The notes below the pieces were generated by a model. The model saw only the letters and a program-made list of their open reading frames with translations, had not been told where the DNA came from and did not search any database. Made by a program: the position numbers and the translations under genes. Positions 1 to 64,000 of a stretch of 64,000 nucleotides of DNA are shown in pieces (position 1 is the first letter of the stretch; every line of letters begins with the position of its first letter). The stretch comes from an uncultured Eudoraea sp. (GTDB lineage Bacteria > Bacteroidota > Bacteroidia > Flavobacteriales > Flavobacteriaceae), in NCBI RefSeq assembly GCF_947490415.1, contig NZ_CANLGX010000008.1, positions 1 to 64,000 of the forward strand, read 5' to 3'.

Positions 1-200
1 TTCAGACTTCTAATTAAGGTTTTATATAGGTTTTTCTCTTCAATCCTGTCTTTTCTGTAGTCATTCCAATTATTAATACTCAACGCAATCAGAATTCCAA
101 TCACCACTAGTACAATTTCCCCTATGGCATAAAACATGTATTTGCTTACCTTGTTTTCGGTCAGTAGTCTTTGGCGAATATGTCTAAAAAATTTGATCAT
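1..200 (-). CDS. DUF6090-type membrane protein, N-terminal part only (runs off window)
   Basis: The reverse strand reads an open frame from an ATG at 200 to the window edge. It begins MIKFFRHIRQRLLTENK, followed by a hydrophobic segment (YAIGEIVLVVIGILIALSI) and NNWNDYRKDR. This is the N-terminal signature of the family annotated as DUF6090 in Bacteroidetes: a short basic cytoplasmic head, one transmembrane helix and a following NWN motif. About 66 codons are visible and the C-terminal domain lies outside the window. It is the most downstream of a set of paralogues at 337-2978. The function of the family is unknown. Confidence 0.8.
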   Translation of the reverse strand, partial: MIKFFRHIRQRLLTENKVSKYMFYAIGEIVLVVIGILIALSINNWNDYRKDRIEEKNLYKTLIRSL

Positions 201-205
201 AGTTA

Positions 206-298
206 TTATTTAAATTGCCCACGCACCATCTGGCTCCTCACTATCAAAGGTCTACCAGACCTTTGCTTATCGTTCGGTCCTCTAAAGAAGTTGATCAT
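206..298 (-). pseudogene. N-terminal stub of a DUF6090 gene
   Basis: An ATG at 298 opens MINFFRGPN, matching the first six residues of the neighbouring DUF6090 proteins (MIKFFR, MLTFFR). Homology stops there, and 30 codons end in TAA at 206-208. The body contains a perfect hairpin (245-265) that replaces the expected membrane segment. Most likely it is the leftover start of a paralogue, truncated by deletion or by insertion of a palindromic element. A tiny real peptide cannot be excluded. Confidence 0.45.
245..265. repeat. Perfect short palindromic hairpin
   Basis: Arms CAAAGGTCT (245-253) and AGACCTTTG (257-265) are exact inverse complements around a 3-nt loop. There is no T-run on either strand, so it is not a classic terminator. 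It sits inside the DUF6090 stub and resembles small dispersed palindromes (REP-like) more than a regulatory site. Confidence 0.55.
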
Positions 299-336
299 TT
301 TAGATATAATTTAAAAAATAAACACAAAAATATCCT

Positions 337-1119
337 TTAATTAGGGGATAGGGAGGTTTCCAATTTTTTTAATAAAACTTCTCCAGTTTCAATGACCTCT
401 TGTAGTTTGACTACCTGAAACTGGCATATTCCTGAAACCCTTACAAATGACGGCAGTAATTCCTCCCGATAATTCCAAATCTTATTAAATATTTCTTTAT
501 TAATTTGAATCTTCTCTTTCTTTACATTTAATGCGCCTACAAATTTAAAAATGATGATAACTCCTCCATCATTTATTAAAGGAACATTCAGTTTCTCCCT
601 GGTATTTACAAATTCATTCATAGGATTTAATAAATAGTTATCCCCCAGTTTATTGACTTCGCTATAAAATACAAACAAGTCATCAGTAAGGTTTTTATCC
701 TTCAACAAATTAAGATCGCCGGATTGTTGAAGTTGTGTCCATGTTATAGGTTCTCTATACCAAGGATCTAAACCTGAACCATATGAATAATCTTGTAAGT
801 ATTGGGTTGTATCCTCTACAACTGAATTGCCAGATTGCCATTGTTCAATAATCCTATTAAGTCCTATGCTTCTATCCAAAAAAATGTCTCTAAGATCTTT
901 CAAATAATTAACCTCACCCTTCACTTCATTAGTTAAGCGGATAATGTATTCTCTTTCTTTTTGGTTGTTAATTCGATCCGCATTCCAACTATTTATTTGC
1001 AGGGCTATAAGTATCCCAATCACCACCAACAAAATCTCACCAATGGCATACCTTATGTATTTTATGGGCTTGTTATCGTCGGCCAGTTTTTTGCGGATTC
1101 TACGAAAAAAAGTAAGCAT
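337..1119 (-). CDS. DUF6090-type membrane protein
   Basis: 260 residues starting MLTFFRRIRKKLADDNK. One transmembrane helix lies at about residues 25-42 (AIGEILLVVIGILIALQIN), followed by the family NSWN motif and a long, mostly helical C-terminal domain predicted to lie outside the cytoplasm. Charge placement (basic head, then helix) suggests an N-in, C-out anchor. No catalytic motif is visible and the function of the family is unknown. The ATG at 1119 is 26 nt from a conserved upstream core (1146-1160) also found before two other copies. Paralogous to 1444-2169 and 2169-2978. Confidence 0.85.
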   Translation of the reverse strand: MLTFFRRIRKKLADDNKPIKYIRYAIGEILLVVIGILIALQINSWNADRINNQKEREYIIRLTNEVKGEVNYLKDLRDIFLDRSIGLNRIIEQWQSGNSVVEDTTQYLQDYSYGSGLDPWYREPITWTQLQQSGDLNLLKDKNLTDDLFVFYSEVNKLGDNYLLNPMNEFVNTREKLNVPLINDGGVIIIFKFVGALNVKKEKIQINKEIFNKIWNYREELLPSFVRVSGICQFQVVKLQEVIETGEVLLKKLETSLSPN

Positions 1120-1145
1120 CAGAAAAATAGTTAAGTTAGTTTATT

Positions 1146-1160
1146 CTAAGGTAAGGAATT
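1146..1160 (-). promoter_or_regulatory. Conserved upstream element of the DUF6090 genes
   Basis: The 15-nt plus-strand core ctaaggtaaggaatt reads AATTCCTTACCTTAG toward the gene. It lies exactly 26 nt before the ATG at 1119, and the same core lies exactly 26 nt before the ATG at 2978. TACCTTAG is one base from the Bacteroidetes -7 box TAnnTTTG, so I infer a shared promoter. No clear -33 TTTG is visible here. Confidence 0.5.
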
Positions 1161-1182
1161 GTAAATAAGTCAGGTTAACCAA

Positions 1183-1344
1183 TTATGGTATGATTTCATT
1201 AATATGAACATTCAAAGCAAGGAATCTTTTTACAATATCCGGATATCGATTTGCAAGGGTATGTTGTAATGACAGAGATTCACATAAAGTATCATAGTTC
1301 GTATAATCATTCTTTAGTTCTTGAAAATTATTCTTGGATGACGA
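1183..1344 (-). pseudogene. C-terminal fragment of an unidentified gene
   Basis: The reverse strand carries 53 codons with protein-like composition ending in TAA at 1183-1185. It includes NNFQELKNDYTNYDTL and ANRYPDIVKRFLAL. There is an in-frame stop just upstream (TAA at 1345-1347) and no start codon in a usable place. It therefore looks like the 3' end of a decayed gene between two DUF6090 copies. I cannot assign a family. The rest of the gap (1345-1443) shows nothing recognisable. Confidence 0.45.
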
Positions 1345-1443
1345 TTAACACTAAATCACAAAACATTTAGACTACGATATGGAATTGTTTTCATGTAGGC
1401 CTTTCGTTCATTTTCTAATACCATATTTAACACTTTCACACAA

Positions 1444-2169
1444 TCAATCAGATTTTTTTAATTCGTTAGTTATAATTTGAAGAACTCTTTGGGTTTCTTC
1501 AAGACTTTCCTCAATCGAAATGTTGAACCAATTCCTGGAATTCTTAATGGTACGCAACCAACTATAATAAATCTTGTCCTCCATTAATTTTTCAAAATCA
1601 AAAGGAGAAAAATTGAAATTTTCCTCCCGAAGAAAATATTTCTGGCGCAACCTGACCAAATCCATATTGTATTTCATCATCCTCTCCTTTCTGGTCAGGG
1701 GCACTTGAACTGTCTCCTCAAAAAGATTGATAATTTCCTTCCTCAGGTTCTTATTAAGGATAATCTCAACCCCGACATGTTTTAAGGATTCATACCCAAC
1801 AAACGAGATCATGCTGCCGGGATCCTCCAAGGATAGTGACCAACCAAAGTATTTATTAAGTGAATCGTTATAAGTCAATTTATTCTCAACGGTATTTAGG
1901 ATGATATCACTTGCCCTATCGCAATATTCATTCGCATCTATATGGGTCTGCATTTTCTGGATTGTGGACTCCAGGCTTTCAACCATATTCTGCAAAATTT
2001 CTCTCTCAACAATCCTTTCTTTGCGGTACTCATTCCAGTTATTGATCTGCAATGCAAACAGAATACCAATAACGACCAATATAATCTCCCCAACGGCATA
2101 CAGCAGGTACTTGCTCATTTTATTATCAGCAAGGAGTCTTTGTCTTATTTGGCGGAAGAAGCGAAGCAT
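1444..2169 (-). CDS. DUF6090-type membrane protein
   Basis: 241 residues beginning MLRFFRQIRQRLLADNKMSKY. A transmembrane helix at about residues 25-43 (AVGEIILVVIGILFALQIN) is followed by NNWNEYRKER and a helical C-terminal domain without recognised catalytic residues. The start codon overlaps the stop of the upstream paralogue (2169-2978) by one base (TAATG), so the two are translationally coupled in one transcript. The C-terminal domains differ much more than the first 50 residues, suggesting that the anchor is conserved and the sensing or binding part varies. Confidence 0.85.
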   Translation of the reverse strand: MLRFFRQIRQRLLADNKMSKYLLYAVGEIILVVIGILFALQINNWNEYRKERIVEREILQNMVESLESTIQKMQTHIDANEYCDRASDIILNTVENKLTYNDSLNKYFGWSLSLEDPGSMISFVGYESLKHVGVEIILNKNLRKEIINLFEETVQVPLTRKERMMKYNMDLVRLRQKYFLREENFNFSPFDFEKLMEDKIYYSWLRTIKNSRNWFNISIEESLEETQRVLQIITNELKKSD

Positions 2170-2978
2170 TAGTTTTTAGAATAATTCTCAATTTCATTTT
2201 CTATTTTCAGAATTAAACTATCCAACATTTCAACCAACAAGTTGGCTTGGTTTGATCTATATGTTGATTCATCAATAATGGTTTTGAGTAATGCCACGTT
2301 AGTTGGGTTAGAAAGTAGTATTTCTAAGGGATCTTCCAGAAGATAAACATCTGTATAAGAATAACCTTCAGAAAGAAGAGAGTTTTTCAAAAGAGTCGTT
2401 GGGCTTGATTCTCCCGTATCTTCAGTAGGGAAAGAAAAATTGTAAACAAAGTAGTAATAACGAAGTTCATTTTTGATTTCCTGATTCTCAAATTCGGCAT
2501 ATAATCCGGTGTTTTTGAATTCATCAAGGGCATCTATAAAGGGTTTTCTATAGTTATTTCTTAAAAGCCAAGAAAATCCTCTGATAATAAAGGCTTTGTC
2601 TGAAGAATCCGGTATAGGTCCACCATATAATCCATCTGAAGCTAACTTTGGGATTGGACCAGCCTCAGGGAAGGTAATAATGTTCTCTGAAATACCATTT
2701 TGATTTAGCAGATAAATAGAAGTATGAACCCGAAAAGCGTGAAAGCTACGTAGCGCCAGTAAACCTAACCTGTCGCCATTCATATCCCTCAGTAAATTGG
2801 TGAGCTGTAATTTAATTTTTTCATCCTCTTGTCGCTTCTCATTCCAATTATTGATCTGTAAAGCAATCAATATCCCAATAACGACAAGTAGTATTTCTCC
2901 GATGGCATATTTAAGGTATTTAGCTGTTTTGCCTGTTTCCATAAGGTTGTATCGTATTTTTCTAAAGAACTTAATCAT
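2169..2978 (-). CDS. DUF6090-type membrane protein
   Basis: 269 residues, MIKFFRKIRYNLMETGK, then a transmembrane helix at about 25-43 (AIGEILLVVIGILIALQIN) and NNWNEKRQEDEK. The C-terminal domain is unlike the other copies (it has a Gly/Pro-rich stretch GPIPKLASDGLYGGPIPD). It is the first gene of a two-gene unit with 1444-2169. An element shared with other copies lies upstream at 2991-3020. Function unknown; the location suggests a family expanding by tandem duplication. Confidence 0.85.
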   Translation of the reverse strand: MIKFFRKIRYNLMETGKTAKYLKYAIGEILLVVIGILIALQINNWNEKRQEDEKIKLQLTNLLRDMNGDRLGLLALRSFHAFRVHTSIYLLNQNGISENIITFPEAGPIPKLASDGLYGGPIPDSSDKAFIIRGFSWLLRNNYRKPFIDALDEFKNTGLYAEFENQEIKNELRYYYFVYNFSFPTEDTGESSPTTLLKNSLLSEGYSYTDVYLLEDPLEILLSNPTNVALLKTIIDESTYRSNQANLLVEMLDSLILKIENEIENYSKN

Positions 2979-2990
2979 AGAAAAGAAGCA

Positions 2991-3020
2991 GTTGGTTGTT
3001 CTTCCTAAGGTAAGGAATTA
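2991..3020 (-). promoter_or_regulatory. 30-bp repeat upstream of the DUF6090 gene
   Basis: These 30 bases are identical to 4173-4202, which precedes a broken DUF6090 copy, and the 15-nt core 3005-3019 is also found at 1146-1160. The core is 26 nt from the ATG at 2978. On the coding strand it contains TACCTTAG, close to the Bacteroidetes -7 consensus, so it is probably a duplicated promoter region. Confidence 0.55.
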
Positions 3021-3055
3021 TAGCCATTGTCAGCGGTTGTTCTATTTTTCTGTAT

Positions 3056-4009
3056 TTATTTATTTTGATCCTCAAAAAATTCTTGTATCGCTCCTACCAC
3101 TGCTTCTCTGTTATCATTAAGGGAAAAATGCCCTGCATCCGTTATGATTACAAATCTGGAATCATTCACCATATGACTTAGCTTATTAACTGTCTCTGGA
3201 ATAGCTTCGTCAAATTCACCTGTTGTGAACAATGCTGGTACTTTGACTTTTTTGAGGCTTTGAACGTTATCGTAATTCCTCAGTGTGCCTGTTGCTGTGA
3301 ATTCACTTGGCCCCCACATATAATTATAAATAAAGGTATTTCTGTTCGACTCCACAGTGTCATATGGATGTTTGACAAGTTCTTTTCTTCGGCCGTGCTT
3401 GCTTGCAAAGAAGCTATTGGCAGCGATATAAGAATCGGTATCAAAGACACTATCTCTTTCAGCCATATGAATTGCTGTTTGGATAGAATCTGGAAGTCCT
3501 GCTACAAGTTTTGCCGCATCTTCTGTCCAAATAGGAGTGCTAAAATATGGGCTATTAAATATAATTCCTTTTATTCCTTCTGGATGGTGCGTGTAATATT
3601 CAAGTGCTAACGCTGCCCCCCAAGAACTACCCAACAAATAGAAATCATTCAATTTTAACTCCGATTTAATCGCTTTCACTTGCTTAACGAACATTTCTAC
3701 TTTTAGTAAAGTTGTATCCTGATGATGATCCGATCGTCCTGTTCCTAATTGGTCGAATAGGATTACCGGACGCTCTTTCGATATTTCGGATAAATTATAA
3801 TAACTCTTACTTGTACCTCCTGGCCCGCCATGTAAACAGAGCAAAGGTGTATTATCACCATCACCCATTATTCCGTACCAAATTTTCCCGCCTTCTACTT
3901 CTACAAACCCTTCCCCTTGCTGGAGAAACGGGTTAGATTGTTTAGAATTAAAAGTACAACTGGAAATTAAAAGTAGTATCAGGATATAATAGTTTGAATT
4001 GTTCTTCAT
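3056..4009 (-). CDS. Proline iminopeptidase-like alpha/beta hydrolase, lipoprotein
   Basis: 317 residues. The N-terminus (YYILILLLISSC, lipobox Cys18) marks an exported lipoprotein. Family features of S33 peptidases are visible: oxyanion loop HGGPGG (60-65), nucleophile elbow GSSWG (Ser129), an acid in TGEFDEAIPE and the final histidine in DAGHFSLND. These proteins typically remove N-terminal proline from short peptides, though related enzymes act on other amides or esters, so the substrate is not certain. It lies between DUF6090 copies on the same strand, with 77 nt to the ATG of 2169-2978, so co-transcription is possible but not shown. Confidence 0.85.
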   Translation of the reverse strand: MKNNSNYYILILLLISSCTFNSKQSNPFLQQGEGFVEVEGGKIWYGIMGDGDNTPLLCLHGGPGGTSKSYYNLSEISKERPVILFDQLGTGRSDHHQDTTLLKVEMFVKQVKAIKSELKLNDFYLLGSSWGAALALEYYTHHPEGIKGIIFNSPYFSTPIWTEDAAKLVAGLPDSIQTAIHMAERDSVFDTDSYIAANSFFASKHGRRKELVKHPYDTVESNRNTFIYNYMWGPSEFTATGTLRNYDNVQSLKKVKVPALFTTGEFDEAIPETVNKLSHMVNDSRFVIITDAGHFSLNDNREAVVGAIQEFFEDQNK

Positions 4010-4080
4010 ATTTATAGTTTTGAACGGTTTAGATACTTACCAGAGATTTATCAATTTTTGTATTTACGAATTGATAACCG

Positions 4081-4164
4081 CTAAAGGTTCTTGTATAAAA
4101 ATCGTTTCCAGGGCTTGCTATCATCTGCAAGTTTTCTACGGATTTTTCTAAAGAAGTTGATCAT
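4081..4164 (-). pseudogene. N-terminal stub of a DUF6090 gene
   Basis: The ATG at 4164 opens MINFFRKIRRKLADDSKPWK, nearly the same as the start of the 337-1119 protein. The frame ends in TAG at 4081-4083 just where the transmembrane helix should begin. The upstream 30-bp element (4173-4202) is intact. It is a truncated paralogue; the remaining sequence between 4010 and 4080 shows no continuation. Confidence 0.7.
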
Positions 4165-4172
4165 TGGAAGTA

Positions 4173-4202
4173 GTTGGTTGTTCTTCCTAAGGTAAGGAAT
4201 TA
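4173..4202 (-). repeat. Second copy of the 30-bp DUF6090 upstream repeat
   Basis: Identical over 30 bases to 2991-3020, positioned just before the truncated copy's ATG (4164). Its conservation next to a dead gene suggests a recent duplication that carried both promoter and gene start. From 4203 to about 4360 I see no gene. Confidence 0.7.
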
Positions 4203-4362
4203 TTGAATATGGCAGATAGACCTGTTCCGATGATATAATGCATTAAGTTGATTGGTAATATGGAAAGTAACTTAAAATGGACAATCGTGATATTCTTCTT
4301 CTATTATTGGTGCTTTTATGTGTTCAATACTACTATGGGATGTAATCACCCATAAACACTAA

Positions 4363-4515
4363 GACTCTCCGATCGGTACAGGTCAGCAAAATCCACTATA
4401 TTACAAAGTTTCTTTAGATCTTCCTGAAATTGGTTCGAGAATAGTACAGCAGGGGGAGCGCCGAAGTAGAGCGGAGCTCACTTCATCGCAACACCAAAGC
4501 CATTCACGAAAGTGA
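4363..4515 (+). pseudogene. Gene 3' end remnant running into a terminator hairpin
   Basis: An open frame bounded by a stop at 4360-4362 reads protein-like sequence (DSPIGTGQQNPLYYKV, then LPEIGSRIVQQGERRSRAEL). It ends in TGA at 4513-4515 inside the hairpin 4496-4526. There is no start codon. The same hairpin follows the broken GIY-YIG gene 500 bp further on, so this is probably the tail of another member of that unit family. The gene identity is not established. Confidence 0.35.
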
Positions 4516-4526
4516 GTGGCTTTTTT
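4496..4526 (+). terminator. Rho-independent terminator, first copy
   Basis: Stem AAGCCATTCAC / GTGAGTGGCTT (one mismatch) around GAAA, followed by TTTTTT. The whole element is repeated identically at 4991-5021. Confidence 0.75.
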
Positions 4527-4636
4527 CATGAGAAAATTCTGGGCGAGAAGCGCAAGAGGGGCAGCCATAAAGCTGAGACGAGCTCGCTTTATGGCTATGT
4601 AGTGAACTTTGTTCTACTTCATAGCCATCAATAACA

Positions 4637-4664
4637 AAACCCATGCATAACGCATGGGTTTTTT
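4637..4664 (+). terminator. Rho-independent terminator closing a repeat unit
   Basis: Perfect stem CCCATGC / GCATGGG with loop ataac, preceded by AAAA and followed by a T-run. It ends a repeat-like unit (about 4530-4636) that contains no gene but has imperfect inverted repeats around CTTTATGGCTATG and CATAGCCAT, related to the unit at 5517-5599. Confidence 0.7.
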
Positions 4665-4709
4665 CTTTTCATGCATATACTATGCATTGATAAGAGTTAT
4701 TTTAAGGGC

Positions 4710-4988
4710 ATGATTCTTCCTTACTGCGTTTATGTGCTTCAAAGCCAAAGGGACCTTCTACTTTATCATGGATTTACAACCAATCTGGAACAAAGAATAC
4801 AAAATCATAATGCCGGAAAAACTATAAGCACTTCCAAAAGAAGGCCACTTAAACTAATCTATTGTTAGTTTTTTCTGATTAAAAAAGACGCTATTCGCCG
4901 GGAATCATATTTCAAAACCACCCAAGGGAAGAGAATGTTGAAACTAATAATTCGAAAAACACTTCTAAAAGTCAACTATCCAAGATAA
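4710..4988 (+). pseudogene. GIY-YIG endonuclease-like gene broken by one stop codon
   Basis: From the ATG at 4710 the frame reads MILPYCVYVLQSQRDLLLYH and GFTTNLEQRIQNHNAGKTIS, a standard small GIY-YIG domain (here YVYVL and YHG stand for the GIY and YIG strands). It continues to LKLIYC and then a TAG at 4866-4868. Past the stop the same frame continues with the family C-terminus (KKDAIRRESYFKTTQGKRML) to TAA at 4986-4988. The full length would be 92 codons, normal for this UPF0213/YhbQ-like family. One substitution has inactivated it, or the stop is read through. Histidine in place of the usual Ile of YIG is a second oddity. Confidence 0.75.
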
Positions 4989-4990
4989 CC

Positions 4991-5021
4991 AAAGCCATTC
5001 ACGAAAGTGAGTGGCTTTTTT
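4991..5021 (+). terminator. Rho-independent terminator, second copy
   Basis: Same hairpin and T-run as 4496-4526, starting two bases after the stop codon of the GIY-YIG frame. Confidence 0.75.
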
Positions 5022-5105
5022 GTTTCTAATGTTTACAACTACCTCTATTTTTGACGTAAAATGAAGGTCGTCAAGTTTATGTATCCGGTCTTTAGAAATC
5101 TAGGT

Positions 5106-5122
5106 AACAGAGATAAAAGTCC
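5106..5122 (+). repeat. 17-bp direct repeat, left copy
   Basis: aacagagataaaagtcc occurs here and at 5583-5599, flanking the small lipoprotein gene. Here the hairpin that should follow is degenerate (gtccggtggaaatgttggat) but the T-run is kept, so it looks like a decayed terminator of a unit whose gene has been lost. Confidence 0.6.
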
Positions 5123-5242
5123 GGTGGAAATGTTGGATTGTTTTTTGTGATATCTACTGACAGACATAATATATTGTTCATTTTGAGGTTATTATAAAAG
5201 TGAATAACCCATATCAACCAAAATTTAAAAACAAATAATGTT

Positions 5243-5509
5243 ATGAAAAGAATTAAGATCGCAATTTTAGCTATAGGAGTCTTAGGATTTATTTCCTGTG
5301 GGAGTGATGATAATGATGAGGTAATTAATAACTGTGAAACATGTTCCCTTACGATTTTGGAGCAAGTAGTAGTTTCTGAATACTGTGACAACGGAGATGG
5401 TACTGTTACAGTAACAACTGATGGGGTAGAGCAAACAGAAGAATTAGGGGATGCCACTTTTGATCAATTTATAGCGGCCTTCGAATTATTGGGGGCTTCG
5501 TGTAACTAA
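5243..5509 (+). CDS. Small acidic lipoprotein, unknown function
   Basis: 88 residues. The signal peptide MKRIKIAILAIGVLGFISCG has its lipobox cysteine at 19, followed by the very acidic linker GSDDNDEV, which in Bacteroidetes often accompanies surface-exposed lipoproteins. The mature part has several cysteines (NCETCSL, YCDNGDG and the C-terminal SCN) that could form disulfides, and a Thr/Val-rich beta segment (GTVTVTTDG). I do not recognise a domain. It stands alone, flanked by 17-bp direct repeats and followed by a strong terminator. Confidence 0.7.
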   Translation: MKRIKIAILAIGVLGFISCGSDDNDEVINNCETCSLTILEQVVVSEYCDNGDGTVTVTTDGVEQTEELGDATFDQFIAAFELLGASCN

Positions 5510-5516
5510 TAGAAAA

Positions 5517-5599
5517 AGAGCGCTGAAGTAGAGCAAGCTCACTTCATCACTGTAAAGTGAATTTAGTTCTGCTTTATAGTGAAACAGAGATAAAAGTCC
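5517..5599 (+). repeat. Repeat unit downstream of the lipoprotein
   Basis: It starts with GAAGTAGAGCAAGCTCACTTC, an inverted repeat resembling GAAGTAGAGCGGAGCTCACTTC at about 4463-4484. It continues with GTGAATTTAGTTCTGCTT, resembling GTGAACTTTGTTCTACTT at about 4603-4620. It ends with the right copy of the 17-bp repeat (5583-5599). This links the three units of the 4.4-5.6 kb patch to one repeat family. Confidence 0.55.
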
Positions 5600-5619
5600 A
5601 GTAAAATACTGGACTTTTT
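5592..5619 (+). terminator. Rho-independent terminator
   Basis: Perfect stem AAAAGTCCAGTA / TACTGGACTTTT with a tiny loop and a following T-run; ends the lipoprotein transcript. Confidence 0.8.
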
Positions 5620-5746
5620 GTTTTTAGCACTTATCCTTTTCAGCACGGATTTATAAATTGTGATATATCATTTCGATAGATTTTCCTTGAATATTTCCAC
5701 CCTATACAGGAAGCCTTGAGAAGAGAAAAGCTATAATACTAAAGAT

Positions 5747-8290
5747 TTATCCACATTTGGACGAACCGCAATCCTTACAGGTCAGACATCCTTCCTGGTA
5801 AATTAGATTAGTGGATCTGCAATTATCGCATTTTTGCCCTTTTGCCTCGGTACCATCGGTAACAAATCTTTTTAACGCCCGGGCTACCCCATTTTTCCAG
5901 GTATTTAATGATTCGCCTTCCAACTGCAGACTGTTGATGAGGTCAACAACTTTTACAATGGGCATACCATGCCTCAATGTGCTGGAAATAAGTTTAGCGT
6001 AGTTCCAATATTCCGGATTGAACTTATGCGAAAGGCCTTCAATGGTGGTCTTATAACCTCTTTTGTTTTTGTATTGAAAATCATAACGGGAGGTACCATC
6101 TTCATCCCTGTTCTTTATAATCAAACCATCATTGACCCAGCGCGGGATTAAAATTCCGTCTTCATCGTCTGCCAGACCTGTAAAAATTTCATAGGGTTGC
6201 TCATCAATTAAACCAATAAAAGCAATCCATTTTTCCTTGTTGTTTTGAAAACGCACCACATCTGCCTCCACAACCTGAGGTCGTTTGGTAGGAAAGGCAG
6301 TAAGCGTTTCTTCAGTCTCACTTTCATTGGATAGCAGCACTCCTGATCTTGACCCATCACGATACACAGTAACTCCTTTACAACCAGCTTTCCATGCTTC
6401 CATATACAACTTGCCCACCATCTCTTCTGAGACTTCATTAGGAAGATTTATAGTAACACTTATAGAATGGTCCACCCATTTCTGAACGGCACCTTGTAAA
6501 CGAACTTTACTCAACCAGTCTATATCATTTGAAGTAGCTTTATAATAGGGGGATATGGCCACAATTTTATCGAGCTCTTCCTGATCGTATTTTTTTTCAG
6601 TATCCAAGCCATTTACACGCATCCATTGTTTAAACCTATGGTGAAATACTACATATTCTTCCCATGAATCACCCACTTCATCAATAAAAGCTACCTTACT
6701 ATCGATATCGTTGGGATTAACTTTTCTCCTCCGTTTGTATACCGGGAGAAAAACGGGCTCAATACCAGAAGTAGTTTGGGTCATTAAACTTGTTGTGCCG
6801 GTAGGGGCAATGGTCAATAAGGCAATATTTCTTCGACCGTATTCCAGCATTTCGTAATATAATTTTTCATCAGCTTCTTTTATTCGAAGAATAAAAGGGT
6901 TTTCTTTTTCTCTATTAGCATCGTAAATTTCAAAGGCTCCACGATCTTTGGCAGTATGAACGGACGCTCTATAAGCCTCCAACGCAAGCGTTTTATGTAC
7001 TTCAATTGAAAATTCATTCGCTTCCTTACTTCCATATCGCAACCCCAATGCGGCTAGCATATCTCCTTCTGCGGTAATGCCAATTCCTGTTCGCCTGCCC
7101 TGTATCGCTTTCTCTTTAATTTTTTCCCATAATTGTACCTCCACAGCTTTAGTGTCCTCTAATTCCGGATCCGATTTTATTTTTCCTAAAATGGCATTTA
7201 TTTTTTCAAGTTCCAGGTCAATGATATCGTCCATGATCCGTTGGGCGGCGGCTATATGTTTTTTGAATAAGGGGAAGTTAAAGTTTGCAGTACTCCTGAA
7301 TGGGTCTTCCACGTAAGAGAATAGGTTGATGGCCAATAATCTGCAAGAATCATATGGGCATAAAGGGATTTCCCCACATGGGTTGGTAGAAACCGTTTTG
7401 TAACCAAGGTCGGCATAACAATCAGGTACCGACTCTTTGATAATTGTATCCCAAAACAAGATTCCAGGTTCTGCAGATTGCCAGGCATTATGCACAATTT
7501 TATTCCATAAGGTTTTGGCATCTATGACTTTTGAAAACTTAGGTTTGTTACTGTGAACCGGGAACTTTTGGATATAGGAATTGTTGTTTTCGACAGCTTT
7601 CATAAAATCATCATCAATCCGAACAGATACATTGGCTGCTGTGACTTTTCCCTGTTCCATTTTAGCATCGATAAAATCTTCAGCATCCGGATGGTTAATT
7701 GAAACCGATAACATTAGTGCTCCCCTGCGCCCATCCTGTGCTACCTCGCGCGTAGAATTGGAATAACGCTCCATAAATGGTACCAGGCCCGTTGAGGTTA
7801 AAGCAGAATTTTTAACAGAAGATCCTTTTGGCCTAATGTGCGATAGGTCATGGCCAACACCGCCACGTCGTTTCATTAATTGTACCTGTTCCTGGTCAAT
7901 TTTCATAATGCCTCCATAGGAATCAGAATTACCTTCGTTCCCAATCACAAAACAGTTGGATAATGATGCAATTTGAAATGGATTTCCAATACCTGCCATG
8001 GGACTTCCTTGCGGGACAATATATTTGAAGTTTTTAATCAGATCAAAAATCTCTGCTTCGGTAAGTGGATTGGGATATTTTTGTTCCACACGAGCTATTT
8101 CTTTTGCTATCCTTCTATGCATATCATTCGGATTAATCTCATAGAGATTTCCCTCCGAATCTTTGAGGGCATATTTGCTTATCCAGACTCTCGTAGCAAG
8201 ATCGTCTCCATCAAAATAGGTTAAACTAGATTGAAACGCTTCTTCCTGGGAATAAGATTTTCTTTTGGGAGGCATAATTTTTAAGGACAT
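5747..8290 (-). CDS. nrdJ: Adenosylcobalamin-dependent (class II) ribonucleotide reductase
   Basis: 847 residues. It makes deoxyribonucleotides using a B12-derived thiyl radical, without needing oxygen or an iron-radical subunit. Visible family features are a substrate-site cysteine in LSNCFVIGN (about residue 115), the active-site loop STNPCGEIPLCPYDSC (about 305), the phosphate-binding APTGTTSLMTQTTSGIEP, and a C-terminal redox/zinc tail with paired cysteines (CDNCRSTN, CLTCKDCGSSKCG). The length is normal. A second in-frame ATG (MPPKRK) at 8275 may be the true start. It is monocistronic. I see no cobalamin riboswitch or NrdR box in 8291-8456. Confidence 0.93.
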   Translation of the reverse strand: MSLKIMPPKRKSYSQEEAFQSSLTYFDGDDLATRVWISKYALKDSEGNLYEINPNDMHRRIAKEIARVEQKYPNPLTEAEIFDLIKNFKYIVPQGSPMAGIGNPFQIASLSNCFVIGNEGNSDSYGGIMKIDQEQVQLMKRRGGVGHDLSHIRPKGSSVKNSALTSTGLVPFMERYSNSTREVAQDGRRGALMLSVSINHPDAEDFIDAKMEQGKVTAANVSVRIDDDFMKAVENNNSYIQKFPVHSNKPKFSKVIDAKTLWNKIVHNAWQSAEPGILFWDTIIKESVPDCYADLGYKTVSTNPCGEIPLCPYDSCRLLAINLFSYVEDPFRSTANFNFPLFKKHIAAAQRIMDDIIDLELEKINAILGKIKSDPELEDTKAVEVQLWEKIKEKAIQGRRTGIGITAEGDMLAALGLRYGSKEANEFSIEVHKTLALEAYRASVHTAKDRGAFEIYDANREKENPFILRIKEADEKLYYEMLEYGRRNIALLTIAPTGTTSLMTQTTSGIEPVFLPVYKRRRKVNPNDIDSKVAFIDEVGDSWEEYVVFHHRFKQWMRVNGLDTEKKYDQEELDKIVAISPYYKATSNDIDWLSKVRLQGAVQKWVDHSISVTINLPNEVSEEMVGKLYMEAWKAGCKGVTVYRDGSRSGVLLSNESETEETLTAFPTKRPQVVEADVVRFQNNKEKWIAFIGLIDEQPYEIFTGLADDEDGILIPRWVNDGLIIKNRDEDGTSRYDFQYKNKRGYKTTIEGLSHKFNPEYWNYAKLISSTLRHGMPIVKVVDLINSLQLEGESLNTWKNGVARALKRFVTDGTEAKGQKCDNCRSTNLIYQEGCLTCKDCGSSKCG

Positions 8291-8456
8291 GTAGAATTTT
8301 TCTATAGGAGGTTATTGATGAAGAAGTAAAATTGGGACTATCTGAAAAGCTATTCTATGATAAAAATCATAAAGCATACAGGGTGAAAACAAATCAAAAA
8401 GGGATCTGCCTTTTGTTTTAATTAAATATTAAAAAGAAGAAGTCCGGCCAATAAAA

Positions 8457-8870
8457 TCAGGCAGGGATGACTTTTTTAAATAATACTTTCTTATCATGCT
8501 TAAGTTTCATGGAAGATAGTTCAGCCTTCCATTCAACTTTAATATCAGCTATACTATCCAAAATCAGGGCCCCCAGCACAATATCATCCGGATTAGCAGT
8601 GATTTCAATGTTTTTTAATTCTTTTATTTTCAATTTACCCTTCGCGCGTAAAAATGGAACTTTGAATGTACATGGGCTGAAATTTGTCGCTTTACCAGGA
8701 TTTATAACGCCTCTTAAATCTCTTAATTCCATATCAGATTGGTTAATAGCCCAGATTTCAAAAGATATTTTGTCCCCAACACGGGGATCTCTTTGGTCAA
8801 GGAAATTACGCATGTGAAATGTGAGCTGGCTCGTCAATTCCTTTCTTAATTGATCTAAAATATTTTCCAT
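8457..8870 (-). CDS. Conserved hypothetical protein, 137 aa
   Basis: The first ATG is at 8870 (MENILDQLRKELTSQ); a longer frame would need TTG. There is no signal peptide or membrane helix. A helical N-terminus is followed by alternating hydrophobic beta segments (KISFEIWAINQS, LRDLRGVINPG, KIKELKNIEITANP, IKVEWKAELSS). This resembles an immunoglobulin-like beta sandwich such as CARDB-type domains, but that is only an impression. A perfect 18-bp palindrome lies 32 nt upstream. It is separate from nrdJ (166 nt gap), with no operon partner. Confidence 0.6.
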   Translation of the reverse strand: MENILDQLRKELTSQLTFHMRNFLDQRDPRVGDKISFEIWAINQSDMELRDLRGVINPGKATNFSPCTFKVPFLRAKGKLKIKELKNIEITANPDDIVLGALILDSIADIKVEWKAELSSMKLKHDKKVLFKKVIPA

Positions 8871-8902
8871 ACTTGCCAAATACTTTATATAGTTAATTTA
8901 GC

Positions 8903-8920
8903 TAATAAATTAATTTATTA
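8903..8920 (-). promoter_or_regulatory. 18-bp perfect AT palindrome, candidate operator
   Basis: TAATAAATT followed directly by AATTTATTA is exactly self-complementary and lies 32 nt before the ATG at 8870. Dimeric regulators often bind such sites, but AT-rich palindromes also arise by chance. Confidence 0.3.
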
Positions 8921-9194
8921 ATGCCTGCTGCGCAATGATAATCATCATGTTGTGTCCTAACACAGTTGTTTAAACGTGCATGCCGGGGGTGGAGTTCTGT
9001 TCAAGGACGGAGGCCAAACACCTATTGTTTGTGCATCGTGATCCGGCACATTCCGATGCCGAAAGAACCCAAATGTTTGATAAATTTATGTGATAGACCA
9101 ATTTAACACTTTGCCATTCTCAGAAGTTTGAGGCATTCAAAGCCCGGGAAGATAAATACTTATTTGGCTTTTATTTGTACAATTCAACCAGGGT
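8921..9194. other. Intergenic stretch without a gene
   Basis: No supported frame on either strand. A segment at about 8970-9075 is clearly richer in G and C than its surroundings and gives short uninterrupted translations, so it may be remnant coding DNA, but I cannot identify it. Confidence 0.4.
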
Positions 9195-10658
9195 TCATTT
9201 TCCAATTCTCTCAACACCATTTATTTTAAAGCTCCATGCATATTTGTTGCCGGTGGCACTGAGGGCTTCTTCAGGGATATTTATTATAAGCCCTTCCTCT
9301 TCTGAATAAGTGTAATTAAGAGGGATATCAGATCCAATTAGTTCTATTTTGCTCCCTTCGAGGGGTTTCACGAATTTTAAAACAAGATCCTTTTTTGGCG
9401 CTTTTAAAGAAATGGCATAAATAATCTGTTCTTCTCTTTTTTTTGTAAAGCGTAAGTCGTCGCCTTGCTTAAAATGTGCTTTTAGTTTTTCTGTTCCATA
9501 TACCACTTCGCCATTGGTCCGAAGCCAGTTACCCATCTCTTGTAGTCTTTCCAAACTAGGTTCAGGGATTTCGCCTTCGGAAGTGGGCCCCACATTTAAA
9601 AGATAATTGCCCCCTTTAGATGCTACATCTATCAAATTATGTATCAACACCTCTGCAGATTTCCAGTTATGGTCGTTCAATTTATAGCCCCAGGTGTCGT
9701 TCATGGTCATACAGGACTCCCAATCCACATTGGCAGCTCCTTCCAATATCTCCTGCTCCGGAGTGCCAAAATCGCCAGCATAATCATCATCTTCCTTATT
9801 CATTCCCTGCATTCCCTGTCTTCCTTTATCTACCCGATTATTGATTATTACACTCGGTTTCAACTCCCTAAGATATTGGTACATTTCCTGCCCCATTTCA
9901 TGGGTATATTCGTGTATCCATTCCCCGTCGAACCAAATAATTTCAGGGTCGTAGTTTTCTAAAAGTTCTGTTACTTGTGGCTTTAAATAGTTGTTGTAAT
10001 ACTCCGGGAACCGGGAATTCATCTTTAGTGAATCCTGTGTGTTATATTCCGGATAGTTAAGCCCCTGGGCTTGTGGGTGGTGCCAATCCATTATGGAATG
10101 GTAAACTCCAAACCTGATGCCCTCCTCTTTACACGCTTCAGAAAGTGCCTTTAGTATATCCTGGCTATAAGGGGAGAAATCCACAATGTCATAATCAGAT
10201 ACTTTTGAATCCCATAGGCCAAAACCATCATGGTGTTTGGAGGTGATCACCACATATTTCATGCCTGCTTCCTTCATTGTCCGGGCCCATTTTTTTGCGT
10301 CGAATTTCTGGGGATCGAACTGCTTTGCATATTCTTCATATTCCGAGATGGGAATTGGAGCGGTATTCATTATCCATTCGCCGGTACTATTAACTTCTTT
10401 GCCATTATAAATTCCGGCAGGCACTGAGTAAGGCCCCCAATGGATAAACATTCCAAAACGGGCATCGCGCCACCACCTCATGCGTTCGTCAAAAGATTCG
10501 GTTGATTCTTCCAGATAATTGATAGCAGCAACCTCTTTAACGGATTCACTTTCTTTAGGTTGCTCCTTGCAGGAAGACATCGCCAAAATGCTAAAAAAAA
10601 GTATTGAATAAAGTAATTTTTTTGTTTTACAGCTGCATTTTAAAACACGTACTATCAT
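9195..10658 (-). CDS. Alpha-L-fucosidase, GH29, lipoprotein
   Basis: Releases L-fucose from glycans in the periplasm or at the cell surface. The best start is the ATG at 10658: the longer frame begins with TTG, while from 10658 there is a signal KKLLYSILFFSILAMSSC with a lipobox. GH29 features are RFGMFIHWGPYSVPAG, YVVITSKHHDGFGLWDSK, FGVYHSIMDW and the nucleophile region EIIWFDGEW (Asp at about residue 243). The C-terminus forms a small beta domain. About 487 residues, normal for the family. It is monocistronic with no SusC/D pair nearby, so it may act on host or algal fucans after other enzymes. Confidence 0.92.
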   Translation of the reverse strand: MIVRVLKCSCKTKKLLYSILFFSILAMSSCKEQPKESESVKEVAAINYLEESTESFDERMRWWRDARFGMFIHWGPYSVPAGIYNGKEVNSTGEWIMNTAPIPISEYEEYAKQFDPQKFDAKKWARTMKEAGMKYVVITSKHHDGFGLWDSKVSDYDIVDFSPYSQDILKALSEACKEEGIRFGVYHSIMDWHHPQAQGLNYPEYNTQDSLKMNSRFPEYYNNYLKPQVTELLENYDPEIIWFDGEWIHEYTHEMGQEMYQYLRELKPSVIINNRVDKGRQGMQGMNKEDDDYAGDFGTPEQEILEGAANVDWESCMTMNDTWGYKLNDHNWKSAEVLIHNLIDVASKGGNYLLNVGPTSEGEIPEPSLERLQEMGNWLRTNGEVVYGTEKLKAHFKQGDDLRFTKKREEQIIYAISLKAPKKDLVLKFVKPLEGSKIELIGSDIPLNYTYSEEEGLIINIPEEALSATGNKYAWSFKINGVERIGK

Positions 10659-10937
10659 CCAAAAATATTTTACACTGAAGTAATCAAAGCTAAAGTTTAT
10701 TTTGATGATTATCAACTTCTAAGAACACTTATAACTATACTTTTTTGCTTCCATAAGAATCAAAAACTATATAAAAAAGGGGAGTAAGTATTTCACCCTG
10801 ATAATTAAAATAGCATCTCCGGACACTGAGAGAAGCTGTTCGTCCTTTTTGTCACTGGCGAGCACAATAAAAGGCATACCTTGTCTATTCTGCCTCTGGC
10901 AGATTCAAATATAACTAACTATAAATCCTAATTAATT

Positions 10938-11741
10938 ATGAAAACAGTTTTATCGGCTATGGTGTTCTGCATTTTTTGGCAAATCAATGCCCAACAACAA
11001 GTATTTGCTTATGACTACAGGAATGTGCCCGAAGAGGAATTAAGGACTTTCATGGGCAATGAGGCCATGTATTGGTCCAAAATACACGCTAACCTTATAA
11101 AAAAGGGAACAATTACGGGCTGGACCATGTGCCAAAGGGTAAATGGTTTGGCCTCGGAGCCAAACATCTATTTTTTCTACGGGATTGGTTCTTTAGAAAA
11201 CAGAGATAAAATGACTGAGGCCTGGCCGCAGGCAGAAAAGGAAGTCAGGAGCAGCATGGATAAACAAAAACTTGCCATGATTGACGAACGTTTGAAACAA
11301 AAAAAATACAGAGTAGGTGAGGTGCTTCTGCGGCGTACGTCTTCTGTTAATATGGGAAACGAGGGTGATTGGAATTATCTGGTTCACAATTATGCCAAGG
11401 CAAGTGATGTCGCACAATTTCTGGCCGGGCAGGAAAAGCATTTTAAACCTTTCTTTGAAGAGAACATAAGCGCGAAGAATACCAAACAGGTATTCTGGTA
11501 TGCGGCTACTGTCTTGAGTCCAACTGGAAGTGGTTATAGCTGGAATTGTTATACGGTGGATGCCTTCAAGAATTACAGCGACGTATTCAATAGCTGGAAT
11601 ACTGAGCCTAACTGGCCTCAAGAGGGCATGGATGAGGTTAATAAGTATTTACCCGATGGAAATTTTTACAAATCGGTCGTATGGCAAAAAGTGATGTGGC
11701 TCGATGCAGAAGGACAGTTGAAGACCGCTTGGGATCAGTAG
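10938..11741 (+). CDS. Secreted protein of unknown function
   Basis: 267 residues with a signal peptide (MKTVLSAMVFCIFWQINAQQ, cleavage probably after NAQ). The mature part is rich in Trp and Tyr. It contains a repeated pattern of alpha/beta character (WSKIHANLIKKGTITGWTMC and a later VAQFLAGQEKHFKPFFEENI) that recalls tandem ferredoxin-like (dimeric alpha-beta barrel) folds, but no catalytic residues stand out. It ends before a strong terminator at 11856-11887 and has no operon partner. I do not recognise the family. Confidence 0.65.
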   Translation: MKTVLSAMVFCIFWQINAQQQVFAYDYRNVPEEELRTFMGNEAMYWSKIHANLIKKGTITGWTMCQRVNGLASEPNIYFFYGIGSLENRDKMTEAWPQAEKEVRSSMDKQKLAMIDERLKQKKYRVGEVLLRRTSSVNMGNEGDWNYLVHNYAKASDVAQFLAGQEKHFKPFFEENISAKNTKQVFWYAATVLSPTGSGYSWNCYTVDAFKNYSDVFNSWNTEPNWPQEGMDEVNKYLPDGNFYKSVVWQKVMWLDAEGQLKTAWDQ

Positions 11742-11855
11742 ATAAATCTGGTTTAGGTAAGGCCTTGACGCGTTTTGGTTTTTGTAATATCGAAACTTCT
11801 TGATTAAAAATACAATTATCGTAATAATAATTTGTTCTTATAAATTAAGAAGAGA

Positions 11856-11887
11856 AAAATCCAATCTTAAACAGGTTGGATTTTTTG
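11856..11887 (+). terminator. Rho-independent terminator
   Basis: Stem AATCCAA / TTGGATT with a flanking A-tract and a following TTTTTT, about 115 nt after the stop of 10938-11741. Confidence 0.7.
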
Positions 11888-12044
11888 TTATACAGGCAGG
11901 TGGTTTTAATAGGTAGGCCTTTATTGGTTATTAGGGGGAACAGACGTAATGTTAGACCTTAGTAGCTAGGTGAGCTGCTTTGGCAAACTCCTTTATATTT
12001 TTTATATTTAGTAGTAGGGTTTCAAAATAGATAATGTGGGTATT

Positions 12045-13778
12045 ATGAAGAAGATTTTTGTTCTTATCGCTATAATTTTTTCGTTACAGGCATATGGTAT
12101 AGATAGACTTAATGAAATTTCGGGGGTTGTGACCATAGGAAACTCACCAATCCAAAATGTATCTGTTCAAGTTCAGAATAGCTTTAAAGAGACGTTTACG
12201 GACGAGAATGGTAAATATTTTATAACTGCTAAACCATATGATGTATTGGTTTTCAATTATGCCGGAATGCAAAATGTAGAAATAGTGGTGGAAGATGTTA
12301 CTACTAGATTAAACATCGAAATGAAAATGAACATCGAAGCACTAAAAGAAGTTGTAGTTGCAAAAAATAATGTCAATAATCAGGATTATTTAAGATTACA
12401 ATATGGGGTTAATAAGAATATCCTGAGTACAGCCTTTGGTTATCTGGACGCAAACCGAGTAGGATATTCTATTAAATTGGTAGATGGCAACGATTTAAAT
12501 CCGGGCGCAATAGATGTAATAACCGCATTGAAGGGAAGAGCGGCCGGGGTATATAGCCTGGGAGGTGAAGTTTATATTAGGGGAGGGGCTCCTCAACTAA
12601 AGGGTAGAGCAATTCCTGCAATTTATGATGTAGACGGAATGGTCTTAAGAACTCTTCCTTTTTTAACAGTGGAAAATATTGACCGGGTAGCAATAATATC
12701 AGGATTAGCAGGTACGGTAAGATATGGTAGTATTGCCAGAGGTGGCGTGGTGGTCATAAATACCATTGGCTCTCCAATTAGACGGGGTTCTGAAACCAAT
12801 AAAAACTATGACAAGGCACGACTGCGCAATAATATCTATAATAATGATGCGATTACTGAAAATCGGAGTAATGCCACTAGTTATTTGAAGGAATTATATA
12901 CATGCAAAGAAAATCTTGCTGCCAGAGAAGTTTATCAAAAATATTTGTCGAGATATGCAAACGACCCATATTATATTATTGATACCTATCTATTTTTCCA
13001 CGATTCCGGTGATGAAGTTTTTGCAAAACTAATTTTGGAGAACAATATGAAGGTTGTTGAAAGTAATCCTATTTATGCCAAAGCGATGGCATTTGCCCTG
13101 GATTATACCAAAGAGCACGATAAGGCCAAAGAATTGTATAAAAAGATATTTATTTTAAGGCCGGAATTTATGCAATCCTACAGGGATATGGCAAATAGCT
13201 ATAGAACAATTGGAGATTACAGAAAAGCTGCAAGCATCTATATTCGCTATCAATATTTAATTAATGAAGGTATTTTCTCTGATGATAATTCAGCGATTCA
13301 AACGGTAATAGATGGAGAAATGAATAACCTTTTTGTGCTTCATGGCAAAAAGTTTATGGACGATTCTAATGTAATTGGATTTAATAATTATACTAAGAAT
13401 AAAGGCGAAACCAGGTTATTTTTTGAATGGAATGACAGTGAGGCAGAATTTGATTTGGAATTTGTGAATCCAAAAAAAAATAATTTTATCTGGGAACATA
13501 CATTGGAGAGTGCTGCCGAACGGGTTAAGGACGAGAAAACCATTGGGTATTCTTCTGAAGAATTCTTTGTTGATGGGTCGTTACCGGGAAAGTGGCAGAT
13601 AAATGTTAATTATAAGGGAAATAAAAAATTATCTCCGGTTTATATGAAATTAACCAAATTCACAAATTATAATACGCCTTCTCAAAAAACTCATGTTTCT
13701 GTCTTTCGTTTGGCAGTGAAAAATGTAAATCAGAAATTAACCGATTTTGATAATTTAGTTACGCTATCCACTAATTAA
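12045..13778 (+). CDS. Carboxypeptidase-regulatory / TonB-plug / TPR / YfaP-like fusion protein
   Basis: 577 residues from the ATG at 12045 (the frame opens earlier with GTG). Order of parts: signal peptide; CarboxypepD_reg-like beta sandwich (about 20-100: ISGVVTIGNSPIQNVSVQVQ, FTDENGKYFI); TonB-receptor plug-like domain (about 135-240: DVITALKGRAAGVYS, VYIRGGAP, AIYDVDGMVL, VRYGSIARGGVVVINT); helical TPR-like repeats (about 270-430, AKELYKKIFILRPEFMQSYR); and a C-terminal beta domain (about 455-565: RLFFEWNDSEAEFDLEF, GKWQINVNYKG) that resembles the YfaP/DUF2135 fold. The 22-strand barrel of a real TonB receptor is absent, so it is not a transporter. It could be a periplasmic scaffold or a barrel-less partner. 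Function not known. Confidence 0.75.
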   Translation: MKKIFVLIAIIFSLQAYGIDRLNEISGVVTIGNSPIQNVSVQVQNSFKETFTDENGKYFITAKPYDVLVFNYAGMQNVEIVVEDVTTRLNIEMKMNIEALKEVVVAKNNVNNQDYLRLQYGVNKNILSTAFGYLDANRVGYSIKLVDGNDLNPGAIDVITALKGRAAGVYSLGGEVYIRGGAPQLKGRAIPAIYDVDGMVLRTLPFLTVENIDRVAIISGLAGTVRYGSIARGGVVVINTIGSPIRRGSETNKNYDKARLRNNIYNNDAITENRSNATSYLKELYTCKENLAAREVYQKYLSRYANDPYYIIDTYLFFHDSGDEVFAKLILENNMKVVESNPIYAKAMAFALDYTKEHDKAKELYKKIFILRPEFMQSYRDMANSYRTIGDYRKAASIYIRYQYLINEGIFSDDNSAIQTVIDGEMNNLFVLHGKKFMDDSNVIGFNNYTKNKGETRLFFEWNDSEAEFDLEFVNPKKNNFIWEHTLESAAERVKDEKTIGYSSEEFFVDGSLPGKWQINVNYKGNKKLSPVYMKLTKFTNYNTPSQKTHVSVFRLAVKNVNQKLTDFDNLVTLSTN

Positions 13779-13839
13779 ATAGCTTGTTTTATCGAAATTA
13801 TGCGAATGAAATTTTAATTTAATTCACGAGGAATCTACA

Positions 13840-14916
13840 TTAAAGAGACTTTTTGTTGCTCTTTATTCTATAGCCCAGGGCGAGCTTTCCACTTAGAAGA
13901 GTAAAAGCAGCATTATTTCCAAAATCAATATTGGACAAGTTGGTAGCAGCCCCGAGGCTGATATTGGAGTAAAAACGGTTCCAATTATATCCAAAAAGCA
14001 CGGACCCATTTAATTTATAAAGCATAGGATTGCTGGGATTATAGGATAAGGTCTCTGTCTCTGCATTTTTAATAGTCAGGCCAATACCTGCTTTTGCACT
14101 AATCCCAATATAAAAGTTTGAGGGGAGTTTAAAGAGGCTGACCAAACCACCCAATACGCCTATGCCGTAATTAGTTAAGTTTGTTAATCTGGCTTGCTCG
14201 TTGAAATAAGGGAAAAACTCCTGGGGTACAATAGTGTTATCTGCCGAGATCTGATTATATACCAGGAAGCCTCCTATTCCAAAAGAAAATATGTTCTGTT
14301 TTTGATCTTTAAGGCCTGATCTTAACAATGTCTGATTGTATTCACCGGCATTGAAAAGGTATAAATAATCAATGCCTCCGGCAATTGATTTTATATCTTC
14401 CCTGAAGACGGTCGTATTATTTATAGAATTTTCAACATTAAATCCATCATAGATCTGAAAATAAAAATCGAAAATACTTTTATTAAATATAAATCCACCC
14501 CGAAAGTCAAAACGATTCGTATTTTCAGTGTTTTTATCCTTTATATTAAATGTTAAATCCAGGATTAGCTTTCGTGTGGCTAATCCTACACCTACACCAA
14601 ACAAGTTATTCGGAATATATCTCAGAGCGGCCTCATTGTTAGACAATTTGAACCCATGTGCTTTAATATCTCCGAAGAGTCTAACAGACCAGTTTCTAAG
14701 GTCTTTATCTATAAGCAATGAATCTATCAGGCTTTTTGTTTTGGTCGAATCCTTAACATATAAATCCTGGGCTGAGCAAAGTGAATTTATCAATAAAAAA
14801 AGAAGAAGTAAAAGTCCCTTTTTTGCAAAAAAACCAGTCACCTCTTCGATTGTAATTTTGAAACTTATAAATCTCGAAAAGAAACTTGTCTGTTGTATTT
14901 TGCAATTACCTTCCAT
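13840..14916 (-). CDS. Outer-membrane beta-barrel-like protein (DUF4421-like)
   Basis: 358 residues from ATG 14916. An unusually long N-terminal region precedes the hydrophobic signal KKGLLLLLFLLINSLCSAQ, so translation may start later, e.g. at the in-frame GTG near residue 26. The mature part shows alternating hydrophobic strands and many glycines (LFGVGVGLATRKLILDLTF, GIGVLGGLVSLF, FYIGISAKAGIGLTI), ending KLALGYRIKSNKKSL. The pattern fits a small outer-membrane barrel of the DUF4421 type, function unknown. It converges with 12045-13778 across a 61-nt gap. Confidence 0.6.
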   Translation of the reverse strand: MEGNCKIQQTSFFSRFISFKITIEEVTGFFAKKGLLLLLFLLINSLCSAQDLYVKDSTKTKSLIDSLLIDKDLRNWSVRLFGDIKAHGFKLSNNEAALRYIPNNLFGVGVGLATRKLILDLTFNIKDKNTENTNRFDFRGGFIFNKSIFDFYFQIYDGFNVENSINNTTVFREDIKSIAGGIDYLYLFNAGEYNQTLLRSGLKDQKQNIFSFGIGGFLVYNQISADNTIVPQEFFPYFNEQARLTNLTNYGIGVLGGLVSLFKLPSNFYIGISAKAGIGLTIKNAETETLSYNPSNPMLYKLNGSVLFGYNWNRFYSNISLGAATNLSNIDFGNNAAFTLLSGKLALGYRIKSNKKSL

Positions 14917-15123
14917 TTAACAATCCGGGATGTCCTGTAATTTACATTCAAAGATACCGAAAAGAAATTGGCATTTTTTATGGATCTTATCATTCTCATG
15001 GTATATTCCAGGAATTTGAAATAGTAAGATAGACAGTTATCTGCAATTATATAAGTTATGGTCATTTTATGTTAGTAACGTCTTAAGAAATGTACTTAAA
15101 GGGACTGACCTGGTATAGTTTCC

Positions 15124-15131
15124 TACTTTTG
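15124..15131 (+). promoter_or_regulatory. Bacteroidetes -7 box before msrA
   Basis: TACTTTTG matches TAnnTTTG exactly, 22 nt before the ATG at 15154. No clear TTTG at -33 was found. Confidence 0.45.
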
Positions 15132-15153
15132 TCGAATAAGGATTTAGGCTAAA

Positions 15154-15672
15154 ATGAAAATAGATAAAATTGGTTTAGGGGGAGGTTGCCATTGGTGCAC
15201 AGAAGCGGTATTTCAAAGCTTAAAAGGGGTTAATATGGTGGAGCAGGGATGGATTTCTGCTTTAGAGGCAGAGGAATTTAGTGAAGCGATACTACTGTAT
15301 TTTGACCCGGAAGAGATTTCTCTAAAAAAACTGATAGAAGTACATCTCTATACGCACAAAAGCACCTCTGATCATTCAATGCGCAAAAAATACCGTTCCG
15401 CTGTTTATACCTTTTCAGGGCGGCAGCAAAAAGAAGCAGACCAGATTTTAAGACGCCTTCAAAAAGATTTTCAGGACATGCTTATAACAGGTATATATAG
15501 CTATAAAGACTTTAAAATGTCGCCGGAACCATTTCAAAATTACTATCTGAAAAACCCAAACAAGCCTTTTTGCAAGACCTATATAGGCCCTAAATTACAA
15601 ATGCTTCTGAGAAGATTTCCCAAGAATGCTATAGAGCCCCCACTGATCCCTCATAAAACAGTGGAAGAATAA
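15154..15672 (+). CDS. msrA: Peptide methionine sulfoxide reductase A-like
   Basis: 172 residues, cytoplasmic. It reduces methionine-S-sulfoxide in oxidised proteins. The N-terminal active-site motif reads GGGCHWCTEAVFQ, where most MsrA have GCFWG or GCFWC; the nucleophilic Cys (about residue 12) is kept but Phe is His. Other family parts are present: YFDPEEISLKKLIEVHLYTH, STSDHSMRKKYRSAVYTF and a C-terminal PFQNYYLKNPNKPFC that carries a possible resolving cysteine. The length is normal. Monocistronic with its own -7 box. The substitution next to the catalytic Cys makes activity likely but untested. Confidence 0.85.
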   Translation: MKIDKIGLGGGCHWCTEAVFQSLKGVNMVEQGWISALEAEEFSEAILLYFDPEEISLKKLIEVHLYTHKSTSDHSMRKKYRSAVYTFSGRQQKEADQILRRLQKDFQDMLITGIYSYKDFKMSPEPFQNYYLKNPNKPFCKTYIGPKLQMLLRRFPKNAIEPPLIPHKTVEE

Positions 15673-15759
15673 AAGATTAAAAAATAAAATGGGGGTTTCT
15701 TAGTTCGTATTAAAAATTCTTATTTTTGTGCCCCTGTAAACTTTTGAATTGCAGTATTT

Positions 15760-15815
15760 GGCCTCATAGTTCAACGGATAGCCCCGATAGCTATCGGGGG
15801 AAGTTTCCTAAACTT
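15760..15815 (+). pseudogene. Broken 5' copy of the tRNA-Arg gene
   Basis: Bases 15760-15781 match the first 22 nt of the intact tRNA-Arg (15862-15883). The next four bases are replaced by an 18-bp palindrome (15782-15799), and the anticodon arm then resumes (gaagtttcctaaactt) before homology ends at 15815. The variable region, T-arm and 3' acceptor strand are missing, so it cannot fold into a tRNA. Confidence 0.8.
15782..15799. repeat. 18-bp perfect palindrome inside the broken tRNA copy
   Basis: CCCCGATAG followed directly by CTATCGGGG. The same CCCGATAGC / GCTATCGGG arms occur in the hairpin at 21596-21641, which supports a dispersed palindromic repeat family. Confidence 0.7.
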
Positions 15816-15861
15816 GCAGGAAGAATAAGAGAAAGTATTTATAAATTCGCAGATTATAATT

Positions 15862-15933
15862 GGCCTCATAGTTCAACGGATAGAATAGAAGTTTCCTAAA
15901 CTTTAGATCCAGGTTCGATTCCTGGTGAGGCTA
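15862..15933 (+). tRNA. tRNA-Arg (anticodon CCU)
   Basis: The cloverleaf can be drawn by eye. Acceptor strands are GGCCTCA and TGAGGCT with discriminator A. The D-arm includes AGTTCAACGGAT. The anticodon stem GAAGT/ACTTT encloses loop TTCCTAA, giving CCU, which reads AGG. The T-arm is CCAGG TTCGATT CCTGG. CCA is not encoded. The total is 72 nt. A promoter-like TATTTTTG lies at about 15720-15727, ahead of the broken copy, so the two may be transcribed together. Confidence 0.93.
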
Positions 15934-15948
15934 CGGATAAGCACAGCC

Positions 15949-15976
15949 GGCCTTTGCAAAAGCAAGGGCTTTTATT
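15949..15976 (+). terminator. Terminator after tRNA-Arg
   Basis: Stem GCCTTTGC / GCAAGGGC around AAAA followed by TTTTA, 16 nt after the tRNA. Confidence 0.6.
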
Positions 15977-16095
15977 TTGGTACCGGCCGAGAGAGACTTG
16001 TTTCGTTAAGGTCTGGTTCCAAAATAAATTCAACTGGGGTGCAGTTGGGCTTCTGTATTTTCAGTGCGAGCCTTTCTCAGAAACAGCGCAGCTAA

Positions 16096-16110
16096 TCCTG
16101 GTGTGGCTAC
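16096..16110 (+). repeat. Near-copy of the tRNA-Arg 3' end, possible att remnant
   Basis: tcctggtgtggctac matches the end of the tRNA gene (15920-15934) at 14 of 15 positions, 176 bp downstream. tRNA 3' ends are common integration sites, and a second copy can mark the far end of a lost element. No integrase gene is present. The rest of 15977-16353 holds no gene I can support. Confidence 0.35.
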
Positions 16111-16353
16111 TATCTTCTTTATTAGCTCGCAGTTTCCAAAATCTTAAGTATATTAGTAAACAGGGAGTAGTCTGTTGCAGGTGCTTTTAAATTTACCATC
16201 TTTTCAGCCTTTGAACAGGCTAGTAAAGACCTATGCAGCCAAGTTTTAATGAAACTTATTACTTACCAAAAGGCATGGCAGGGATTTGAAGTTGAGCACC
16301 AAAGAAATTCGGGTATCGGAATTTGTCATATCTATTCCTTTGAATCATAATTG

Positions 16354-19300
16354 ATGAAATTGACCCAAAAAGATAAAAATGAAGTAATCCAGGTATATGA
16401 TACCTGGTTAAACAGCTATTTAAACGGTGATGTAAAAACCTATGATTTTTATCTTGATGACGAATACCATTTTATTGGTTCTACCAATAATGAGGAATTT
16501 TTAAACAGAAAAGACACCACTAAATTTTTTAAGGCAACAGCAGATCAGCTGGCTGGAAAAACCGACCTAAAAAACACCGTCAGAACCATTGAATATTTTG
16601 AAGGGCTCGTGTTTGTAACCGAAGTATTTGATGCCTGGTTCCTTATTGGGTCTGACTGGAGTTATTATGGAAGATTCCGGTTTACCTCTGTACTCCGAAA
16701 AAAAAACAATGGATGGCGCTTCATTTATCAGCATTTCTCCATGCCCGATTCCAAGGCCCAACAAGGGGAAACTTTGGGTGCTGAACAAATCAGTAAAGAG
16801 AACCAGGAACTGCGCGACGCCATCAAAAGGAGAACCATAGAACTAGAACAAAAAAATCGGGAACTCGAAATAGAGGCCTCTGTGGAAAGGGTTCGGTCTA
16901 AGGCCATGGCCATGCAGAACTCCGATGAGTTATCTGAATTGGTAGATACTGTTTTTAAAGAATTAACAAAACTTGATTTAGCCCTTTCCTGGTGTATGAT
17001 CAATATTATCGACGAGCCCTCCATGTCAAATATGGTTTGGGGAGCAAATCCGGAGATAGGGAAGGCGCCTGAATCTTATCACATGTTGTTCGAAGACTAT
17101 CGCTTTCATCATGAAATGTTTAAGGCGTGGAAAGAAAAAAAGGATAAATGGGTTTTTGTTTTAAAAGGGGCTGAAAAAGAAATCTATGACACCTATTTAT
17201 TTAATGAAACAGAATTCAGAAGAGTACCTGAAGCCGTACAGAAAGAGATGCGTGCAACAAAACAATATGTTGCTTCTTTCACGTTTAGCAATTTTGGAGG
17301 CTTACAAACTGTTGGTGAAGAACCTTTATCAGATGAGAGCCTTGATATTCTGGGTCGTTTTGGGAAAGTGTTTGACCTCACTTATACCCGGTTTAATGAT
17401 CTGAAACAAGCAGAAGCCCAGGCCAGGGAAGCACAGATCGAAACGGCATTGGAAAGGGTGAGAAGCCGAACCATGGCTATGCAAAAAAGTGAAGAGCTCA
17501 AAGAGGTAATCCAGGTGGTATATGAACAATTCGTTCACTTAAATTTCCAAATTGAACATACCGGGTTTATTATCGATTATAAAACAAGTGATGATATGAT
17601 CATCTGGCTGGCTGACCAGCAGGAGATTCAAACCCAGATAACCTTGCCTTATTTTGATTGTGCGCATTGGAACAGTTTTAAGGAAGCAAAAGAAAAGGGA
17701 TTGAATTTCTTTGCCAACCATCTTGATTTTGAAGAAAAAAACAGATTTTATGAGGATCTTTTTAAGTTAGTTGAAGGTTTGTCGGAAGAAGCAAAGGAAT
17801 ATTATTTCAGTGCTTCCGGCCTTGCCATATCTACTGTGTTGCTGGATAATATTGGTCTGTACATCGAAAATTTTTCGGGGATTCCTTATACGGATGAAGA
17901 GAATAAAACGCTTATGCGCTTTGGAAAGGTATTCCAACAGACCTATACCCGTTTCCTCGATCTTCAAAAAGCAGAAGCCCAGGCACGGGAAGCACAAATT
18001 GAAGCCGCCCTGGAACGTGTACGATCTAAGACAATGGCGATGCATAACAGTGAGGATGTAGGGGCTACCGTAATTACTTTATTTGATGAAGTGATGAAAT
18101 TGGGTCTTGACCAATCTATTCGATGCGGAATAGGGATTCTTGAAGGAACTGAGCGTATGGAAACATGGTCTGCAAATTATTCACCCAGCGGTAAAGTTGA
18201 TTTAAAAATGGGGATGTTAAATATGACCATACATCCCATGTTGGTAGGTCTTAAGAAAGCATGGAAAAGTAAAAAGAAAGGCTATTCCTACGATTTTATT
18301 GGTCAAGACGTTATTAAATATTATACGGCACTTAATAAAGAACCCGAATATCCATTTAATGCAGATTTAAAAACACTGCCGAAAAAAGTATACCACAATA
18401 GTTTCTTTTATTCTTCGGGTATTCTTTTTGCCTTTACAGAGAACCCAATTTCAGAAGAAGCCACTAATGTATTGAATAGATTTACAAATGTTTTTGGACA
18501 AACCTATAGAAGATATTTAGATCTCCAAAAAGCAGAGGAACAAGTAAGGGAGGCGCAGATTGAGGCGGGATTGGAAAGGGTAAGAGCCAGTGCGATGGCC
18601 ATGCGATCCTCGGATGACTTGTTGGAGGTGGCTAATGTTTTGAGGGACCAAATGGCGAATTTGGGCCAGGCGGCCCTGGAGTCTTCTATTATACATCTTT
18701 ACGAAGAAGATAAAGACAAGATTCTTGCCTGGTATTCTTACAGGAATCCGAATTCACCTGAGGATGAAATTATTTCCAATGAAGCCAGGGTAGATAAGAA
18801 ATCAACCGCCTATATTAGGGAGACAATAGCAAAATATAAATCCGGGGAAACAGAATACACCATTGTCGCCAAAGGCGAAATGTTAAGGGAATGGTATAAG
18901 GAATTGGAAAGCCTGGACATCAATGTGATAGACTACGACGAAAATGGAGCCATCATTGTTCCAGACGTATTGTATTATCATTATTCGAATTTTTCAGGCG
19001 GTTCCTTGTTAATGATTTCCAATGACCCACCTTCCGAAGAGTCCAGGGAACTTCAAAAACGTGCGGCAGGTGTTTTTGACATGGCATACAGGAGATTTTC
19101 CGACCTGAAAAAAACGGAAGAGCAAGCCCGGGAAGCTCAAATAGAAGCAGCTTTAGAAAGGGTACGAGCCAGTTCTATGGCTATGCATAAGAGTGAGGAT
19201 CTTCCTGTAACAGCACAGGTGCTCTTCGAACAATTTGCTTTATTGGGCAATATGCCAGACAGGATTAGTATTGGGATCATTAGGGAAGAAGAAAACATCA

Positions 19301-21585
19301 TAGAATTATGGGCTACGGATCAAATTGGTAGTCAGCTAGATCATAAACATAGCGGGCCGTTAGATGAAGCCACAACCATGACTAAAATGCACAAAGCCTG
19401 GAAAGAAGGTAAAGATGCTGTAGTGGTGGACTTGTCGGGCCAAAAACTTAAGGACTGGGTGCGTTATATAAAAGAAGACATGAAGATGTATATCGACGAT
19501 TCCCATATTAAAGGGAGACGAGTGCAACAGGCTGCTTTTTTCTCCAGAGGGATGCTTCTTTGTACTACAAATGAACCTGTTGCAGATGAGATTATGCAGT
19601 TATTGATCCGTTTTGCCAAGGTTTTTGACCAAACCTATACCCGTTTTCTCGATCTTCAAAAAGCAGAAGCCCAGGCTCGGGAAGCACAGATCGAGGCTGC
19701 CCTGGAAAAAGTCCGGGGTAAGGCCATGGCCATGCATCACAGTAACGATCTTGTGGCTACCGCAAGTGTTGTATTTAGTGAATTAAAGAATTTGGGGATC
19801 AAAACCTTCAGAAGCGGGGTGGGATTACTTAGCAAAGAAAACAGGGATGTGGAATTGTATGCCGCTACATCTAAAGATGATGGAGTTGGTCTTTCATTAG
19901 TTGGTAAAGCCGTACTTAAAGATCATCCTGTTTTATCAAAAGTTTATACAAGTTGGATAAACAATAAGGACTATTACCCAATATTAAAAGGCGATTTGTT
20001 AAAACACTTTTATGAACAAATTGAATCGCAATATAAGGTGCCTGCCACCCACATTGAGGGTAATATTCAGTATGGATGCTTCCTTCCATTCTCTGAAGGC
20101 GTTTTTTATGGCTGGTCTCATGAATCCTTTACAGAAGCAGAAATAGCTATAATGCAACGTTTTAACGGCATAATGGATCTTACCTTTAGGCGCTATATAG
20201 AATTGCAAAAGGCAGAGGCCAATGCCCTTGATGCAAATAGGCGCTCATCCGTAGACCGTGTTCGTGCGGAGATTGCGTCCATGAGAACAACAGGTGATTT
20301 GGAAAGGATCACCCCATTAATTTGGAATGAGCTCACCACATTAGGCGTCCCCTTTGTACGATGTGGTGTTTTTATTTTTGATGAACAGCAAGAACAGATT
20401 CATACTTTTCTTTCAAAACCCGATGGCAAAGCCATTGCCGCTTTTCATTTACCTTATGATTCAAGTCCTTTTATCGATGCCATAGAAAACTGGCGTTCAA
20501 AGAGGATTCAGATTATTCATTGGGACAATGAAGGGTTTTCAGAATTGGCAGATACCCTGGTAAAGGAAGGTCAGATTGCCACTCGAAAACAATATTTGAG
20601 CACTGTGCCCAAGGATGGCCTATACCTGCATTACGTTCCGTTTTTACAGGGGATATTATATGTGGGGAACACCACTGAATTAGACGAGGACAGCCTGCAC
20701 CTGGTGCAATCAATAGCGGACGCTTTTTCTACGGCATACGCTCGCTACGAAGACTTTAATAAGCTGGAGGAGGCCAAACTGCAGGTAGAAAAAACACTGA
20801 CCGACTTAAAACAAACCCAACAACAATTAGTACAATCTGAAAAGATGGCATCACTGGGAGAACTTACTGCAGGGATTGCACACGAGATCCAGAACCCATT
20901 GAACTTTGTCAATAATTTCTCGGAGGTAAGTGTTGAACTCATTGAAGAGATGCAGGAGGAATTGGCGAAAGGAGATCTTAAGGAAGCCATAGCCATCGCA
21001 GAGGATGTTAAACAGAACCTGGATAAGATCACCCACCATGGCAAAAGGGCCGATGGGATAGTTAAAGGTATGCTGCAGCACAGCCGCAGCAGTAGTGGGC
21101 AAAAAGAACTTACAGATATCAATGTGCTGGCCGATGAATATTTACGGCTGGCCTATCATGGTTTAAGGGCCAAGGACAAAACGTTCAACGCCACTATGAA
21201 ATCTGAGTTTGATGAAAGCATTGGCCAAATCAATATAGTACCCCAGGATATTGGAAGAGTGGTTTTGAATTTAATTACCAATGCATTTTATGCGGTATCT
21301 GAGAGAAAACTACAACAACCGGAAGGTTATGAACCCACCGTTTACGTCAGTACAAAAAAAACCGGGAATCGGGTTTTGATTTCAGTAAAGGACAATGGTA
21401 AAGGGATACCGCAAAAGGTACTGGATAAGATCTTTCAACCTTTCTTTACCACCAAGCCCACCGGTCAGGGAACTGGATTGGGATTATCCTTATCTTATGA
21501 TATTGTAAAGGCGCATGGAGGGGAACTCAATGTCAAAACCAAGGAAAATGAAGGTACGGAATTTACTATTATTTTGCCGGCATAG
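16354..21585 (+). CDS. Giant soluble histidine kinase with seven tandem sensor-like modules
   Basis: 1,743 residues from the ATG at 16354 (the frame opens one codon earlier with TTG). Residues about 1-135 form a SnoaL/NTF2-like domain (EVIQVYDTWLNSYLNGDVKT, WSYYGRFRFTSVLRKKNNGW). Seven modules of about 180-194 residues follow. Each opens with a coiled segment of the type AQIEAALERVRSKTMAM (DNA near 16876, 17449, 18010, 18568, 19150, 19699 and 20245) and ends like RFGKVFDQTYTRFLDLQKAE; the body resembles a GAF-type ligand domain. The C-terminus is HisKA (His at about 1510 in GELTAGIAHEIQNPLN), an N-box (NLITNAFYAV), G1 (DNGKGIP) and G2 (GTGLGLSL). No membrane helix. It begins an operon with 21719-25184. 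Confidence 0.9.
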   Translation: MKLTQKDKNEVIQVYDTWLNSYLNGDVKTYDFYLDDEYHFIGSTNNEEFLNRKDTTKFFKATADQLAGKTDLKNTVRTIEYFEGLVFVTEVFDAWFLIGSDWSYYGRFRFTSVLRKKNNGWRFIYQHFSMPDSKAQQGETLGAEQISKENQELRDAIKRRTIELEQKNRELEIEASVERVRSKAMAMQNSDELSELVDTVFKELTKLDLALSWCMINIIDEPSMSNMVWGANPEIGKAPESYHMLFEDYRFHHEMFKAWKEKKDKWVFVLKGAEKEIYDTYLFNETEFRRVPEAVQKEMRATKQYVASFTFSNFGGLQTVGEEPLSDESLDILGRFGKVFDLTYTRFNDLKQAEAQAREAQIETALERVRSRTMAMQKSEELKEVIQVVYEQFVHLNFQIEHTGFIIDYKTSDDMIIWLADQQEIQTQITLPYFDCAHWNSFKEAKEKGLNFFANHLDFEEKNRFYEDLFKLVEGLSEEAKEYYFSASGLAISTVLLDNIGLYIENFSGIPYTDEENKTLMRFGKVFQQTYTRFLDLQKAEAQAREAQIEAALERVRSKTMAMHNSEDVGATVITLFDEVMKLGLDQSIRCGIGILEGTERMETWSANYSPSGKVDLKMGMLNMTIHPMLVGLKKAWKSKKKGYSYDFIGQDVIKYYTALNKEPEYPFNADLKTLPKKVYHNSFFYSSGILFAFTENPISEEATNVLNRFTNVFGQTYRRYLDLQKAEEQVREAQIEAGLERVRASAMAMRSSDDLLEVANVLRDQMANLGQAALESSIIHLYEEDKDKILAWYSYRNPNSPEDEIISNEARVDKKSTAYIRETIAKYKSGETEYTIVAKGEMLREWYKELESLDINVIDYDENGAIIVPDVLYYHYSNFSGGSLLMISNDPPSEESRELQKRAAGVFDMAYRRFSDLKKTEEQAREAQIEAALERVRASSMAMHKSEDLPVTAQVLFEQFALLGNMPDRISIGIIREEENIIELWATDQIGSQLDHKHSGPLDEATTMTKMHKAWKEGKDAVVVDLSGQKLKDWVRYIKEDMKMYIDDSHIKGRRVQQAAFFSRGMLLCTTNEPVADEIMQLLIRFAKVFDQTYTRFLDLQKAEAQAREAQIEAALEKVRGKAMAMHHSNDLVATASVVFSELKNLGIKTFRSGVGLLSKENRDVELYAATSKDDGVGLSLVGKAVLKDHPVLSKVYTSWINNKDYYPILKGDLLKHFYEQIESQYKVPATHIEGNIQYGCFLPFSEGVFYGWSHESFTEAEIAIMQRFNGIMDLTFRRYIELQKAEANALDANRRSSVDRVRAEIASMRTTGDLERITPLIWNELTTLGVPFVRCGVFIFDEQQEQIHTFLSKPDGKAIAAFHLPYDSSPFIDAIENWRSKRIQIIHWDNEGFSELADTLVKEGQIATRKQYLSTVPKDGLYLHYVPFLQGILYVGNTTELDEDSLHLVQSIADAFSTAYARYEDFNKLEEAKLQVEKTLTDLKQTQQQLVQSEKMASLGELTAGIAHEIQNPLNFVNNFSEVSVELIEEMQEELAKGDLKEAIAIAEDVKQNLDKITHHGKRADGIVKGMLQHSRSSSGQKELTDINVLADEYLRLAYHGLRAKDKTFNATMKSEFDESIGQINIVPQDIGRVVLNLITNAFYAVSERKLQQPEGYEPTVYVSTKKTGNRVLISVKDNGKGIPQKVLDKIFQPFFTTKPTGQGTGLGLSLSYDIVKAHGGELNVKTKENEGTEFTIILPA

Positions 21586-21595
21586 GTCTGGGGGG

Positions 21596-21641
21596 CCCGA
21601 TAGCTCCTTCTCCACAGTATTACGAAGGAGAAGCTATCGGG
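21596..21641. repeat. Long hairpin sharing arms with the tRNA-linked palindrome
   Basis: CCCGATAGCTCCTTC pairs with GAAGGAG-GAA-bulge-AGCTATCGGG around a loop of about 12 nt. It lies in the 133-nt gap between the two histidine kinase genes. Without a T-run it is unlikely to terminate; it could slow decay or partially attenuate the transcript. Confidence 0.65.
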
Positions 21642-21718
21642 ATGAAGGTGGAAAAAAGGAAAACGAAGGATCAGCATTGAATATTTATTTGCCCTTGTAA
21701 CATAAAATAGTTTACCAA

Positions 21719-23740
21719 ATGACGAAAAGCAAAATAACGATACTACTATGCTTATTTATCATTACTACTATCGCTGCACAAAACCAGCCTATTGTCGATA
21801 GTTTAAAAACGATAATAAATCTGCAAAAACAAGATACCATTCAAGTGAATGCCTTGGTTTATTTAAGCAGACAACAAACACAGGTTGATTCTGCTTTCAA
21901 ATATGTACATCAAGGATTATTGCTGGCGCAAAAAATAAATTACAGGAAGGGGGAAGCAGATTGTTTTCTTCAAATTGGCGGCATAAATAGATTTTTTTTA
22001 AATGATTATAGTACAGGCATACAAAATTTATTTGATGCCCTGAAGATTTACGGTGATATTAATTATACTACAGGTGTTGCTGAAGCGCATTTAAATTTGC
22101 AGGGTTGGTATAGGTATATTGGAGATTACAAAAACGCTTTAATGCATGCCTTTGCCGGCCAGCAAACAGCAGAATCTAATAATGTTGTGGGCAGGGCTTT
22201 TACCTTCGAGGGCCACCGGCTTAACCCGTTGGCTTTAGCTGAAATTGCCGAAACATATATACAAATGAATCAATTAGATTCCGCAGAATTTTATATTCAA
22301 AAATCAATCAATCAAAATGAACTTTTTAATGGCTCAAAATGGAATTTTCCAATCTACATGCTTGGAACCATACAAAACCTGAAAGGGGATTATAAGCTTG
22401 CACTAGCTACTTTTCGCTCGGCAATTCCGCTTGCAATACAAAATGAAACATTCCACGATACTTTACAGATATACAGCGGTATGTCAACCTTATTTAAAAA
22501 CACTAAAGAATTGGATTCTGTTATTTATTACGCCAAAATGGTTAACGAATCTTCTGATCCCGGAAGAGAAACACATTATTGGCTCAATTCAATAAATAAC
22601 ATTGCGCAAGCATATAAACTAAAAGGAAATATAGACAGTACACTTAAATACACTGAATATTTTCATCATGTAAAAGACAGTATTTTCAGCAGGGATAAAG
22701 ATCGTGCGGTGCAGAATATTGGTTTTAATGAAAAATTAAAACAGCAGGAATTAATTTCTGCACAGAACAAATTTAAAAGCCGCTTACAACTTTATGTATT
22801 CATTGCAGGACTACTTGTTCTATTGTTGATTATAGGAATATTGTGGCACAACACTCTGGAAAAACAAAAAGCCAAATCTAAAATTGAAAAAGCGTATAGC
22901 GAACTCAAAAATACTCAATCACAACTTATCCAATCCGAAAAAATGGCGTCATTGGGTGAGCTTACGGCGGGTATTGCCCATGAGATCCAAAATCCTTTGA
23001 ACTTTGTGAATAATTTCTCCGAAGTAAATAGTGAATTGATTGATGAATTAGGCGAAGAAGTTGACAAAGGAAATCTTGATGAAGTAAAAATAATTGCAAA
23101 AGATATTAGGGAGAATGAACAAAAAATTAATTTCCATGGCAAACGCGCCGATGCCATTGTTAAGGGCATGTTACAGCATAGCCATAGTAGTAGTGGGGTA
23201 AAAGAACCTACCGATATCAATGCACTGGCCGATGAATATCTGCGGCTGGCTTACCACGGATTGAGGGCGAAGGACAATTCGTTCAACGCCACAATGAAAA
23301 CGGATTTTGATAAAACAATTGGCAAAATCAATATCATTCCCCAAGACATTGGCAGGGTGGTCTTGAATTTAATTACTAATGCATTTTATGCGGTCAATGA
23401 AAAGGCCACCTCCGCCGAAGCTTCAGGCGACGCGCGGGCAGAGGATACAAAATATGAACCAACGGTAACCGTATCTACAAAAAAAGAAAGTGATAAATTT
23501 ATTGTTTCTGTAGAGGATAATGGCAACGGTATTCCCGATTCGGTTAAGAAAAAGATCTTTCAGCCTTTTTTTACCACCAAGCCCACCGGGCAGGGAACCG
23601 GTTTGGGCCTGAGCATGAGCCATGACATTGTGACCAAAGGGCATGGGGGCGTATTAAAGGTAGCTTCCAAAGAAGGAGAAGGCACTACCTTTACCGTGGC
23701 CTTACCCATTATTAAGGAAAACAAGAAACCTAAAAAATAA
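21719..23740 (+). CDS. TPR-containing membrane histidine kinase
   Basis: 673 residues. Signal peptide (ILLCLFIITTIAAQNQ), then a periplasmic TPR-like helical repeat domain (about 25-345), a transmembrane helix (about 357-378, VFIAGLLVLLLIIGILW), a coiled linker, HisKA with His at about 420 (GELTAGIAHEIQNPLNFVNN) and HATPase with DNGNGIP and GTGLGLSM. The kinase core is almost the same as that of the gene upstream, including identical runs such as SEKMASLGELTAGIAHEIQ, so the pair arose by duplication. A GC-rich insert (ATSAEASGDARAED) sits between N-box and G1 where the upstream gene has a shorter linker. Its likely partner is the receiver 30 nt downstream. Confidence 0.92.
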   Translation: MTKSKITILLCLFIITTIAAQNQPIVDSLKTIINLQKQDTIQVNALVYLSRQQTQVDSAFKYVHQGLLLAQKINYRKGEADCFLQIGGINRFFLNDYSTGIQNLFDALKIYGDINYTTGVAEAHLNLQGWYRYIGDYKNALMHAFAGQQTAESNNVVGRAFTFEGHRLNPLALAEIAETYIQMNQLDSAEFYIQKSINQNELFNGSKWNFPIYMLGTIQNLKGDYKLALATFRSAIPLAIQNETFHDTLQIYSGMSTLFKNTKELDSVIYYAKMVNESSDPGRETHYWLNSINNIAQAYKLKGNIDSTLKYTEYFHHVKDSIFSRDKDRAVQNIGFNEKLKQQELISAQNKFKSRLQLYVFIAGLLVLLLIIGILWHNTLEKQKAKSKIEKAYSELKNTQSQLIQSEKMASLGELTAGIAHEIQNPLNFVNNFSEVNSELIDELGEEVDKGNLDEVKIIAKDIRENEQKINFHGKRADAIVKGMLQHSHSSSGVKEPTDINALADEYLRLAYHGLRAKDNSFNATMKTDFDKTIGKINIIPQDIGRVVLNLITNAFYAVNEKATSAEASGDARAEDTKYEPTVTVSTKKESDKFIVSVEDNGNGIPDSVKKKIFQPFFTTKPTGQGTGLGLSMSHDIVTKGHGGVLKVASKEGEGTTFTVALPIIKENKKPKK

Positions 23741-23769
23741 ATGCAAATAATCAATATACCATAAGACCT

Positions 23770-24144
23770 ATGAAAATTTTAGTAGTAGACGACGAACGAG
23801 ACGTACAATTGCTATTTCAGCAACGATTCCGAAAGGAAATACGAAATGGAATTATGTCTTTTGTTTTTGCCTTTTCTGGTGAGGAAGCACTGCATACTTT
23901 GCGGGAAATGGAGCATAAGGCGGTGTTGATTTTGTCTGATATCAACATGCCCGGAATGAGCGGGTTGGAGCTCTTGGAAAAAATTCGAAAAGACTATGAT
24001 AAACCGCCCCCAACGGTTATGATGATCACTGCCTATGGCGACCAGGACAACCGAGATACCGCCGCTCGCTTGGGTGCGGATGATTTTTTGACCAAACCCT
24101 TGGAATTTGATATCTTAAAAGAAAAATTGAAAGCAATATTATGA
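23770..24144 (+). CDS. Stand-alone response regulator receiver
   Basis: 124 residues, one CheY-like domain only: acidic pocket VVDDE (7-9), phospho-acceptor Asp57 in LSDINMPGMSG, switch Thr in MMITAYGD and Lys107 in FLTKPLEFD. With no output domain, it probably passes phosphate on or acts by protein contact. It overlaps the next gene by four bases (ATGA), so the two are translationally coupled, and it follows the TPR kinase by 29 nt. The most likely phosphodonors are the two kinases upstream. Confidence 0.93.
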   Translation: MKILVVDDERDVQLLFQQRFRKEIRNGIMSFVFAFSGEEALHTLREMEHKAVLILSDINMPGMSGLELLEKIRKDYDKPPPTVMMITAYGDQDNRDTAARLGADDFLTKPLEFDILKEKLKAIL

Positions 24145-25184
24145 CGTCAAAAATACTGGTAGTGGATGATGAGACTGATCTTGAGGTGCTCATCAAACAA
24201 AAATTTCGAAAACAAATACGGCAAAACGAGTATCAATTTGTATTTGCCATCAATGGAAAGGATGCCCTTGATAAACTCCAGATCGAACCCGATATGGATA
24301 TTGTCCTAAGTGACATCAATATGCCCGAAATGGACGGGCTTACCCTACTTTCTAAACTCAACGAATTAAACCCGCTCCTTAAATCGGTGATAGTTTCGGC
24401 CTATGGGGATATGGAAAACATTCGTACGGCGATGAACCGTGGTGCTTTTGATTTTATTACCAAACCCATCAATTTTGAAGATCTTACTATAACTATGGAA
24501 AAGACTTTAAAATATGCCAGGCAAATCAAAGACACACTAAAAGCCGTTAAGGAAAACAATATTCTAAAAATGTATGTGGATGAAAATGTACTAAACTTTA
24601 TGGGCAGTAAGGAATATGAATCTACAATTATGGCCAATGAAAATATTGAGGCCACAGTGATGTTCATAGATGTTTGCGGCTTTACGGCTATCAGTGAGAG
24701 CACCCCGGCCGATGTGGTGGTGAATATGCTGAACACTTACTTCGATATTATGGTGAAGGAAATTATTGCCCAGGAAGGATATGTAGACAAGTTTATCGGC
24801 GATGCCATTATGGCTGTGTTTAGAGGGGAATATCATTTAGATCGGGCCATTGATGTCGCTTTAGCTGTACGTCAAAAAATCAGTAACCTTCCTGAACCCA
24901 AAGGAATTTCGAATTATACTCCGAAAGTATCTATCGGCATCAAAAGCGGCGAGATGGTCTCCGGGAACATTGGATCATCGAGTTTAAAAAGGTTAGACTA
25001 TACGGTAATTGGGGATACCGTAAATACTGCAGCCCGATTACAGGATGCTGCCGGAGAAAATCAAATCATTATTTGCGAGAGTTGTTATGAGGGGGTGAAG
25101 GAATCTTTTCACTGCAAAAAAGTGGGTAGTATCAGCATGAAAAATATAGCAGCCCCGGTTACTGTCTATGAAGTTCTGGAATAA
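24141..25184 (+). CDS. Response regulator with class III adenylate/guanylate cyclase output
   Basis: 347 residues. Receiver domain (1-125) with Asp58 in LSDINMPEMDG and Lys in FITKPINFE; a coiled linker (about 125-160); and a class III cyclase domain (about 165-347) with the first metal Asp in VMFIDVCGFTAIS (about 176), the second in KFIGDAIMAVF (about 220) and the transition-state region DYTVIGDTVNTAARLQ. It should make cAMP or cGMP when phosphorylated. Substrate choice cannot be read with confidence from the motifs. It is the last gene of the signalling operon, followed by a separate promoter for moaE. Confidence 0.93.
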   Translation: MTSKILVVDDETDLEVLIKQKFRKQIRQNEYQFVFAINGKDALDKLQIEPDMDIVLSDINMPEMDGLTLLSKLNELNPLLKSVIVSAYGDMENIRTAMNRGAFDFITKPINFEDLTITMEKTLKYARQIKDTLKAVKENNILKMYVDENVLNFMGSKEYESTIMANENIEATVMFIDVCGFTAISESTPADVVVNMLNTYFDIMVKEIIAQEGYVDKFIGDAIMAVFRGEYHLDRAIDVALAVRQKISNLPEPKGISNYTPKVSIGIKSGEMVSGNIGSSSLKRLDYTVIGDTVNTAARLQDAAGENQIIICESCYEGVKESFHCKKVGSISMKNIAAPVTVYEVLE

Positions 25185-25232
25185 CATATAAAATTAAATA
25201 AGATTGGTTTAATCGACAGACATAAAGGATGA

Positions 25233-25262
25233 TTTGAGTTTCCTAAATCTTCTTTACCTTAG
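25233..25262 (+). promoter_or_regulatory. Bacteroidetes promoter before moaE
   Basis: TTTG (25233-25236), an 18-nt spacer, then TACCTTAG (25255-25262), close to the TTTG / TAnnTTTG consensus. Transcription would start near 25269, so the longer moaE frame beginning with TTG at 25234 cannot be the real start. Confidence 0.6.
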
Positions 25263-25281
25263 CGCCAAAGTAATATTCTTT

Positions 25282-25725
25282 ATGGAAAAACCACAGGTCA
25301 AAAACGTATTTATACAAGGAGCAATAACTCCTGAATTTATAGCTAAGTCTATTGCGAAACACCAAACAAAAACTCAGATTGGTGCGCATGATATATTTTT
25401 GGGACAGGTGCGGGCAGACGAAATAGAAGGAAAAAAGGTTGAGGCCATTGAGTATTCTGCTTATGAAGAAATGGCAAACCTAAAATTTCACGAGATCAGG
25501 GAGGCTGCCTTTAAGCGCTTTGACTTAAGCTGCATGCATATTTACCACAGCACAGGTATTGTTAAGACCGGTGAAATATGCTTATTTGTATTCGTTTCTT
25601 CGCCTCACCGAAAAGAGGTGTTTGAAGCTTTGCATGAGGTTGTTGAGGAAATTAAAAAGCAGGTTCCTGTTTTTGGAAAAGAATTATTTGAGGATGATTC
25701 CTACCAGTGGAAAGTAAATAGCTAA
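25282..25725 (+). CDS. moaE: Molybdopterin synthase catalytic subunit
   Basis: 147 residues from the ATG at 25282. Converts cyclic pyranopterin monophosphate to molybdopterin with sulfur from MoaD. MoaE features: GAHDIFLGQVRADE near the N-terminus, IEYSAYEEMA, the binding segment IYHSTGIVKTGEICLFVFVSSPHRKEVFEAL in broken form, and the C-terminal active-site stretch EEIKKQVPVFGKELF with the conserved lysines. It lies directly before moaC (2-nt gap). The other genes of the pathway are not in this window. Confidence 0.92.
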   Translation: MEKPQVKNVFIQGAITPEFIAKSIAKHQTKTQIGAHDIFLGQVRADEIEGKKVEAIEYSAYEEMANLKFHEIREAAFKRFDLSCMHIYHSTGIVKTGEICLFVFVSSPHRKEVFEALHEVVEEIKKQVPVFGKELFEDDSYQWKVNS

Positions 25726-25727
25726 AG

Positions 25728-26156
25728 ATGGTAGATATTACACATAAAAAAAATACACTTAGAACTGCTATTGCCCAGGCAATTGTTCATGTAAGTTCTA
25801 AAAATACCATAGAGGCCATTCTCAACAAAACGGTACCCAAAGGCGATGTATTTGCCATGAGCAAGGCGGCAGGATTATTGGGGGTTAAGAAGACCTCTGA
25901 CCTGTTACCCGACTGTCACCCGCTACCAATAGAGTATACAGACATAGTTTATGAAGTAGAAGGGCATCAGATCAAAATAGTGATCACCGTAAAAACTAAT
26001 TATAAAACAGGTGTTGAGGTCGAAGCCATGCACGGGGCTAGTATAGTGGCCCTTAATATGTATGATATGCTTAAGCCAATAGACAAAGGAGTTGAAATAA
26101 GTTCTATAAAACTACTCCAAAAAACGGGTGGTAAATCTGATATAAAAAATACTTAG
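25728..26156 (+). CDS. moaC: Cyclic pyranopterin monophosphate synthase
   Basis: 142 residues; second step of molybdenum cofactor synthesis, after MoaA. Conserved MoaC blocks are present: MVDITHKKNT, KGDVFAMSKAAGLLGVKKTS, DLLPDCHPLP and the catalytic region KTGVEVEAMHGASIVALNMY. It is a little shorter than enterobacterial MoaC (about 160), mostly at the N-terminus, as is common in Bacteroidetes. Starts 2 nt after moaE and converges with 26164-26868. Confidence 0.95.
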   Translation: MVDITHKKNTLRTAIAQAIVHVSSKNTIEAILNKTVPKGDVFAMSKAAGLLGVKKTSDLLPDCHPLPIEYTDIVYEVEGHQIKIVITVKTNYKTGVEVEAMHGASIVALNMYDMLKPIDKGVEISSIKLLQKTGGKSDIKNT

Positions 26157-26163
26157 AAAGCGT

Positions 26164-26868
26164 TTATTTTCTTACTGCCCAGATCTCATACATTGGTCCT
26201 CCTTTGCTGTTTTTCCCTTTATGATGCCAGTCATCGGCTTTTATTTCATAAGTGAAATTAAGTTGTGCGCCTACCCTGGTATTATCCCGTGAAAAAAATT
26301 GGATGTTTTCAGAATAAACCCCATCCTTTGAAGTATATGTTCCGCCTCCCGTACCGGAAAATTTAAAAGTTTCCGTATCATAAGCAATCCATTGAAAATA
26401 TCCATCCGATAAAAACTTCATGGTTTTTCGCGAATTACTTTCTCCACGTCTTTCCTGTCCTTCATCGGGGCCACGGGTTCCAAAAAGCCACTTGCCATCC
26501 AATGGCTGCTTGAATTCAGGGTCTTTCTTAAAGAATAAGTTGTTATCCCCAACGAATACCAAACCTCCTTCAACAATTTCTACAGGTAATTCAACAGAGG
26601 TGGCAGTATCCTCTTCATAATTAGAATTAAATTCAAGTTTTACAGCTAAGACATCATTCTCAAATTTATAAAAACCACCAATGGTCTTAACAAACCCTGC
26701 AGGCGATTTAGTATAAATGGTATGAATAAAATAAGTGTTGTCTATTTTTAATTCATGAGTAAGGTTGAGCCCATTAACACTGTCCTGTGCATGATAAACC
26801 CCGGGAGAGATCTGAGCCTGCATATTTACCAAATAAAATACCGAAAAGAGAAGAAGAATCCATTTCAT
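26164..26868 (-). CDS. Secreted lipocalin-like protein, unknown function
   Basis: 234 residues with a signal peptide (MKWILLLFSVFYLVNMQAQ). Two similar halves of beta character can be made out: GVYHAQDSVNGLNLTHELKI with VKTIGGFYKFENDVLAVKLEF, and GKWLFGTRGPDEG with TYTSKDGVYSENIQFF. The second half resembles DUF4488-type lipocalin-like domains of Bacteroidetes. No catalytic residues recognised. Monocistronic. It converges closely with moaC (7 nt between stops) with no terminator visible. Confidence 0.65.
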   Translation of the reverse strand: MKWILLLFSVFYLVNMQAQISPGVYHAQDSVNGLNLTHELKIDNTYFIHTIYTKSPAGFVKTIGGFYKFENDVLAVKLEFNSNYEEDTATSVELPVEIVEGGLVFVGDNNLFFKKDPEFKQPLDGKWLFGTRGPDEGQERRGESNSRKTMKFLSDGYFQWIAYDTETFKFSGTGGGTYTSKDGVYSENIQFFSRDNTRVGAQLNFTYEIKADDWHHKGKNSKGGPMYEIWAVRK

Positions 26869-26945
26869 AATTTATGCTTTTAAAGATTTAAAAATAAAGA
26901 TAATTCCTTTGTAATGAGCAGTTTGTATAAAATAGCTAAAAAAAG

Positions 26946-27896
26946 CTAAAGATTTTGGGAAGGCAGATGCTTTAACATTTCTACCGTAGTATTTTCAAGG
27001 TCAAACTTTGACTCCCATCCCCAATCTTCTTTTGCCTTAGAATCATCAATACTGCTCGGCCATGTTTCTGCTATACTCTGTCTGAAATCAGGACTATAGG
27101 ATACTTTGAAATTTGGGATGTGTTTTTTTATACTAGCGCTGATATCGGCTGGTGAAAAACTCATTGCCGCCAGATTATACGAGGATCTCACGGATATTTT
27201 TTCAGGATTACAATCCATAAGTTTTATGGTAGCCCTAATGGCATCGTCCATAAACATCATGGGAAGTTTTACATCCTCATTCAGAAAACAAGTATAGGTA
27301 CCCTTCTCAAGGGCCTCGTGATAAATTTCAATAGCATAATCCGTAGTGCCTCCTCCGGGAAGTGTTTTCCAACTAATTAATCCCGGGTACCTTACGCTTC
27401 TCACATCGACCCCAAATTTATGGTAGTAATAGGAACACCATCTTTCACCGGATTGCTTGCTTATGCCGTAAACAGTGCTGGGTTCCATTATGGTACTTTG
27501 AGGAGTATTGTCTTTTGGTGTGTTTGGACCAAATACTGCTATACTCGATGGCCAGAAAACTTTTTCAATTTTTCTTTCTTTGGCCAGGTTTAGTACGTTA
27601 AAAAGTGAATTCATATTTAAATTCCATGCCCTTTCAGGAAATTTCTCTGCTGTTGCACTCAACATAGCGGCCATTAAATATACTTCCTCAATTTCATGAT
27701 ACATTATGACATCCTCTATAGCTTCATAATTGGTAGCATCAAGTAATTCAAATGGTCCGGAGTTCATCAAACTATCAGCGCCCTCACGAATATCACTGGC
27801 AACAACTTGTTCATTTCCGTATAATTCTCGTAAGGCCAGGGTGAGTTCTGTACCAATCTGCCCGCAGGCTCCTAAAATAAGGATGGATTTTTGCAT
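26946..27896 (-). CDS. L-threonine 3-dehydrogenase, SDR type
   Basis: 316 residues, cytoplasmic. Oxidises threonine to 2-amino-3-ketobutyrate with NAD. Extended SDR features: Rossmann motif GACGQIG (9-15), SSIAVFGP, catalytic Tyr143 and Lys147 in TVYGISK, and family-specific runs such as RYPGLISWKTLPGGGTTDYA and DVKLPMMFMDDAI that match the short-chain TDH group (related to animal and Flavobacterium enzymes) rather than the zinc-dependent Tdh. Length is as expected. No kbl partner adjacent. Confidence 0.88.
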   Translation of the reverse strand: MQKSILILGACGQIGTELTLALRELYGNEQVVASDIREGADSLMNSGPFELLDATNYEAIEDVIMYHEIEEVYLMAAMLSATAEKFPERAWNLNMNSLFNVLNLAKERKIEKVFWPSSIAVFGPNTPKDNTPQSTIMEPSTVYGISKQSGERWCSYYYHKFGVDVRSVRYPGLISWKTLPGGGTTDYAIEIYHEALEKGTYTCFLNEDVKLPMMFMDDAIRATIKLMDCNPEKISVRSSYNLAAMSFSPADISASIKKHIPNFKVSYSPDFRQSIAETWPSSIDDSKAKEDWGWESKFDLENTTVEMLKHLPSQNL

Positions 27897-27960
27897 AAAC
27901 AGGGAGTAAATATAATTCCTTGGTAAAGATAGCTTTTATTAAAATTTGTACATTCGCCTT

Positions 27961-28455
27961 ATGAGAAAATTGTTTGTTTTTGGGATAACATTCTTACTCT
28001 TGTTTTCCTGTGGCAACACTCAAGGGACTGAGCAAAGTATTAGTCCGGACGAGCTTGAATTTGATGTGCAAAAACTCCCCAAAAAGTCAGTATTGAATAG
28101 CGGAGCCAAAGCAATTCTGGAGACTTGGGCCGAGTTTAATGATCTGGATATCGCTTTTGATGGACTTTACGCTGTTGAGAATAATGAAGAACTTATTCTT
28201 CTTATTGATGAGTTTATAGAGAAACAAAATGCACTGGCGGTTTCCAATTACCCTGAAATTTTTGATATACCACAGGTAAAAAGCCGGCAAAAAGTGTTTA
28301 AAACCTATGTTTTAAAGGTAAAGGCAACTCTTGAATACCGCAAGGATCCATTGGAGCCAACTATAGAAATGGTCAATGCATTTAACAATCTGCGCAATCA
28401 ATTTAATGTGATGGTAAATTATAATTTTGACTCAAAAATGATTTTAGATGAATAA
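27961..28455 (+). CDS. Small lipoprotein, unknown function
   Basis: 164 residues from the ATG at 27961 (the frame opens earlier only with TTG). Signal MRKLFVFGITFLLLFSCGN with lipobox Cys17. The mature part is helical and charged (NSGAKAILETWAEFNDLDIA, LILLIDEFIEKQNALAVSNY). It has no recognised domain. The C-terminus overlaps the next start by eight bases, so it is coupled with 28448-28942 and probably also with the trehalase after it. Confidence 0.7.
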   Translation: MRKLFVFGITFLLLFSCGNTQGTEQSISPDELEFDVQKLPKKSVLNSGAKAILETWAEFNDLDIAFDGLYAVENNEELILLIDEFIEKQNALAVSNYPEIFDIPQVKSRQKVFKTYVLKVKATLEYRKDPLEPTIEMVNAFNNLRNQFNVMVNYNFDSKMILDE

Positions 28456-28942
28456 GCTTTTAGTAATTACCCTAATGTTATGTGCCGGGCAATTGATTGC
28501 CCAGGAAGAGCCTAAGATGGAAGTAAATGAACTGATTAATAAATGGCATAAGGCGGCATCTGAAGCCGATTTTGACACGTATTTTGGGATCCTTGCCGAG
28601 GACGGAGTTTTTATAGGAACCGATGCCTCAGAAAATTGGCAAAATGATGATTTCAGGGCATTTTCAAAACCTTATTTTGATCGTGGAAAGGCATGGAGCT
28701 TTACTACTATAGAACGAAATATTTACATGAATGAATCTGGAAATTTTGCCTGGTTCGATGAATTATTGGATACCCGCATGGAAATTTGCAGAGGCTCCGG
28801 AGTACTTCAAAAGGAAGATGGCAAATGGAGAATAAAGCACTATGTGCTTTCCATAACCATTCCTAATGAAGACGTAGATGTAGTTAGTGCAATAAAAAAG
28901 GAAAAAGACAGCTTATTCATAGTAAATAAAAAACTTCGCTAA
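28448..28942 (+). CDS. Secreted SnoaL/NTF2-like protein
   Basis: 164 residues. Signal peptide MNKLLVITLMLCAGQLIAQ, then a single SnoaL_3-like cone-shaped domain: INKWHKAASEADFDTYFGIL, VFIGTDASENW, WFDELLDTRMEICRGSGVLQ and KEDGKWRIKHYVLSITIPNE. Such domains bind small hydrophobic ligands or act as isomerases; no substrate can be inferred. Overlaps the lipoprotein gene by 8 nt and precedes the trehalase by 48 nt. Confidence 0.82.
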   Translation: MNKLLVITLMLCAGQLIAQEEPKMEVNELINKWHKAASEADFDTYFGILAEDGVFIGTDASENWQNDDFRAFSKPYFDRGKAWSFTTIERNIYMNESGNFAWFDELLDTRMEICRGSGVLQKEDGKWRIKHYVLSITIPNEDVDVVSAIKKEKDSLFIVNKKLR

Positions 28943-28990
28943 TAAAAAGTGGTATTGCCTTTGGAGCGATTCGGTATAAATTATAATGTT

Positions 28991-30580
28991 ATGAAAATGA
29001 ACAGAAACCTTCTCTCTTTAATATTACTTTTTATAGTTTTTGTGGGTTGCAGGACGGAACCCCAGGAGAAGCAAACAGACTATTATTCCTCAGCCTTATT
29101 TAAAGATGTGCAATTACAAGGCTTATTTGAAGATTCCAAGACTTTTGTAGATCTGGTGCCTAAAGAATCTTATTACACGCTGAACAAGAAGTATGAAGCC
29201 GAAAGACAAAACACAGATTTTGATCTGAAAAAATTTGTCGAGGAAAATTTTAGTGATAAAACAACCGCCACACTTAGCTTTGAAACAGATACAACCCATA
29301 CCATGTATGAACATATTAGTAGTATCTGGAGCAAATTAACCAGGGGACCGGATTCTGTAATTCCCTATTCCTCCAGGATATCCTTGCCTTATGAATACGT
29401 TGTGCCCGGCGGGAGGTTTAAGGAAATTTATTATTGGGATAGTTATTTCACTATAGAAGGTTTGTTAGTAGATAATCAGGAACGGATTGCCAGGAACATG
29501 GTTGATAATTTCGCTTATTTAATAGATACTTTGGGCTTTATTCCCAATGGTACCAGGAACTACTATTTAAGCCGTTCACAACCTCCTTTCTTTACACTTA
29601 TGGCAACAGCACTTGCTCGTAAAGACAGTATGGTTTTAGCAGAATATTTACCAATGATTGAGAAGGAGTACGATTTTTGGATGGCCGGGAAAGATGTTAT
29701 TGAGGAGCCATATGAGGCTAACAAGTATGTAGTTAAAGTAGGGGATGATTCATTCCTTAACAGGTATTGGGACAGTAGTGTTACACCACGCCCTGAAAGC
29801 TACAAGGAAGATTATCATTTAGCGGATGATCTTGCAACTCAAAAAGAGAAAACTGATCTTTATGTCAATTTAAGGGCAGGAGCGACTTCCGGCTGGGATT
29901 TTAGCAGCCGTTGGTATGCCGAGGAAGGTTCCTTTGGGTCAACCAATACGGCAAATATATTACCGGTAGACCTGAACTGCCTGCTTTATTTTATGGAGAA
30001 TCAAATTGCTAAGGGCTATAGTTTAAAAGGGGATAGGCAAGCTGAATCCCTTTATCGGGAAAAGGCACTGAAGCGGAAAGAATTGATCCAGGAAACTTTT
30101 TGGGTTGAAGAGGAACAATTTTTTATGGATTTTGACTTTAAAACGAAAAGTAACACAGATGAATTTACATTAGCAGCTACGTATCCTTTGTTCTTTAATA
30201 TTGCTACTAAAGAACAGGCTGAAGCAGTAAAAGAAAAACTAATAACTGAGTTTTTAAAAGATGGCGGACTTCTTACTACTTTAAAAAATACGGGGCAACA
30301 ATGGGATGCTCCAAACGGATGGGCGCCTTTACAATGGATGGCTGTGCATGGGTTGCTTAACTATGGATATAAAGAAGAGGCTCTTGATGTAATGAAAAGA
30401 TGGTTGGCAATTAATGAGCGGGTCTATGAAAATACGGGTAAGATGATGGAAAAGTATAATGTGGAGGATACGAGCTTACTATCCGGAGGTGGCGAATATG
30501 AGACCCAGGATGGATTTGGCTGGACTAATGGGGTGGCATTAGGATTTAAGGCTTTGGTGGACCAAATGGAAGGTCAGTAA
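28991..30580 (+). CDS. treA: Trehalase, GH37, lipoprotein
   Basis: 529 residues from the ATG at 28991, which gives a signal LLSLILLFIVFVGCRTEP with lipobox; the longer frame adds an unlikely leader. Splits trehalose into two glucoses outside the cytoplasm. Both trehalase signatures are visible: PGGRFKEIYYWDSYF and QQWDAPNGWAPLQWM. Other conserved parts are FIPNGTRNYYLSRSQPPFF, SGWDFSSRW and GGGEYETQDGFGWTNGV. Length is normal. Probably last gene of a three-gene unit with the two small exported proteins upstream. A carbohydrate porin lies convergently next to it. Confidence 0.93.
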   Translation: MKMNRNLLSLILLFIVFVGCRTEPQEKQTDYYSSALFKDVQLQGLFEDSKTFVDLVPKESYYTLNKKYEAERQNTDFDLKKFVEENFSDKTTATLSFETDTTHTMYEHISSIWSKLTRGPDSVIPYSSRISLPYEYVVPGGRFKEIYYWDSYFTIEGLLVDNQERIARNMVDNFAYLIDTLGFIPNGTRNYYLSRSQPPFFTLMATALARKDSMVLAEYLPMIEKEYDFWMAGKDVIEEPYEANKYVVKVGDDSFLNRYWDSSVTPRPESYKEDYHLADDLATQKEKTDLYVNLRAGATSGWDFSSRWYAEEGSFGSTNTANILPVDLNCLLYFMENQIAKGYSLKGDRQAESLYREKALKRKELIQETFWVEEEQFFMDFDFKTKSNTDEFTLAATYPLFFNIATKEQAEAVKEKLITEFLKDGGLLTTLKNTGQQWDAPNGWAPLQWMAVHGLLNYGYKEEALDVMKRWLAINERVYENTGKMMEKYNVEDTSLLSGGGEYETQDGFGWTNGVALGFKALVDQMEGQ

Positions 30581-30642
30581 AGTTCTGTAGTTAGTGCATC
30601 TACTTTGCATAGGACACATAATTAGATCCGGACTAGCCCTAT

Positions 30643-31944
30643 TTATAGTGTAAACCTCCCTCTTATTCCCCAATAAATTAAGTTGTTGGCGGACTCATTT
30701 AGAGAAGGGTTAATTACCCATTGCAAATCGGGGGTGATTGCCAGATGTTCAGTTAAATTAAATCTATAGTATATTTCAAATGAATATTGGTCCCGGACAC
30801 CCGTTGGTTTTGCCCAGTTAAATCCAATGTTTAAGATATCATGACTTTTAAATCTGAATCCATTTCCAAAAGCAACATATTTTTCGGCAAGCGTATTAGT
30901 TCCTTTTCCATTTGAAAAACCAGCTCTAAAAAATGGAATATATTTCTCTTTGAAATACCAATGTGATGAAAAAGAAACGCCTTGTCCAGTATCAATTCCA
31001 TTTGTTGAATCAGAGTTCCAGTATGTTAAGCTTATACGTTTAAAATATCTTTCAGCATATGATTTAATATACCCTACTTCAATCGATTTAAATAAATTTC
31101 CTTCAAAAAATTGATTGCCGACATTCAAAAAGTCACCCTCATTAAAAGGATCACCAAGTACATCAAAAACACCCCCCATAACATAAATATCTTTTTTCGT
31201 TGTAGGGAGAATACTAACCACGGCACCTATACCCTGATTGGGCCAATTAGCTGTTGGAGAAGAAGAAAAACCGTAACCAAAGAAATTAGTAAAAGGATTA
31301 ATCATTCCATAAAAATTGAAATAATTAGTAGGGTCCAGTTTTCCAATAGCAAATTTCAGGTGTTCTTTGAACAATGTTTGTTGATAGTAAAATTCAGAAA
31401 TACGAAAAGAAAAACTATTAACCTTTGTTGCAGGCAACAATATTGAACCTGTTTCAAACCCTAATAACATTGGTGGAACTCCTGTACCTATGGTATGTCT
31501 TGTCTCAAATTTTATTGAAAAAGTTCCTGTATTTCCTGATTCCTTTCCAATTGGAGACCAACTTATAGGAATATCCAATATTCCACCACCCGAACTGGTC
31601 TGACTAGAATCTGTAATACCAGTTGATGCACCAAGATAAGCGATGGTATAGTTTATTCCGAACTCCAAATCAGTTTTATTAACTATTTTTTCCTTGGTTT
31701 CAAACCAGGGCTTGAAAACCCTAATTGGAATTCTGAAATAAGATTCTTTAACCTGATTTTCAAATACTAACTGAGCCTCTATGCTTGTGGGACCACCTAA
31801 TTCGTTTTTACCCTTGTATCCCGAATAAGTGGAATCGGTCAGTATTCCAAACCCAGAACTGCTTGAATCAGGAATCTTCTGCCCAAAAACATTGATAAGT
31901 GTAAACACTAAGAGCGCAAGAGAAATAAAGAATTTTCTTTTCAT
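30643..31944 (-). CDS. OprB-like carbohydrate porin
   Basis: 433 residues with signal peptide (MKRKFFISLALLVFTLINVFGQ). The protein is made of amphipathic beta strands and ends in aromatic YWGIRGRFTL, the usual C-terminus of outer-membrane barrels. Conserved OprB-like parts include FRISEFYYQQTLFKEHLKFA, GKLDPTNYFNFYGMINPFTN and the late segment LTEHLAITPDLQWVINPSLN. It likely lets sugars or other solutes diffuse across the outer membrane. Faces the trehalase gene tail to tail (62 nt), so a link to trehalose use is suggestive only. Confidence 0.8.
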   Translation of the reverse strand: MKRKFFISLALLVFTLINVFGQKIPDSSSSGFGILTDSTYSGYKGKNELGGPTSIEAQLVFENQVKESYFRIPIRVFKPWFETKEKIVNKTDLEFGINYTIAYLGASTGITDSSQTSSGGGILDIPISWSPIGKESGNTGTFSIKFETRHTIGTGVPPMLLGFETGSILLPATKVNSFSFRISEFYYQQTLFKEHLKFAIGKLDPTNYFNFYGMINPFTNFFGYGFSSSPTANWPNQGIGAVVSILPTTKKDIYVMGGVFDVLGDPFNEGDFLNVGNQFFEGNLFKSIEVGYIKSYAERYFKRISLTYWNSDSTNGIDTGQGVSFSSHWYFKEKYIPFFRAGFSNGKGTNTLAEKYVAFGNGFRFKSHDILNIGFNWAKPTGVRDQYSFEIYYRFNLTEHLAITPDLQWVINPSLNESANNLIYWGIRGRFTL

Positions 31945-32004
31945 TTCAATAATATAAAATAAGGGAAATAGAAAGTTACTTCCCTTATTTTATTTCTAGT
32001 CTAT

Positions 32005-35000
32005 CTAGTTTAATACTTTATCAAACCTGGATAATTCTATCTTAATATCAGCATTGTATTTTTTATCAACTGTTTTAGAGTCTTCAATAAGTTGTTCAAA
32101 TTCTGTTTTCATACTTTGTGTTACCGGACCCTCGGAATGATCAAGTATTCCACTCATGAAAGACATTTTAAATAATATGGTTGCAGGTAAATTAATTACT
32201 TCGGCCAAAGTTCTACCGGTGGAAACGTACCTGGCTTCATAATTTGATACCAGAGCGGCAATTACTTCAGCCTGACGTTCAGCTTTTTTAATTTTACCGG
32301 AACCAGCTCCTTTGGTTTTGAATGCCTCAATTTTTGAAGTGATCTCCTCTTTAATTTTGAGCGCAGCAATAACATTTTGTGTTGAACTTTCTGCAGCATT
32401 ATACAATTCCATCCAGAATGCATATTTAGCTTCTGCTTGTGCCTGAGTATATGACTCTTTTGGATTCATAAACACTTTGAATGATTGTGTTTCAACAACG
32501 CCATCTACTGTTAGTCTGGCCTGGTATTCACCGGGAGGGACAATTGGTGATATTGCAGTTGGAGGTCTTTTAGGTACTGATGTAACCCGGTTAATTCGCA
32601 TATCCCAAACAAATTTATTTAGTCCTGAATTGAAATTTCCATCTGATCCATAGTTCAGCGCCATTACTTCCTTGTTATAGTTCCGGATTACGTTTCCATC
32701 CTTATCAAGGATTTCTATAGTAATTTCTTGGGGTTCTTTGGCTAATTTATAATACAATACAGGCCCAAGTGATTTGGGATCTCCAGCATCGATAAACTTG
32801 CGCTTCCTCTCTCCATTTATAGGTTTGAATCCTAATTCGTAATAGGTTAGGCCGGGACGCATATTTTGAACAAAATAGTTTTTCTTATCTCCGGGGTCAC
32901 CACCTGGCAGATAATCCATCCACCAGTTGTATCCAAATCGGGTATGATCTGTGATGGGATAAAGGTGAGTCGCCTTGGATGCTATGGCTGTCGTACTCTC
33001 TCGTAATGGCGTGATATCATCCATAATCCAGAAACCACGACCGTTGGTTGCTATGACCAGATCTGCATCTTTTATCTTTATGTCAACAACCGGGACTGCC
33101 GGTAAATTGGCTTTGAGTTTATCCCAACTTTGGCCATCGTTTAAGGAGTAGTAGATTCCGGTTTCTGTTCCTGCAAATAGTAAACCTTTACGTTCCTTAT
33201 CCTCCCGGACTGTTCTTGTTATTTGATCTTGAGGGAAATTTGAAGATAAATTTGTCCAGGTTTTACCATAATCCGATGTTTTATATAGATATGGACTGTA
33301 ATCGTTATAGGTATTAAAATTCGATATGGCTACATACGCGGTAGCGGGATCATGTGGTGAAGGTTCAATTTCATATACTTGGGAATATTCAGGGCAATCG
33401 GTTATTGAAATATCTTCCCAGTTCTTCCCACCGTCTTTTGTGATATATATTTTTCCATCATCTGAACCTGTCCATATCAGACCTTCTTGCAATGGTGATT
33501 CATCCATTCGTTTAATGGTACTATATATTTCCTGTCCGAAGTATTCAGACAACCAAGGAGTTCCGGTAATTTTCTGACGTTCTTTAATGTTGTGCGTCAG
33601 ATCTGGGCTAATAACCTCCCAATTTAATCCTTCATCGGTTGATTTGAATAGCACATTGCCACCCAGGTAAATGGTTTTGGGGTCATGTGGCGATAAGAAG
33701 TATGCCAGGTCCCAGTTAAAACGATATTTCAGATCGTAGCCATTTAATCCAAACAATGGCACTGGCCATACCGATCGCACTTCATTTTGTCCAGTTGCCA
33801 GGTTGTTAACGGTAAAAGGAGCGCCACTGCCCATGGGAGCACCAACGGATATATTATAAACAATGTTTAAATCATCCGGATTTGGAATAACGCTACTTAC
33901 TTCACCATTACCAATTATAGTTGTTTCATAGCCCGAGATCCCTCCCCATCGTGAAGCACTTGGAACCTTGTAGGCTAAAACATCCTGGCCACTACCATAT
34001 ACATTATAGGGGAAATCATTATCCACATTTACACGATAAAATTGGGAGTTTTTTTGAGTATGCTGGCCCGACCAGGTTTTGCCTCCTGTTATACTCACCT
34101 GACAACCCCCATCATTGGAACCAATCATGCGCATTGGATCTTTAGGGCAAATCCAAATATCGTGAAAATCATCTTTTATACCAGGCTCTAAAATCCAGGT
34201 TTTACCCCCATCTTTGGACATAAACATGCGGTTGTTTGGAGACCACAATTCGTTGGCATCGTGTGGGCTCGCATAAATATGACTGTAGTAGAAAGGGCGT
34301 CCTATGATTTGGAAAAAGTCGGAAACAAATCCCCAATTTTCACCTAGATCATTTGAAACATACAAACCTGGTTTGGTTTCAGAATCAACTAATGCATATA
34401 CTTTTTTAGGATCGGCTGCCGACATGGTAACGCCAGCCCTTCCTCGCCCTCCGGCTGGTAAGCCTTCGCTATAGGTAATTTCTTTCCAAGAATCACCACC
34501 ATCGGTGGATTTCCATAAGCCGGATTCAGGGCCACCGGTTTTTGCTCCCCATACCTTGCGCTCAAATTCCCAGATCACTGCGAAGAGTTCATCTGGATTC
34601 GAAGGATTCATCACCAAATCAATTGCGCCTGCGGTTTCACTTTTATAAAGCACTTTTTTCCAGGTTTTTCCCCCATCTTTCGTCCGGAATACACCTCTTT
34701 CCGGGTTAGGCCCAAAAGCACTACCAAAAGCAGCAACAAAGACAATATCAGGATTGGCAGGATGAACGCGTACTTGTGAAATATGTTTGGTTTCTTTTAA
34801 ACCCACATTAGTCCAGGTCTTACCGTTATTTATTGTTTTATAAACGCCATCGCCCCAACTAACATTATTACGCATCTGCGGTTCCCCGGTGCCAACATAA
34901 GCAACGGCTGGGTTAGATTCGGAAAATTCCATAGCTCCAATACTACCATATTTGAAATCTTTATCACCCACAGGTTCCCAATATAAACCAGCATCTTCAG

Positions 35001-35223
35001 TTTTCCATAATCCATTGCTGGCCCCGTGATAAAATGTGTTGGGTTCCGTGGGGTGTCCTATAACTACTGATCCCCGATTCCCAATAATAGGTCCAATAAA
35101 ACGCCATTGCAGTGCGTCCATGTTTTCATTTACCTGGGCATTAAGAAGATTTGGTGCAAATGCAATCAGAATAACAATGGAGAATAGCCCTTCCTTCAAA
35201 TAATTTAAGATTCTTTTTATCAT
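32005..35223 (-). CDS. Sortilin/BNR-repeat beta-propeller protein (VPS10-like), exported
   Basis: 1,072 residues, signal peptide at about 10-30 (LFSIVILIAFAPNLLNAQ). The N-terminal 700 residues are beta-propeller blades with many Asp-box (S/T-x-D-x-G-x-x-W) motifs: KTEDAGLYWEPV, RTKDGGKTWKKV, KSTDGGDSWKEI, ISITGGKTWSG-like and KTSDYGKTWTNL. An Ig-like beta domain (about 860-930) and a helical C-terminus follow. Bacteroidetes databases label such proteins as glycosyl hydrolase, but Asp boxes are structural and no catalytic set is evident. Paralogue of 42773-45919; function unproven. Confidence 0.85.
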   Translation of the reverse strand: MIKRILNYLKEGLFSIVILIAFAPNLLNAQVNENMDALQWRFIGPIIGNRGSVVIGHPTEPNTFYHGASNGLWKTEDAGLYWEPVGDKDFKYGSIGAMEFSESNPAVAYVGTGEPQMRNNVSWGDGVYKTINNGKTWTNVGLKETKHISQVRVHPANPDIVFVAAFGSAFGPNPERGVFRTKDGGKTWKKVLYKSETAGAIDLVMNPSNPDELFAVIWEFERKVWGAKTGGPESGLWKSTDGGDSWKEITYSEGLPAGGRGRAGVTMSAADPKKVYALVDSETKPGLYVSNDLGENWGFVSDFFQIIGRPFYYSHIYASPHDANELWSPNNRMFMSKDGGKTWILEPGIKDDFHDIWICPKDPMRMIGSNDGGCQVSITGGKTWSGQHTQKNSQFYRVNVDNDFPYNVYGSGQDVLAYKVPSASRWGGISGYETTIIGNGEVSSVIPNPDDLNIVYNISVGAPMGSGAPFTVNNLATGQNEVRSVWPVPLFGLNGYDLKYRFNWDLAYFLSPHDPKTIYLGGNVLFKSTDEGLNWEVISPDLTHNIKERQKITGTPWLSEYFGQEIYSTIKRMDESPLQEGLIWTGSDDGKIYITKDGGKNWEDISITDCPEYSQVYEIEPSPHDPATAYVAISNFNTYNDYSPYLYKTSDYGKTWTNLSSNFPQDQITRTVREDKERKGLLFAGTETGIYYSLNDGQSWDKLKANLPAVPVVDIKIKDADLVIATNGRGFWIMDDITPLRESTTAIASKATHLYPITDHTRFGYNWWMDYLPGGDPGDKKNYFVQNMRPGLTYYELGFKPINGERKRKFIDAGDPKSLGPVLYYKLAKEPQEITIEILDKDGNVIRNYNKEVMALNYGSDGNFNSGLNKFVWDMRINRVTSVPKRPPTAISPIVPPGEYQARLTVDGVVETQSFKVFMNPKESYTQAQAEAKYAFWMELYNAAESSTQNVIAALKIKEEITSKIEAFKTKGAGSGKIKKAERQAEVIAALVSNYEARYVSTGRTLAEVINLPATILFKMSFMSGILDHSEGPVTQSMKTEFEQLIEDSKTVDKKYNADIKIELSRFDKVLN

Positions 35224-35357
35224 ATGCCTTTAGTAAAAAATAACTGGTTCAGAATATAAAAATAGTGAAGTTAAAATAATTTTAGCGCCTCGTGAAAGTT
35301 TGAAGTAATTTTAAGACTTATTAGATAATAATTTTCAGAAGATAATTATTTTTAATC

Positions 35358-36449
35358 ATGGCCAAGTCGTTACTTTTCATACCAGATATTTCGGGTTTTA
35401 CCAAATTCGTGCAGACCACTGAAGTAGCACATAGCCAGCATGTTATTGCTGAATTGTTGGAAGTGCTTATAGAGGCCAATACGGAGGAGCTGCAGCTGGC
35501 TGAGGTAGAAGGAGATGCCCTTTTTTTCTATCGGGAAGGAGAGCTGCTTTCACAGGAAAAATTGCTCGCCCAGATTGAAACCATGTTTACTGCATTTACG
35601 AGGCATCTCAAACTTTTGGAAAAGAATAGAATATGCCCATGTAATGCCTGTGCAACAGCTCCAAAACTGGAATTAAAAATTGTAGCACATTGTGGCGATA
35701 TAGAATTTCTGGAGGTACAGGGCAATAGAAAACCTTTTGGGAAACAGGTCATAGAAGCACACAGGTTACTAAAGAATTCTGTTGAAAGTGATAATTATGT
35801 GCTGATAAGCAAAGAACTCTCTTCGGATATTGGGCTTCCCTTTTATTATTACAGCAAAGTGTTCAGATTTAAACAGGGGAAAGATATTTATGACCAAAAA
35901 GAGGTTGAATATATCTATTCAATTATTGACAATAACAAACTTAATATTGGGGAGTATTCCACTGCTAAGGAAGTAGTGTTGGAAGATAACCCCGGAATCG
36001 TTTTAGACAGAAATTTTTCAATAGCAGCGGAATCTCTTATGGAATATATTACCAACCTTTCGTACCGACATTTTTGGGTAAAGGGAGTTGATAAATTTGA
36101 GTATAATGAAAATGAAGTTACCAGACTAGGTTCAGAACATGTCTGTGTAATAAATAATAAACATTTGAACTTTGTGGCGGTAAAGAAAAAAGTTAAACCG
36201 GGAAAATATGTCTATGGCGAAATGACTAAAAGTATTCCCGTTGCAGATACAGTATATCAATTTTATACGATAAGTCCAATTTCAGATAATTCATGCAACT
36301 TGAAAATAGAATTGTATTGGGAAACAAGATCTTTTTTAAAGAAACTGGCAATGACATTTTTTGCCCAAAGGATTTTTAGGAAAAACACTGAAAATTCGCT
36401 GAATTTATTGGATCAATTGGTTGAAGAGCGACGGACTGTTATCGCCTAG
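35358..36449 (+). CDS. DUF2652 protein: cyclase-like domain plus SRPBCC-like domain
   Basis: 363 residues, soluble. The N-terminal half (1-190) looks like a class III nucleotide cyclase fold: FIPDISGFTKFVQ in the place of the first metal Asp, VEGDALFFYREGE in the place of the second, and CGDIEFLEVQGNRKPFGKQV. It matches the family called DUF2652. A CNAC pair (residues about 94-99, CPCNAC) is inserted between. The C-terminal half (about 215-350) has SRPBCC/START-like strands (RHFWVKGVDKFEYNENEVTR, ELYWETRSFLKKLAM). Whether it makes a cyclic nucleotide is unknown. Divergent from the BNR gene. Confidence 0.8.
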   Translation: MAKSLLFIPDISGFTKFVQTTEVAHSQHVIAELLEVLIEANTEELQLAEVEGDALFFYREGELLSQEKLLAQIETMFTAFTRHLKLLEKNRICPCNACATAPKLELKIVAHCGDIEFLEVQGNRKPFGKQVIEAHRLLKNSVESDNYVLISKELSSDIGLPFYYYSKVFRFKQGKDIYDQKEVEYIYSIIDNNKLNIGEYSTAKEVVLEDNPGIVLDRNFSIAAESLMEYITNLSYRHFWVKGVDKFEYNENEVTRLGSEHVCVINNKHLNFVAVKKKVKPGKYVYGEMTKSIPVADTVYQFYTISPISDNSCNLKIELYWETRSFLKKLAMTFFAQRIFRKNTENSLNLLDQLVEERRTVIA

Positions 36450-36488
36450 TACGAGACCCTTAAAACGGAATATACCTAATTGTTGTAA

Positions 36489-36516
36489 TAAAAAAAGCGG
36501 ACAACAATTGCCCGCC
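36489..36516 (-). terminator. Terminator of the TPR gene
   Basis: On the minus strand GCGGGCAA-TTG-TTGTCCGC is followed by TTTTTTT, about 25 nt after the stop of 36541-37245. Confidence 0.75.
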
Positions 36517-36540
36517 TTAATATTATTCTCTCCACATTAC

Positions 36541-37245
36541 TCAATTCTGTTTTTCTACAGGTTCAGCTTTCCTGGATTCCAGCGCCTGTTTACTTAGGCT
36601 GGCCAGATTAAAATTAGGATCAATTTTTAAAGCTTCATCAATGGTGGCAATTGCCAGGTCTATATCATCCTTATTCATATTGTATTGAACAAGACCTTTT
36701 AAATGATAAAAGGCTGCTTTCAGAGGTACTTCATATGGTTGCTGTCTTTCATAGAAAGCATACTTCATATCATCTTTGGAGTTAAGAATACCATATTCAA
36801 TGTCAATATTGGCACCGGTGTTATCTCCTGTCTGAATCTTGAGATCTGCCAATTCATATGCCAAATAGGCGTTGGGTTGCCTGGAATATAGAACCTCAAA
36901 CTGTTCAAGGGCTCTTTTGGGCTGGTTCAAAGCTTTTAAGGAAATGGCTTTTACCTGGACTGCAAGATCAGAATCTGTATCGTTTTTTTCAATCCCAATA
37001 GTATTTAAAGCCTGTAGGTGCTGACTGTTATTGGCATAAACGTATGCAAGGGTATCTCTCCTTTCAACGGAAGGTGAAATTACGTTCAAATGAGTTAGTG
37101 CATTTATTATACCGCTTATATCGGACTGTTTTCTCATTTCGAAATAATATGCCTCAAAATGTTTTTGTAGCTCTGTATTGGTTTGTGAATAACCGCCGTG
37201 AAAGCACCCTAAACCAGTAATAAGAATTAATATAAACTTCTTCAT
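36541..37245 (-). CDS. Secreted TPR protein
   Basis: 234 residues from the ATG at 37245 (MKKFILILITGLGCFHGGYSQ, signal peptide); the longer frame starts with TTG. The mature part is helical with TPR-like pairs, clearest in LAVQVKAISLKALNQPKRAL, LAYELADLKIQTGDNTGANI and DLAIATIDEALKIDPNFNLA. No enzymatic motif. TPR proteins of this size usually serve as protein-binding adaptors in the periplasm. Monocistronic, with its own terminator. Confidence 0.75.
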   Translation of the reverse strand: MKKFILILITGLGCFHGGYSQTNTELQKHFEAYYFEMRKQSDISGIINALTHLNVISPSVERRDTLAYVYANNSQHLQALNTIGIEKNDTDSDLAVQVKAISLKALNQPKRALEQFEVLYSRQPNAYLAYELADLKIQTGDNTGANIDIEYGILNSKDDMKYAFYERQQPYEVPLKAAFYHLKGLVQYNMNKDDIDLAIATIDEALKIDPNFNLASLSKQALESRKAEPVEKQN

Positions 37246-37416
37246 TATCGTATAAATTTCGTGCGGCAAAACTAATACATTTTTTTTGGTCTTTGCCTAA
37301 GGAAACTCTTAAAAGTCAATTAGATGGATTTTTTTAATGAATAACAATTATTAAATGACCTGTCTTTCCTTATTAATTTTTTCAGTGGACCGTTTTCGGT
37401 GTTCGTTGGGAGGTAT

Positions 37417-37446
37417 AAAAAAAGGATGCCTTTGGGCATCCTTTTT
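37417..37446. terminator. Bidirectional terminator
   Basis: AAAGGATGCC-TTTG-GGCATCCTTT with A-tract on one side and T-tract on the other; 28 nt after the stop of 37474-37848. Confidence 0.8.
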
Positions 37447-37473
37447 ATTGGGTGGTTATTAGTTCTGAACTAC

Positions 37474-37848
37474 TTATGCCAGGGTTAACTCTTCTTCTTT
37501 TTTGGTATAAGAATTTAACAACCAGGCATAAAATGCAAGGCTCCTGTTATCCTTGTCTATACAGGATTTTAGAAATTCACATAAATTATTAAAAAACAGG
37601 TTTGTATATAATGTAGGCAGTCCTAAATTAATTTTTTTAGGATCATAATCCTTTTCATTCATTACAATATCCATTGCTATTCTGTGCCTGTGATAATCAA
37701 TAGACACATCTGTGGCATTGTAATGATTCTTTACTATAGCCTTGTGCAGGCTCTGAAAGTTTTTGGTCATCTTGCATTTTGAACAACTACGGGAGATGAG
37801 ACTTTCCAGTTCCATTAAAATCCTCCCCTTTAATTTTGTTTTTTCCAT
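37474..37848 (-). CDS. Small cytoplasmic protein of unknown function
   Basis: 124 residues without signal or membrane segment. A CSKC pair (about 22-25) near the N-terminus and a further cysteine pair later (NLCEFLKSCIDKD) could bind metal or be redox active. The rest is helical with a tyrosine/histidine-rich centre (NATDVSIDYHRHRIAMD). I do not recognise the family. An inverted repeat 40-87 nt upstream (37888-37935) and a strong terminator mark it as an independently controlled unit. Confidence 0.6.
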   Translation of the reverse strand: MEKTKLKGRILMELESLISRSCSKCKMTKNFQSLHKAIVKNHYNATDVSIDYHRHRIAMDIVMNEKDYDPKKINLGLPTLYTNLFFNNLCEFLKSCIDKDNRSLAFYAWLLNSYTKKEEELTLA

Positions 37849-37887
37849 GACATTTAGGGATTTAATGTTTACATAAAGATACAGCTT

Positions 37888-37935
37888 ATCGATAAAAAGT
37901 TGAAAATCAACGCTATAAATTAACCTTTTATCGAT
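37888..37935 (-). promoter_or_regulatory. Inverted repeat ATCGATAAAA / TTTTATCGAT, candidate operator
   Basis: Two exact 10-nt arms (37888-37897 and 37926-37935) separated by 28 nt, upstream of the ATG at 37848. The arms are too far apart for a simple hairpin but fit binding of a dimer or two dimers. Confidence 0.4.
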
Positions 37936-37973
37936 GTTTTTGTTGTAAAAGTGGCTATTGTTGTTGTGAAACG

Positions 37974-38780
37974 CTAGTTTATTCCGGTATAAAAGGCAAC
38001 GTCTTTATTAAGAAAATTCCTACTTAGTATTATTTTTCCACTTTTTATGGATTTATGTTGTAGATATTGGGGTCTTGGAAGCATATTTTTATCTGCCATG
38101 TGGGAATAATAGTCGCTTTTCAAAGGGTGATCCGGGTAGACTCCGTTAAAGATTTGATTCCACCAATTGTTTTCCAGTACCGTTTTTATCAGATGAATAC
38201 AATCATTTAAATGTATTAAGTTAACGGGTTCATTCCCATTGCTCAGTCCTTTTTTACCAGATAGCACTGTGATGGGGTGTCTATTGGGTCCAATAAGACC
38301 ACCAAACCTAAGGATGGTTGTTTGCAGGGACTTGTCGTTTAGAAAAATATTTTCAGCCTCCACTAATTGTTTTCCCGATTCAGTTACAGGCATCGGAAGG
38401 GTATCCTCAGTTACCTCACCTTCAACAGCTCCATAGACTGAAGTACTGCTCACAAACACTATTTTTTTTACACTGGATTTTTCTATCGCATTGTGCAAAT
38501 GAGTCATTTTGAGAACATAATTCTCTTTGTTCTTACCCCGGATACCAGGGGGTACATTTATTATAAGGATATCCAGCTGGTCCAGAAATTGTATAATTGA
38601 GCCTGTAATTTCTTCCTCACCTAAAATGACTATAAATGGCTTTATTCCTTCCTTCTCTAAGGTATCCAGTTTGTCCTTATTGGTAGTACTACCGTGTACA
38701 TTATAGCCGGCTTGTATAAGAGATTTGGCCAGTGGTAAGCCAAGCCATCCGCATCCGATAATTCCTATGGTGTTTTTCAA
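37974..38780 (-). CDS. SDR-family NAD(P)-dependent epimerase-like protein (YeeZ-like)
   Basis: 268 residues. Rossmann motif GIIGCGWLGLPLAKSL (5-20), then NVPPGIRG, FVSSTSVYGAVEGEVTED and TTILRFGGLIGPNRHPI. The usual catalytic Tyr-x-x-x-Lys is replaced around the expected site (SGKQLVEAE), as in the atypical SDR group of E. coli YeeZ, so classic epimerase activity is doubtful. Its ATG overlaps the stop of the M28 peptidase gene (38777-38780), which indicates coupling. Confidence 0.8.
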   Translation of the reverse strand: MKNTIGIIGCGWLGLPLAKSLIQAGYNVHGSTTNKDKLDTLEKEGIKPFIVILGEEEITGSIIQFLDQLDILIINVPPGIRGKNKENYVLKMTHLHNAIEKSSVKKIVFVSSTSVYGAVEGEVTEDTLPMPVTESGKQLVEAENIFLNDKSLQTTILRFGGLIGPNRHPITVLSGKKGLSNGNEPVNLIHLNDCIHLIKTVLENNWWNQIFNGVYPDHPLKSDYYSHMADKNMLPRPQYLQHKSIKSGKIILSRNFLNKDVAFYTGIN

Positions 38781-41059
38781 AATTTAATCGTTTTAATCAA
38801 TAAAACAGCATCATTAAGTACAAAGGGCATAGGAATGGTTGCTTCCGGTCTTGCGGGTATCGAAAATGAGGGATTATCCAGAAGATCATTAGAGGCCTCA
38901 TACAACGTTAGCTCTAAATATTCGTCTTTAGGAATGCTTAGTTGAATTTCCGTAAAATCATTATTACTTATGAAATGTGTAATTAGCTTACCTCCTTTTC
39001 TATGGCTAAGATAGTGGTCAGACAATGTAACATTATTAATTTTTGCTTCTAATATATTTAGCTCGTTTGTAAAGACGTCCAAACGATTAACATCGCGTTG
39101 TGGGCTAATACATAACTCAAACATGCGCTTATTTCCAATAACCGTATCAAGGGTAATCTCAATTTTTGGGGGTAAAAGTTCTTTAATTGGGGCGTCGGCC
39201 ACATAGGTAAATTCGGTACTATATTTACTGCTTATTTTAATAAAAGCCAGACTGTCCGGCCTTTTTTTAGTTTCTCCCAGATATTGAGATGTCCATGTGG
39301 AGAGTTCATTTTCATAAGTAACCCATTGCGCTCTTTTTTGATCTGTATTAAGTACATACAAGAGACTGGTAGGTTTCGCATTTTCGCTCGTAAAACCTGA
39401 ATATAGATGGGCAGAAACCATAAAACCAATAAATAACAGGAATGCCAAATAGGCAATACGTTCCTTGTTCTTATAGGATGCAAAAACCGCAAGAAGCAAC
39501 AGGAAGGTCAGTGTTGTGAGCACAGTAGATGCAACCATCATTTTTAATCCTAATCCAATGGGGAACATTTGAATAAACGGGGTGTAAAGCCATAGGGCGG
39601 GGACCGTTAAAATCATCAAAATATAAATATTAGGCTTCTCCTGATTTAAACTTATTAGGAATGTCCCTAAAAGAGCATAAAGAGGTAAAATAAAATAACT
39701 TGCACCCGGCAAATAGGTAGTTAATCCCCAGCATATGGCAAGCCAAATGATCAAAGGAGCAACCAATAGATTTGAAATGCTGATTTTCCTGAACTTATGG
39801 TAAACCCAAAAACAACTGCTTACTGAGAATAATACAAATGCCAGAATGTAGTAATGCCCATTGTAAGTAAAACCGTGTAAAATATCTTTATACTGCGGAT
39901 AAATCCATTTTAATACGGACCAGCTATACCAGCCCACAATACCGTTTATAGTTAATGCTATTGTAAGCGGCAGGAGTCCTTTCCCAATTTCCTTTAGATC
40001 AAGGCGTTTAATTTTAAAACCGTAAAGCAATAAAGCGAGCATCATCGCCAGGGCTAAAAAGAACATGGACCATGTCCATTCAAATGGGTAAGAAATAAAC
40101 TTAAAAAAAGGCACATTAAAATAAACAAAGTCGTTTAAACTCTTCAAATCGTTCAGATCGGCCTGACTGAAATGTTCTAAAAGGGGCATCAAATAACTTC
40201 CCTGATGCGCTAAAGAGTTTCTGTCCAGACGCTGGTAGTTATCTTTAACCGTATGATAGTCATAATGATCATCTATAAATGCAAAATTAAAACCCTCAAC
40301 ATCTCTATCTTCCCTAAAAACAGTAAGATCTGTATCATTAGGAAGTAATTTGTAAATACTGTATGCAAGGGAGTTTGCCACAGGAAAATCAGGATTTGCT
40401 TTCGTAAATTCCTCAATTAACTTTCCATTTCCCCTATTGGTTTCTATGAGCATATAGGACTGCCCACCACTACCTCTGGCCTCGAAATTTAAAACCAACC
40501 CAACCTCTTTGGCCCACGGATGATGGTTTACAAATAGCTCCGCACCATTCAGGCCTAATTCCTCTGCATCAGAGATAAGAATAATTATATCATTTTTAGG
40601 TACTGTCCCATTGGCTATATATGCCCGGACACTTTCCAGAATGGTAGCTACACCACTCCCTGCATCACTTGCACCCAAAGATGAATGCGGGCTACTGTCA
40701 TAATGTGAGAGCAGCAAAAGGGCTTTTCCCGGCTGAGAACCTTTTATTCGAGCAATTATATTCTCCGCTTTGCTGAAATTACCCCAATCTCCGGCGCTAT
40801 ATCCTTTCTGAACTGAGGCTTCCATGCCTAATAGGGTTAATTGATCAATGATATACTTTTTCACCGTTTCATGTGCTTTAAAACCAACGCCGTGGGGCTG
40901 TTTGGAGATAGTTTCAACATGTTTTAGTGCTCTGTCTGCAGAAAAAGAGGTTAGTGACTGATCTGCAACCTTTTTATAAGTGGGCATTGCAGTATCAAAA
41001 CTCAGGTAAATAGCCAATAGAATCAGCAGAAAGGAAATTATTTGGGCATATGCCTTCAT
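38777..41059 (-). CDS. M28 zinc peptidase with multi-pass membrane domain
   Basis: 760 residues. An N-terminal anchor (IISFLLILLAIYLSF) is followed by an M28 aminopeptidase domain (about 35-310). Probable zinc ligands and base are His119 (LLLSHYDSSP), Asp132 (GASDAGSG), Glu166/Glu167 (SDAEELGLNGAE) and Glu193 (NFEARGSGG), with a final His in the DDHYDYH region. A membrane domain of about eight helices (330-590) and a beta-rich tail come next. The layout resembles ER metallopeptidase 1-like proteins. Probably trims peptides in the periplasm. First gene of a two-gene operon with the SDR protein. Confidence 0.88.
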   Translation of the reverse strand: MKAYAQIISFLLILLAIYLSFDTAMPTYKKVADQSLTSFSADRALKHVETISKQPHGVGFKAHETVKKYIIDQLTLLGMEASVQKGYSAGDWGNFSKAENIIARIKGSQPGKALLLLSHYDSSPHSSLGASDAGSGVATILESVRAYIANGTVPKNDIIILISDAEELGLNGAELFVNHHPWAKEVGLVLNFEARGSGGQSYMLIETNRGNGKLIEEFTKANPDFPVANSLAYSIYKLLPNDTDLTVFREDRDVEGFNFAFIDDHYDYHTVKDNYQRLDRNSLAHQGSYLMPLLEHFSQADLNDLKSLNDFVYFNVPFFKFISYPFEWTWSMFFLALAMMLALLLYGFKIKRLDLKEIGKGLLPLTIALTINGIVGWYSWSVLKWIYPQYKDILHGFTYNGHYYILAFVLFSVSSCFWVYHKFRKISISNLLVAPLIIWLAICWGLTTYLPGASYFILPLYALLGTFLISLNQEKPNIYILMILTVPALWLYTPFIQMFPIGLGLKMMVASTVLTTLTFLLLLAVFASYKNKERIAYLAFLLFIGFMVSAHLYSGFTSENAKPTSLLYVLNTDQKRAQWVTYENELSTWTSQYLGETKKRPDSLAFIKISSKYSTEFTYVADAPIKELLPPKIEITLDTVIGNKRMFELCISPQRDVNRLDVFTNELNILEAKINNVTLSDHYLSHRKGGKLITHFISNNDFTEIQLSIPKDEYLELTLYEASNDLLDNPSFSIPARPEATIPMPFVLNDAVLLIKTIKF

Positions 41060-41178
41060 GGTATAGAATTGTCAGATAAAAGTATAAAATTCTAATAGGT
41101 TAGTTCATTTTGACGAATATATTTAATAATTAAGCAAGAAAAGTGTATATTTAAGATTAAGCTAATTTTTCAAAAGGT

Positions 41179-41649
41179 ATGGGAATAAAGAGTTTTATGG
41201 GCCGAAGGGCCAAAGAAGGATCCAAAAAGGAGTATGATGCCCCCATTCTGGTGGAGGATTATATGACAAGAAAATTACTAACTTTTAGTACTGATCAGTC
41301 CATACTCGAAGTAATGGAATCTTTTGCAAAAAATCATATTTCCGGGGGACCGGTTTTGGATGAAAGTGGTTTTTTAGTTGGAATTATTTCAGAAGCCGAT
41401 TGTATGAAGGAAATTTCAGAAAGCCGTTATTTTAACCAGCCTATCCTCGATAAAAGCGTGGAGCGTTTTATGACCAAAAATGTGGAGACCATACCTCACG
41501 ACATGAGTATTTTTGATGCTGCAGGAGTTTTTCATAAAAACAATCGAAGACGATTACCGGTTTTAAAAGATGGTCTTTTAGTTGGCCAGATTAGTCGTAA
41601 AGATATTGTGATCGCAGCACTAAAACTTACCAGCCATAACTACAAATAA
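41179..41649 (+). CDS. CBS-pair protein
   Basis: 156 residues. Two CBS motifs forming one Bateman module: VEDYMTRKLLTFSTDQSILE with SGGPVLDESGFLVGIISEAD, and VERFMTKNVETIPHDMSIFD with NRRRLPVLKDGLLVGQISRK. No fused effector domain. Such modules bind adenine nucleotides and regulate a partner. Divergent from the M28 gene, monocistronic, partner unknown. Confidence 0.9.
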   Translation: MGIKSFMGRRAKEGSKKEYDAPILVEDYMTRKLLTFSTDQSILEVMESFAKNHISGGPVLDESGFLVGIISEADCMKEISESRYFNQPILDKSVERFMTKNVETIPHDMSIFDAAGVFHKNNRRRLPVLKDGLLVGQISRKDIVIAALKLTSHNYK

Positions 41650-41706
41650 TCTTTGGGATTAAAATAGTTGATTTTCATTTTCCGGATACTTTCGCACCGG
41701 TAATTT

Positions 41707-42069
41707 CTATTCGCGTTTAACGATCATGTAATAATCATTATCCAAAGGAAGATAGCCAAGATCGTAAACAAAATAATAGGTCGTACCTTTTTTTGTAGTA
41801 TAAAGATTGGTTATATAATCAAAGTCGAAGCCTTTATCCATAAGACGGGTCTTGGTGGTACGTGTTTTTCCATCCTTTAGGGCAAAACTATCTAAGACCC
41901 TGTAATTCTTTCGAAGTCTGTTATTTATGTTTCTTACCAGGTTTTTACTATCCTTATTTAATTTGTTATTATAGGCATTCCGGCAGTAGTCCGAGCAGTA
42001 TTTTTTATCTACCCGGCCCCTGATTATTTCCCCGCATTCAAGGCATTTTTTTTCTTTCTGATGTTCCAT
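41707..42069 (-). CDS. Small zinc-ribbon protein (DUF2116-like)
   Basis: 120 residues. N-terminal zinc ribbon CLECGEIIRGRVDKKYCSDY followed by CRNAYNNK: Cys pairs CxxC and CxxxC with the RGR-x-DKKYCS core typical of DUF2116. The C-terminal part is basic (NNRLRKNYRVLDSFALKDGK) and then beta-rich (TTYYFVYDLGYLPLDNDYYM). Nucleic-acid binding is plausible. Common in Flavobacteriia but with no assigned role. It lies 44 nt from the pentapeptide gene upstream, so an operon is possible. Confidence 0.75.
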   Translation of the reverse strand: MEHQKEKKCLECGEIIRGRVDKKYCSDYCRNAYNNKLNKDSKNLVRNINNRLRKNYRVLDSFALKDGKTRTTKTRLMDKGFDFDYITNLYTTKKGTTYYFVYDLGYLPLDNDYYMIVKRE

Positions 42070-42113
42070 ATATGGTAAAAGAAAACCTTACTCCCATTAT
42101 TGATGTAAGTAAG

Positions 42114-42686
42114 CTACATTACTACAATATCGTATTTTCCGAGCAACCCTACAACTCCATCTTTTGAGAATTTAGCTTTCCTGAGTCGATTTTGTTCAGG
42201 GTCAAACTTATAATTGATTGCTGTGCTTAAATCAGCCCCCTCCAGATTGGTTTTCTCAAAAATAGCTTTATCTAAATCGCATCCTTTAAATTGTGCATTG
42301 CTGAGGTTGGCCTCTGTAAAGTCGACTTCAATTAGTTTACATTCAGTAAACTCAATTTTTTTAAGCTGTAACTGATAAAATGATGCCAGAGTCAATGAAC
42401 AATGATCAAAGGAAAGTGAAAGCAATATAGGATTGCAATGTTCAAAATGAAGCCCCGTTAGTTTACAGTAGGAAAATGAAACCTCATTAAATACCGAATG
42501 ACTTATATTGGCATTGCTTAGGTTGCAATGTGAAAAATGGCATGCAGTAAAGTTCATATTATCGAGGTATGCATCAGCAAAATTGCAGCCTTCAAAAATA
42601 CAGTTTTCGTATGCTGCTTTTTCCAATCTCACTTTTGTGAAATCCTGATCTTTGTACGTTATATCTTCAAAAAATGATTTGTTCAT
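42114..42686 (-). CDS. Pentapeptide-repeat protein
   Basis: 190 residues made almost entirely of A(D/N)LxF-type pentads: FEGCNFADAYLDNMNFTACH, CNLSNANISHSVFNEVSFSY, CKLIEVDFTEANLSNAQFKG, CDLDKAIFEKTNLEGADLST. This predicts a right-handed quadrilateral beta helix. Members such as Qnr and MfpA mimic DNA and protect gyrase, but most have no known role and nothing here singles out gyrase protection. About 190 residues is similar to Qnr-size proteins. Same strand as the zinc-ribbon gene. Confidence 0.88.
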   Translation of the reverse strand: MNKSFFEDITYKDQDFTKVRLEKAAYENCIFEGCNFADAYLDNMNFTACHFSHCNLSNANISHSVFNEVSFSYCKLTGLHFEHCNPILLSLSFDHCSLTLASFYQLQLKKIEFTECKLIEVDFTEANLSNAQFKGCDLDKAIFEKTNLEGADLSTAINYKFDPEQNRLRKAKFSKDGVVGLLGKYDIVVM

Positions 42687-42772
42687 AACAAGCCATAATG
42701 GGGAATAACTAAGATTAAAATGTATCTTCCTTTTCGCACCGGTTAGCCAATTTATATTACAATCTTTATGGT

Positions 42773-45700
42773 TTACTCTTTGAGTATCAAAGCAGGCAAT
42801 CCAAGGTCTGTATACATTCTATTATAGGCGGCCATCTCCGTATTCACAATGGCTTTCTTCTCATTCTCATAGATTTTCCAGTCTTCCAGCAGATCAGTTA
42901 GCCTTTCTTTGGCCCCTTGTGTAACTTCCGGGTCTGAGTTGTCTACAAATCCTTTTAGATGCATTAATTGAGCATTTAGCTGGTTATTGTAGTTAATGAC
43001 ATCCTGAAAAGTTTTCTGATTAGGCTGGATAAGATTTTGTTCCCAGCTGTCTATACGTTTTATTAATTCCTTTCCCTTTTCCAATAGATCAGTAGCAATT
43101 TCATTTTCATTAAGTAGCTCTTCATAAGTCTTTAATTGTTTTTTAGCCGATCGCATTCGGGTCACAGATTCGTGAATATTCTTAATCGTATTTTCAATTT
43201 GATTCAATACGGATTGTTGTTCATCAAAATCAGTTTTGGAGGCCTTTATTTTTGGGTTTGGAAGAATGGTCACTTCCGTTTCGGCCACCTTGTCGTTCAA
43301 AGACAATCGCAGGACATAGTTACCCGGAGCTACACTGGAACCTGAATAATTTCCATAGACAAATACTTTATCTACAGCCGGGAGTGTTTCTTTTCTAAAA
43401 TCCCAGGTAAATCGGTTGTACCCCATTTTTGAAGGCAAAACCGCTGGCTTGGAAGGTCCTCCCGGCCATGTTTTAAAATCTTTTTGATTTTTATTGGTAA
43501 TGGTTCTAATCAGTTTTCCATTTTGAAGCACCTGTAATTCCAGATTCAAACTGTCTGCATCCTCATTCAGATAATAATCAAAAGTAACCCCTTGTTTGGG
43601 ATTTTGTCCGAGTCCCGGAACTGGTTTTTCGGAACTACCCCCAAAGAGCAGATAGGTGTCTTTAGGTTTAAAGATGGTTAGAGCCGTATTATTTATTGAA
43701 CTATTCTGAATGGCCCCAAGATCATCCAATATCCAGAACGACCTGCCGGCCGTAGCTGCCACTAAATCATTATCCTGAATAGTGAGGTCATTAATTGGGA
43801 CTACTGGTAAGTTTAGCTGAAAGGATTGCCAGTTTAATCCGTCATTAAACGAAATATACAAACCGGTTTCTGTACCCGCATACAAAAGCCCTTTTCGTTT
43901 TGGGTCTTCCCGGACCACTCGTACAAATGTATGTTCGTCAGTAATTCCGGTTACTATTTTAGACCAGGTTTTACCATAGTCTGTTGTCTTAAATACGTAT
44001 GGTTTTAGGTCCATAAATTTATAACGCATCACTGTCACATAAGCAGTAGCAGCATCATGGGGAGATACTTCAATACTATTGATTATGCCTTCAGCCAAGC
44101 CCGGAGGCGTAACATTTTCCCAATTTTCGCCTCCATCTTTAGTTATATGAATAAGGCCGTCATCACTACCGGCCCAAAGCACGCCCTTTTCATGGGGAGA
44201 TTCCACGAGATACATCAGGGTGTTATAGTTCTCACCTCCTGCGGCTTCATTGGTGTAAGGCCCACCTCCCGGACCCTGCCTGTTTTTGTCATTTCGGGTC
44301 AGATCGGGACTTATAACGGACCAACTAATACCCCCGTCAGTGGTCTTGAAAACAACGTTCCCGGCATGATAAATAGTATTGCGGTCATGGGGAGAACTTA
44401 TAATCGGGGCGTTCCAGTTATAGCGAAATTTAAAGCTCTCCGGGGCATTTCCCAGAGCCAATTCCGGGTATTCCTTAATTGGTTTGCCTTCCCTCGAGGC
44501 TCTGACCCATTTTTCAATAATCCCCTGATAACATCCACCGTATACAATTTCAGGATTATCGGGATCAAAAGCCAGATAGGCACTTTCACATCCGGCCACA
44601 GAATACCAGTCTTTCCAGTCGATACCCTGATCATTGGTTCTGCTGGCTATTGCGATCGCAGAATTATCCTGCTGACCACCATATACATTATAGGGAACCA
44701 GATTGTCTGTTATAACCCTGTAAAATTGCGATGTAGGCTGATTTTGTTGAGTACTCCAGCTTTTACCTCCATTATTAGAAACGTTGGCACCCCCGTCATT
44801 GGAATTGATCATTTTACGATTATCCAAAGGATTTATCCAAAGATGATGATTGTCTCCATGCGGAGTAGGTATCCGGCTAAATGTTTTACCGCCATCGATA
44901 GATTTTGTTACAGGGGCATTGCATATATATACGAGGTTTTCATCCTGAGGATCTGCAAATATTTCCATATAATACCAGGAGCGTGTAATATTTATCCGGT
45001 CTTTATTCACCTGTGTCCATTTTTTTCCCGCATCATCTGATCTGTAAACCCCACCTTTTTTTCCTTCAGCTTCCAATACGGCGAATACCCGCTCAGGATT
45101 AGCACGGGATACAGATATCCCCGCTTTTCCAAATTCTTCAGGAAGCCCTTCTTTTAACTTATTCCAGGTGGTCCCTCCATCTGTGGATTTATAAAGTCCC
45201 GAATTCTTACCCCCGGATTCCATAGTCCAAGGATAGCGGCTGTGTTCCCAGAATGCAGCATAAAGAATTAATGGGTTTTTCATGTCCATAGACAGGGAAG
45301 AGGCCCCTGTTGTCTTGTTTACAAAAAGTACTTTTTCCCAGCTTGCACCCCCGTCTGTTGACCGGTAAATTCCCCTGTCTTCCGATGGGCCGTATTGAGC
45401 TCCCTGGGCTCCAATAAACATAATATCCGGATTAGCCGGATGAATCACCACATCTGAAATATGACGGGTTTTATTCAGGCCAATATGCTTCCATGTCTTA
45501 CCGGCATCGGTAGATTTATAGACCCCATCTCCCATAGAAGTCATTACCCCTCTGGCGGCGTGTTCGCCCATACCTGCAACTACAATATTTGGATTGCTTT
45601 CTGAAACTGCAATTGCACCAACGGTTCCTGTTTTTAAAAATTCGTCCGAAATATTTTTCCAGCTGATTCCATCATCGGTTGTTTTCCATATCCCACCTCC

Positions 45701-45919
45701 GGTGGAGCCCATATAATAGGTCATAGGCTGACCAACAACTCCACTGCTTGCTACACTCCGTCCGCCTCTAAATGGACCAATATTACGCCACTTCAGGCCA
45801 TGATAAAGGGAATCCTGAGCCGCATAGGGTGAGGTATCGATTTTGGTTTTACGTTTTTGAGCCTGAATGTTTACAGGGATCAAGAGCAGGCAGAGAATAA
45901 AAAGTTGGATGGTTTTCAT
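42773..45919 (-). CDS. Sortilin/BNR-repeat beta-propeller protein (VPS10-like), exported
   Basis: 1,048 residues, signal peptide ([20 protein letters not shown]). Asp-box propeller blades run over the first 700 residues ([60 protein letters not shown]), followed by an Ig-like domain and helical C-terminus. It is a clear paralogue of 32005-35223: shared runs include WRNIGPF / WRFIGPI and [15 protein letters not shown] / RKGLLFAGTETGIY. It is the last of three genes with the PmoA-like protein (30-nt gap) and the serine hydrolase. No catalytic residues identified. Confidence 0.85.
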
Positions 45920-45949
45920 AATAAAAATAAGTGGTAAGATAATAAATGT

Positions 45950-46903
45950 TTATTTCAGTTCTTTATAAATTTTTTGGACCTCCTGTACTGTCATAGTTCC
46001 GTCATAAATCAGGAGACTATACTTTAAAATGGTTGGATCTTTTGTGGAAACAGGGACAACTGTTCTGCCAGGATAAACACAATTCTGCATGCTTTCTTTT
46101 TCTCTTAAGATCCAATCTGCTTTATCCTCAGGAGAATCCTGGTGCGAGAGTATCACGATTCCCGAATTGTTTTCCTCATTGGTTAATGACCCAAAAATAT
46201 TCATCCATTTTCCGGCTTTAACGGCACTATTTTCGGGTATGATCTTACCTTTATTGGACGTAAACTGAACATCTTCAGGAAGTTTCATTCGCACAGAAAA
46301 ACCCCCGTAGCCTTTTTCATCATCTGAACCACCTATTTTCAGGTTCTCTTCAAGAGCTAGAAGTGAAATTTCAAAACGTATAATACGATAGTTACTTTTT
46401 CCGGGATAAACGCTAATCGTGGTATTTTCTAATAGGAAGGGTTTTTGTTTTCCCTCCGGGTTTAACCATAGTGGAGATTGCCAATGTGTATTTACCATAA
46501 GCTTTAGAACATCGTCGTCCCTGGAACTACCAATTTCCCTGATATTCCAGGTAAAATCGCTGCATTCCCAGGAATCTCCTAATTGCCTATTTCCAATATA
46601 TACCTGATGCCATGCCCAAAAAACACCCCGGTGATGGGGATGGTCCTCGGGAAAATCTTCAGTGAGTACAGATCCATCAAGGCCATGGAGTGGATGGACA
46701 TAATTGTTTCGCGTGAATTCACCCTTGATCGACTTAGGTTGTTTTTGATAAAAAAGAACACTTTTATCACCCTCTTTTATTTGTATTCCTTCCTCAGACT
46801 CCGTAAAAGTTAATTGGGCGATTCCGAATAAAGGCAATAGCAAAAACCCCAAAAAACATTGGCAATTAGATTTTAATTTATAATAAAAAGTCAGTTTAGT
46901 CAT
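45950..46903 (-). CDS. PmoA/DUF6807-family exported protein
   Basis: 317 residues with an N-terminal hydrophobic signal (CQCFLGFLLLPLFGIAQ). The conserved family region YVHPLHGLDGSVLTEDFPED followed by HPHHRGVFWAWHQV, and further GGFSVRMKLPEDVQF, match the group annotated as PmoA or DUF6807 in Bacteroidetes. Despite the name it is unrelated to methane mono-oxygenase; the fold is thought to be a galactose-mutarotase-like beta sandwich, and clustered His residues could bind metal. Overlaps the serine hydrolase gene by 8 nt. Confidence 0.8.
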   Translation of the reverse strand: MTKLTFYYKLKSNCQCFLGFLLLPLFGIAQLTFTESEEGIQIKEGDKSVLFYQKQPKSIKGEFTRNNYVHPLHGLDGSVLTEDFPEDHPHHRGVFWAWHQVYIGNRQLGDSWECSDFTWNIREIGSSRDDDVLKLMVNTHWQSPLWLNPEGKQKPFLLENTTISVYPGKSNYRIIRFEISLLALEENLKIGGSDDEKGYGGFSVRMKLPEDVQFTSNKGKIIPENSAVKAGKWMNIFGSLTNEENNSGIVILSHQDSPEDKADWILREKESMQNCVYPGRTVVPVSTKDPTILKYSLLIYDGTMTVQEVQKIYKELK

Positions 46904-48185
46904 CTACAGCGCTAAATACCATTTGCCGGAATCTCCAGGCTGTATTATCGTTTGTTGTGCCTTGTGTTTGTTTCATCAGGATACCAATAACCTGCTCCTC
47001 AGGATCTGCAAAATATTGCGTATTAAAGTAGCCACCCCAGTCAAAAGTACCTTCACTGCCCAAGCCGCCAGAATCCTCACCTTTATGATTTACTACCCCA
47101 AATGCCAATCCATAATTCTTAGGGCCGTCTTTCCAGATGTCCCCAATTTGGTTTGCCATGATGGTTCTTACGGTGGTTCTGCTCAGCAGCCTGACTCCGT
47201 TTAACTCGCCTTTATTCAGATACATTTGCAGGAAGGTTGCGTAATCTTTTGCGGTACTTGAAAGACCGGCCCCACCGGAAAAAAACCTTTTAGCACCTTT
47301 AACAGGATAATCTGTATCATAAAACGTAACCGGGTATTTTTCCCATTTCCCGTCTACTTTATGCTGAACATTTACCAAGCGGTCATGCTTCTCTTTTGGT
47401 AAATAAAACCAGGTATCGTTCATGCCTAAAGGATCAAAAATCCGGGTTCTCAGAAATTCATCAAAGGGTAAACCAGAGACTACTTCAATAAAGTAGCCTA
47501 TAACATCAAGACCTTCGCTATAGGTAAATTTCTCACCCGGGGTATGGTGCAATGGAAGGCCGGCGAGTTTCTTAACGCTCTCTTCTATCGATATATCCTC
47601 AGTGGTAAAAAGATCTGTAATACCAGCCTTTTGATAGATGGCTTTGAATCTTGGATCTCCGTCAATTACTCCATAACCTATTCCGGAGGTATGTGAAATT
47701 AAATGTCTAATCGTAATTTCCTTTTCTGAAGGAACACTGGTGTATGTGGTATCTGTTTCATTATAAGTATCCAGGATTTTGGCATCTTTAAATTCGGGAA
47801 TGTATTTTGAAACCGGATCATCTAATTTAAATTTTCCTTCTTCCCAGAGCATCATTACCGCGGTTGAAGTAATGGCCTTTGTCTGAGAGGCGATCCTGAA
47901 AATGGCATCATTATAAATTTTAATACCTGCTGAATTATCAGCCAGACCATAGGCGCTGTGGAACACTATTTTTCCATCTCTTGCAATTAAAGCCACGGCT
48001 CCCGGAATATCACCATCCTTTACAGCTTTTTTAAGCATGGCATCTATTCGCTTTAATCGTATATCAGACATTCCAACAGTTGCCGGAGTAGCTGTGGTAA
48101 GATCAGGTGAAATTTTAACTGATGGGGTTTGGGCAAATCCTATTGCAGCAATTGCCAAACAAAAAAGGAGGTTGATTTTTCTCAT
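46896..48185 (-). CDS. Class C beta-lactamase-like serine hydrolase, exported
   Basis: 429 residues with signal peptide (MRKINLLFCLAIAAIGFAQ). Catalytic SxxK is Ser100-Gln-Thr-Lys103 (FRIASQTKAITS), the YxN position reads YSE in KFTYSEGLDVIG, and the third motif region is GGLGSEGTFDWGGYF instead of KTG. This pattern is typical of esterase-type members rather than true AmpC enzymes. First gene of a three-gene operon with the PmoA-like and BNR proteins, suggesting joint work on an extracellular substrate. The other serine hydrolase in the window (62773-64000) is similar. Confidence 0.87.
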   Translation of the reverse strand: MRKINLLFCLAIAAIGFAQTPSVKISPDLTTATPATVGMSDIRLKRIDAMLKKAVKDGDIPGAVALIARDGKIVFHSAYGLADNSAGIKIYNDAIFRIASQTKAITSTAVMMLWEEGKFKLDDPVSKYIPEFKDAKILDTYNETDTTYTSVPSEKEITIRHLISHTSGIGYGVIDGDPRFKAIYQKAGITDLFTTEDISIEESVKKLAGLPLHHTPGEKFTYSEGLDVIGYFIEVVSGLPFDEFLRTRIFDPLGMNDTWFYLPKEKHDRLVNVQHKVDGKWEKYPVTFYDTDYPVKGAKRFFSGGAGLSSTAKDYATFLQMYLNKGELNGVRLLSRTTVRTIMANQIGDIWKDGPKNYGLAFGVVNHKGEDSGGLGSEGTFDWGGYFNTQYFADPEEQVIGILMKQTQGTTNDNTAWRFRQMVFSAVDD

Positions 48186-48629
48186 AATTTAATTTTTATC
48201 GTGTTCACCTGCTCTGTATGAAGAACAAGGGTTAGTCATTCCTAATTTTTTACTGTCATCGGAACAAATGAATAGTAGAACAATATAACAATAAAAGTTT
48301 TTAATTAAGTACGGGTATTGCAGCTATGCCTATTTACTTTGTAAATTAGATTACCAAGGGCTCTTAAAATCTTAAGGCCTTGCCTTTTTCGTTAATGCAA
48401 TCTGTGAGTTAACTTTTACGGGGCTATAATTTTTGAAATCAATATGATTATTTGATTCAGCATAAGTATTTAATAATCAATATTATAAACAAGTGCAAAC
48501 GACTACAAAAGATTACAAACGAAAATAAGCACTTCCTAACCGAGTAACCCTAAACTGCTGTTCTATGTTTGCAGTGTCGGAGTATAAGAACCGATAGTAT
48601 TAACTGTTTAATCCTTAAAATTAGTAATT
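48186..48629. other. Intergenic region between serine hydrolase and ssb
   Basis: 444 bp between divergent genes with no supported frame. It must contain both promoters. A short AT-rich segment around 48490-48530 has repeated (t)acaaa(a/c)g words flanked by AAGTGC / GCACTT, of unknown meaning. Confidence 0.4.
48564..48571 (+). promoter_or_regulatory. Bacteroidetes -7 box before ssb
   Basis: TATGTTTG matches TAnnTTTG exactly, 58 nt before the ATG at 48630. The -33 element is not obvious. Confidence 0.45.
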
Positions 48630-48962
48630 ATGAACGCACTTAGAAACAAAGTACAGTTGATTGGAAACCTGGGGCAAGACCCGGAAATTGTAAACCTTGA
48701 TAATGGTGGTAAATTGGCCAAATTTTCCGTAGCTACCAATGAGATTTACAAAAACAATAAGGGAGAAAAGGTAACGGACACCCAATGGCATAATGTGGTA
48801 GCCTGGGGCAAAACCGCAGAGATTGTTGAAAATTACCTGGCCAAGGGTAATGAAGTAGCAGTAGAAGGTAAGCTCATTCATCGCTCCTATGAAAACAAAG
48901 AAGGTGAAAAAAGATATATTACCGAGATTAAATGCAATGAATTGGTAATGTTGGGTAAATAA
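48630..48962 (+). CDS. ssb: Single-stranded DNA-binding protein, short form
   Basis: 110 residues, a single OB-fold: MNALRNKVQLIGNLGQDPEI, KLAKFSVATNEIY, TQWHNVVAWGKTAEIVENYL, KGNEVAVEGKLIHRSYENKE. The frame stops directly after the fold, so the flexible linker and acidic tip (ending DDIPF-like) that recruit partner proteins in standard SSBs are missing. It is therefore likely an accessory SSB, with the main copy elsewhere. Monocistronic, with its own terminator. Confidence 0.92.
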   Translation: MNALRNKVQLIGNLGQDPEIVNLDNGGKLAKFSVATNEIYKNNKGEKVTDTQWHNVVAWGKTAEIVENYLAKGNEVAVEGKLIHRSYENKEGEKRYITEIKCNELVMLGK

Positions 48963-49002
48963 TGAGTGGTACTCATTAGTACAACTAACATTTCACTAAA
49001 TG

Positions 49003-49033
49003 AAAAGAGGATCATTCATGATCCTCTTTTTTT
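49003..49033. terminator. Bidirectional terminator between ssb and ferritin
   Basis: AAAGAGGATCAT-TC-ATGATCCTCTTT with A- and T-tracts; reaches into the last codons of the convergent ferritin gene. Confidence 0.8.
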
Positions 49034-49550
49034 ATGGTTGGGTGTCTGCAGCAGCACTTTCTACTGTGATCTGCTGTACATCGCGATCAAATAGGTAGAG
49101 CCCACTTTTGTCATTCCCAATAAGGTTTATCTTATCCAAAATGGTTCGCGCAAGTGCTTCTTCTTCCATCTGTTCGGCAACATACCACTGAAGAAAATTA
49201 TGTGTAGCGTAATCTTTTTCCTGTAGCGCTACATGTACCAATTCATTGATGCTTTTGGAAACAAAAATCTCGTGATCATATAAATCTTCAAACATCTTTT
49301 GAAACGAATCGTAAACAGATTTGGGTTCAGTTAATGCGGATATAGCTGCTTGTCCTCCCCGTTCATTTACATATTTAACCAGCTTCAGCATATGCATTCT
49401 TTCCTCTTCGGAATGTTTGTACATAAAAAGAGAAATTCCTTCAAGTCCTTTTACTTCTGCCCATGAAGCCATAGACAAGTAAATCTGTGAAGATTCTGCT
49501 TCGATCCTGATTTGGTCGTTCAGGGCTTTTTCCATATTTTTTGAAAGCAT
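49032..49550 (-). CDS. Ferritin
   Basis: 172 residues from the ATG at 49550 (MLSKNMEKALNDQIRIEAES); the longer frame starts with TTG. Iron-storage cage subunit of the bacterial FtnA type. Ferroxidase ligands are in place: Glu in NDQIRIEAESSQIYLSMASW, the EExxH centre in HSEEERMHMLKL, a Glu in the third helix and QWYVAEQMEEEALARTILD. An extra C-terminal tail of about 15 residues (VQQITVESAAADTQP) follows the last helix. Monocistronic. Confidence 0.94.
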   Translation of the reverse strand: MLSKNMEKALNDQIRIEAESSQIYLSMASWAEVKGLEGISLFMYKHSEEERMHMLKLVKYVNERGGQAAISALTEPKSVYDSFQKMFEDLYDHEIFVSKSINELVHVALQEKDYATHNFLQWYVAEQMEEEALARTILDKINLIGNDKSGLYLFDRDVQQITVESAAADTQP

Positions 49551-49647
49551 AATAAATGTTTTTATCAAAGTTACAAAATCTAGCTACTAAGGACTTCGTA
49601 AAACCGCAAGATTTTAGCCCTGTTCGTCATTTTTTTTAAGCGATTAA

Positions 49648-50643
49648 TTATCTCGCCATAACAATCAAAGTCAGGCCGATGATATAAACTAATAGCATAA
49701 TATTAAGAAGTCTGGGAACTCCTTTTGGGGCACCTTTAAATTCTTTCCAGACAAAAATACCCCACAAGGCAGCCACTACAGTAGCTCCCTGGCCTAAACC
49801 ATATGAGATTGCAGGACCTGCTTTATCAGAGGCCAGAATGCTAAAAGACATTCCTATACACCAAATAGCCCCACCCAGGATGCCCATGAGATGGTTTTTG
49901 CTTCCACCAACAAAATAGTCCTTAAAACTGACGGCTTTGCCTTCGAATGGTTTTTTCATCAGCAGCGTATTGAAAATGAAATTGCTCGCCAGAATTCCGA
50001 TAGCAAAAATAAATACTGCAGTATACGGACTTAGTTTTCCAGAAATAGGATTGGTAAATTCCGGAAACATCGAATTAGCCACATATTTATAGAAGAAACC
50101 CATTAAGAAACCTGCAATAATTGCCAAAACCAAGCCTTTTGTTGGGACTTTGTCCTGACTTACCGAAAGTTTTTTATAAGCATTTGCATTGAGTAGCATG
50201 GCAATAACTATAAGTGCTACTCCGCCAAAAAGCATGCCTGCATTCCCAACTGGAATATCCAGATAATTTACAACTACGCCTATGACTAATGCAAGGCCTA
50301 TTCCAACCGGAAAGGCTACAGACATGCCGGCAATTGTAATGGCGGCTACCAGAAGTATATTAGCTGCATTAAACAAGATCCCTCCCAAAAAAGCAGAACC
50401 TAAATTTTCAGAACTTGCCTGCCCTAAGTCTTGTAAAAAAGGACGACCTGCATCTCCACTGCTACCTGCGGTCAATGCCAGAAGCAACGAAAAAACTACG
50501 ATACCAAAAACATAGTCCCAGTAAAACAGTTCAAAACGCCAGTCTGGAGAAGCCAGTTTCTGTGTATTTGCCCATGAGCCCCAGGCAAACATGGTAATTA
50601 TACAGAAGAAAACAGCTATTGGGTACGATTCTATGATAAACAT
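49648..50643 (-). CDS. DMT-type sugar/ureide permease (GRP or UPS-like)
   Basis: 331 residues with about ten transmembrane helices in two repeated halves. The start SYPIAVFFCIITMFAWGSWA and later ILGGAIWCIGMSFSILASDK with SYGLGQGATVVAALWGIFVW resemble the GRP glucose/ribose-uptake and plant ureide-permease group in the drug/metabolite transporter superfamily. It follows ribokinase by 11 nt in an operon with a nucleoside hydrolase, so ribose, or a nucleobase or nucleoside, is the most likely substrate. The exact ligand is inferred from context only. Confidence 0.82.
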   Translation of the reverse strand: MFIIESYPIAVFFCIITMFAWGSWANTQKLASPDWRFELFYWDYVFGIVVFSLLLALTAGSSGDAGRPFLQDLGQASSENLGSAFLGGILFNAANILLVAAITIAGMSVAFPVGIGLALVIGVVVNYLDIPVGNAGMLFGGVALIVIAMLLNANAYKKLSVSQDKVPTKGLVLAIIAGFLMGFFYKYVANSMFPEFTNPISGKLSPYTAVFIFAIGILASNFIFNTLLMKKPFEGKAVSFKDYFVGGSKNHLMGILGGAIWCIGMSFSILASDKAGPAISYGLGQGATVVAALWGIFVWKEFKGAPKGVPRLLNIMLLVYIIGLTLIVMAR

Positions 50644-50654
50644 ATTATAAGAGA

Positions 50655-51554
50655 TTAGATGATTTCATTGAGATATGGAGCAGAGGTCTGTGCCCCCATT
50701 TTCGTGACAGACAGCGCTGCCGCTTTATTGGCAAATTCAATACTTTCCTTCCAGGTCATGTTTTGAGCAAGACAGACTGCCAGTGCTCCATTAAAAACAT
50801 CGCCGGCTGCAGTAGTATCTATTGCATCCACTTTTTGAACTTTGGCAGTAAAATGCACCTCACTATTCATAAAAAATGCACCCCTGCTGCCCATTGTAAT
50901 TAGAACATTTTTAACGCCTTTCAGAAAAAGAGCTTCGCATGCCCTGCTTGCCGATGATTCATCAACAACTTCAATCCCAGTGAGAATTCTGGTTTCTGTT
51001 TCATTTGGGGTTATAAGATATAGTTCTTTAAGAATGTCATCTGATAATTCCTGAGCAGGTGCCGGATTAATAATGAGCTTTTGACTATTTTCCCTGCAGT
51101 AGCTTGCTAAATATCCTATAACCGGTATAGGTGTTTCCAATTGTGTTAAAATGATATCAGCCTTTTGAAGCAGCTGAGAAGCACCTTCTAAATGCTTTTT
51201 TGATAAAAGATTATTTGCCCCCGAAGCGACGACAATTTCATTTTCTCCTTCTGCATTTACGGTAATTAATGCAACCCCGGATGGCTCACCATTTACAATT
51301 AATGCGCCATCCATGTTAATTCCTTCTTTTTTATAACCTTCAATCGCATTTTGACCAAAAATATCATCTCCTACGCAACAAATAAAACTGAGTTTACCGC
51401 CTAAACGTGCAGCAGCCACTGCCTGATTGGCACCTTTCCCGCCAGGGAACATAAAAAAATCACCACCTAGTATGGTTTCTCCTGGTTCCGGGAATCTTGG
51501 CGTTTTTACCACCATATCGGTATTAGAACTCCCTACGACAACAATTTCTGGCAT
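50655..51554 (-). CDS. rbsK: Ribokinase
   Basis: 299 residues, PfkB family, cytoplasmic; phosphorylates ribose to ribose-5-phosphate. Starts MPEIVVVGSSNTDMVVKTPR; substrate motif GGKGANQAVAAARLGG (about 38-53); NEAE-like NPAPAQELSDDI and TPNETETRILTG; catalytic anion hole DTTAAGDVFNGALAV (about 250, Asp base in AAGD). All features match ribokinase rather than fructokinase. Middle gene between the nucleoside hydrolase and the permease, with 11-nt gaps. Confidence 0.93.
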   Translation of the reverse strand: MPEIVVVGSSNTDMVVKTPRFPEPGETILGGDFFMFPGGKGANQAVAAARLGGKLSFICCVGDDIFGQNAIEGYKKEGINMDGALIVNGEPSGVALITVNAEGENEIVVASGANNLLSKKHLEGASQLLQKADIILTQLETPIPVIGYLASYCRENSQKLIINPAPAQELSDDILKELYLITPNETETRILTGIEVVDESSASRACEALFLKGVKNVLITMGSRGAFFMNSEVHFTAKVQKVDAIDTTAAGDVFNGALAVCLAQNMTWKESIEFANKAAALSVTKMGAQTSAPYLNEII

Positions 51555-51565
51555 TTCTGTTTTTT

Positions 51566-52612
51566 TTATTTAGTAACTGGAACGGGATTCTTAAGGCTGC
51601 TATAGAAATCTTCCAGGATTTCTTCCTTTTTAAAGTTTTCCCAAACAGCAATTTTGCGCTTATTATCTGGTCGCTCAATCCATTCATTATTAATAAGTAC
51701 AGGTGCAGGAATCATTTTGCGCTCCCCCCAGCTTTCATTTTTTAAAATAGCTACAGCAACCATATCAAAGAGTGGTCTGGAAGGAGGGTCACCATGGTAG
51801 TCAATATACTCAAAAAGACTTACCGAGTAGTCCCCAAAAGTTTTAAATTCACCTCCATGCCTGCCTGTAACCGGTTCTATTGAAGTAGGTCCAAGACCGG
51901 GCATTTTCCTGTTTATTTCTTCCTTCGTTACTTTAACAGCATCGGTACCGGAAGGTTTGCCATAGCGAACGGTAACCATTTCAAAGGGGATGTTGCTATT
52001 TAATACATAATTCATGGCTATGGTGTCATTGTCCTGGTTGTATTCCCCCGGCTCCGGATAGTTAGATCCCAGCCATACTATTTTGGTTCGTTCCGCAAAA
52101 GAAGGATCCTTTTTTAAAGCCAATGCTATGTTTGTTAACTTACCTACTGCGATTATAACCAGGGTATCTTTTTTAGTTGCCTCCAGGATGCGATCAACAC
52201 CTTCTTGTCCGTCATAATTCTCCGGATTCCACGCATTGCTAATGTCTATAAAATTGCCATTCGCTCCTTTTAATAAAGTAACTTTATCGTTAAGATTGCA
52301 CAATTTCATCACGCGTAAGGCTTCGTCATAATGACCCTGTATGTCACCTCCGTTATAGGTGGCATTTACCGTCACTGCATCTACTTCAAAAGTATCCCCA
52401 TTAAACAGCAAATAAGCAAGAGCATGCTGGTCGTCTAACTCGTTATTGGCGTCTGAATCAAAAATGACCTTAAGTTTGGAAGAAGTTTTGAGGGGTTTGG
52501 CAATAATTTTTTTTTCTTCCTTTTTATCCGCACAGCCACAAATAGTAAGGGATAGGATTCCAAAAATAAAAATCGAAAAAATGGGCGAAAATTGCCTTTG
52601 TCCTATACTCAT
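51566..52612 (-). CDS. Nucleoside hydrolase, putative lipoprotein
   Basis: 348 residues. Cleaves ribonucleosides to base and ribose. The N-terminal IFGILSLTICGCADKKEEKK looks like an SPII signal, so it probably works outside the cytoplasm. The calcium/ribose site is KVIFDSDANNELDDQHALAY (normally DTDPGxDDxxA; here an extra residue and Asn-Asn-Glu replace Pro-Gly). A later GKLTNIALALKKDP is also typical. The C-terminal Asp of the site falls in SRPLFDMVAVAIL. First gene of the operon with rbsK and the permease. Confidence 0.88.
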   Translation of the reverse strand: MSIGQRQFSPIFSIFIFGILSLTICGCADKKEEKKIIAKPLKTSSKLKVIFDSDANNELDDQHALAYLLFNGDTFEVDAVTVNATYNGGDIQGHYDEALRVMKLCNLNDKVTLLKGANGNFIDISNAWNPENYDGQEGVDRILEATKKDTLVIIAVGKLTNIALALKKDPSFAERTKIVWLGSNYPEPGEYNQDNDTIAMNYVLNSNIPFEMVTVRYGKPSGTDAVKVTKEEINRKMPGLGPTSIEPVTGRHGGEFKTFGDYSVSLFEYIDYHGDPPSRPLFDMVAVAILKNESWGERKMIPAPVLINNEWIERPDNKRKIAVWENFKKEEILEDFYSSLKNPVPVTK

Positions 52613-52695
52613 AGATGGGTTATTTATATTCAGAGGTTAAAATACAAAATAAGTTGAAAGGCGAATGATAGGATAATATCATCCATTTCCAAAAT

Positions 52696-53598
52696 TCAGA
52701 AATATATCTGCTGCGCTAATCGAAATGTATTGGAATGAGCTTCCACAATTTTTTTAATATCAGGAGAGTATCCCCCGCCCATGCTGCATTGAACAGGTAT
52801 TTGAAATTTATGACAGCTTTCCAGCACTAATTCATCACGTTTTCTGCTGCCTTCCAACGAAAGCGACAGGGTCCCTAATTTGTCTGTATCCAGAATATCT
52901 ACTCCGCAAAGGTAGAAAATGAAATCGGGCTTTAATTCGGCAAGAAGCCGGGCAAGAGTATCTTTTAAAACAGCAAGGTATTCCCGGTCCGTTGTTCCTT
53001 TTTTTAAAGCGATGTCCAGGTCTGAGGTCTCTTTTTTAAACGGATAATTATTGGCGCCGTGCATTGAAAAAGTGAAGACCGCGGGGTCATCTTTAAAAAT
53101 CTCGGCGGTACCGTTTCCCTGATGTACATCAAGATCAATAATTAGAATTTGACCGGCAAGATTTTTTGATTGGAGATAACGGGCCCCGATTGCCTGATCG
53201 TTCAACATACAAAAAGCTTCCCCCCTGTTGGAAAAGGCATGATGTGTACCACCGGCAATATTCATAGCGATACCTTGTTCCATGGCATATTCACAGGCCT
53301 TCATTGTACCGTCTGCTATGATGCGTTCTCGCTCCACCAATTGTTCGCTAAGAGGGAAACCAATTTTTCGGGCTTCTTTATATGGAATTTTGAGATTAAG
53401 CAGATCGTAATAATACTCCGGGTCATGTACGGCTACCAGGTATTTATCATTTGGAATAGAAGGCTCAAAAAAGTTTTCCGGAGTACAGGTTCCCTCATGC
53501 ATGAGCTGTTGAGGCAGAAGCTCGTATTTGATCATTGGAAAGCGGTGACCTTCCGCTAAAGGGTGATTGTAAATAGGGTGATAGGCTATCTTCAGCAC
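52696..53598 (-). CDS. Histone-deacetylase-family (class IV-like) deacetylase
   Basis: 300 residues, cytoplasmic. Zinc amidohydrolase fold: NIAGGTHHAFSNRGEAFCML with the His dyad (119-120), zinc ligands in IIDLDVHQGNGTAEIF (Asp157, His159) and in GVDILDTDKLGTLSLSLEG. The short length and motif spelling are nearest to HDAC11-like proteins. In bacteria, relatives deacetylate acetylpolyamines, acetoin-related compounds or other small amides; the substrate is unknown here. Monocistronic. Confidence 0.88.
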   Translation of the reverse strand: MLKIAYHPIYNHPLAEGHRFPMIKYELLPQQLMHEGTCTPENFFEPSIPNDKYLVAVHDPEYYYDLLNLKIPYKEARKIGFPLSEQLVERERIIADGTMKACEYAMEQGIAMNIAGGTHHAFSNRGEAFCMLNDQAIGARYLQSKNLAGQILIIDLDVHQGNGTAEIFKDDPAVFTFSMHGANNYPFKKETSDLDIALKKGTTDREYLAVLKDTLARLLAELKPDFIFYLCGVDILDTDKLGTLSLSLEGSRKRDELVLESCHKFQIPVQCSMGGGYSPDIKKIVEAHSNTFRLAQQIYF

Positions 53599-53853
53599 TA
53601 TCTTAATTTAAATATTTAGCTATCATTTGCAAAAACTCTTCTCTTTACTACCTGCTTCAATCTAACTTAATCTATTGACTTTTGATTGATGAACAGCTTT
53701 ATTCTCAGGTTATATAAGGTACAAAAAAAGGGAAGATAAATAATTAGCTGCCCTTATAAGAAAAGGATCAGTTTTTAACAGTAAAAGCGGGAAAAATGAA
53801 ATCAGCTAACGAGCAATTTTATTGACCTAATACTTTCATCACTGGAAAATATC

Positions 53854-55977
53854 CTACTTATATAAAGCAAGTTGGATGCGTTTTCGATCAATATCCACCT
53901 CCAAGACCTTTACTATAACTTGTTGGTGAAGAGTTACATGTTCGTTTACATCTTTAACGAAAGTATCGGAAAGTTGTGAAATATGTATTAAGCCACTTTC
54001 TTTAATCCCAAGATCCACAAAACAGCCAAAATTGGTAATATTGTTTACTATGCCCGGCAATAATTGTCCTTCTCTTATATCCGTGATGCTCCTGATATTT
54101 TCATTAAAGGTAAAGACTTTTGCTTTTTCCCTAAGGTCCAGGCCTGGTTTTTCGAGTTCCCCGATGATATCCTTCAAGGTGGGCAGGCCCACATTTTCGG
54201 TGCAATAGGCCTTAAGATCTATTTTTTGAAGAACTTCTTTATTGCCAATGAGCTCTGTTATTGCCATTTGATTGTCCTTGGCCATTTTTTGAACAATACT
54301 ATAGCTTTCCGGGTGTACAGCAGAATCATCCAGAGGATTATTACCCCCTTTTATACGTAAGAAAGCAGCTCCCTGTTCAAATGCCTTACTCCCTAATCTT
54401 GGTACTTTTTGTATTTCCTCCCTATTGGAAAAGGCCCCATTTTGGTTTCTGTAATTCACAATGTTCTCGGCTAATTTTGGGCCCAAACCTGAAACATGGG
54501 ACAATAAGGGAACACTGGCAGTATTGATATTTACACCAACAAAATTCACGCAGCTTTCCACTACGGCATCCAATGATCTTTTTAGGCTTTCTTGATCCAC
54601 ATCGTGCTGATATTGTCCAACTCCTATCGATTTTGGGTCAAGTTTGACCAATTCTGCAAGGGGATCCGCCAATCTCCTACCGATGGAAACTGCACCACGA
54701 ACGGTTACATCATAATTGGGAAATTCGTCACGCGCTATTTTGGAAGCCGAGTAGATTGATGCCCCGGCTTCACTTACTACATAAACTTCTACAGGATTTC
54801 TAAACTGAAGTTGTTTAATAAGTTGTTCGGTCTCTCGCGAAGCAGTTCCGTTGCCAATAGCAATGGCCTCTATTTTATAAGCATCTGCCAGGGAACTGAT
54901 TTTTTTCATAGCCCCTTTACGGTCGTTTTGTGGAGCATTAGGATAAATAGTCTCATTGTGTTCCAGGTCACCCCGTTCATTTAAACAAACAAGCTTACAA
55001 CCTGTTCTAAACCCGGGATCAATTGCCATTATTGGTTTTTCTCCCAGGGGCGCTCCAAGTAATAGTTGTTTCAGGTTTTTAGAAAATACCGCGATGGCGG
55101 CTTCATCAGCTTTTTCCTTAGCATTCTTAAATGTCTCATTAGAAAGGGATGGAAATAACAAACGTTTATAGGCATCCTGGATAGCTATTTTGATTTGCGA
55201 AGAACAGGCATTGTTACGGAAAACAAGCTTTTCTTCAATTTGGTAAAACACCTTATCCTGATCTATTTCTAGTTTTGTCCTAATAAAACCCTCATTTTCT
55301 GCCCGCAGGATTGCCAATAAACGGTGGGAAGGACACTTGGAAAGAGGTTCGCTCCAATCGAAATAGTCCCTATATTTCTGGGCTTTTTCTTCATTTTTTT
55401 TAGAACTTACCAGCTTGGTAGAGAGAAGGGCATACCTATTCAGCTGGAAACGTATTAGGCTCCGGATATCACTGCGCTCATTGATCCATTCAGCGATTAT
55501 ATGTCTTGCACCCTCGAAGGCCTGGGCCGAATTCAGCACTGCTTTATTGAAGAATTTTGGGGCAATTGCATCAAGGTTTTCGGTATTTTGTGCCATGATA
55601 ATTTTGGCCAAGCCTTCCAAACCATTATTTTTAGCTACTTCAGCCTTGGTTTTACGTTTCTTTCTGAAGGGGAGGTATAAATCCTCCAAAAGGCTCAATG
55701 TTGTCGCCTGGCTAATTTTGGTTTGCAGGTCCCTGGTCAGCACATTATATTCTTCAAGAGATTTTAGGATTGTACTTCTGCGTTTCTCCAATGTTTCATA
55801 TTGTAGTTTATGAGTTACAATATGGCCTATATGAACCTCATCCAGATTACCGGTTCGTTCTTTTCTATACCTGGAGATAAAGGGAACCGTACAATCTTCA
55901 TTAAGTAAGGCAATAGTATTTTGGATGCTCTTTACTGGCAGTTTGGTATAGCGGGCAATAAATGGGACGAGTTCCAT
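53854..55977 (-). CDS. tex: Tex-family RNA-binding protein
   Basis: 707 residues, cytoplasmic. Order: N-terminal helical region (TVPFISRYRKERTGNLDEVH), YqgF/RNase H-like domain with MAIDPGFRTGCKLVCLNERG (about 315), helix-hairpin-helix (VSGLGPKLAENIVNYRNQ, about 485), and a C-terminal S1 domain (GIVNNITNFGCFVDLGIKES, about 635-705). Tex proteins are involved in transcription-associated RNA metabolism. It is a little shorter than E. coli YhgF (773). The start codon is the first ATG of the frame (MELVPFIARYTK). Monocistronic. Confidence 0.95.
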   Translation of the reverse strand: MELVPFIARYTKLPVKSIQNTIALLNEDCTVPFISRYRKERTGNLDEVHIGHIVTHKLQYETLEKRRSTILKSLEEYNVLTRDLQTKISQATTLSLLEDLYLPFRKKRKTKAEVAKNNGLEGLAKIIMAQNTENLDAIAPKFFNKAVLNSAQAFEGARHIIAEWINERSDIRSLIRFQLNRYALLSTKLVSSKKNEEKAQKYRDYFDWSEPLSKCPSHRLLAILRAENEGFIRTKLEIDQDKVFYQIEEKLVFRNNACSSQIKIAIQDAYKRLLFPSLSNETFKNAKEKADEAAIAVFSKNLKQLLLGAPLGEKPIMAIDPGFRTGCKLVCLNERGDLEHNETIYPNAPQNDRKGAMKKISSLADAYKIEAIAIGNGTASRETEQLIKQLQFRNPVEVYVVSEAGASIYSASKIARDEFPNYDVTVRGAVSIGRRLADPLAELVKLDPKSIGVGQYQHDVDQESLKRSLDAVVESCVNFVGVNINTASVPLLSHVSGLGPKLAENIVNYRNQNGAFSNREEIQKVPRLGSKAFEQGAAFLRIKGGNNPLDDSAVHPESYSIVQKMAKDNQMAITELIGNKEVLQKIDLKAYCTENVGLPTLKDIIGELEKPGLDLREKAKVFTFNENIRSITDIREGQLLPGIVNNITNFGCFVDLGIKESGLIHISQLSDTFVKDVNEHVTLHQQVIVKVLEVDIDRKRIQLALYK

Positions 55978-56041
55978 GAAATATATATTATGAATTGAAG
56001 TAACAAGGGGTATCGCCCAACCGGACTATCATTGAATCGGC

Positions 56042-58141
56042 TTAATTTATGGGCTCCCCATTTGCAACTCCTTCCTCGCTCGGGTTAAGGAATATCAGTT
56101 TCCCTTCTTTATTTTCAGTCATTAAAATCATGCCTTCACTTTCTACTCCACGGAGTGCCCTGGGCGCAAGATTCACCAAAACGGTTACTTGTCTTCCTAT
56201 GATTTCCTCAGGACTAAAACTTTCGGCAATGCCGGAAACGATTGTCCGGGTATCTATTCCAGTATCTACCTTAAGTACCATAAGCTTTTTTGTTTTAGGC
56301 ATTTTTTCTGCTTCTAAAATAGTTCCCACACGTAAGTCCATTTTGCTAAAATCTTCAAAATTTATAGTCTCTTTTTGCGGCATAACAGTTTTATTTTCAG
56401 ATTCATTGACTTTTTTTGTGGCTTCCAGTTTGCTTAGTTGTGCATGTATTTCATCGTCTTCTACTTTTCGGAACAGTAATTCAGGTTCACCTATTTGGAG
56501 CCCCTTAGGCAGGAGGGTTTCTTTTTTTGAAACATCAGGCCAGGAGAGCTCAACAAGATCAGAATTCCCGACAGAGGTGTTTTCCATGATGGATAAAATT
56601 CTTTTCAATTTTGCTGAGGTAAATGGCAAGAAAGGTTCCCCCAGAACGGCGAGGGCAGAAGCTATTTGAAGGGCTACAAACATAATGGTCTGCACTCTTT
56701 CTTTATCCTCCTTTATAACTTTCCATGGCTCTTCATCCGCCAGATATTTATTGCCAAGACGTGCCAGATTCATTAATTCCTGACTTGCCTCCCGAAAGCG
56801 GTAGCGTTCAATGGAGTCTGAAATTATTCCGGGATATGATTTTAGAGTCTCTAAGGTATCTTTATCAACTTGTGTAAATTTATTTGGTCCGGGGACAACT
56901 CCATCAAAGTATTTGTTGGTAAGTACTACAACCCTGTTTATGAAATTACCAAAAATGGCAACCAATTCATTGTTGTTTCGTGCCTGAAAATCTTTCCATG
57001 TAAAATCATTATCCTTCGTTTCCGGGGCATTTGCAGTAAGCGTATAGCGCAAAACATCCTGCATATCAGGGAATTCTGCCAAATACTCGTGAAGCCAAAC
57101 CGCCCAGTTCTTAGAAGTAGATAATTTGTTTCCCTCCAGGTTCAAAAATTCATTGGCCGGAACATTTTCAGGTAAAATATAGTCTTTATGCGCCTTAAGC
57201 ATGCAGGGAAAAATAATACAGTGAAAAACGATATTGTCTTTTCCGATAAAATGGACCAGTTTGGTGTCTTTTGACTTCCAGTATAATTCCCAGTCTTTTC
57301 CTGTTCTGGCAGCCCATTCTTTGGTAGATGAAATATACCCTATAGGGGCATCAAACCAAACATACAATACTTTCCCTTCGCCACCTTTAACAGGAACAGG
57401 AATTCCCCAGTCCAGGTCGCGCGTTACGGCTCTTGGTTTTAACCCATCATCTATCCATGATTTACATTGCCCGTAAACGTTAGGTTTCCAATCGTTTTTA
57501 TGACCAATTATGATCCATTCTTTTAAAAAATCTTCATACTGGTCTAAGGGCAGGAACCAATGTTTGGTTTCTTTAAGGGTTGGTACGGCACCGGAAATTG
57601 TCGATTTCGGATTTATAAGGTCTGTCGCATTAAGTGAAGAACCGCAGTTTTCACACTGATCTCCATAAGCCTCTTCGTAACCGCATTTAGGGCAGGTTCC
57701 AATGACAAATCGGTCTGCGAGAAATTGCTGGGCTTCCTCATCGTAAAGTTGAGCTGTTATCTCCTCCAGGAAATCACCTTGTTCGTATAAAGTTTTAAAA
57801 AAATCGCTGGCCGTTTCGTGATGAATTTGGGCGGAGGTACGTGAATAGTTGTCAAATGATATTCCAAAATCTACAAATGATTTTTTTATAATGCCATGGT
57901 ATTTGTCAATAATCTCTTGGGGTGTAACTCCTTCTTTTTTAGCCTTCATGGGTATGGCCACGCCATGTTCATCACTTCCGCAAACAAAAGCGACATCATT
58001 GCCATTTAACCTGAGGTATCTTGCATAGATATCTGCAGGGACGTAGACTCCGGCCAAGTGCCCAATATGGATAGGGCCGTTTGTGTAAGGCAAAGCTGCT
58101 GTGATTGTATATCTGGCAGGTTTATGCAGGTGTTCCGACAT
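56042..58141 (-). CDS. metG: Methionyl-tRNA synthetase
   Basis: 699 residues from the ATG at 58141; the seven codons further upstream start with TTG. Charges tRNA-Met. HIGH-type site in [20 protein letters not shown]; zinc knuckle [23 protein letters not shown] equivalent is KLSTSKN (about 340), as in the E. coli type. The C-terminal EMAP/tRNA-binding domain (about 590-699, [20 protein letters not shown]) is fused. Length and order match the Bacteroidetes enzyme. A hairpin with T-run (58201-58256) separates it from DUF1501. Confidence 0.97.
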
Positions 58142-58200
58142 CAAAAATGGATTAAGGCACAAAAATAACTATTATTTCAGACCAAACACCAAGTACCCGG

Positions 58201-58256
58201 GAAAAAGAAAACCCACGGAACACCAGATCCTTTTAGAAGGGATTTCCGGTGTCCGG
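58201..58256 (-). terminator. Terminator between DUF1501 gene and metG
   Basis: On the minus strand CGGACACC...GATCC-type stem (with internal mismatches) folds back to GGATctGGTGTtCCG, then TTTTCTTTTT follows. It lies 60-140 nt upstream of metG and about 30 nt after the stop of 58283-59977. Confidence 0.6.
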
Positions 58257-58282
58257 GGGCAATTATGCAAAGTAGGGGTAAC

Positions 58283-59977
58283 CTAAGCTACCATTATCGA
58301 TTTAGACATTTTTTTGTCCGAAACTTGTATCCTATATATGTATTTGCCTGTAGACAAATGCGAAGGTAAATTTTCCCTTATGTTGATTTCGGTAGAACCT
58401 TCCGACACGATCTGATTATAAACAGTTCCAACATTTTGTCCCAGGATATTATATAATTGAATATCAACATGAGCAGTAAAAGGCATTTCCAAATAGATAT
58501 GCGGTGTACTTTTTGTGGGATAAAATGGCTTGTGAACAATGGCTTCCAATAATTCAGGAGTTGGATCTTCTGCAACCGGATCTTCAGGCATTGGAGGCGT
58601 TGGCGGTTCATCGCTATATACAATATCGGGGAATTCCACACCACTACAATTAAAGCCAAGATCAACCGGCGCATAGGGGTGATTTAGTAAGTGCTGCTCT
58701 ACCAAAGGTATAGGGACACATAACCATTCTGCAAGGACCGTGGCATACAGATCCCTAAAGTCCATAGTGTATTCAAGATTTCCTCGTCCATTTGGACTTT
58801 CCAAAGAAGGGTGTTCCCCTACAAAGGCACTTCCATTAAGCCCGGAACCGAAAAATAAGGTTGGGGCAGCCTTACCGTGGTCTGTTCCGTTTGAACCGTT
58901 TTCAAATATTCGTCTTCCGAATTCGGAAAATGTCATACTCAATACTTTTTCATCTTGTTGAGTGAATGCAATATCTTCATAAAAGTTATTGATAGCGATA
59001 GATAAATTAGACATCAATCGCTCATGAGCAAGAGGCTGATTTCCGTGGGTATCAAAACCTCCCATTGAGATCATGTACACTTTTGTGCCTAAATTACCCT
59101 TAATAAGCCTGGCCAAAAGCGCTAATTGCCTTGCAAAACCATTGTCCTGATATTGAACCTGATTTTGTCCTCTTTCATAAGCTTCATGGATAAGTCCGGA
59201 GTATTCATATGTGGTATTAGCTACTCCTCTTAAGAACTTAAGCTGATCTCCATACATACAGTTATTGAACAAACTGTCATCCAGGCTGTACTGAACTCCG
59301 GATTCTGCAATTTCTTCCAACTGATCGATATTTGAAGTAACAAAGGCATAGTTGGTTTCTTCACCCTGGAATACGAGACTGCCAAAATTTCCAATTTGGA
59401 TAGCTGCAGGTGCTGCAGGGGGGTTTACCAGGTAGTCCGGGTAAATATTTTCGAAATAACGACCCATCCAACCTGTATTCAGTCCATCGAAACCGGTAGT
59501 TGTTAAATCGGTATTCGCATAAATATCAGACCCTGTAAAGTGAGATAAACTTTGATTTTCATAGCCTACACCATGAACCGCTTTCACTTGCCCGGCACCC
59601 CACATGGGTTCCAGGGAATTCATATACGTAGGGATTCCAAACTCATCAGTAAGTTTAAGGATCTTACTTTCCGGAATATAGATATTAGGTCTTGCATTAG
59701 CGTATGTATCATATTGCTCAATAGGGATCACGGTACTCAATCCGTCATTACCACCCGAAAGGCGTATTAGGATAAGAATACTGTCTGTATCGGCATTGGC
59801 AATAGCCGCGGTCAGTGGGGACGGTGCAGATGCGCTCAGCATATTACTGCCGAGCATCATAGAACCAGACCCGGCAATGCCCAACGCCTGTAAAAAGGAT
59901 CGACGACTCCAATACTTATGTTCCTCGTCGTGTCCGTTGTTGTTTTTTATATTGATAGGTAAATGATTATTACACAT
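58283..59977 (-). CDS. DUF1501 protein with Tat signal and T9SS tail
   Basis: 564 residues. The N-terminus has a Tat-like motif (YWSRRSFLQALGIAGSGSMM), implying export in folded form. The core belongs to DUF1501 (sulfatase/alkaline-phosphatase-like): RLSGGNDGLSTVIPIEQYD, GGFDTHGNQPLAHERLMSNL, FSEFGRRIFENGSNGTDHGK. A Pro-rich linker (EPPTPPMPEDPVAEDPTPEL) leads to a C-terminal T9SS type A sorting domain (VDIQLYNILGQNVGTVYN, ending KKMSKSIMVA). The product is thus probably displayed on the cell surface. Paired with the DUF1800 gene upstream (11-nt gap). Confidence 0.9.
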   Translation of the reverse strand: MCNNHLPINIKNNNGHDEEHKYWSRRSFLQALGIAGSGSMMLGSNMLSASAPSPLTAAIANADTDSILILIRLSGGNDGLSTVIPIEQYDTYANARPNIYIPESKILKLTDEFGIPTYMNSLEPMWGAGQVKAVHGVGYENQSLSHFTGSDIYANTDLTTTGFDGLNTGWMGRYFENIYPDYLVNPPAAPAAIQIGNFGSLVFQGEETNYAFVTSNIDQLEEIAESGVQYSLDDSLFNNCMYGDQLKFLRGVANTTYEYSGLIHEAYERGQNQVQYQDNGFARQLALLARLIKGNLGTKVYMISMGGFDTHGNQPLAHERLMSNLSIAINNFYEDIAFTQQDEKVLSMTFSEFGRRIFENGSNGTDHGKAAPTLFFGSGLNGSAFVGEHPSLESPNGRGNLEYTMDFRDLYATVLAEWLCVPIPLVEQHLLNHPYAPVDLGFNCSGVEFPDIVYSDEPPTPPMPEDPVAEDPTPELLEAIVHKPFYPTKSTPHIYLEMPFTAHVDIQLYNILGQNVGTVYNQIVSEGSTEINIRENLPSHLSTGKYIYRIQVSDKKMSKSIMVA

Positions 59978-59988
59978 AGTCGTAGGTT

Positions 59989-61497
59989 TTATTTTAGTTG
60001 AAACTCAGGTTGTCTGGATAAATGCATAAGCAATAAGAATACTTGTGAAGGTACTTCCGGGCTTACGGAAAGCATCCATAATCCAAGTCCACCAGGAATA
60101 TAATCCGAACCATAATAGTTTTCCGGTACATCTTCAATCTTGAAAACAGACATTGCATTTTCAAAATCCTGGGGTGTAAGCAATCCTTTTGGAGTAATTT
60201 TATCTACTATGGCTGTCACCACAGTTTCGGGATTACTTGTATTGCTGTTAGCACCACCAACCGCATCCATTGCAAGGGTTCGGAATTGCTGCGGGTTATT
60301 CTGGTAAAACATTTCCAGGAATACCTCAGCGGAAAGCCATCGCCCGATCATAAAGTTGGTGTTAATCCATGTCCTGTTTCTTTGCCATCCGGCAACGTCC
60401 ACTGGATCAAAAAGTTCCTGTCCTAAAAGTCGGCTAGTATCAATTACATTAAGTAATGTTCCATTGTCATACGCAAAATTGGTTTCATTAATTAGACTAA
60501 GGTAAATATCAAAAGGACTCTTTATAATAACTCCTATTGCCTCATCATCAAAAAAGTGCTGACTTGAGAAAAGTTGCGCAAGTACCGGTGCAATTTCAAA
60601 GTTATTAGCGATAAAGGTGCTTGCCATGCCTGAAATTATGGTTTGCGCATTCCCTGCATCGTCGCTGGAATCTGGATGAACAAAATATTCGTATAATTTT
60701 TGACATATAAAACCAGCTATTTCATTTGGCCTTTCCTGAAAAAGGATATTTATGACATCATTATAATTCCAGTTGCCAGTCTGACCCAGAATAGTTTTAG
60801 GGCCGGCATCAAATTTGGTAGGATCAAAAAGAACCTGTTCACAGCCTATTTCGCCTCTTTCAACATAGCCGGTAAGGGCCTTTGCCGTTTCAATAATATC
60901 CTGTTCTGTGTAACCATTTCCTTCACCTAATGAGAAGAGCTCATACAATTCCCTTGCATAATTTTCATTTGGATTATTACCATTATTATATACTCCATCA
61001 AGGTAATAAAGCATGGCACCGGTTAGGCCAATTTCACTTACAAAGGTTTTAAAATTGCCTATTGCATTCCTTTGAAGACAATTTACATAATAATAAAGGA
61101 AGGAATTACAATCATAAACATCCAGTTCTGTAACAAAGTGGTTGCTCCAGAAAAAGCTTAGCCGCTCCCTAAGATTGTTATTCAATAAGCCATTGGTATA
61201 GCTAATCCTCCATTCCTCTCTTTGGGCACGTCTAACTTGTCCTGCCAGATCATCGTCTGCCGGATAGTTGCTGTTGTTCCAATCTGCCCAGGCAGGAGCT
61301 GGAGTGGGGGCCATATTGACCGCTTCATTGATCAGATTATTTACCAAGTTTCCGGCGGTTTGGCCAACTGCTTGGTCTATAGTCTGCACTGAGGCGCTAA
61401 AACCCAGTCTTCTGTAAAAATGCGCCGCCCTATATTTATCCAAGGGTGTTGTGTACGGCGCTAATGTAGAGGTATTACAATTAACGAAGAATTCCAT
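59989..61497 (-). CDS. DUF1800 protein
   Basis: 502 residues. Family features: HFYRRLGFSASVQTIDQAVG at the start, LLNNNLRERLSFFWSNHFVT, NENYARELYELFSLGEGNGY and TEQDIIETAKALTGY, and a final LLLMHLSRQPEFQLK. Helical, no signal peptide seen, no enzyme motif proven. DUF1800 and DUF1501 genes are regularly paired in many bacteria, suggesting one complex or pathway; the role is unknown. Promoter expected in the 189-nt divergent gap with YraN. Confidence 0.9.
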   Translation of the reverse strand: MEFFVNCNTSTLAPYTTPLDKYRAAHFYRRLGFSASVQTIDQAVGQTAGNLVNNLINEAVNMAPTPAPAWADWNNSNYPADDDLAGQVRRAQREEWRISYTNGLLNNNLRERLSFFWSNHFVTELDVYDCNSFLYYYVNCLQRNAIGNFKTFVSEIGLTGAMLYYLDGVYNNGNNPNENYARELYELFSLGEGNGYTEQDIIETAKALTGYVERGEIGCEQVLFDPTKFDAGPKTILGQTGNWNYNDVINILFQERPNEIAGFICQKLYEYFVHPDSSDDAGNAQTIISGMASTFIANNFEIAPVLAQLFSSQHFFDDEAIGVIIKSPFDIYLSLINETNFAYDNGTLLNVIDTSRLLGQELFDPVDVAGWQRNRTWINTNFMIGRWLSAEVFLEMFYQNNPQQFRTLAMDAVGGANSNTSNPETVVTAIVDKITPKGLLTPQDFENAMSVFKIEDVPENYYGSDYIPGGLGLWMLSVSPEVPSQVFLLLMHLSRQPEFQLK

Positions 61498-61686
61498 AGT
61501 TTTTTAGGCTTTAAGAACGTTCATGTGTTTAGGGGCAAATTCTTAACGCTTAAACTTAATGGATAGTATTGTGATCCATGTATATTCGTTATTCTGCAAG
61601 GAAATTACAATCTTCTTGTTGAAATTGGGGATGAATTACCAATGTTTTCGACCAACTGCTTTATTTTTTAAGAAAATGAAGAATTT

Positions 61687-62046
61687 ATGGGTGCGCATAA
61701 TGAATTTGGAAAGGAAGGTGAAGAATTAGCCACAGCTTATTTAGTGAAAAAGGGATACCATATTAAATGTCGTAATTACCGCTATTTGAAAGCTGAAATT
61801 GACATTATTGCCCAAAAGGGTAATACCATAGCCATAATTGAAGTGAAGTCGAGAAGATCTGCATACTTTGAAAATATTGCGGAAACGGTAAGCAAAAAGA
61901 AAATAGGCTTACTGGTAACAGCGGCCGATTATTATATAAACAGCAATAAATTTGAGAGGGAGGTAAGGTTTGATATCATTACGATCTTAAAAAAAAATAA
62001 CAGATATATCATAGAGCATCTGGAAGACGCTTTCTACCATTTTTAA
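61687..62046 (+). CDS. YraN/UPF0102 endonuclease-fold protein
   Basis: 119 residues, cytoplasmic. GKEGEELATAYLVKKGYHIK at the start and AEIDIIAQKGNTIAIIEVKS after it give the restriction-endonuclease-like core (Glu, Asp, Glu-Val-Lys). This is the UPF0102 family, of unproven function, possibly Holliday-junction related. Length is typical. Followed after 51 nt by the 62098 gene, which has its own promoter. Confidence 0.93.
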   Translation: MGAHNEFGKEGEELATAYLVKKGYHIKCRNYRYLKAEIDIIAQKGNTIAIIEVKSRRSAYFENIAETVSKKKIGLLVTAADYYINSNKFEREVRFDIITILKKNNRYIIEHLEDAFYHF

Positions 62047-62049
62047 AAA

Positions 62050-62081
62050 TTTGTTTTATTTATAACATTATGTTATTTTTG
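62050..62081 (+). promoter_or_regulatory. Bacteroidetes promoter before 62098-62757
   Basis: TTTG (62050-62053), 20-nt spacer, TATTTTTG (62074-62081), which matches TAnnTTTG. The ATG follows 16 nt later. Confidence 0.6.
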
Positions 62082-62097
62082 ACGCAATACTTTAAAT

Positions 62098-62757
62098 ATG
62101 AAAACAATCTCGTCTGTTGTAGAACATTACATTAAAAAGAAACCATTTTTACAAAGTGCTCTTGCCCAGGGAATTATTAACCTTACTTCGCTCTCGCGAC
62201 TTATCAAACCGGAAATTCAGGAAGAATTGGGCAAAGATATCCGCAATGGGGCCATAGTTATGGCGCTTAAACGTTTGTCTGATGATCTTGAATTCAGAGC
62301 GACTCACAAAATAATAAAAGTTCTTAAAAATATTGGGGAAATCACAGTACGCTCATCACTAACAGATTTTACCTTTCTGGTTTCCGATACCATTTTAGAA
62401 AAACAAACTGCACTCCTGGAGGAGGTGAATAAAAACAAAGATGTTTTTTACACCTCGTCAAGAGGGGTTAATGAGCTTAATATAGTAGTAAGCAATAGTT
62501 TGGACAGTATCATAGAAGAGATTTTTAAGGAAGAAAAGTGTACACAGAAAGCGGAAAACCTGGCTTCCATTACTGTAAAACTCCCCGCAGAGAATGTTTC
62601 AGTTCCGGGGATTTACTATTTCATTTTTCAGCGATTGGCGTGGGAGGGGATTGTCCTTTACGAAGTTATTTCTACAACTAATGAATTCACAATCATTGTA
62701 AATGATGATCAGGTAGACATTGCTTTTAAAACAATAAAGGATTTAAAATCTTTGTAA
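62098..62757 (+). CDS. Aspartate-kinase-regulatory/ACT-like protein
   Basis: 219 residues, no catalytic kinase domain. A helical N-terminal half (EHYIKKKPFLQSALAQGIIN, EELGKDIRNGAIVMALKRLS) is followed by two ACT-like beta-alpha repeats (ITVRSSLTDFTFLV, ELNIVVSNSLDSIIEEIFKE; SITVKLPAENVSVPGIYYFI, EFTIIVNDDQVDIAFKTIKD). Homologues in Bacteroidetes are often labelled aspartate kinase because of this second half, but it cannot be one by itself. It may bind an amino acid and regulate. It may have an unusual HTH-like start. Confidence 0.72.
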   Translation: MKTISSVVEHYIKKKPFLQSALAQGIINLTSLSRLIKPEIQEELGKDIRNGAIVMALKRLSDDLEFRATHKIIKVLKNIGEITVRSSLTDFTFLVSDTILEKQTALLEEVNKNKDVFYTSSRGVNELNIVVSNSLDSIIEEIFKEEKCTQKAENLASITVKLPAENVSVPGIYYFIFQRLAWEGIVLYEVISTTNEFTIIVNDDQVDIAFKTIKDLKSL

Positions 62758-62772
62758 AATAGCGCTATTAAA

Positions 62773-64000
62773 TTAGTGCTGATAAGCCCTAAAAGGACCA
62801 TATACAGCATCCCGGAAACTTTTGTGCAGGCCTATTTGGTCATAAGGAAATAGTTGTACAAATAAGACGGCTGTAAGTTCATTTACAGGATCTATCCAGA
62901 ATAGGGTACTCGCAGCGCCATCCCAGAAAAACTCGCCCACTACGCCATTGTTTTCTTCCTTGGATACAGGAGGACGCAATCGTACTGCGAAATCAATACC
63001 AAAACCTACTTGACCTTTACTTGGCAGAAAGGACCGCTTTTCTATACTGTCCGCTAAATGATTTGTAGACATTAATTTTACAGTTTCCGGTTTTAGGATC
63101 GTTACAGAATCCAATGTCCCTTCATGCACCATCATACGAGCAAATCGCATATAATTGTCAAGTGTTGAAGTTAGTCCGGATCCCCCCCGGGTTAAAGGCC
63201 AATGATTAAAATAATCGGATTTTGCTTCTTCGTCGGGTAGTTGGTTGAGTATTCCGTCGTCATTTTGTAAATACATAGCCGAAAAGCGACCACGGTCATA
63301 TTCGGGAACATAATAACGCGTCTCTTTCATCCCAAGTGGATCTAAAACATTTTCCCTAACATATTCACCATATGGCTGTCCTGAAATCCGTTCAACCATA
63401 AAAGCCTGAACATCTACACAGGGCCCGTATTCCCATTGTTCACCCGGATGAAAATACAGCGGTGTTTCGCCCATTTTTTGGGCCATTTCTACCAGGGTAT
63501 TGTTTCTGTTTAATGCATCTGCTTCCTTTATCATTAATCCCAAACCGGGAATGTCCGCATTCCTTCCAAATCCTGCCGTATGGCGGGTTAGGTCGCGGAT
63601 GGTCATGGGACGTTTAGGATCTGTCAGAACCGGATTACCCGAAGCATCTTCACCCTCATAGACTTTCATGTTTGCAAATTCAGGTGCGTATTTGGAAACA
63701 GGGTCGTCCAGTTCAAAGGCACCGTCTTCATACAAGGTCATGAGTACCGTGCCGGTTATAGGTTTGGTCATGGAATATATCTGCACAATAGTATTGCGGG
63801 CCATGGGTTTTTTCGCCTCGCGATCGGCATAGCCGAAGGCATTGTAATACACTTCCTTGTCTTTTTCATAGATGAGCGCAGAAACCCCGGCTATTTTACC
63901 GGAATCAACAAAACTTTTTAAAGTAGAGTCAATACGACTAATAGCCAAATTATCTATTATTACCGAAGAACTTTTAGATTCCTCAGGAGACTTATTAGAT
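62773..64000 (-). CDS. Class C beta-lactamase-like serine hydrolase, 5' end outside the window
   Basis: The frame has no ATG near its apparent start (TTG at 63948) and stays open to the window edge (...SPEESKSSSVIIDNLAIS), so the signal peptide and true start lie beyond 64000. About 409 residues are visible. Catalytic SxxK is SMTK in IVQIYSMTKPITGTVLM; the YxN position reads YGP (WEYGPCVDVQAFM); there is no classic KTG (EFFWDGAASTLFW). Probably an esterase or D-amino-acid amidase-like enzyme. Similar in sequence to 46896-48185. Confidence 0.85.
   Translation of the reverse strand, partial: SNKSPEESKSSSVIIDNLAISRIDSTLKSFVDSGKIAGVSALIYEKDKEVYYNAFGYADREAKKPMARNTIVQIYSMTKPITGTVLMTLYEDGAFELDDPVSKYAPEFANMKVYEGEDASGNPVLTDPKRPMTIRDLTRHTAGFGRNADIPGLGLMIKEADALNRNNTLVEMAQKMGETPLYFHPGEQWEYGPCVDVQAFMVERISGQPYGEYVRENVLDPLGMKETRYYVPEYDRGRFSAMYLQNDDGILNQLPDEEAKSDYFNHWPLTRGGSGLTSTLDNYMRFARMMVHEGTLDSVTILKPETVKLMSTNHLADSIEKRSFLPSKGQVGFGIDFAVRLRPPVSKEENNGVVGEFFWDGAASTLFWIDPVNELTAVLFVQLFPYDQIGLHKSFRDAVYGPFRAYQH

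Follow-up and report, generated by a model that had tools for sequence, protein, structure and literature searches.

A two-kinase operon with a receiver-linked class III cyclase in a Eudoraea genome: a putative many-to-one two-component switch with predicted cAMP output

Results and discussion

Operon architecture

Do two sensor kinases with nearly the same catalytic core, encoded beside a lone receiver and a receiver-linked cyclase in an uncultured Eudoraea sp., act on one output, and if so, which nucleotide is formed and which protein reads it? To our knowledge, both the role and the reader of cAMP in Bacteroidota are obscure. The available text of a 2005 census reports no adenylyl cyclases in the four Bacteroidota genomes sequenced by then (PMC1183210). 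The window, i.e., the whole stretch of 64,000 nucleotides analysed here, holds at 16354-25184 the four plus-strand genes of the original prediction; open reading frames and Pfam domains agreed with two kinases, a stand-alone receiver and a receiver-cyclase, and the four-gene set is a real operon. Kinase 1 (16354-21585) comprises 1743 aa from an ATG, the ORF tool placing a TTG start one codon earlier. It contains a SnoaL_3 domain (16384-16749, Pfam E 1.4e-20), an array of seven GAF-like units in tandem, each about 187 aa long and joined by helical linkers (16819-20808, from repeat analysis, modelling and PDB fold search) and a core with HisKA and HATPase_c (20788-21582, delimited by Pfam, core identity and core alignment). 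Kinase 2 (21719-23740, 673 aa) has a signal-peptide-like start, a TPR region, one membrane segment and its core at 22886-23707. The lone receiver (23770-24144, 124 aa) is a Response_reg protein with phospho-acceptor D57. In the receiver-cyclase (24141-25184, 347 aa), a Response_reg domain with D58 precedes a class III cyclase domain (24645-25145; Guanylate_cyc, E 1.6e-24).

The expected tight spacing held for the last three genes, less so for kinase 1, since kinase 2 and the lone receiver are 29 bp apart and the two receiver genes overlap by 4 bp, whereas 133 bp (21586-21718) separate the kinases. A hairpin-forming stretch in this gap folded no better than shuffles (z -0.86), and the promoter scan (36 versus 31.8 in shuffles, sd 5.7) and the terminator scan (13 versus 10.2, sd 3.4) stayed at the shuffled level. 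Among the matches listed for eight proteins (the best 25 for four of them), no NCBIfam model scored above its cut-off. HATPase_c lay well above the Pfam cut-off in both kinases; HisKA reached 31.6 bits in kinase 1, above the cut-off, and 21.6 bits in kinase 2, below the cut-off of 26.9, despite a His region identical to that of kinase 1. A kinase with HisKA and HATPase_c and receivers with a phospho-acceptor aspartate, the parts of a two-component system, are thus present. The term phosphorelay, originally applied to the operon, is not supported, because Pfam (E 0.01) revealed neither an HPt domain nor a hybrid kinase in the four proteins; the operon looks like a convergent two-component system.

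Upstream of the operon (window 15761-15934), a complete tRNA-Arg (cct) gene was located at 15862-15934, and before it stands an incomplete copy of the gene's 5' half. This copy is broken by a palindrome, CCCGATAGCTATCGGG, for which the genome has 8 sites.

Recurrence in Bacteroidota

A scan of genome contigs yielded 567 confirmed loci, and in the best 80 of these, which by their record titles we take to be all from Bacteroidota, the receiver-cyclase was 65-82% identical. A lone receiver lay directly 5' of it in 73 of the 80. Four of the seven remaining loci start where a contig ends or close by (L069, L079, L091, L110), and three have no lone receiver directly before the receiver-cyclase (L061, L104, L128); L065 contains a second one. 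The phospho-acceptor D57 was invariant (74/74). Of the genomes sampled, 39 of 397 from the window's family and 26 of 346 from the class had the receiver-cyclase; with 5 to 9 candidates scored per genome, both searches may have missed genes. The cassette recurs across Bacteroidota, but patchily. FIST-type proteins were encoded in one to three copies 5' of the receiver-cyclase in six of the best 80 loci (L058, L059, L061, L063, L067, L071), two of them confirmed by Pfam.

Different sensors on a common kinase core

Hydropathy supported the expected location of both kinases, cytosolic for kinase 1 and membrane-bound with TPRs for kinase 2: kinase 1 has no membrane segment, and kinase 2 has one at 358-376 in addition to its signal-peptide-like start, its TPR matches being below the Pfam threshold. 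The repeats of kinase 1 gave in Pfam just a sub-threshold match to DUF3848 (E 0.0048, 17.3 bits, cut-off 30). One unit was modelled from 66 aligned units, comprising 59 of the 106 repeat units from the loci and the seven from the window, with a mean pLDDT of 94. Because the best PDB matches of this model were GAF domains (4g3v with E 1.1e-5, 3ci6, 5w10, 1ykd; TM-scores about 0.5), we call the repeat a divergent GAF, an assignment that follows the model. In the best 80 loci the number of units per protein ranged from 1 to 16, some proteins being cut by locus ends. In Lutimonas halocynthiae (L125), a 3320-aa open reading frame directly 3' of the receiver-cyclase contains at least 16 tandem GAF-like units and reaches the edge of the retrieved DNA. 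Kinase 1 would accordingly sense in the cytosol through its SnoaL domain and GAF-like repeats, and kinase 2 in the periplasm through its TPRs.

The cores of the two kinases were found to be nearly equal, as predicted, with 72% identity. This likeness is not a genome-wide background, since the next-best paralogue shared only 33%. The best 80 loci contained 143 kinase open reading frames matching the core over most of its length; 137 of them and the two of the window entered an alignment of 139 cores. In the 56 of these loci with more than 8 kb upstream, 2 had no such kinase, 19 had one, 18 two, 8 three, 5 four and 4 five, thus two to five core-sharing kinases in 35 of the 56, all counts being lower bounds because the flanks stop at 10 kb or at contig ends. 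Mean core identity was 70% within a locus (118 pairs) and 66% between loci. Only 18 of 109 N-terminal sensor pairs within a locus were detectably similar, so that kinases of one locus appear to carry mostly unrelated sensors. Pfam matches listed (25 of 50 families) for 104 of the 137 N-terminal parts (130-760 aa, plus strand) included TPR_12 (32), 7TMR-DISM_7TM (10), 7TMR-DISMED2 (7), HAMP (6), SnoaL_3 (4) and Y_Y_Y (3). For 31 of 109 kinases in the best 80 loci the nearest core lay in their own locus; in 100 shuffles this was so for 1.6 kinases on average and never for more than 5. The difference suggests duplication or conversion within the locus, accompanied by exchange of sensors. The operon series offers a natural set for the study of sensor change in kinases with one output kept.

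The residues from -10 to +15 around the His are identical in kinases 1 and 2, and those from -10 to +14 are near-invariant among the 139 cores. Of 60 genomes, that of the window among them, the kinase subfamily (E 1e-70) was present in exactly the 10 whose match to the receiver-cyclase surpassed 1e-100, one of these matches (G005) being partial (residues 128-347). An eleventh genome (G014) had a cyclase fragment only and no kinase of the subfamily; a receiver-cyclase remnant of 142 aa lies near its PycTM gene (L168:6063-7243). The assemblies of G005 and G008 are fragmented, and part of their kinases were on contigs other than that of the cyclase. Conserved His region and shared genomes together make it likely that the kinases have the same receiver partners. 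With phosphotransfer surfaces this alike, kinases 1 and 2 would both phosphorylate the same two receivers, the lone one serving as competitor, sink or second output; the originally predicted merging of cytosolic and membrane signals on the cyclase is argued for indirectly, by these surfaces and by the co-occurrence of kinases and cyclase. The kinases might instead differ in partner, one addressing the lone receiver and the other the cyclase, so that the signals would not merge. Such a division would suit the presence of two receivers that are 46% identical, yet it is an improbable arrangement given the identical His stretch in both kinases, near-invariant throughout the alignment, and given that in the best 80 loci the kinases vary from one to five per locus while lone receiver and receiver-cyclase are as a rule each present once.

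Cyclase residues and predicted product

The two metal-binding aspartates D177 and D221, the base-selecting K217 and T288, N295 and R299 were intact in all 81 receiver-cyclases compared. This is the residue set of an adenylyl-type class III cyclase (class IIIb). The closest solved cyclase domain by sequence was CyaB of Pseudomonas aeruginosa (3r5g, E 1.2e-25), whose aligned base positions are occupied by K and T. The receiver-cyclase therefore probably makes cAMP from ATP. The output, left at cAMP or cGMP by the original prediction, could be narrowed to cAMP as the likelier product because K and T are of the adenylyl type in 81/81; cGMP is disfavoured by the same residues. The adenylyl cyclase would be a homodimer whose activity changes on phosphorylation of the receiver. 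When the pyrimidine pockets of PycC clades D and E, as given in the available part of PMC11224242, were mapped onto the receiver-cyclase, one of three positions (Phe175) was common, while K217, I219 and M224 differ from Arg and Gln of clade E and from Lys and Phe of clade D.

Genes downstream of the cyclase and a candidate receptor

In 16 of the best 80 loci a small PycTM gene followed directly 3' of the receiver-cyclase. HD and/or YitT-DUF2179 relatives were the next gene on the same strand in 21 and on the opposite strand in 6 more, and occurred anywhere in the locus in 36; both downstream types were combined only in L069. In these other lineages, the HD and/or YitT-DUF2179 proteins may remove or read the signal. 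A further stretch with both types, L201, has an HD protein between cyclase and PycTM. MoaE and MoaC were rejected as parts of the system. Both lie 3' of the cyclase in six of nine near loci (L026-L034, with the window's own), and of the remaining three one ends there, but among 21 named loci listed, MoaE occurred in none and MoaC in one (L056), two genes on.

Receiver-cyclase and small PycTM co-occurred in the family sample. Among its 397 genomes, 39 had the receiver-cyclase, 66 a small PycTM and 37 both, i.e., small PycTM in 37/39 genomes with receiver-cyclase versus 29/358 others (Fisher p 1.5e-31, a value too small because the genomes are related and shared ancestry was ignored). By genus, a count that only lessens the effect of kinship, the proportions were 26/28 versus 24/209, and in the 60-genome set PycTM was present in 8/11 with receiver-cyclase or fragment versus 2/49 others. 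In the class sample, only 5 of 346 genomes had a small PycTM, four of them among the 26 with receiver-cyclase. Since these four represent 3/3 receiver-cyclase genomes inside the window's family and 1/23 outside, the pairing is mainly a feature of this family. The surroundings of 69 small PycTM genes were compared. A class III cyclase gene stands immediately 5' in the same orientation in 40 cases (21 times the receiver-cyclase, 19 times another), a cyclase lies farther off in 14, and the fetched stretch contains none in 15; 30 stretches are only about 3.5 kb long, and three reference rows were excluded from these counts. The stretches encode 54 cyclases longer than 200 aa, and 52 of these combine Lys with Thr or Asp. 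The exceptions are one cut-off protein and the L205 cyclase, which stands directly before PycTM and has Gln and Ala; two of the 52, L191 and L198, likewise directly before PycTM, have Gln for the last Arg. The position of the gene next to the receiver-cyclase in some relatives suggests the small PycTM as a candidate receptor for the cyclase signal. A fold search with a PycTM model (pLDDT 78) gave no match at E 0.001. The literature search found no papers on DUF5706, and titles and abstract openings among the matches listed, covering few subscription papers or preprints, held nothing on a pairing of receiver-cyclase and PycTM.

According to the available text of PMC11224242, the PycTM family is a phage-defence effector. 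The operon might be a phage-defence system of the Pycsar type that is governed by two-component signalling, with a cyclic pyrimidine as product and a PycTM that stops or kills the infected cell. PADLOC models for PycC matched the receiver-cyclase (best E 5.7e-24) and those for PycTM matched the partner in L054 (1.1e-28) as well as the PycTM of the window's genome (3.1e-25); Phe175 is common to the clade D and E pockets, and the cassette has the patchy spread (39/397) that is frequent among defence genes. We regard a defence role as having little probability nonetheless, for the other base-contact positions, K217 and T288, are of the adenylyl type in 81/81, and none of seven flanking window genes and neither of two PycTM neighbours matched PADLOC models at E 0.001.

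cAMP-related proteins of the window's genome

The genome of the window encodes a PycTM of 178 aa (G000:C2:214519-215049) on a contig other than that of the operon and with no cyclases as neighbours. It exceeded the cut-off of PF18967 (42.5 bits, cut-off 27.2) and shows two hydropathy peaks indicative of membrane segments. With 51-59% identity to the PycTM of G033, G209, G014 and G017 and 32-37% to cassette-linked PycTM, it belongs to a shorter sub-lineage. In G033 and G209 the gene of this sub-lineage comes after a TPR cyclase that has a K/D pair of the adenylyl type; in G017 no cyclase was found within 12.5 kb. Because its sub-lineage elsewhere often follows TPR-type cyclases, the protein may serve these or the genome's remaining class III cyclases (eight in all), or serve all of them through one cAMP pool. 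An HD-PycTM fusion is also present in this genome (L132).

Gly-Glu...Arg is the phosphate-binding cassette of CRP-type cAMP receptors. The search for a CRP-type binding protein, proposed with the original prediction, returned five proteins of the cNMP-binding (Crp/Fnr-type) family, and judged by eye none of the five has the cassette (motif as in the available part of PMC11224242); a CRP-type receptor is not favoured, and the PycTM appears the better candidate. The operon could still be correctly read up to cAMP and a Crp/Fnr-family or other protein be the receptor, with PycTM, e.g., placing cyclases at the membrane. The five family members, the unlinked position of PycTM in this genome and the 22 of 23 receiver-cyclase genomes outside the window's family that have no small PycTM in the class sample speak for such a receptor. 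We consider it rather unlikely, in view of the missing cassette, of PycTM in 37/39 receiver-cyclase genomes and of its position directly after 19 other class III cyclases.

We judge it somewhat more probable than its negation that many sensors act on one adenylyl cyclase and, through cAMP, on a cAMP-sensing membrane protein, a many-to-one two-component switch for which we infer phosphotransfer, product, receptor and output. The small PycTM, here the unlinked one, would read cAMP at the membrane and respond by changed membrane permeability or signalling, not by killing. A wider reading, possible but falling a little short of even chances, is that in some Bacteroidota cAMP is read by a small two-pass PycTM and not by CRP, that one to five common-core kinases with exchangeable sensors, including GAF-like arrays of up to 16 units, drive one receiver-cyclase, and that Pycsar is a defence offshoot or cousin; if true, Pycsar would derive from or be akin to an everyday signalling pair. 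The cassette would give cAMP in Bacteroidota a defined source, more than one input and a specific protein as candidate receptor, and would tie two-component signalling to the PycTM family.

Comparison with known systems

Several kinases feed one output in the GacS-RetS-LadS network and in the sporulation phosphorelay; here the kinases lie in one operon, share a core but differ in their sensors, and have a cyclase as their predicted output. CyaB of P. aeruginosa, the closest solved cyclase domain and likewise with K and T as base-selecting residues, has another regulatory part in place of the receiver. The cyanobacterial CyaC joins kinase, receivers and cyclase in one chain, whereas the system considered here has four separate genes and, in many loci, several alternative kinases per operon. 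Common to both are the class III adenylyl cyclase and its control by phosphotransfer from a histidine kinase, predicted for the operon and, in the available text of PMC4284465, stated for CyaC as activation; the enzyme is reportedly also the subject of Kasahara and Ohmori (1999). Pycsar, a PycC with PycTM or PycTIR in the accessible part of PMC11224242, resembles the cassette in that a class III cyclase adjoins a PycTM-family protein in some relatives. It differs from the operon of the window, in which K and T are of the adenylyl type, control would be by a two-component system, the neighbours searched include no defence genes and PycTM is unlinked.

A second cluster of kinase (1471 aa), receiver (125 aa) and cyclase (565 aa) is encoded in the same genome (L165, G000:C4:52000-66500). 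In its cyclase, Gln and Ala take the places that Lys and Asp or Thr occupy in the others, and a set of like sizes was observed in L075.
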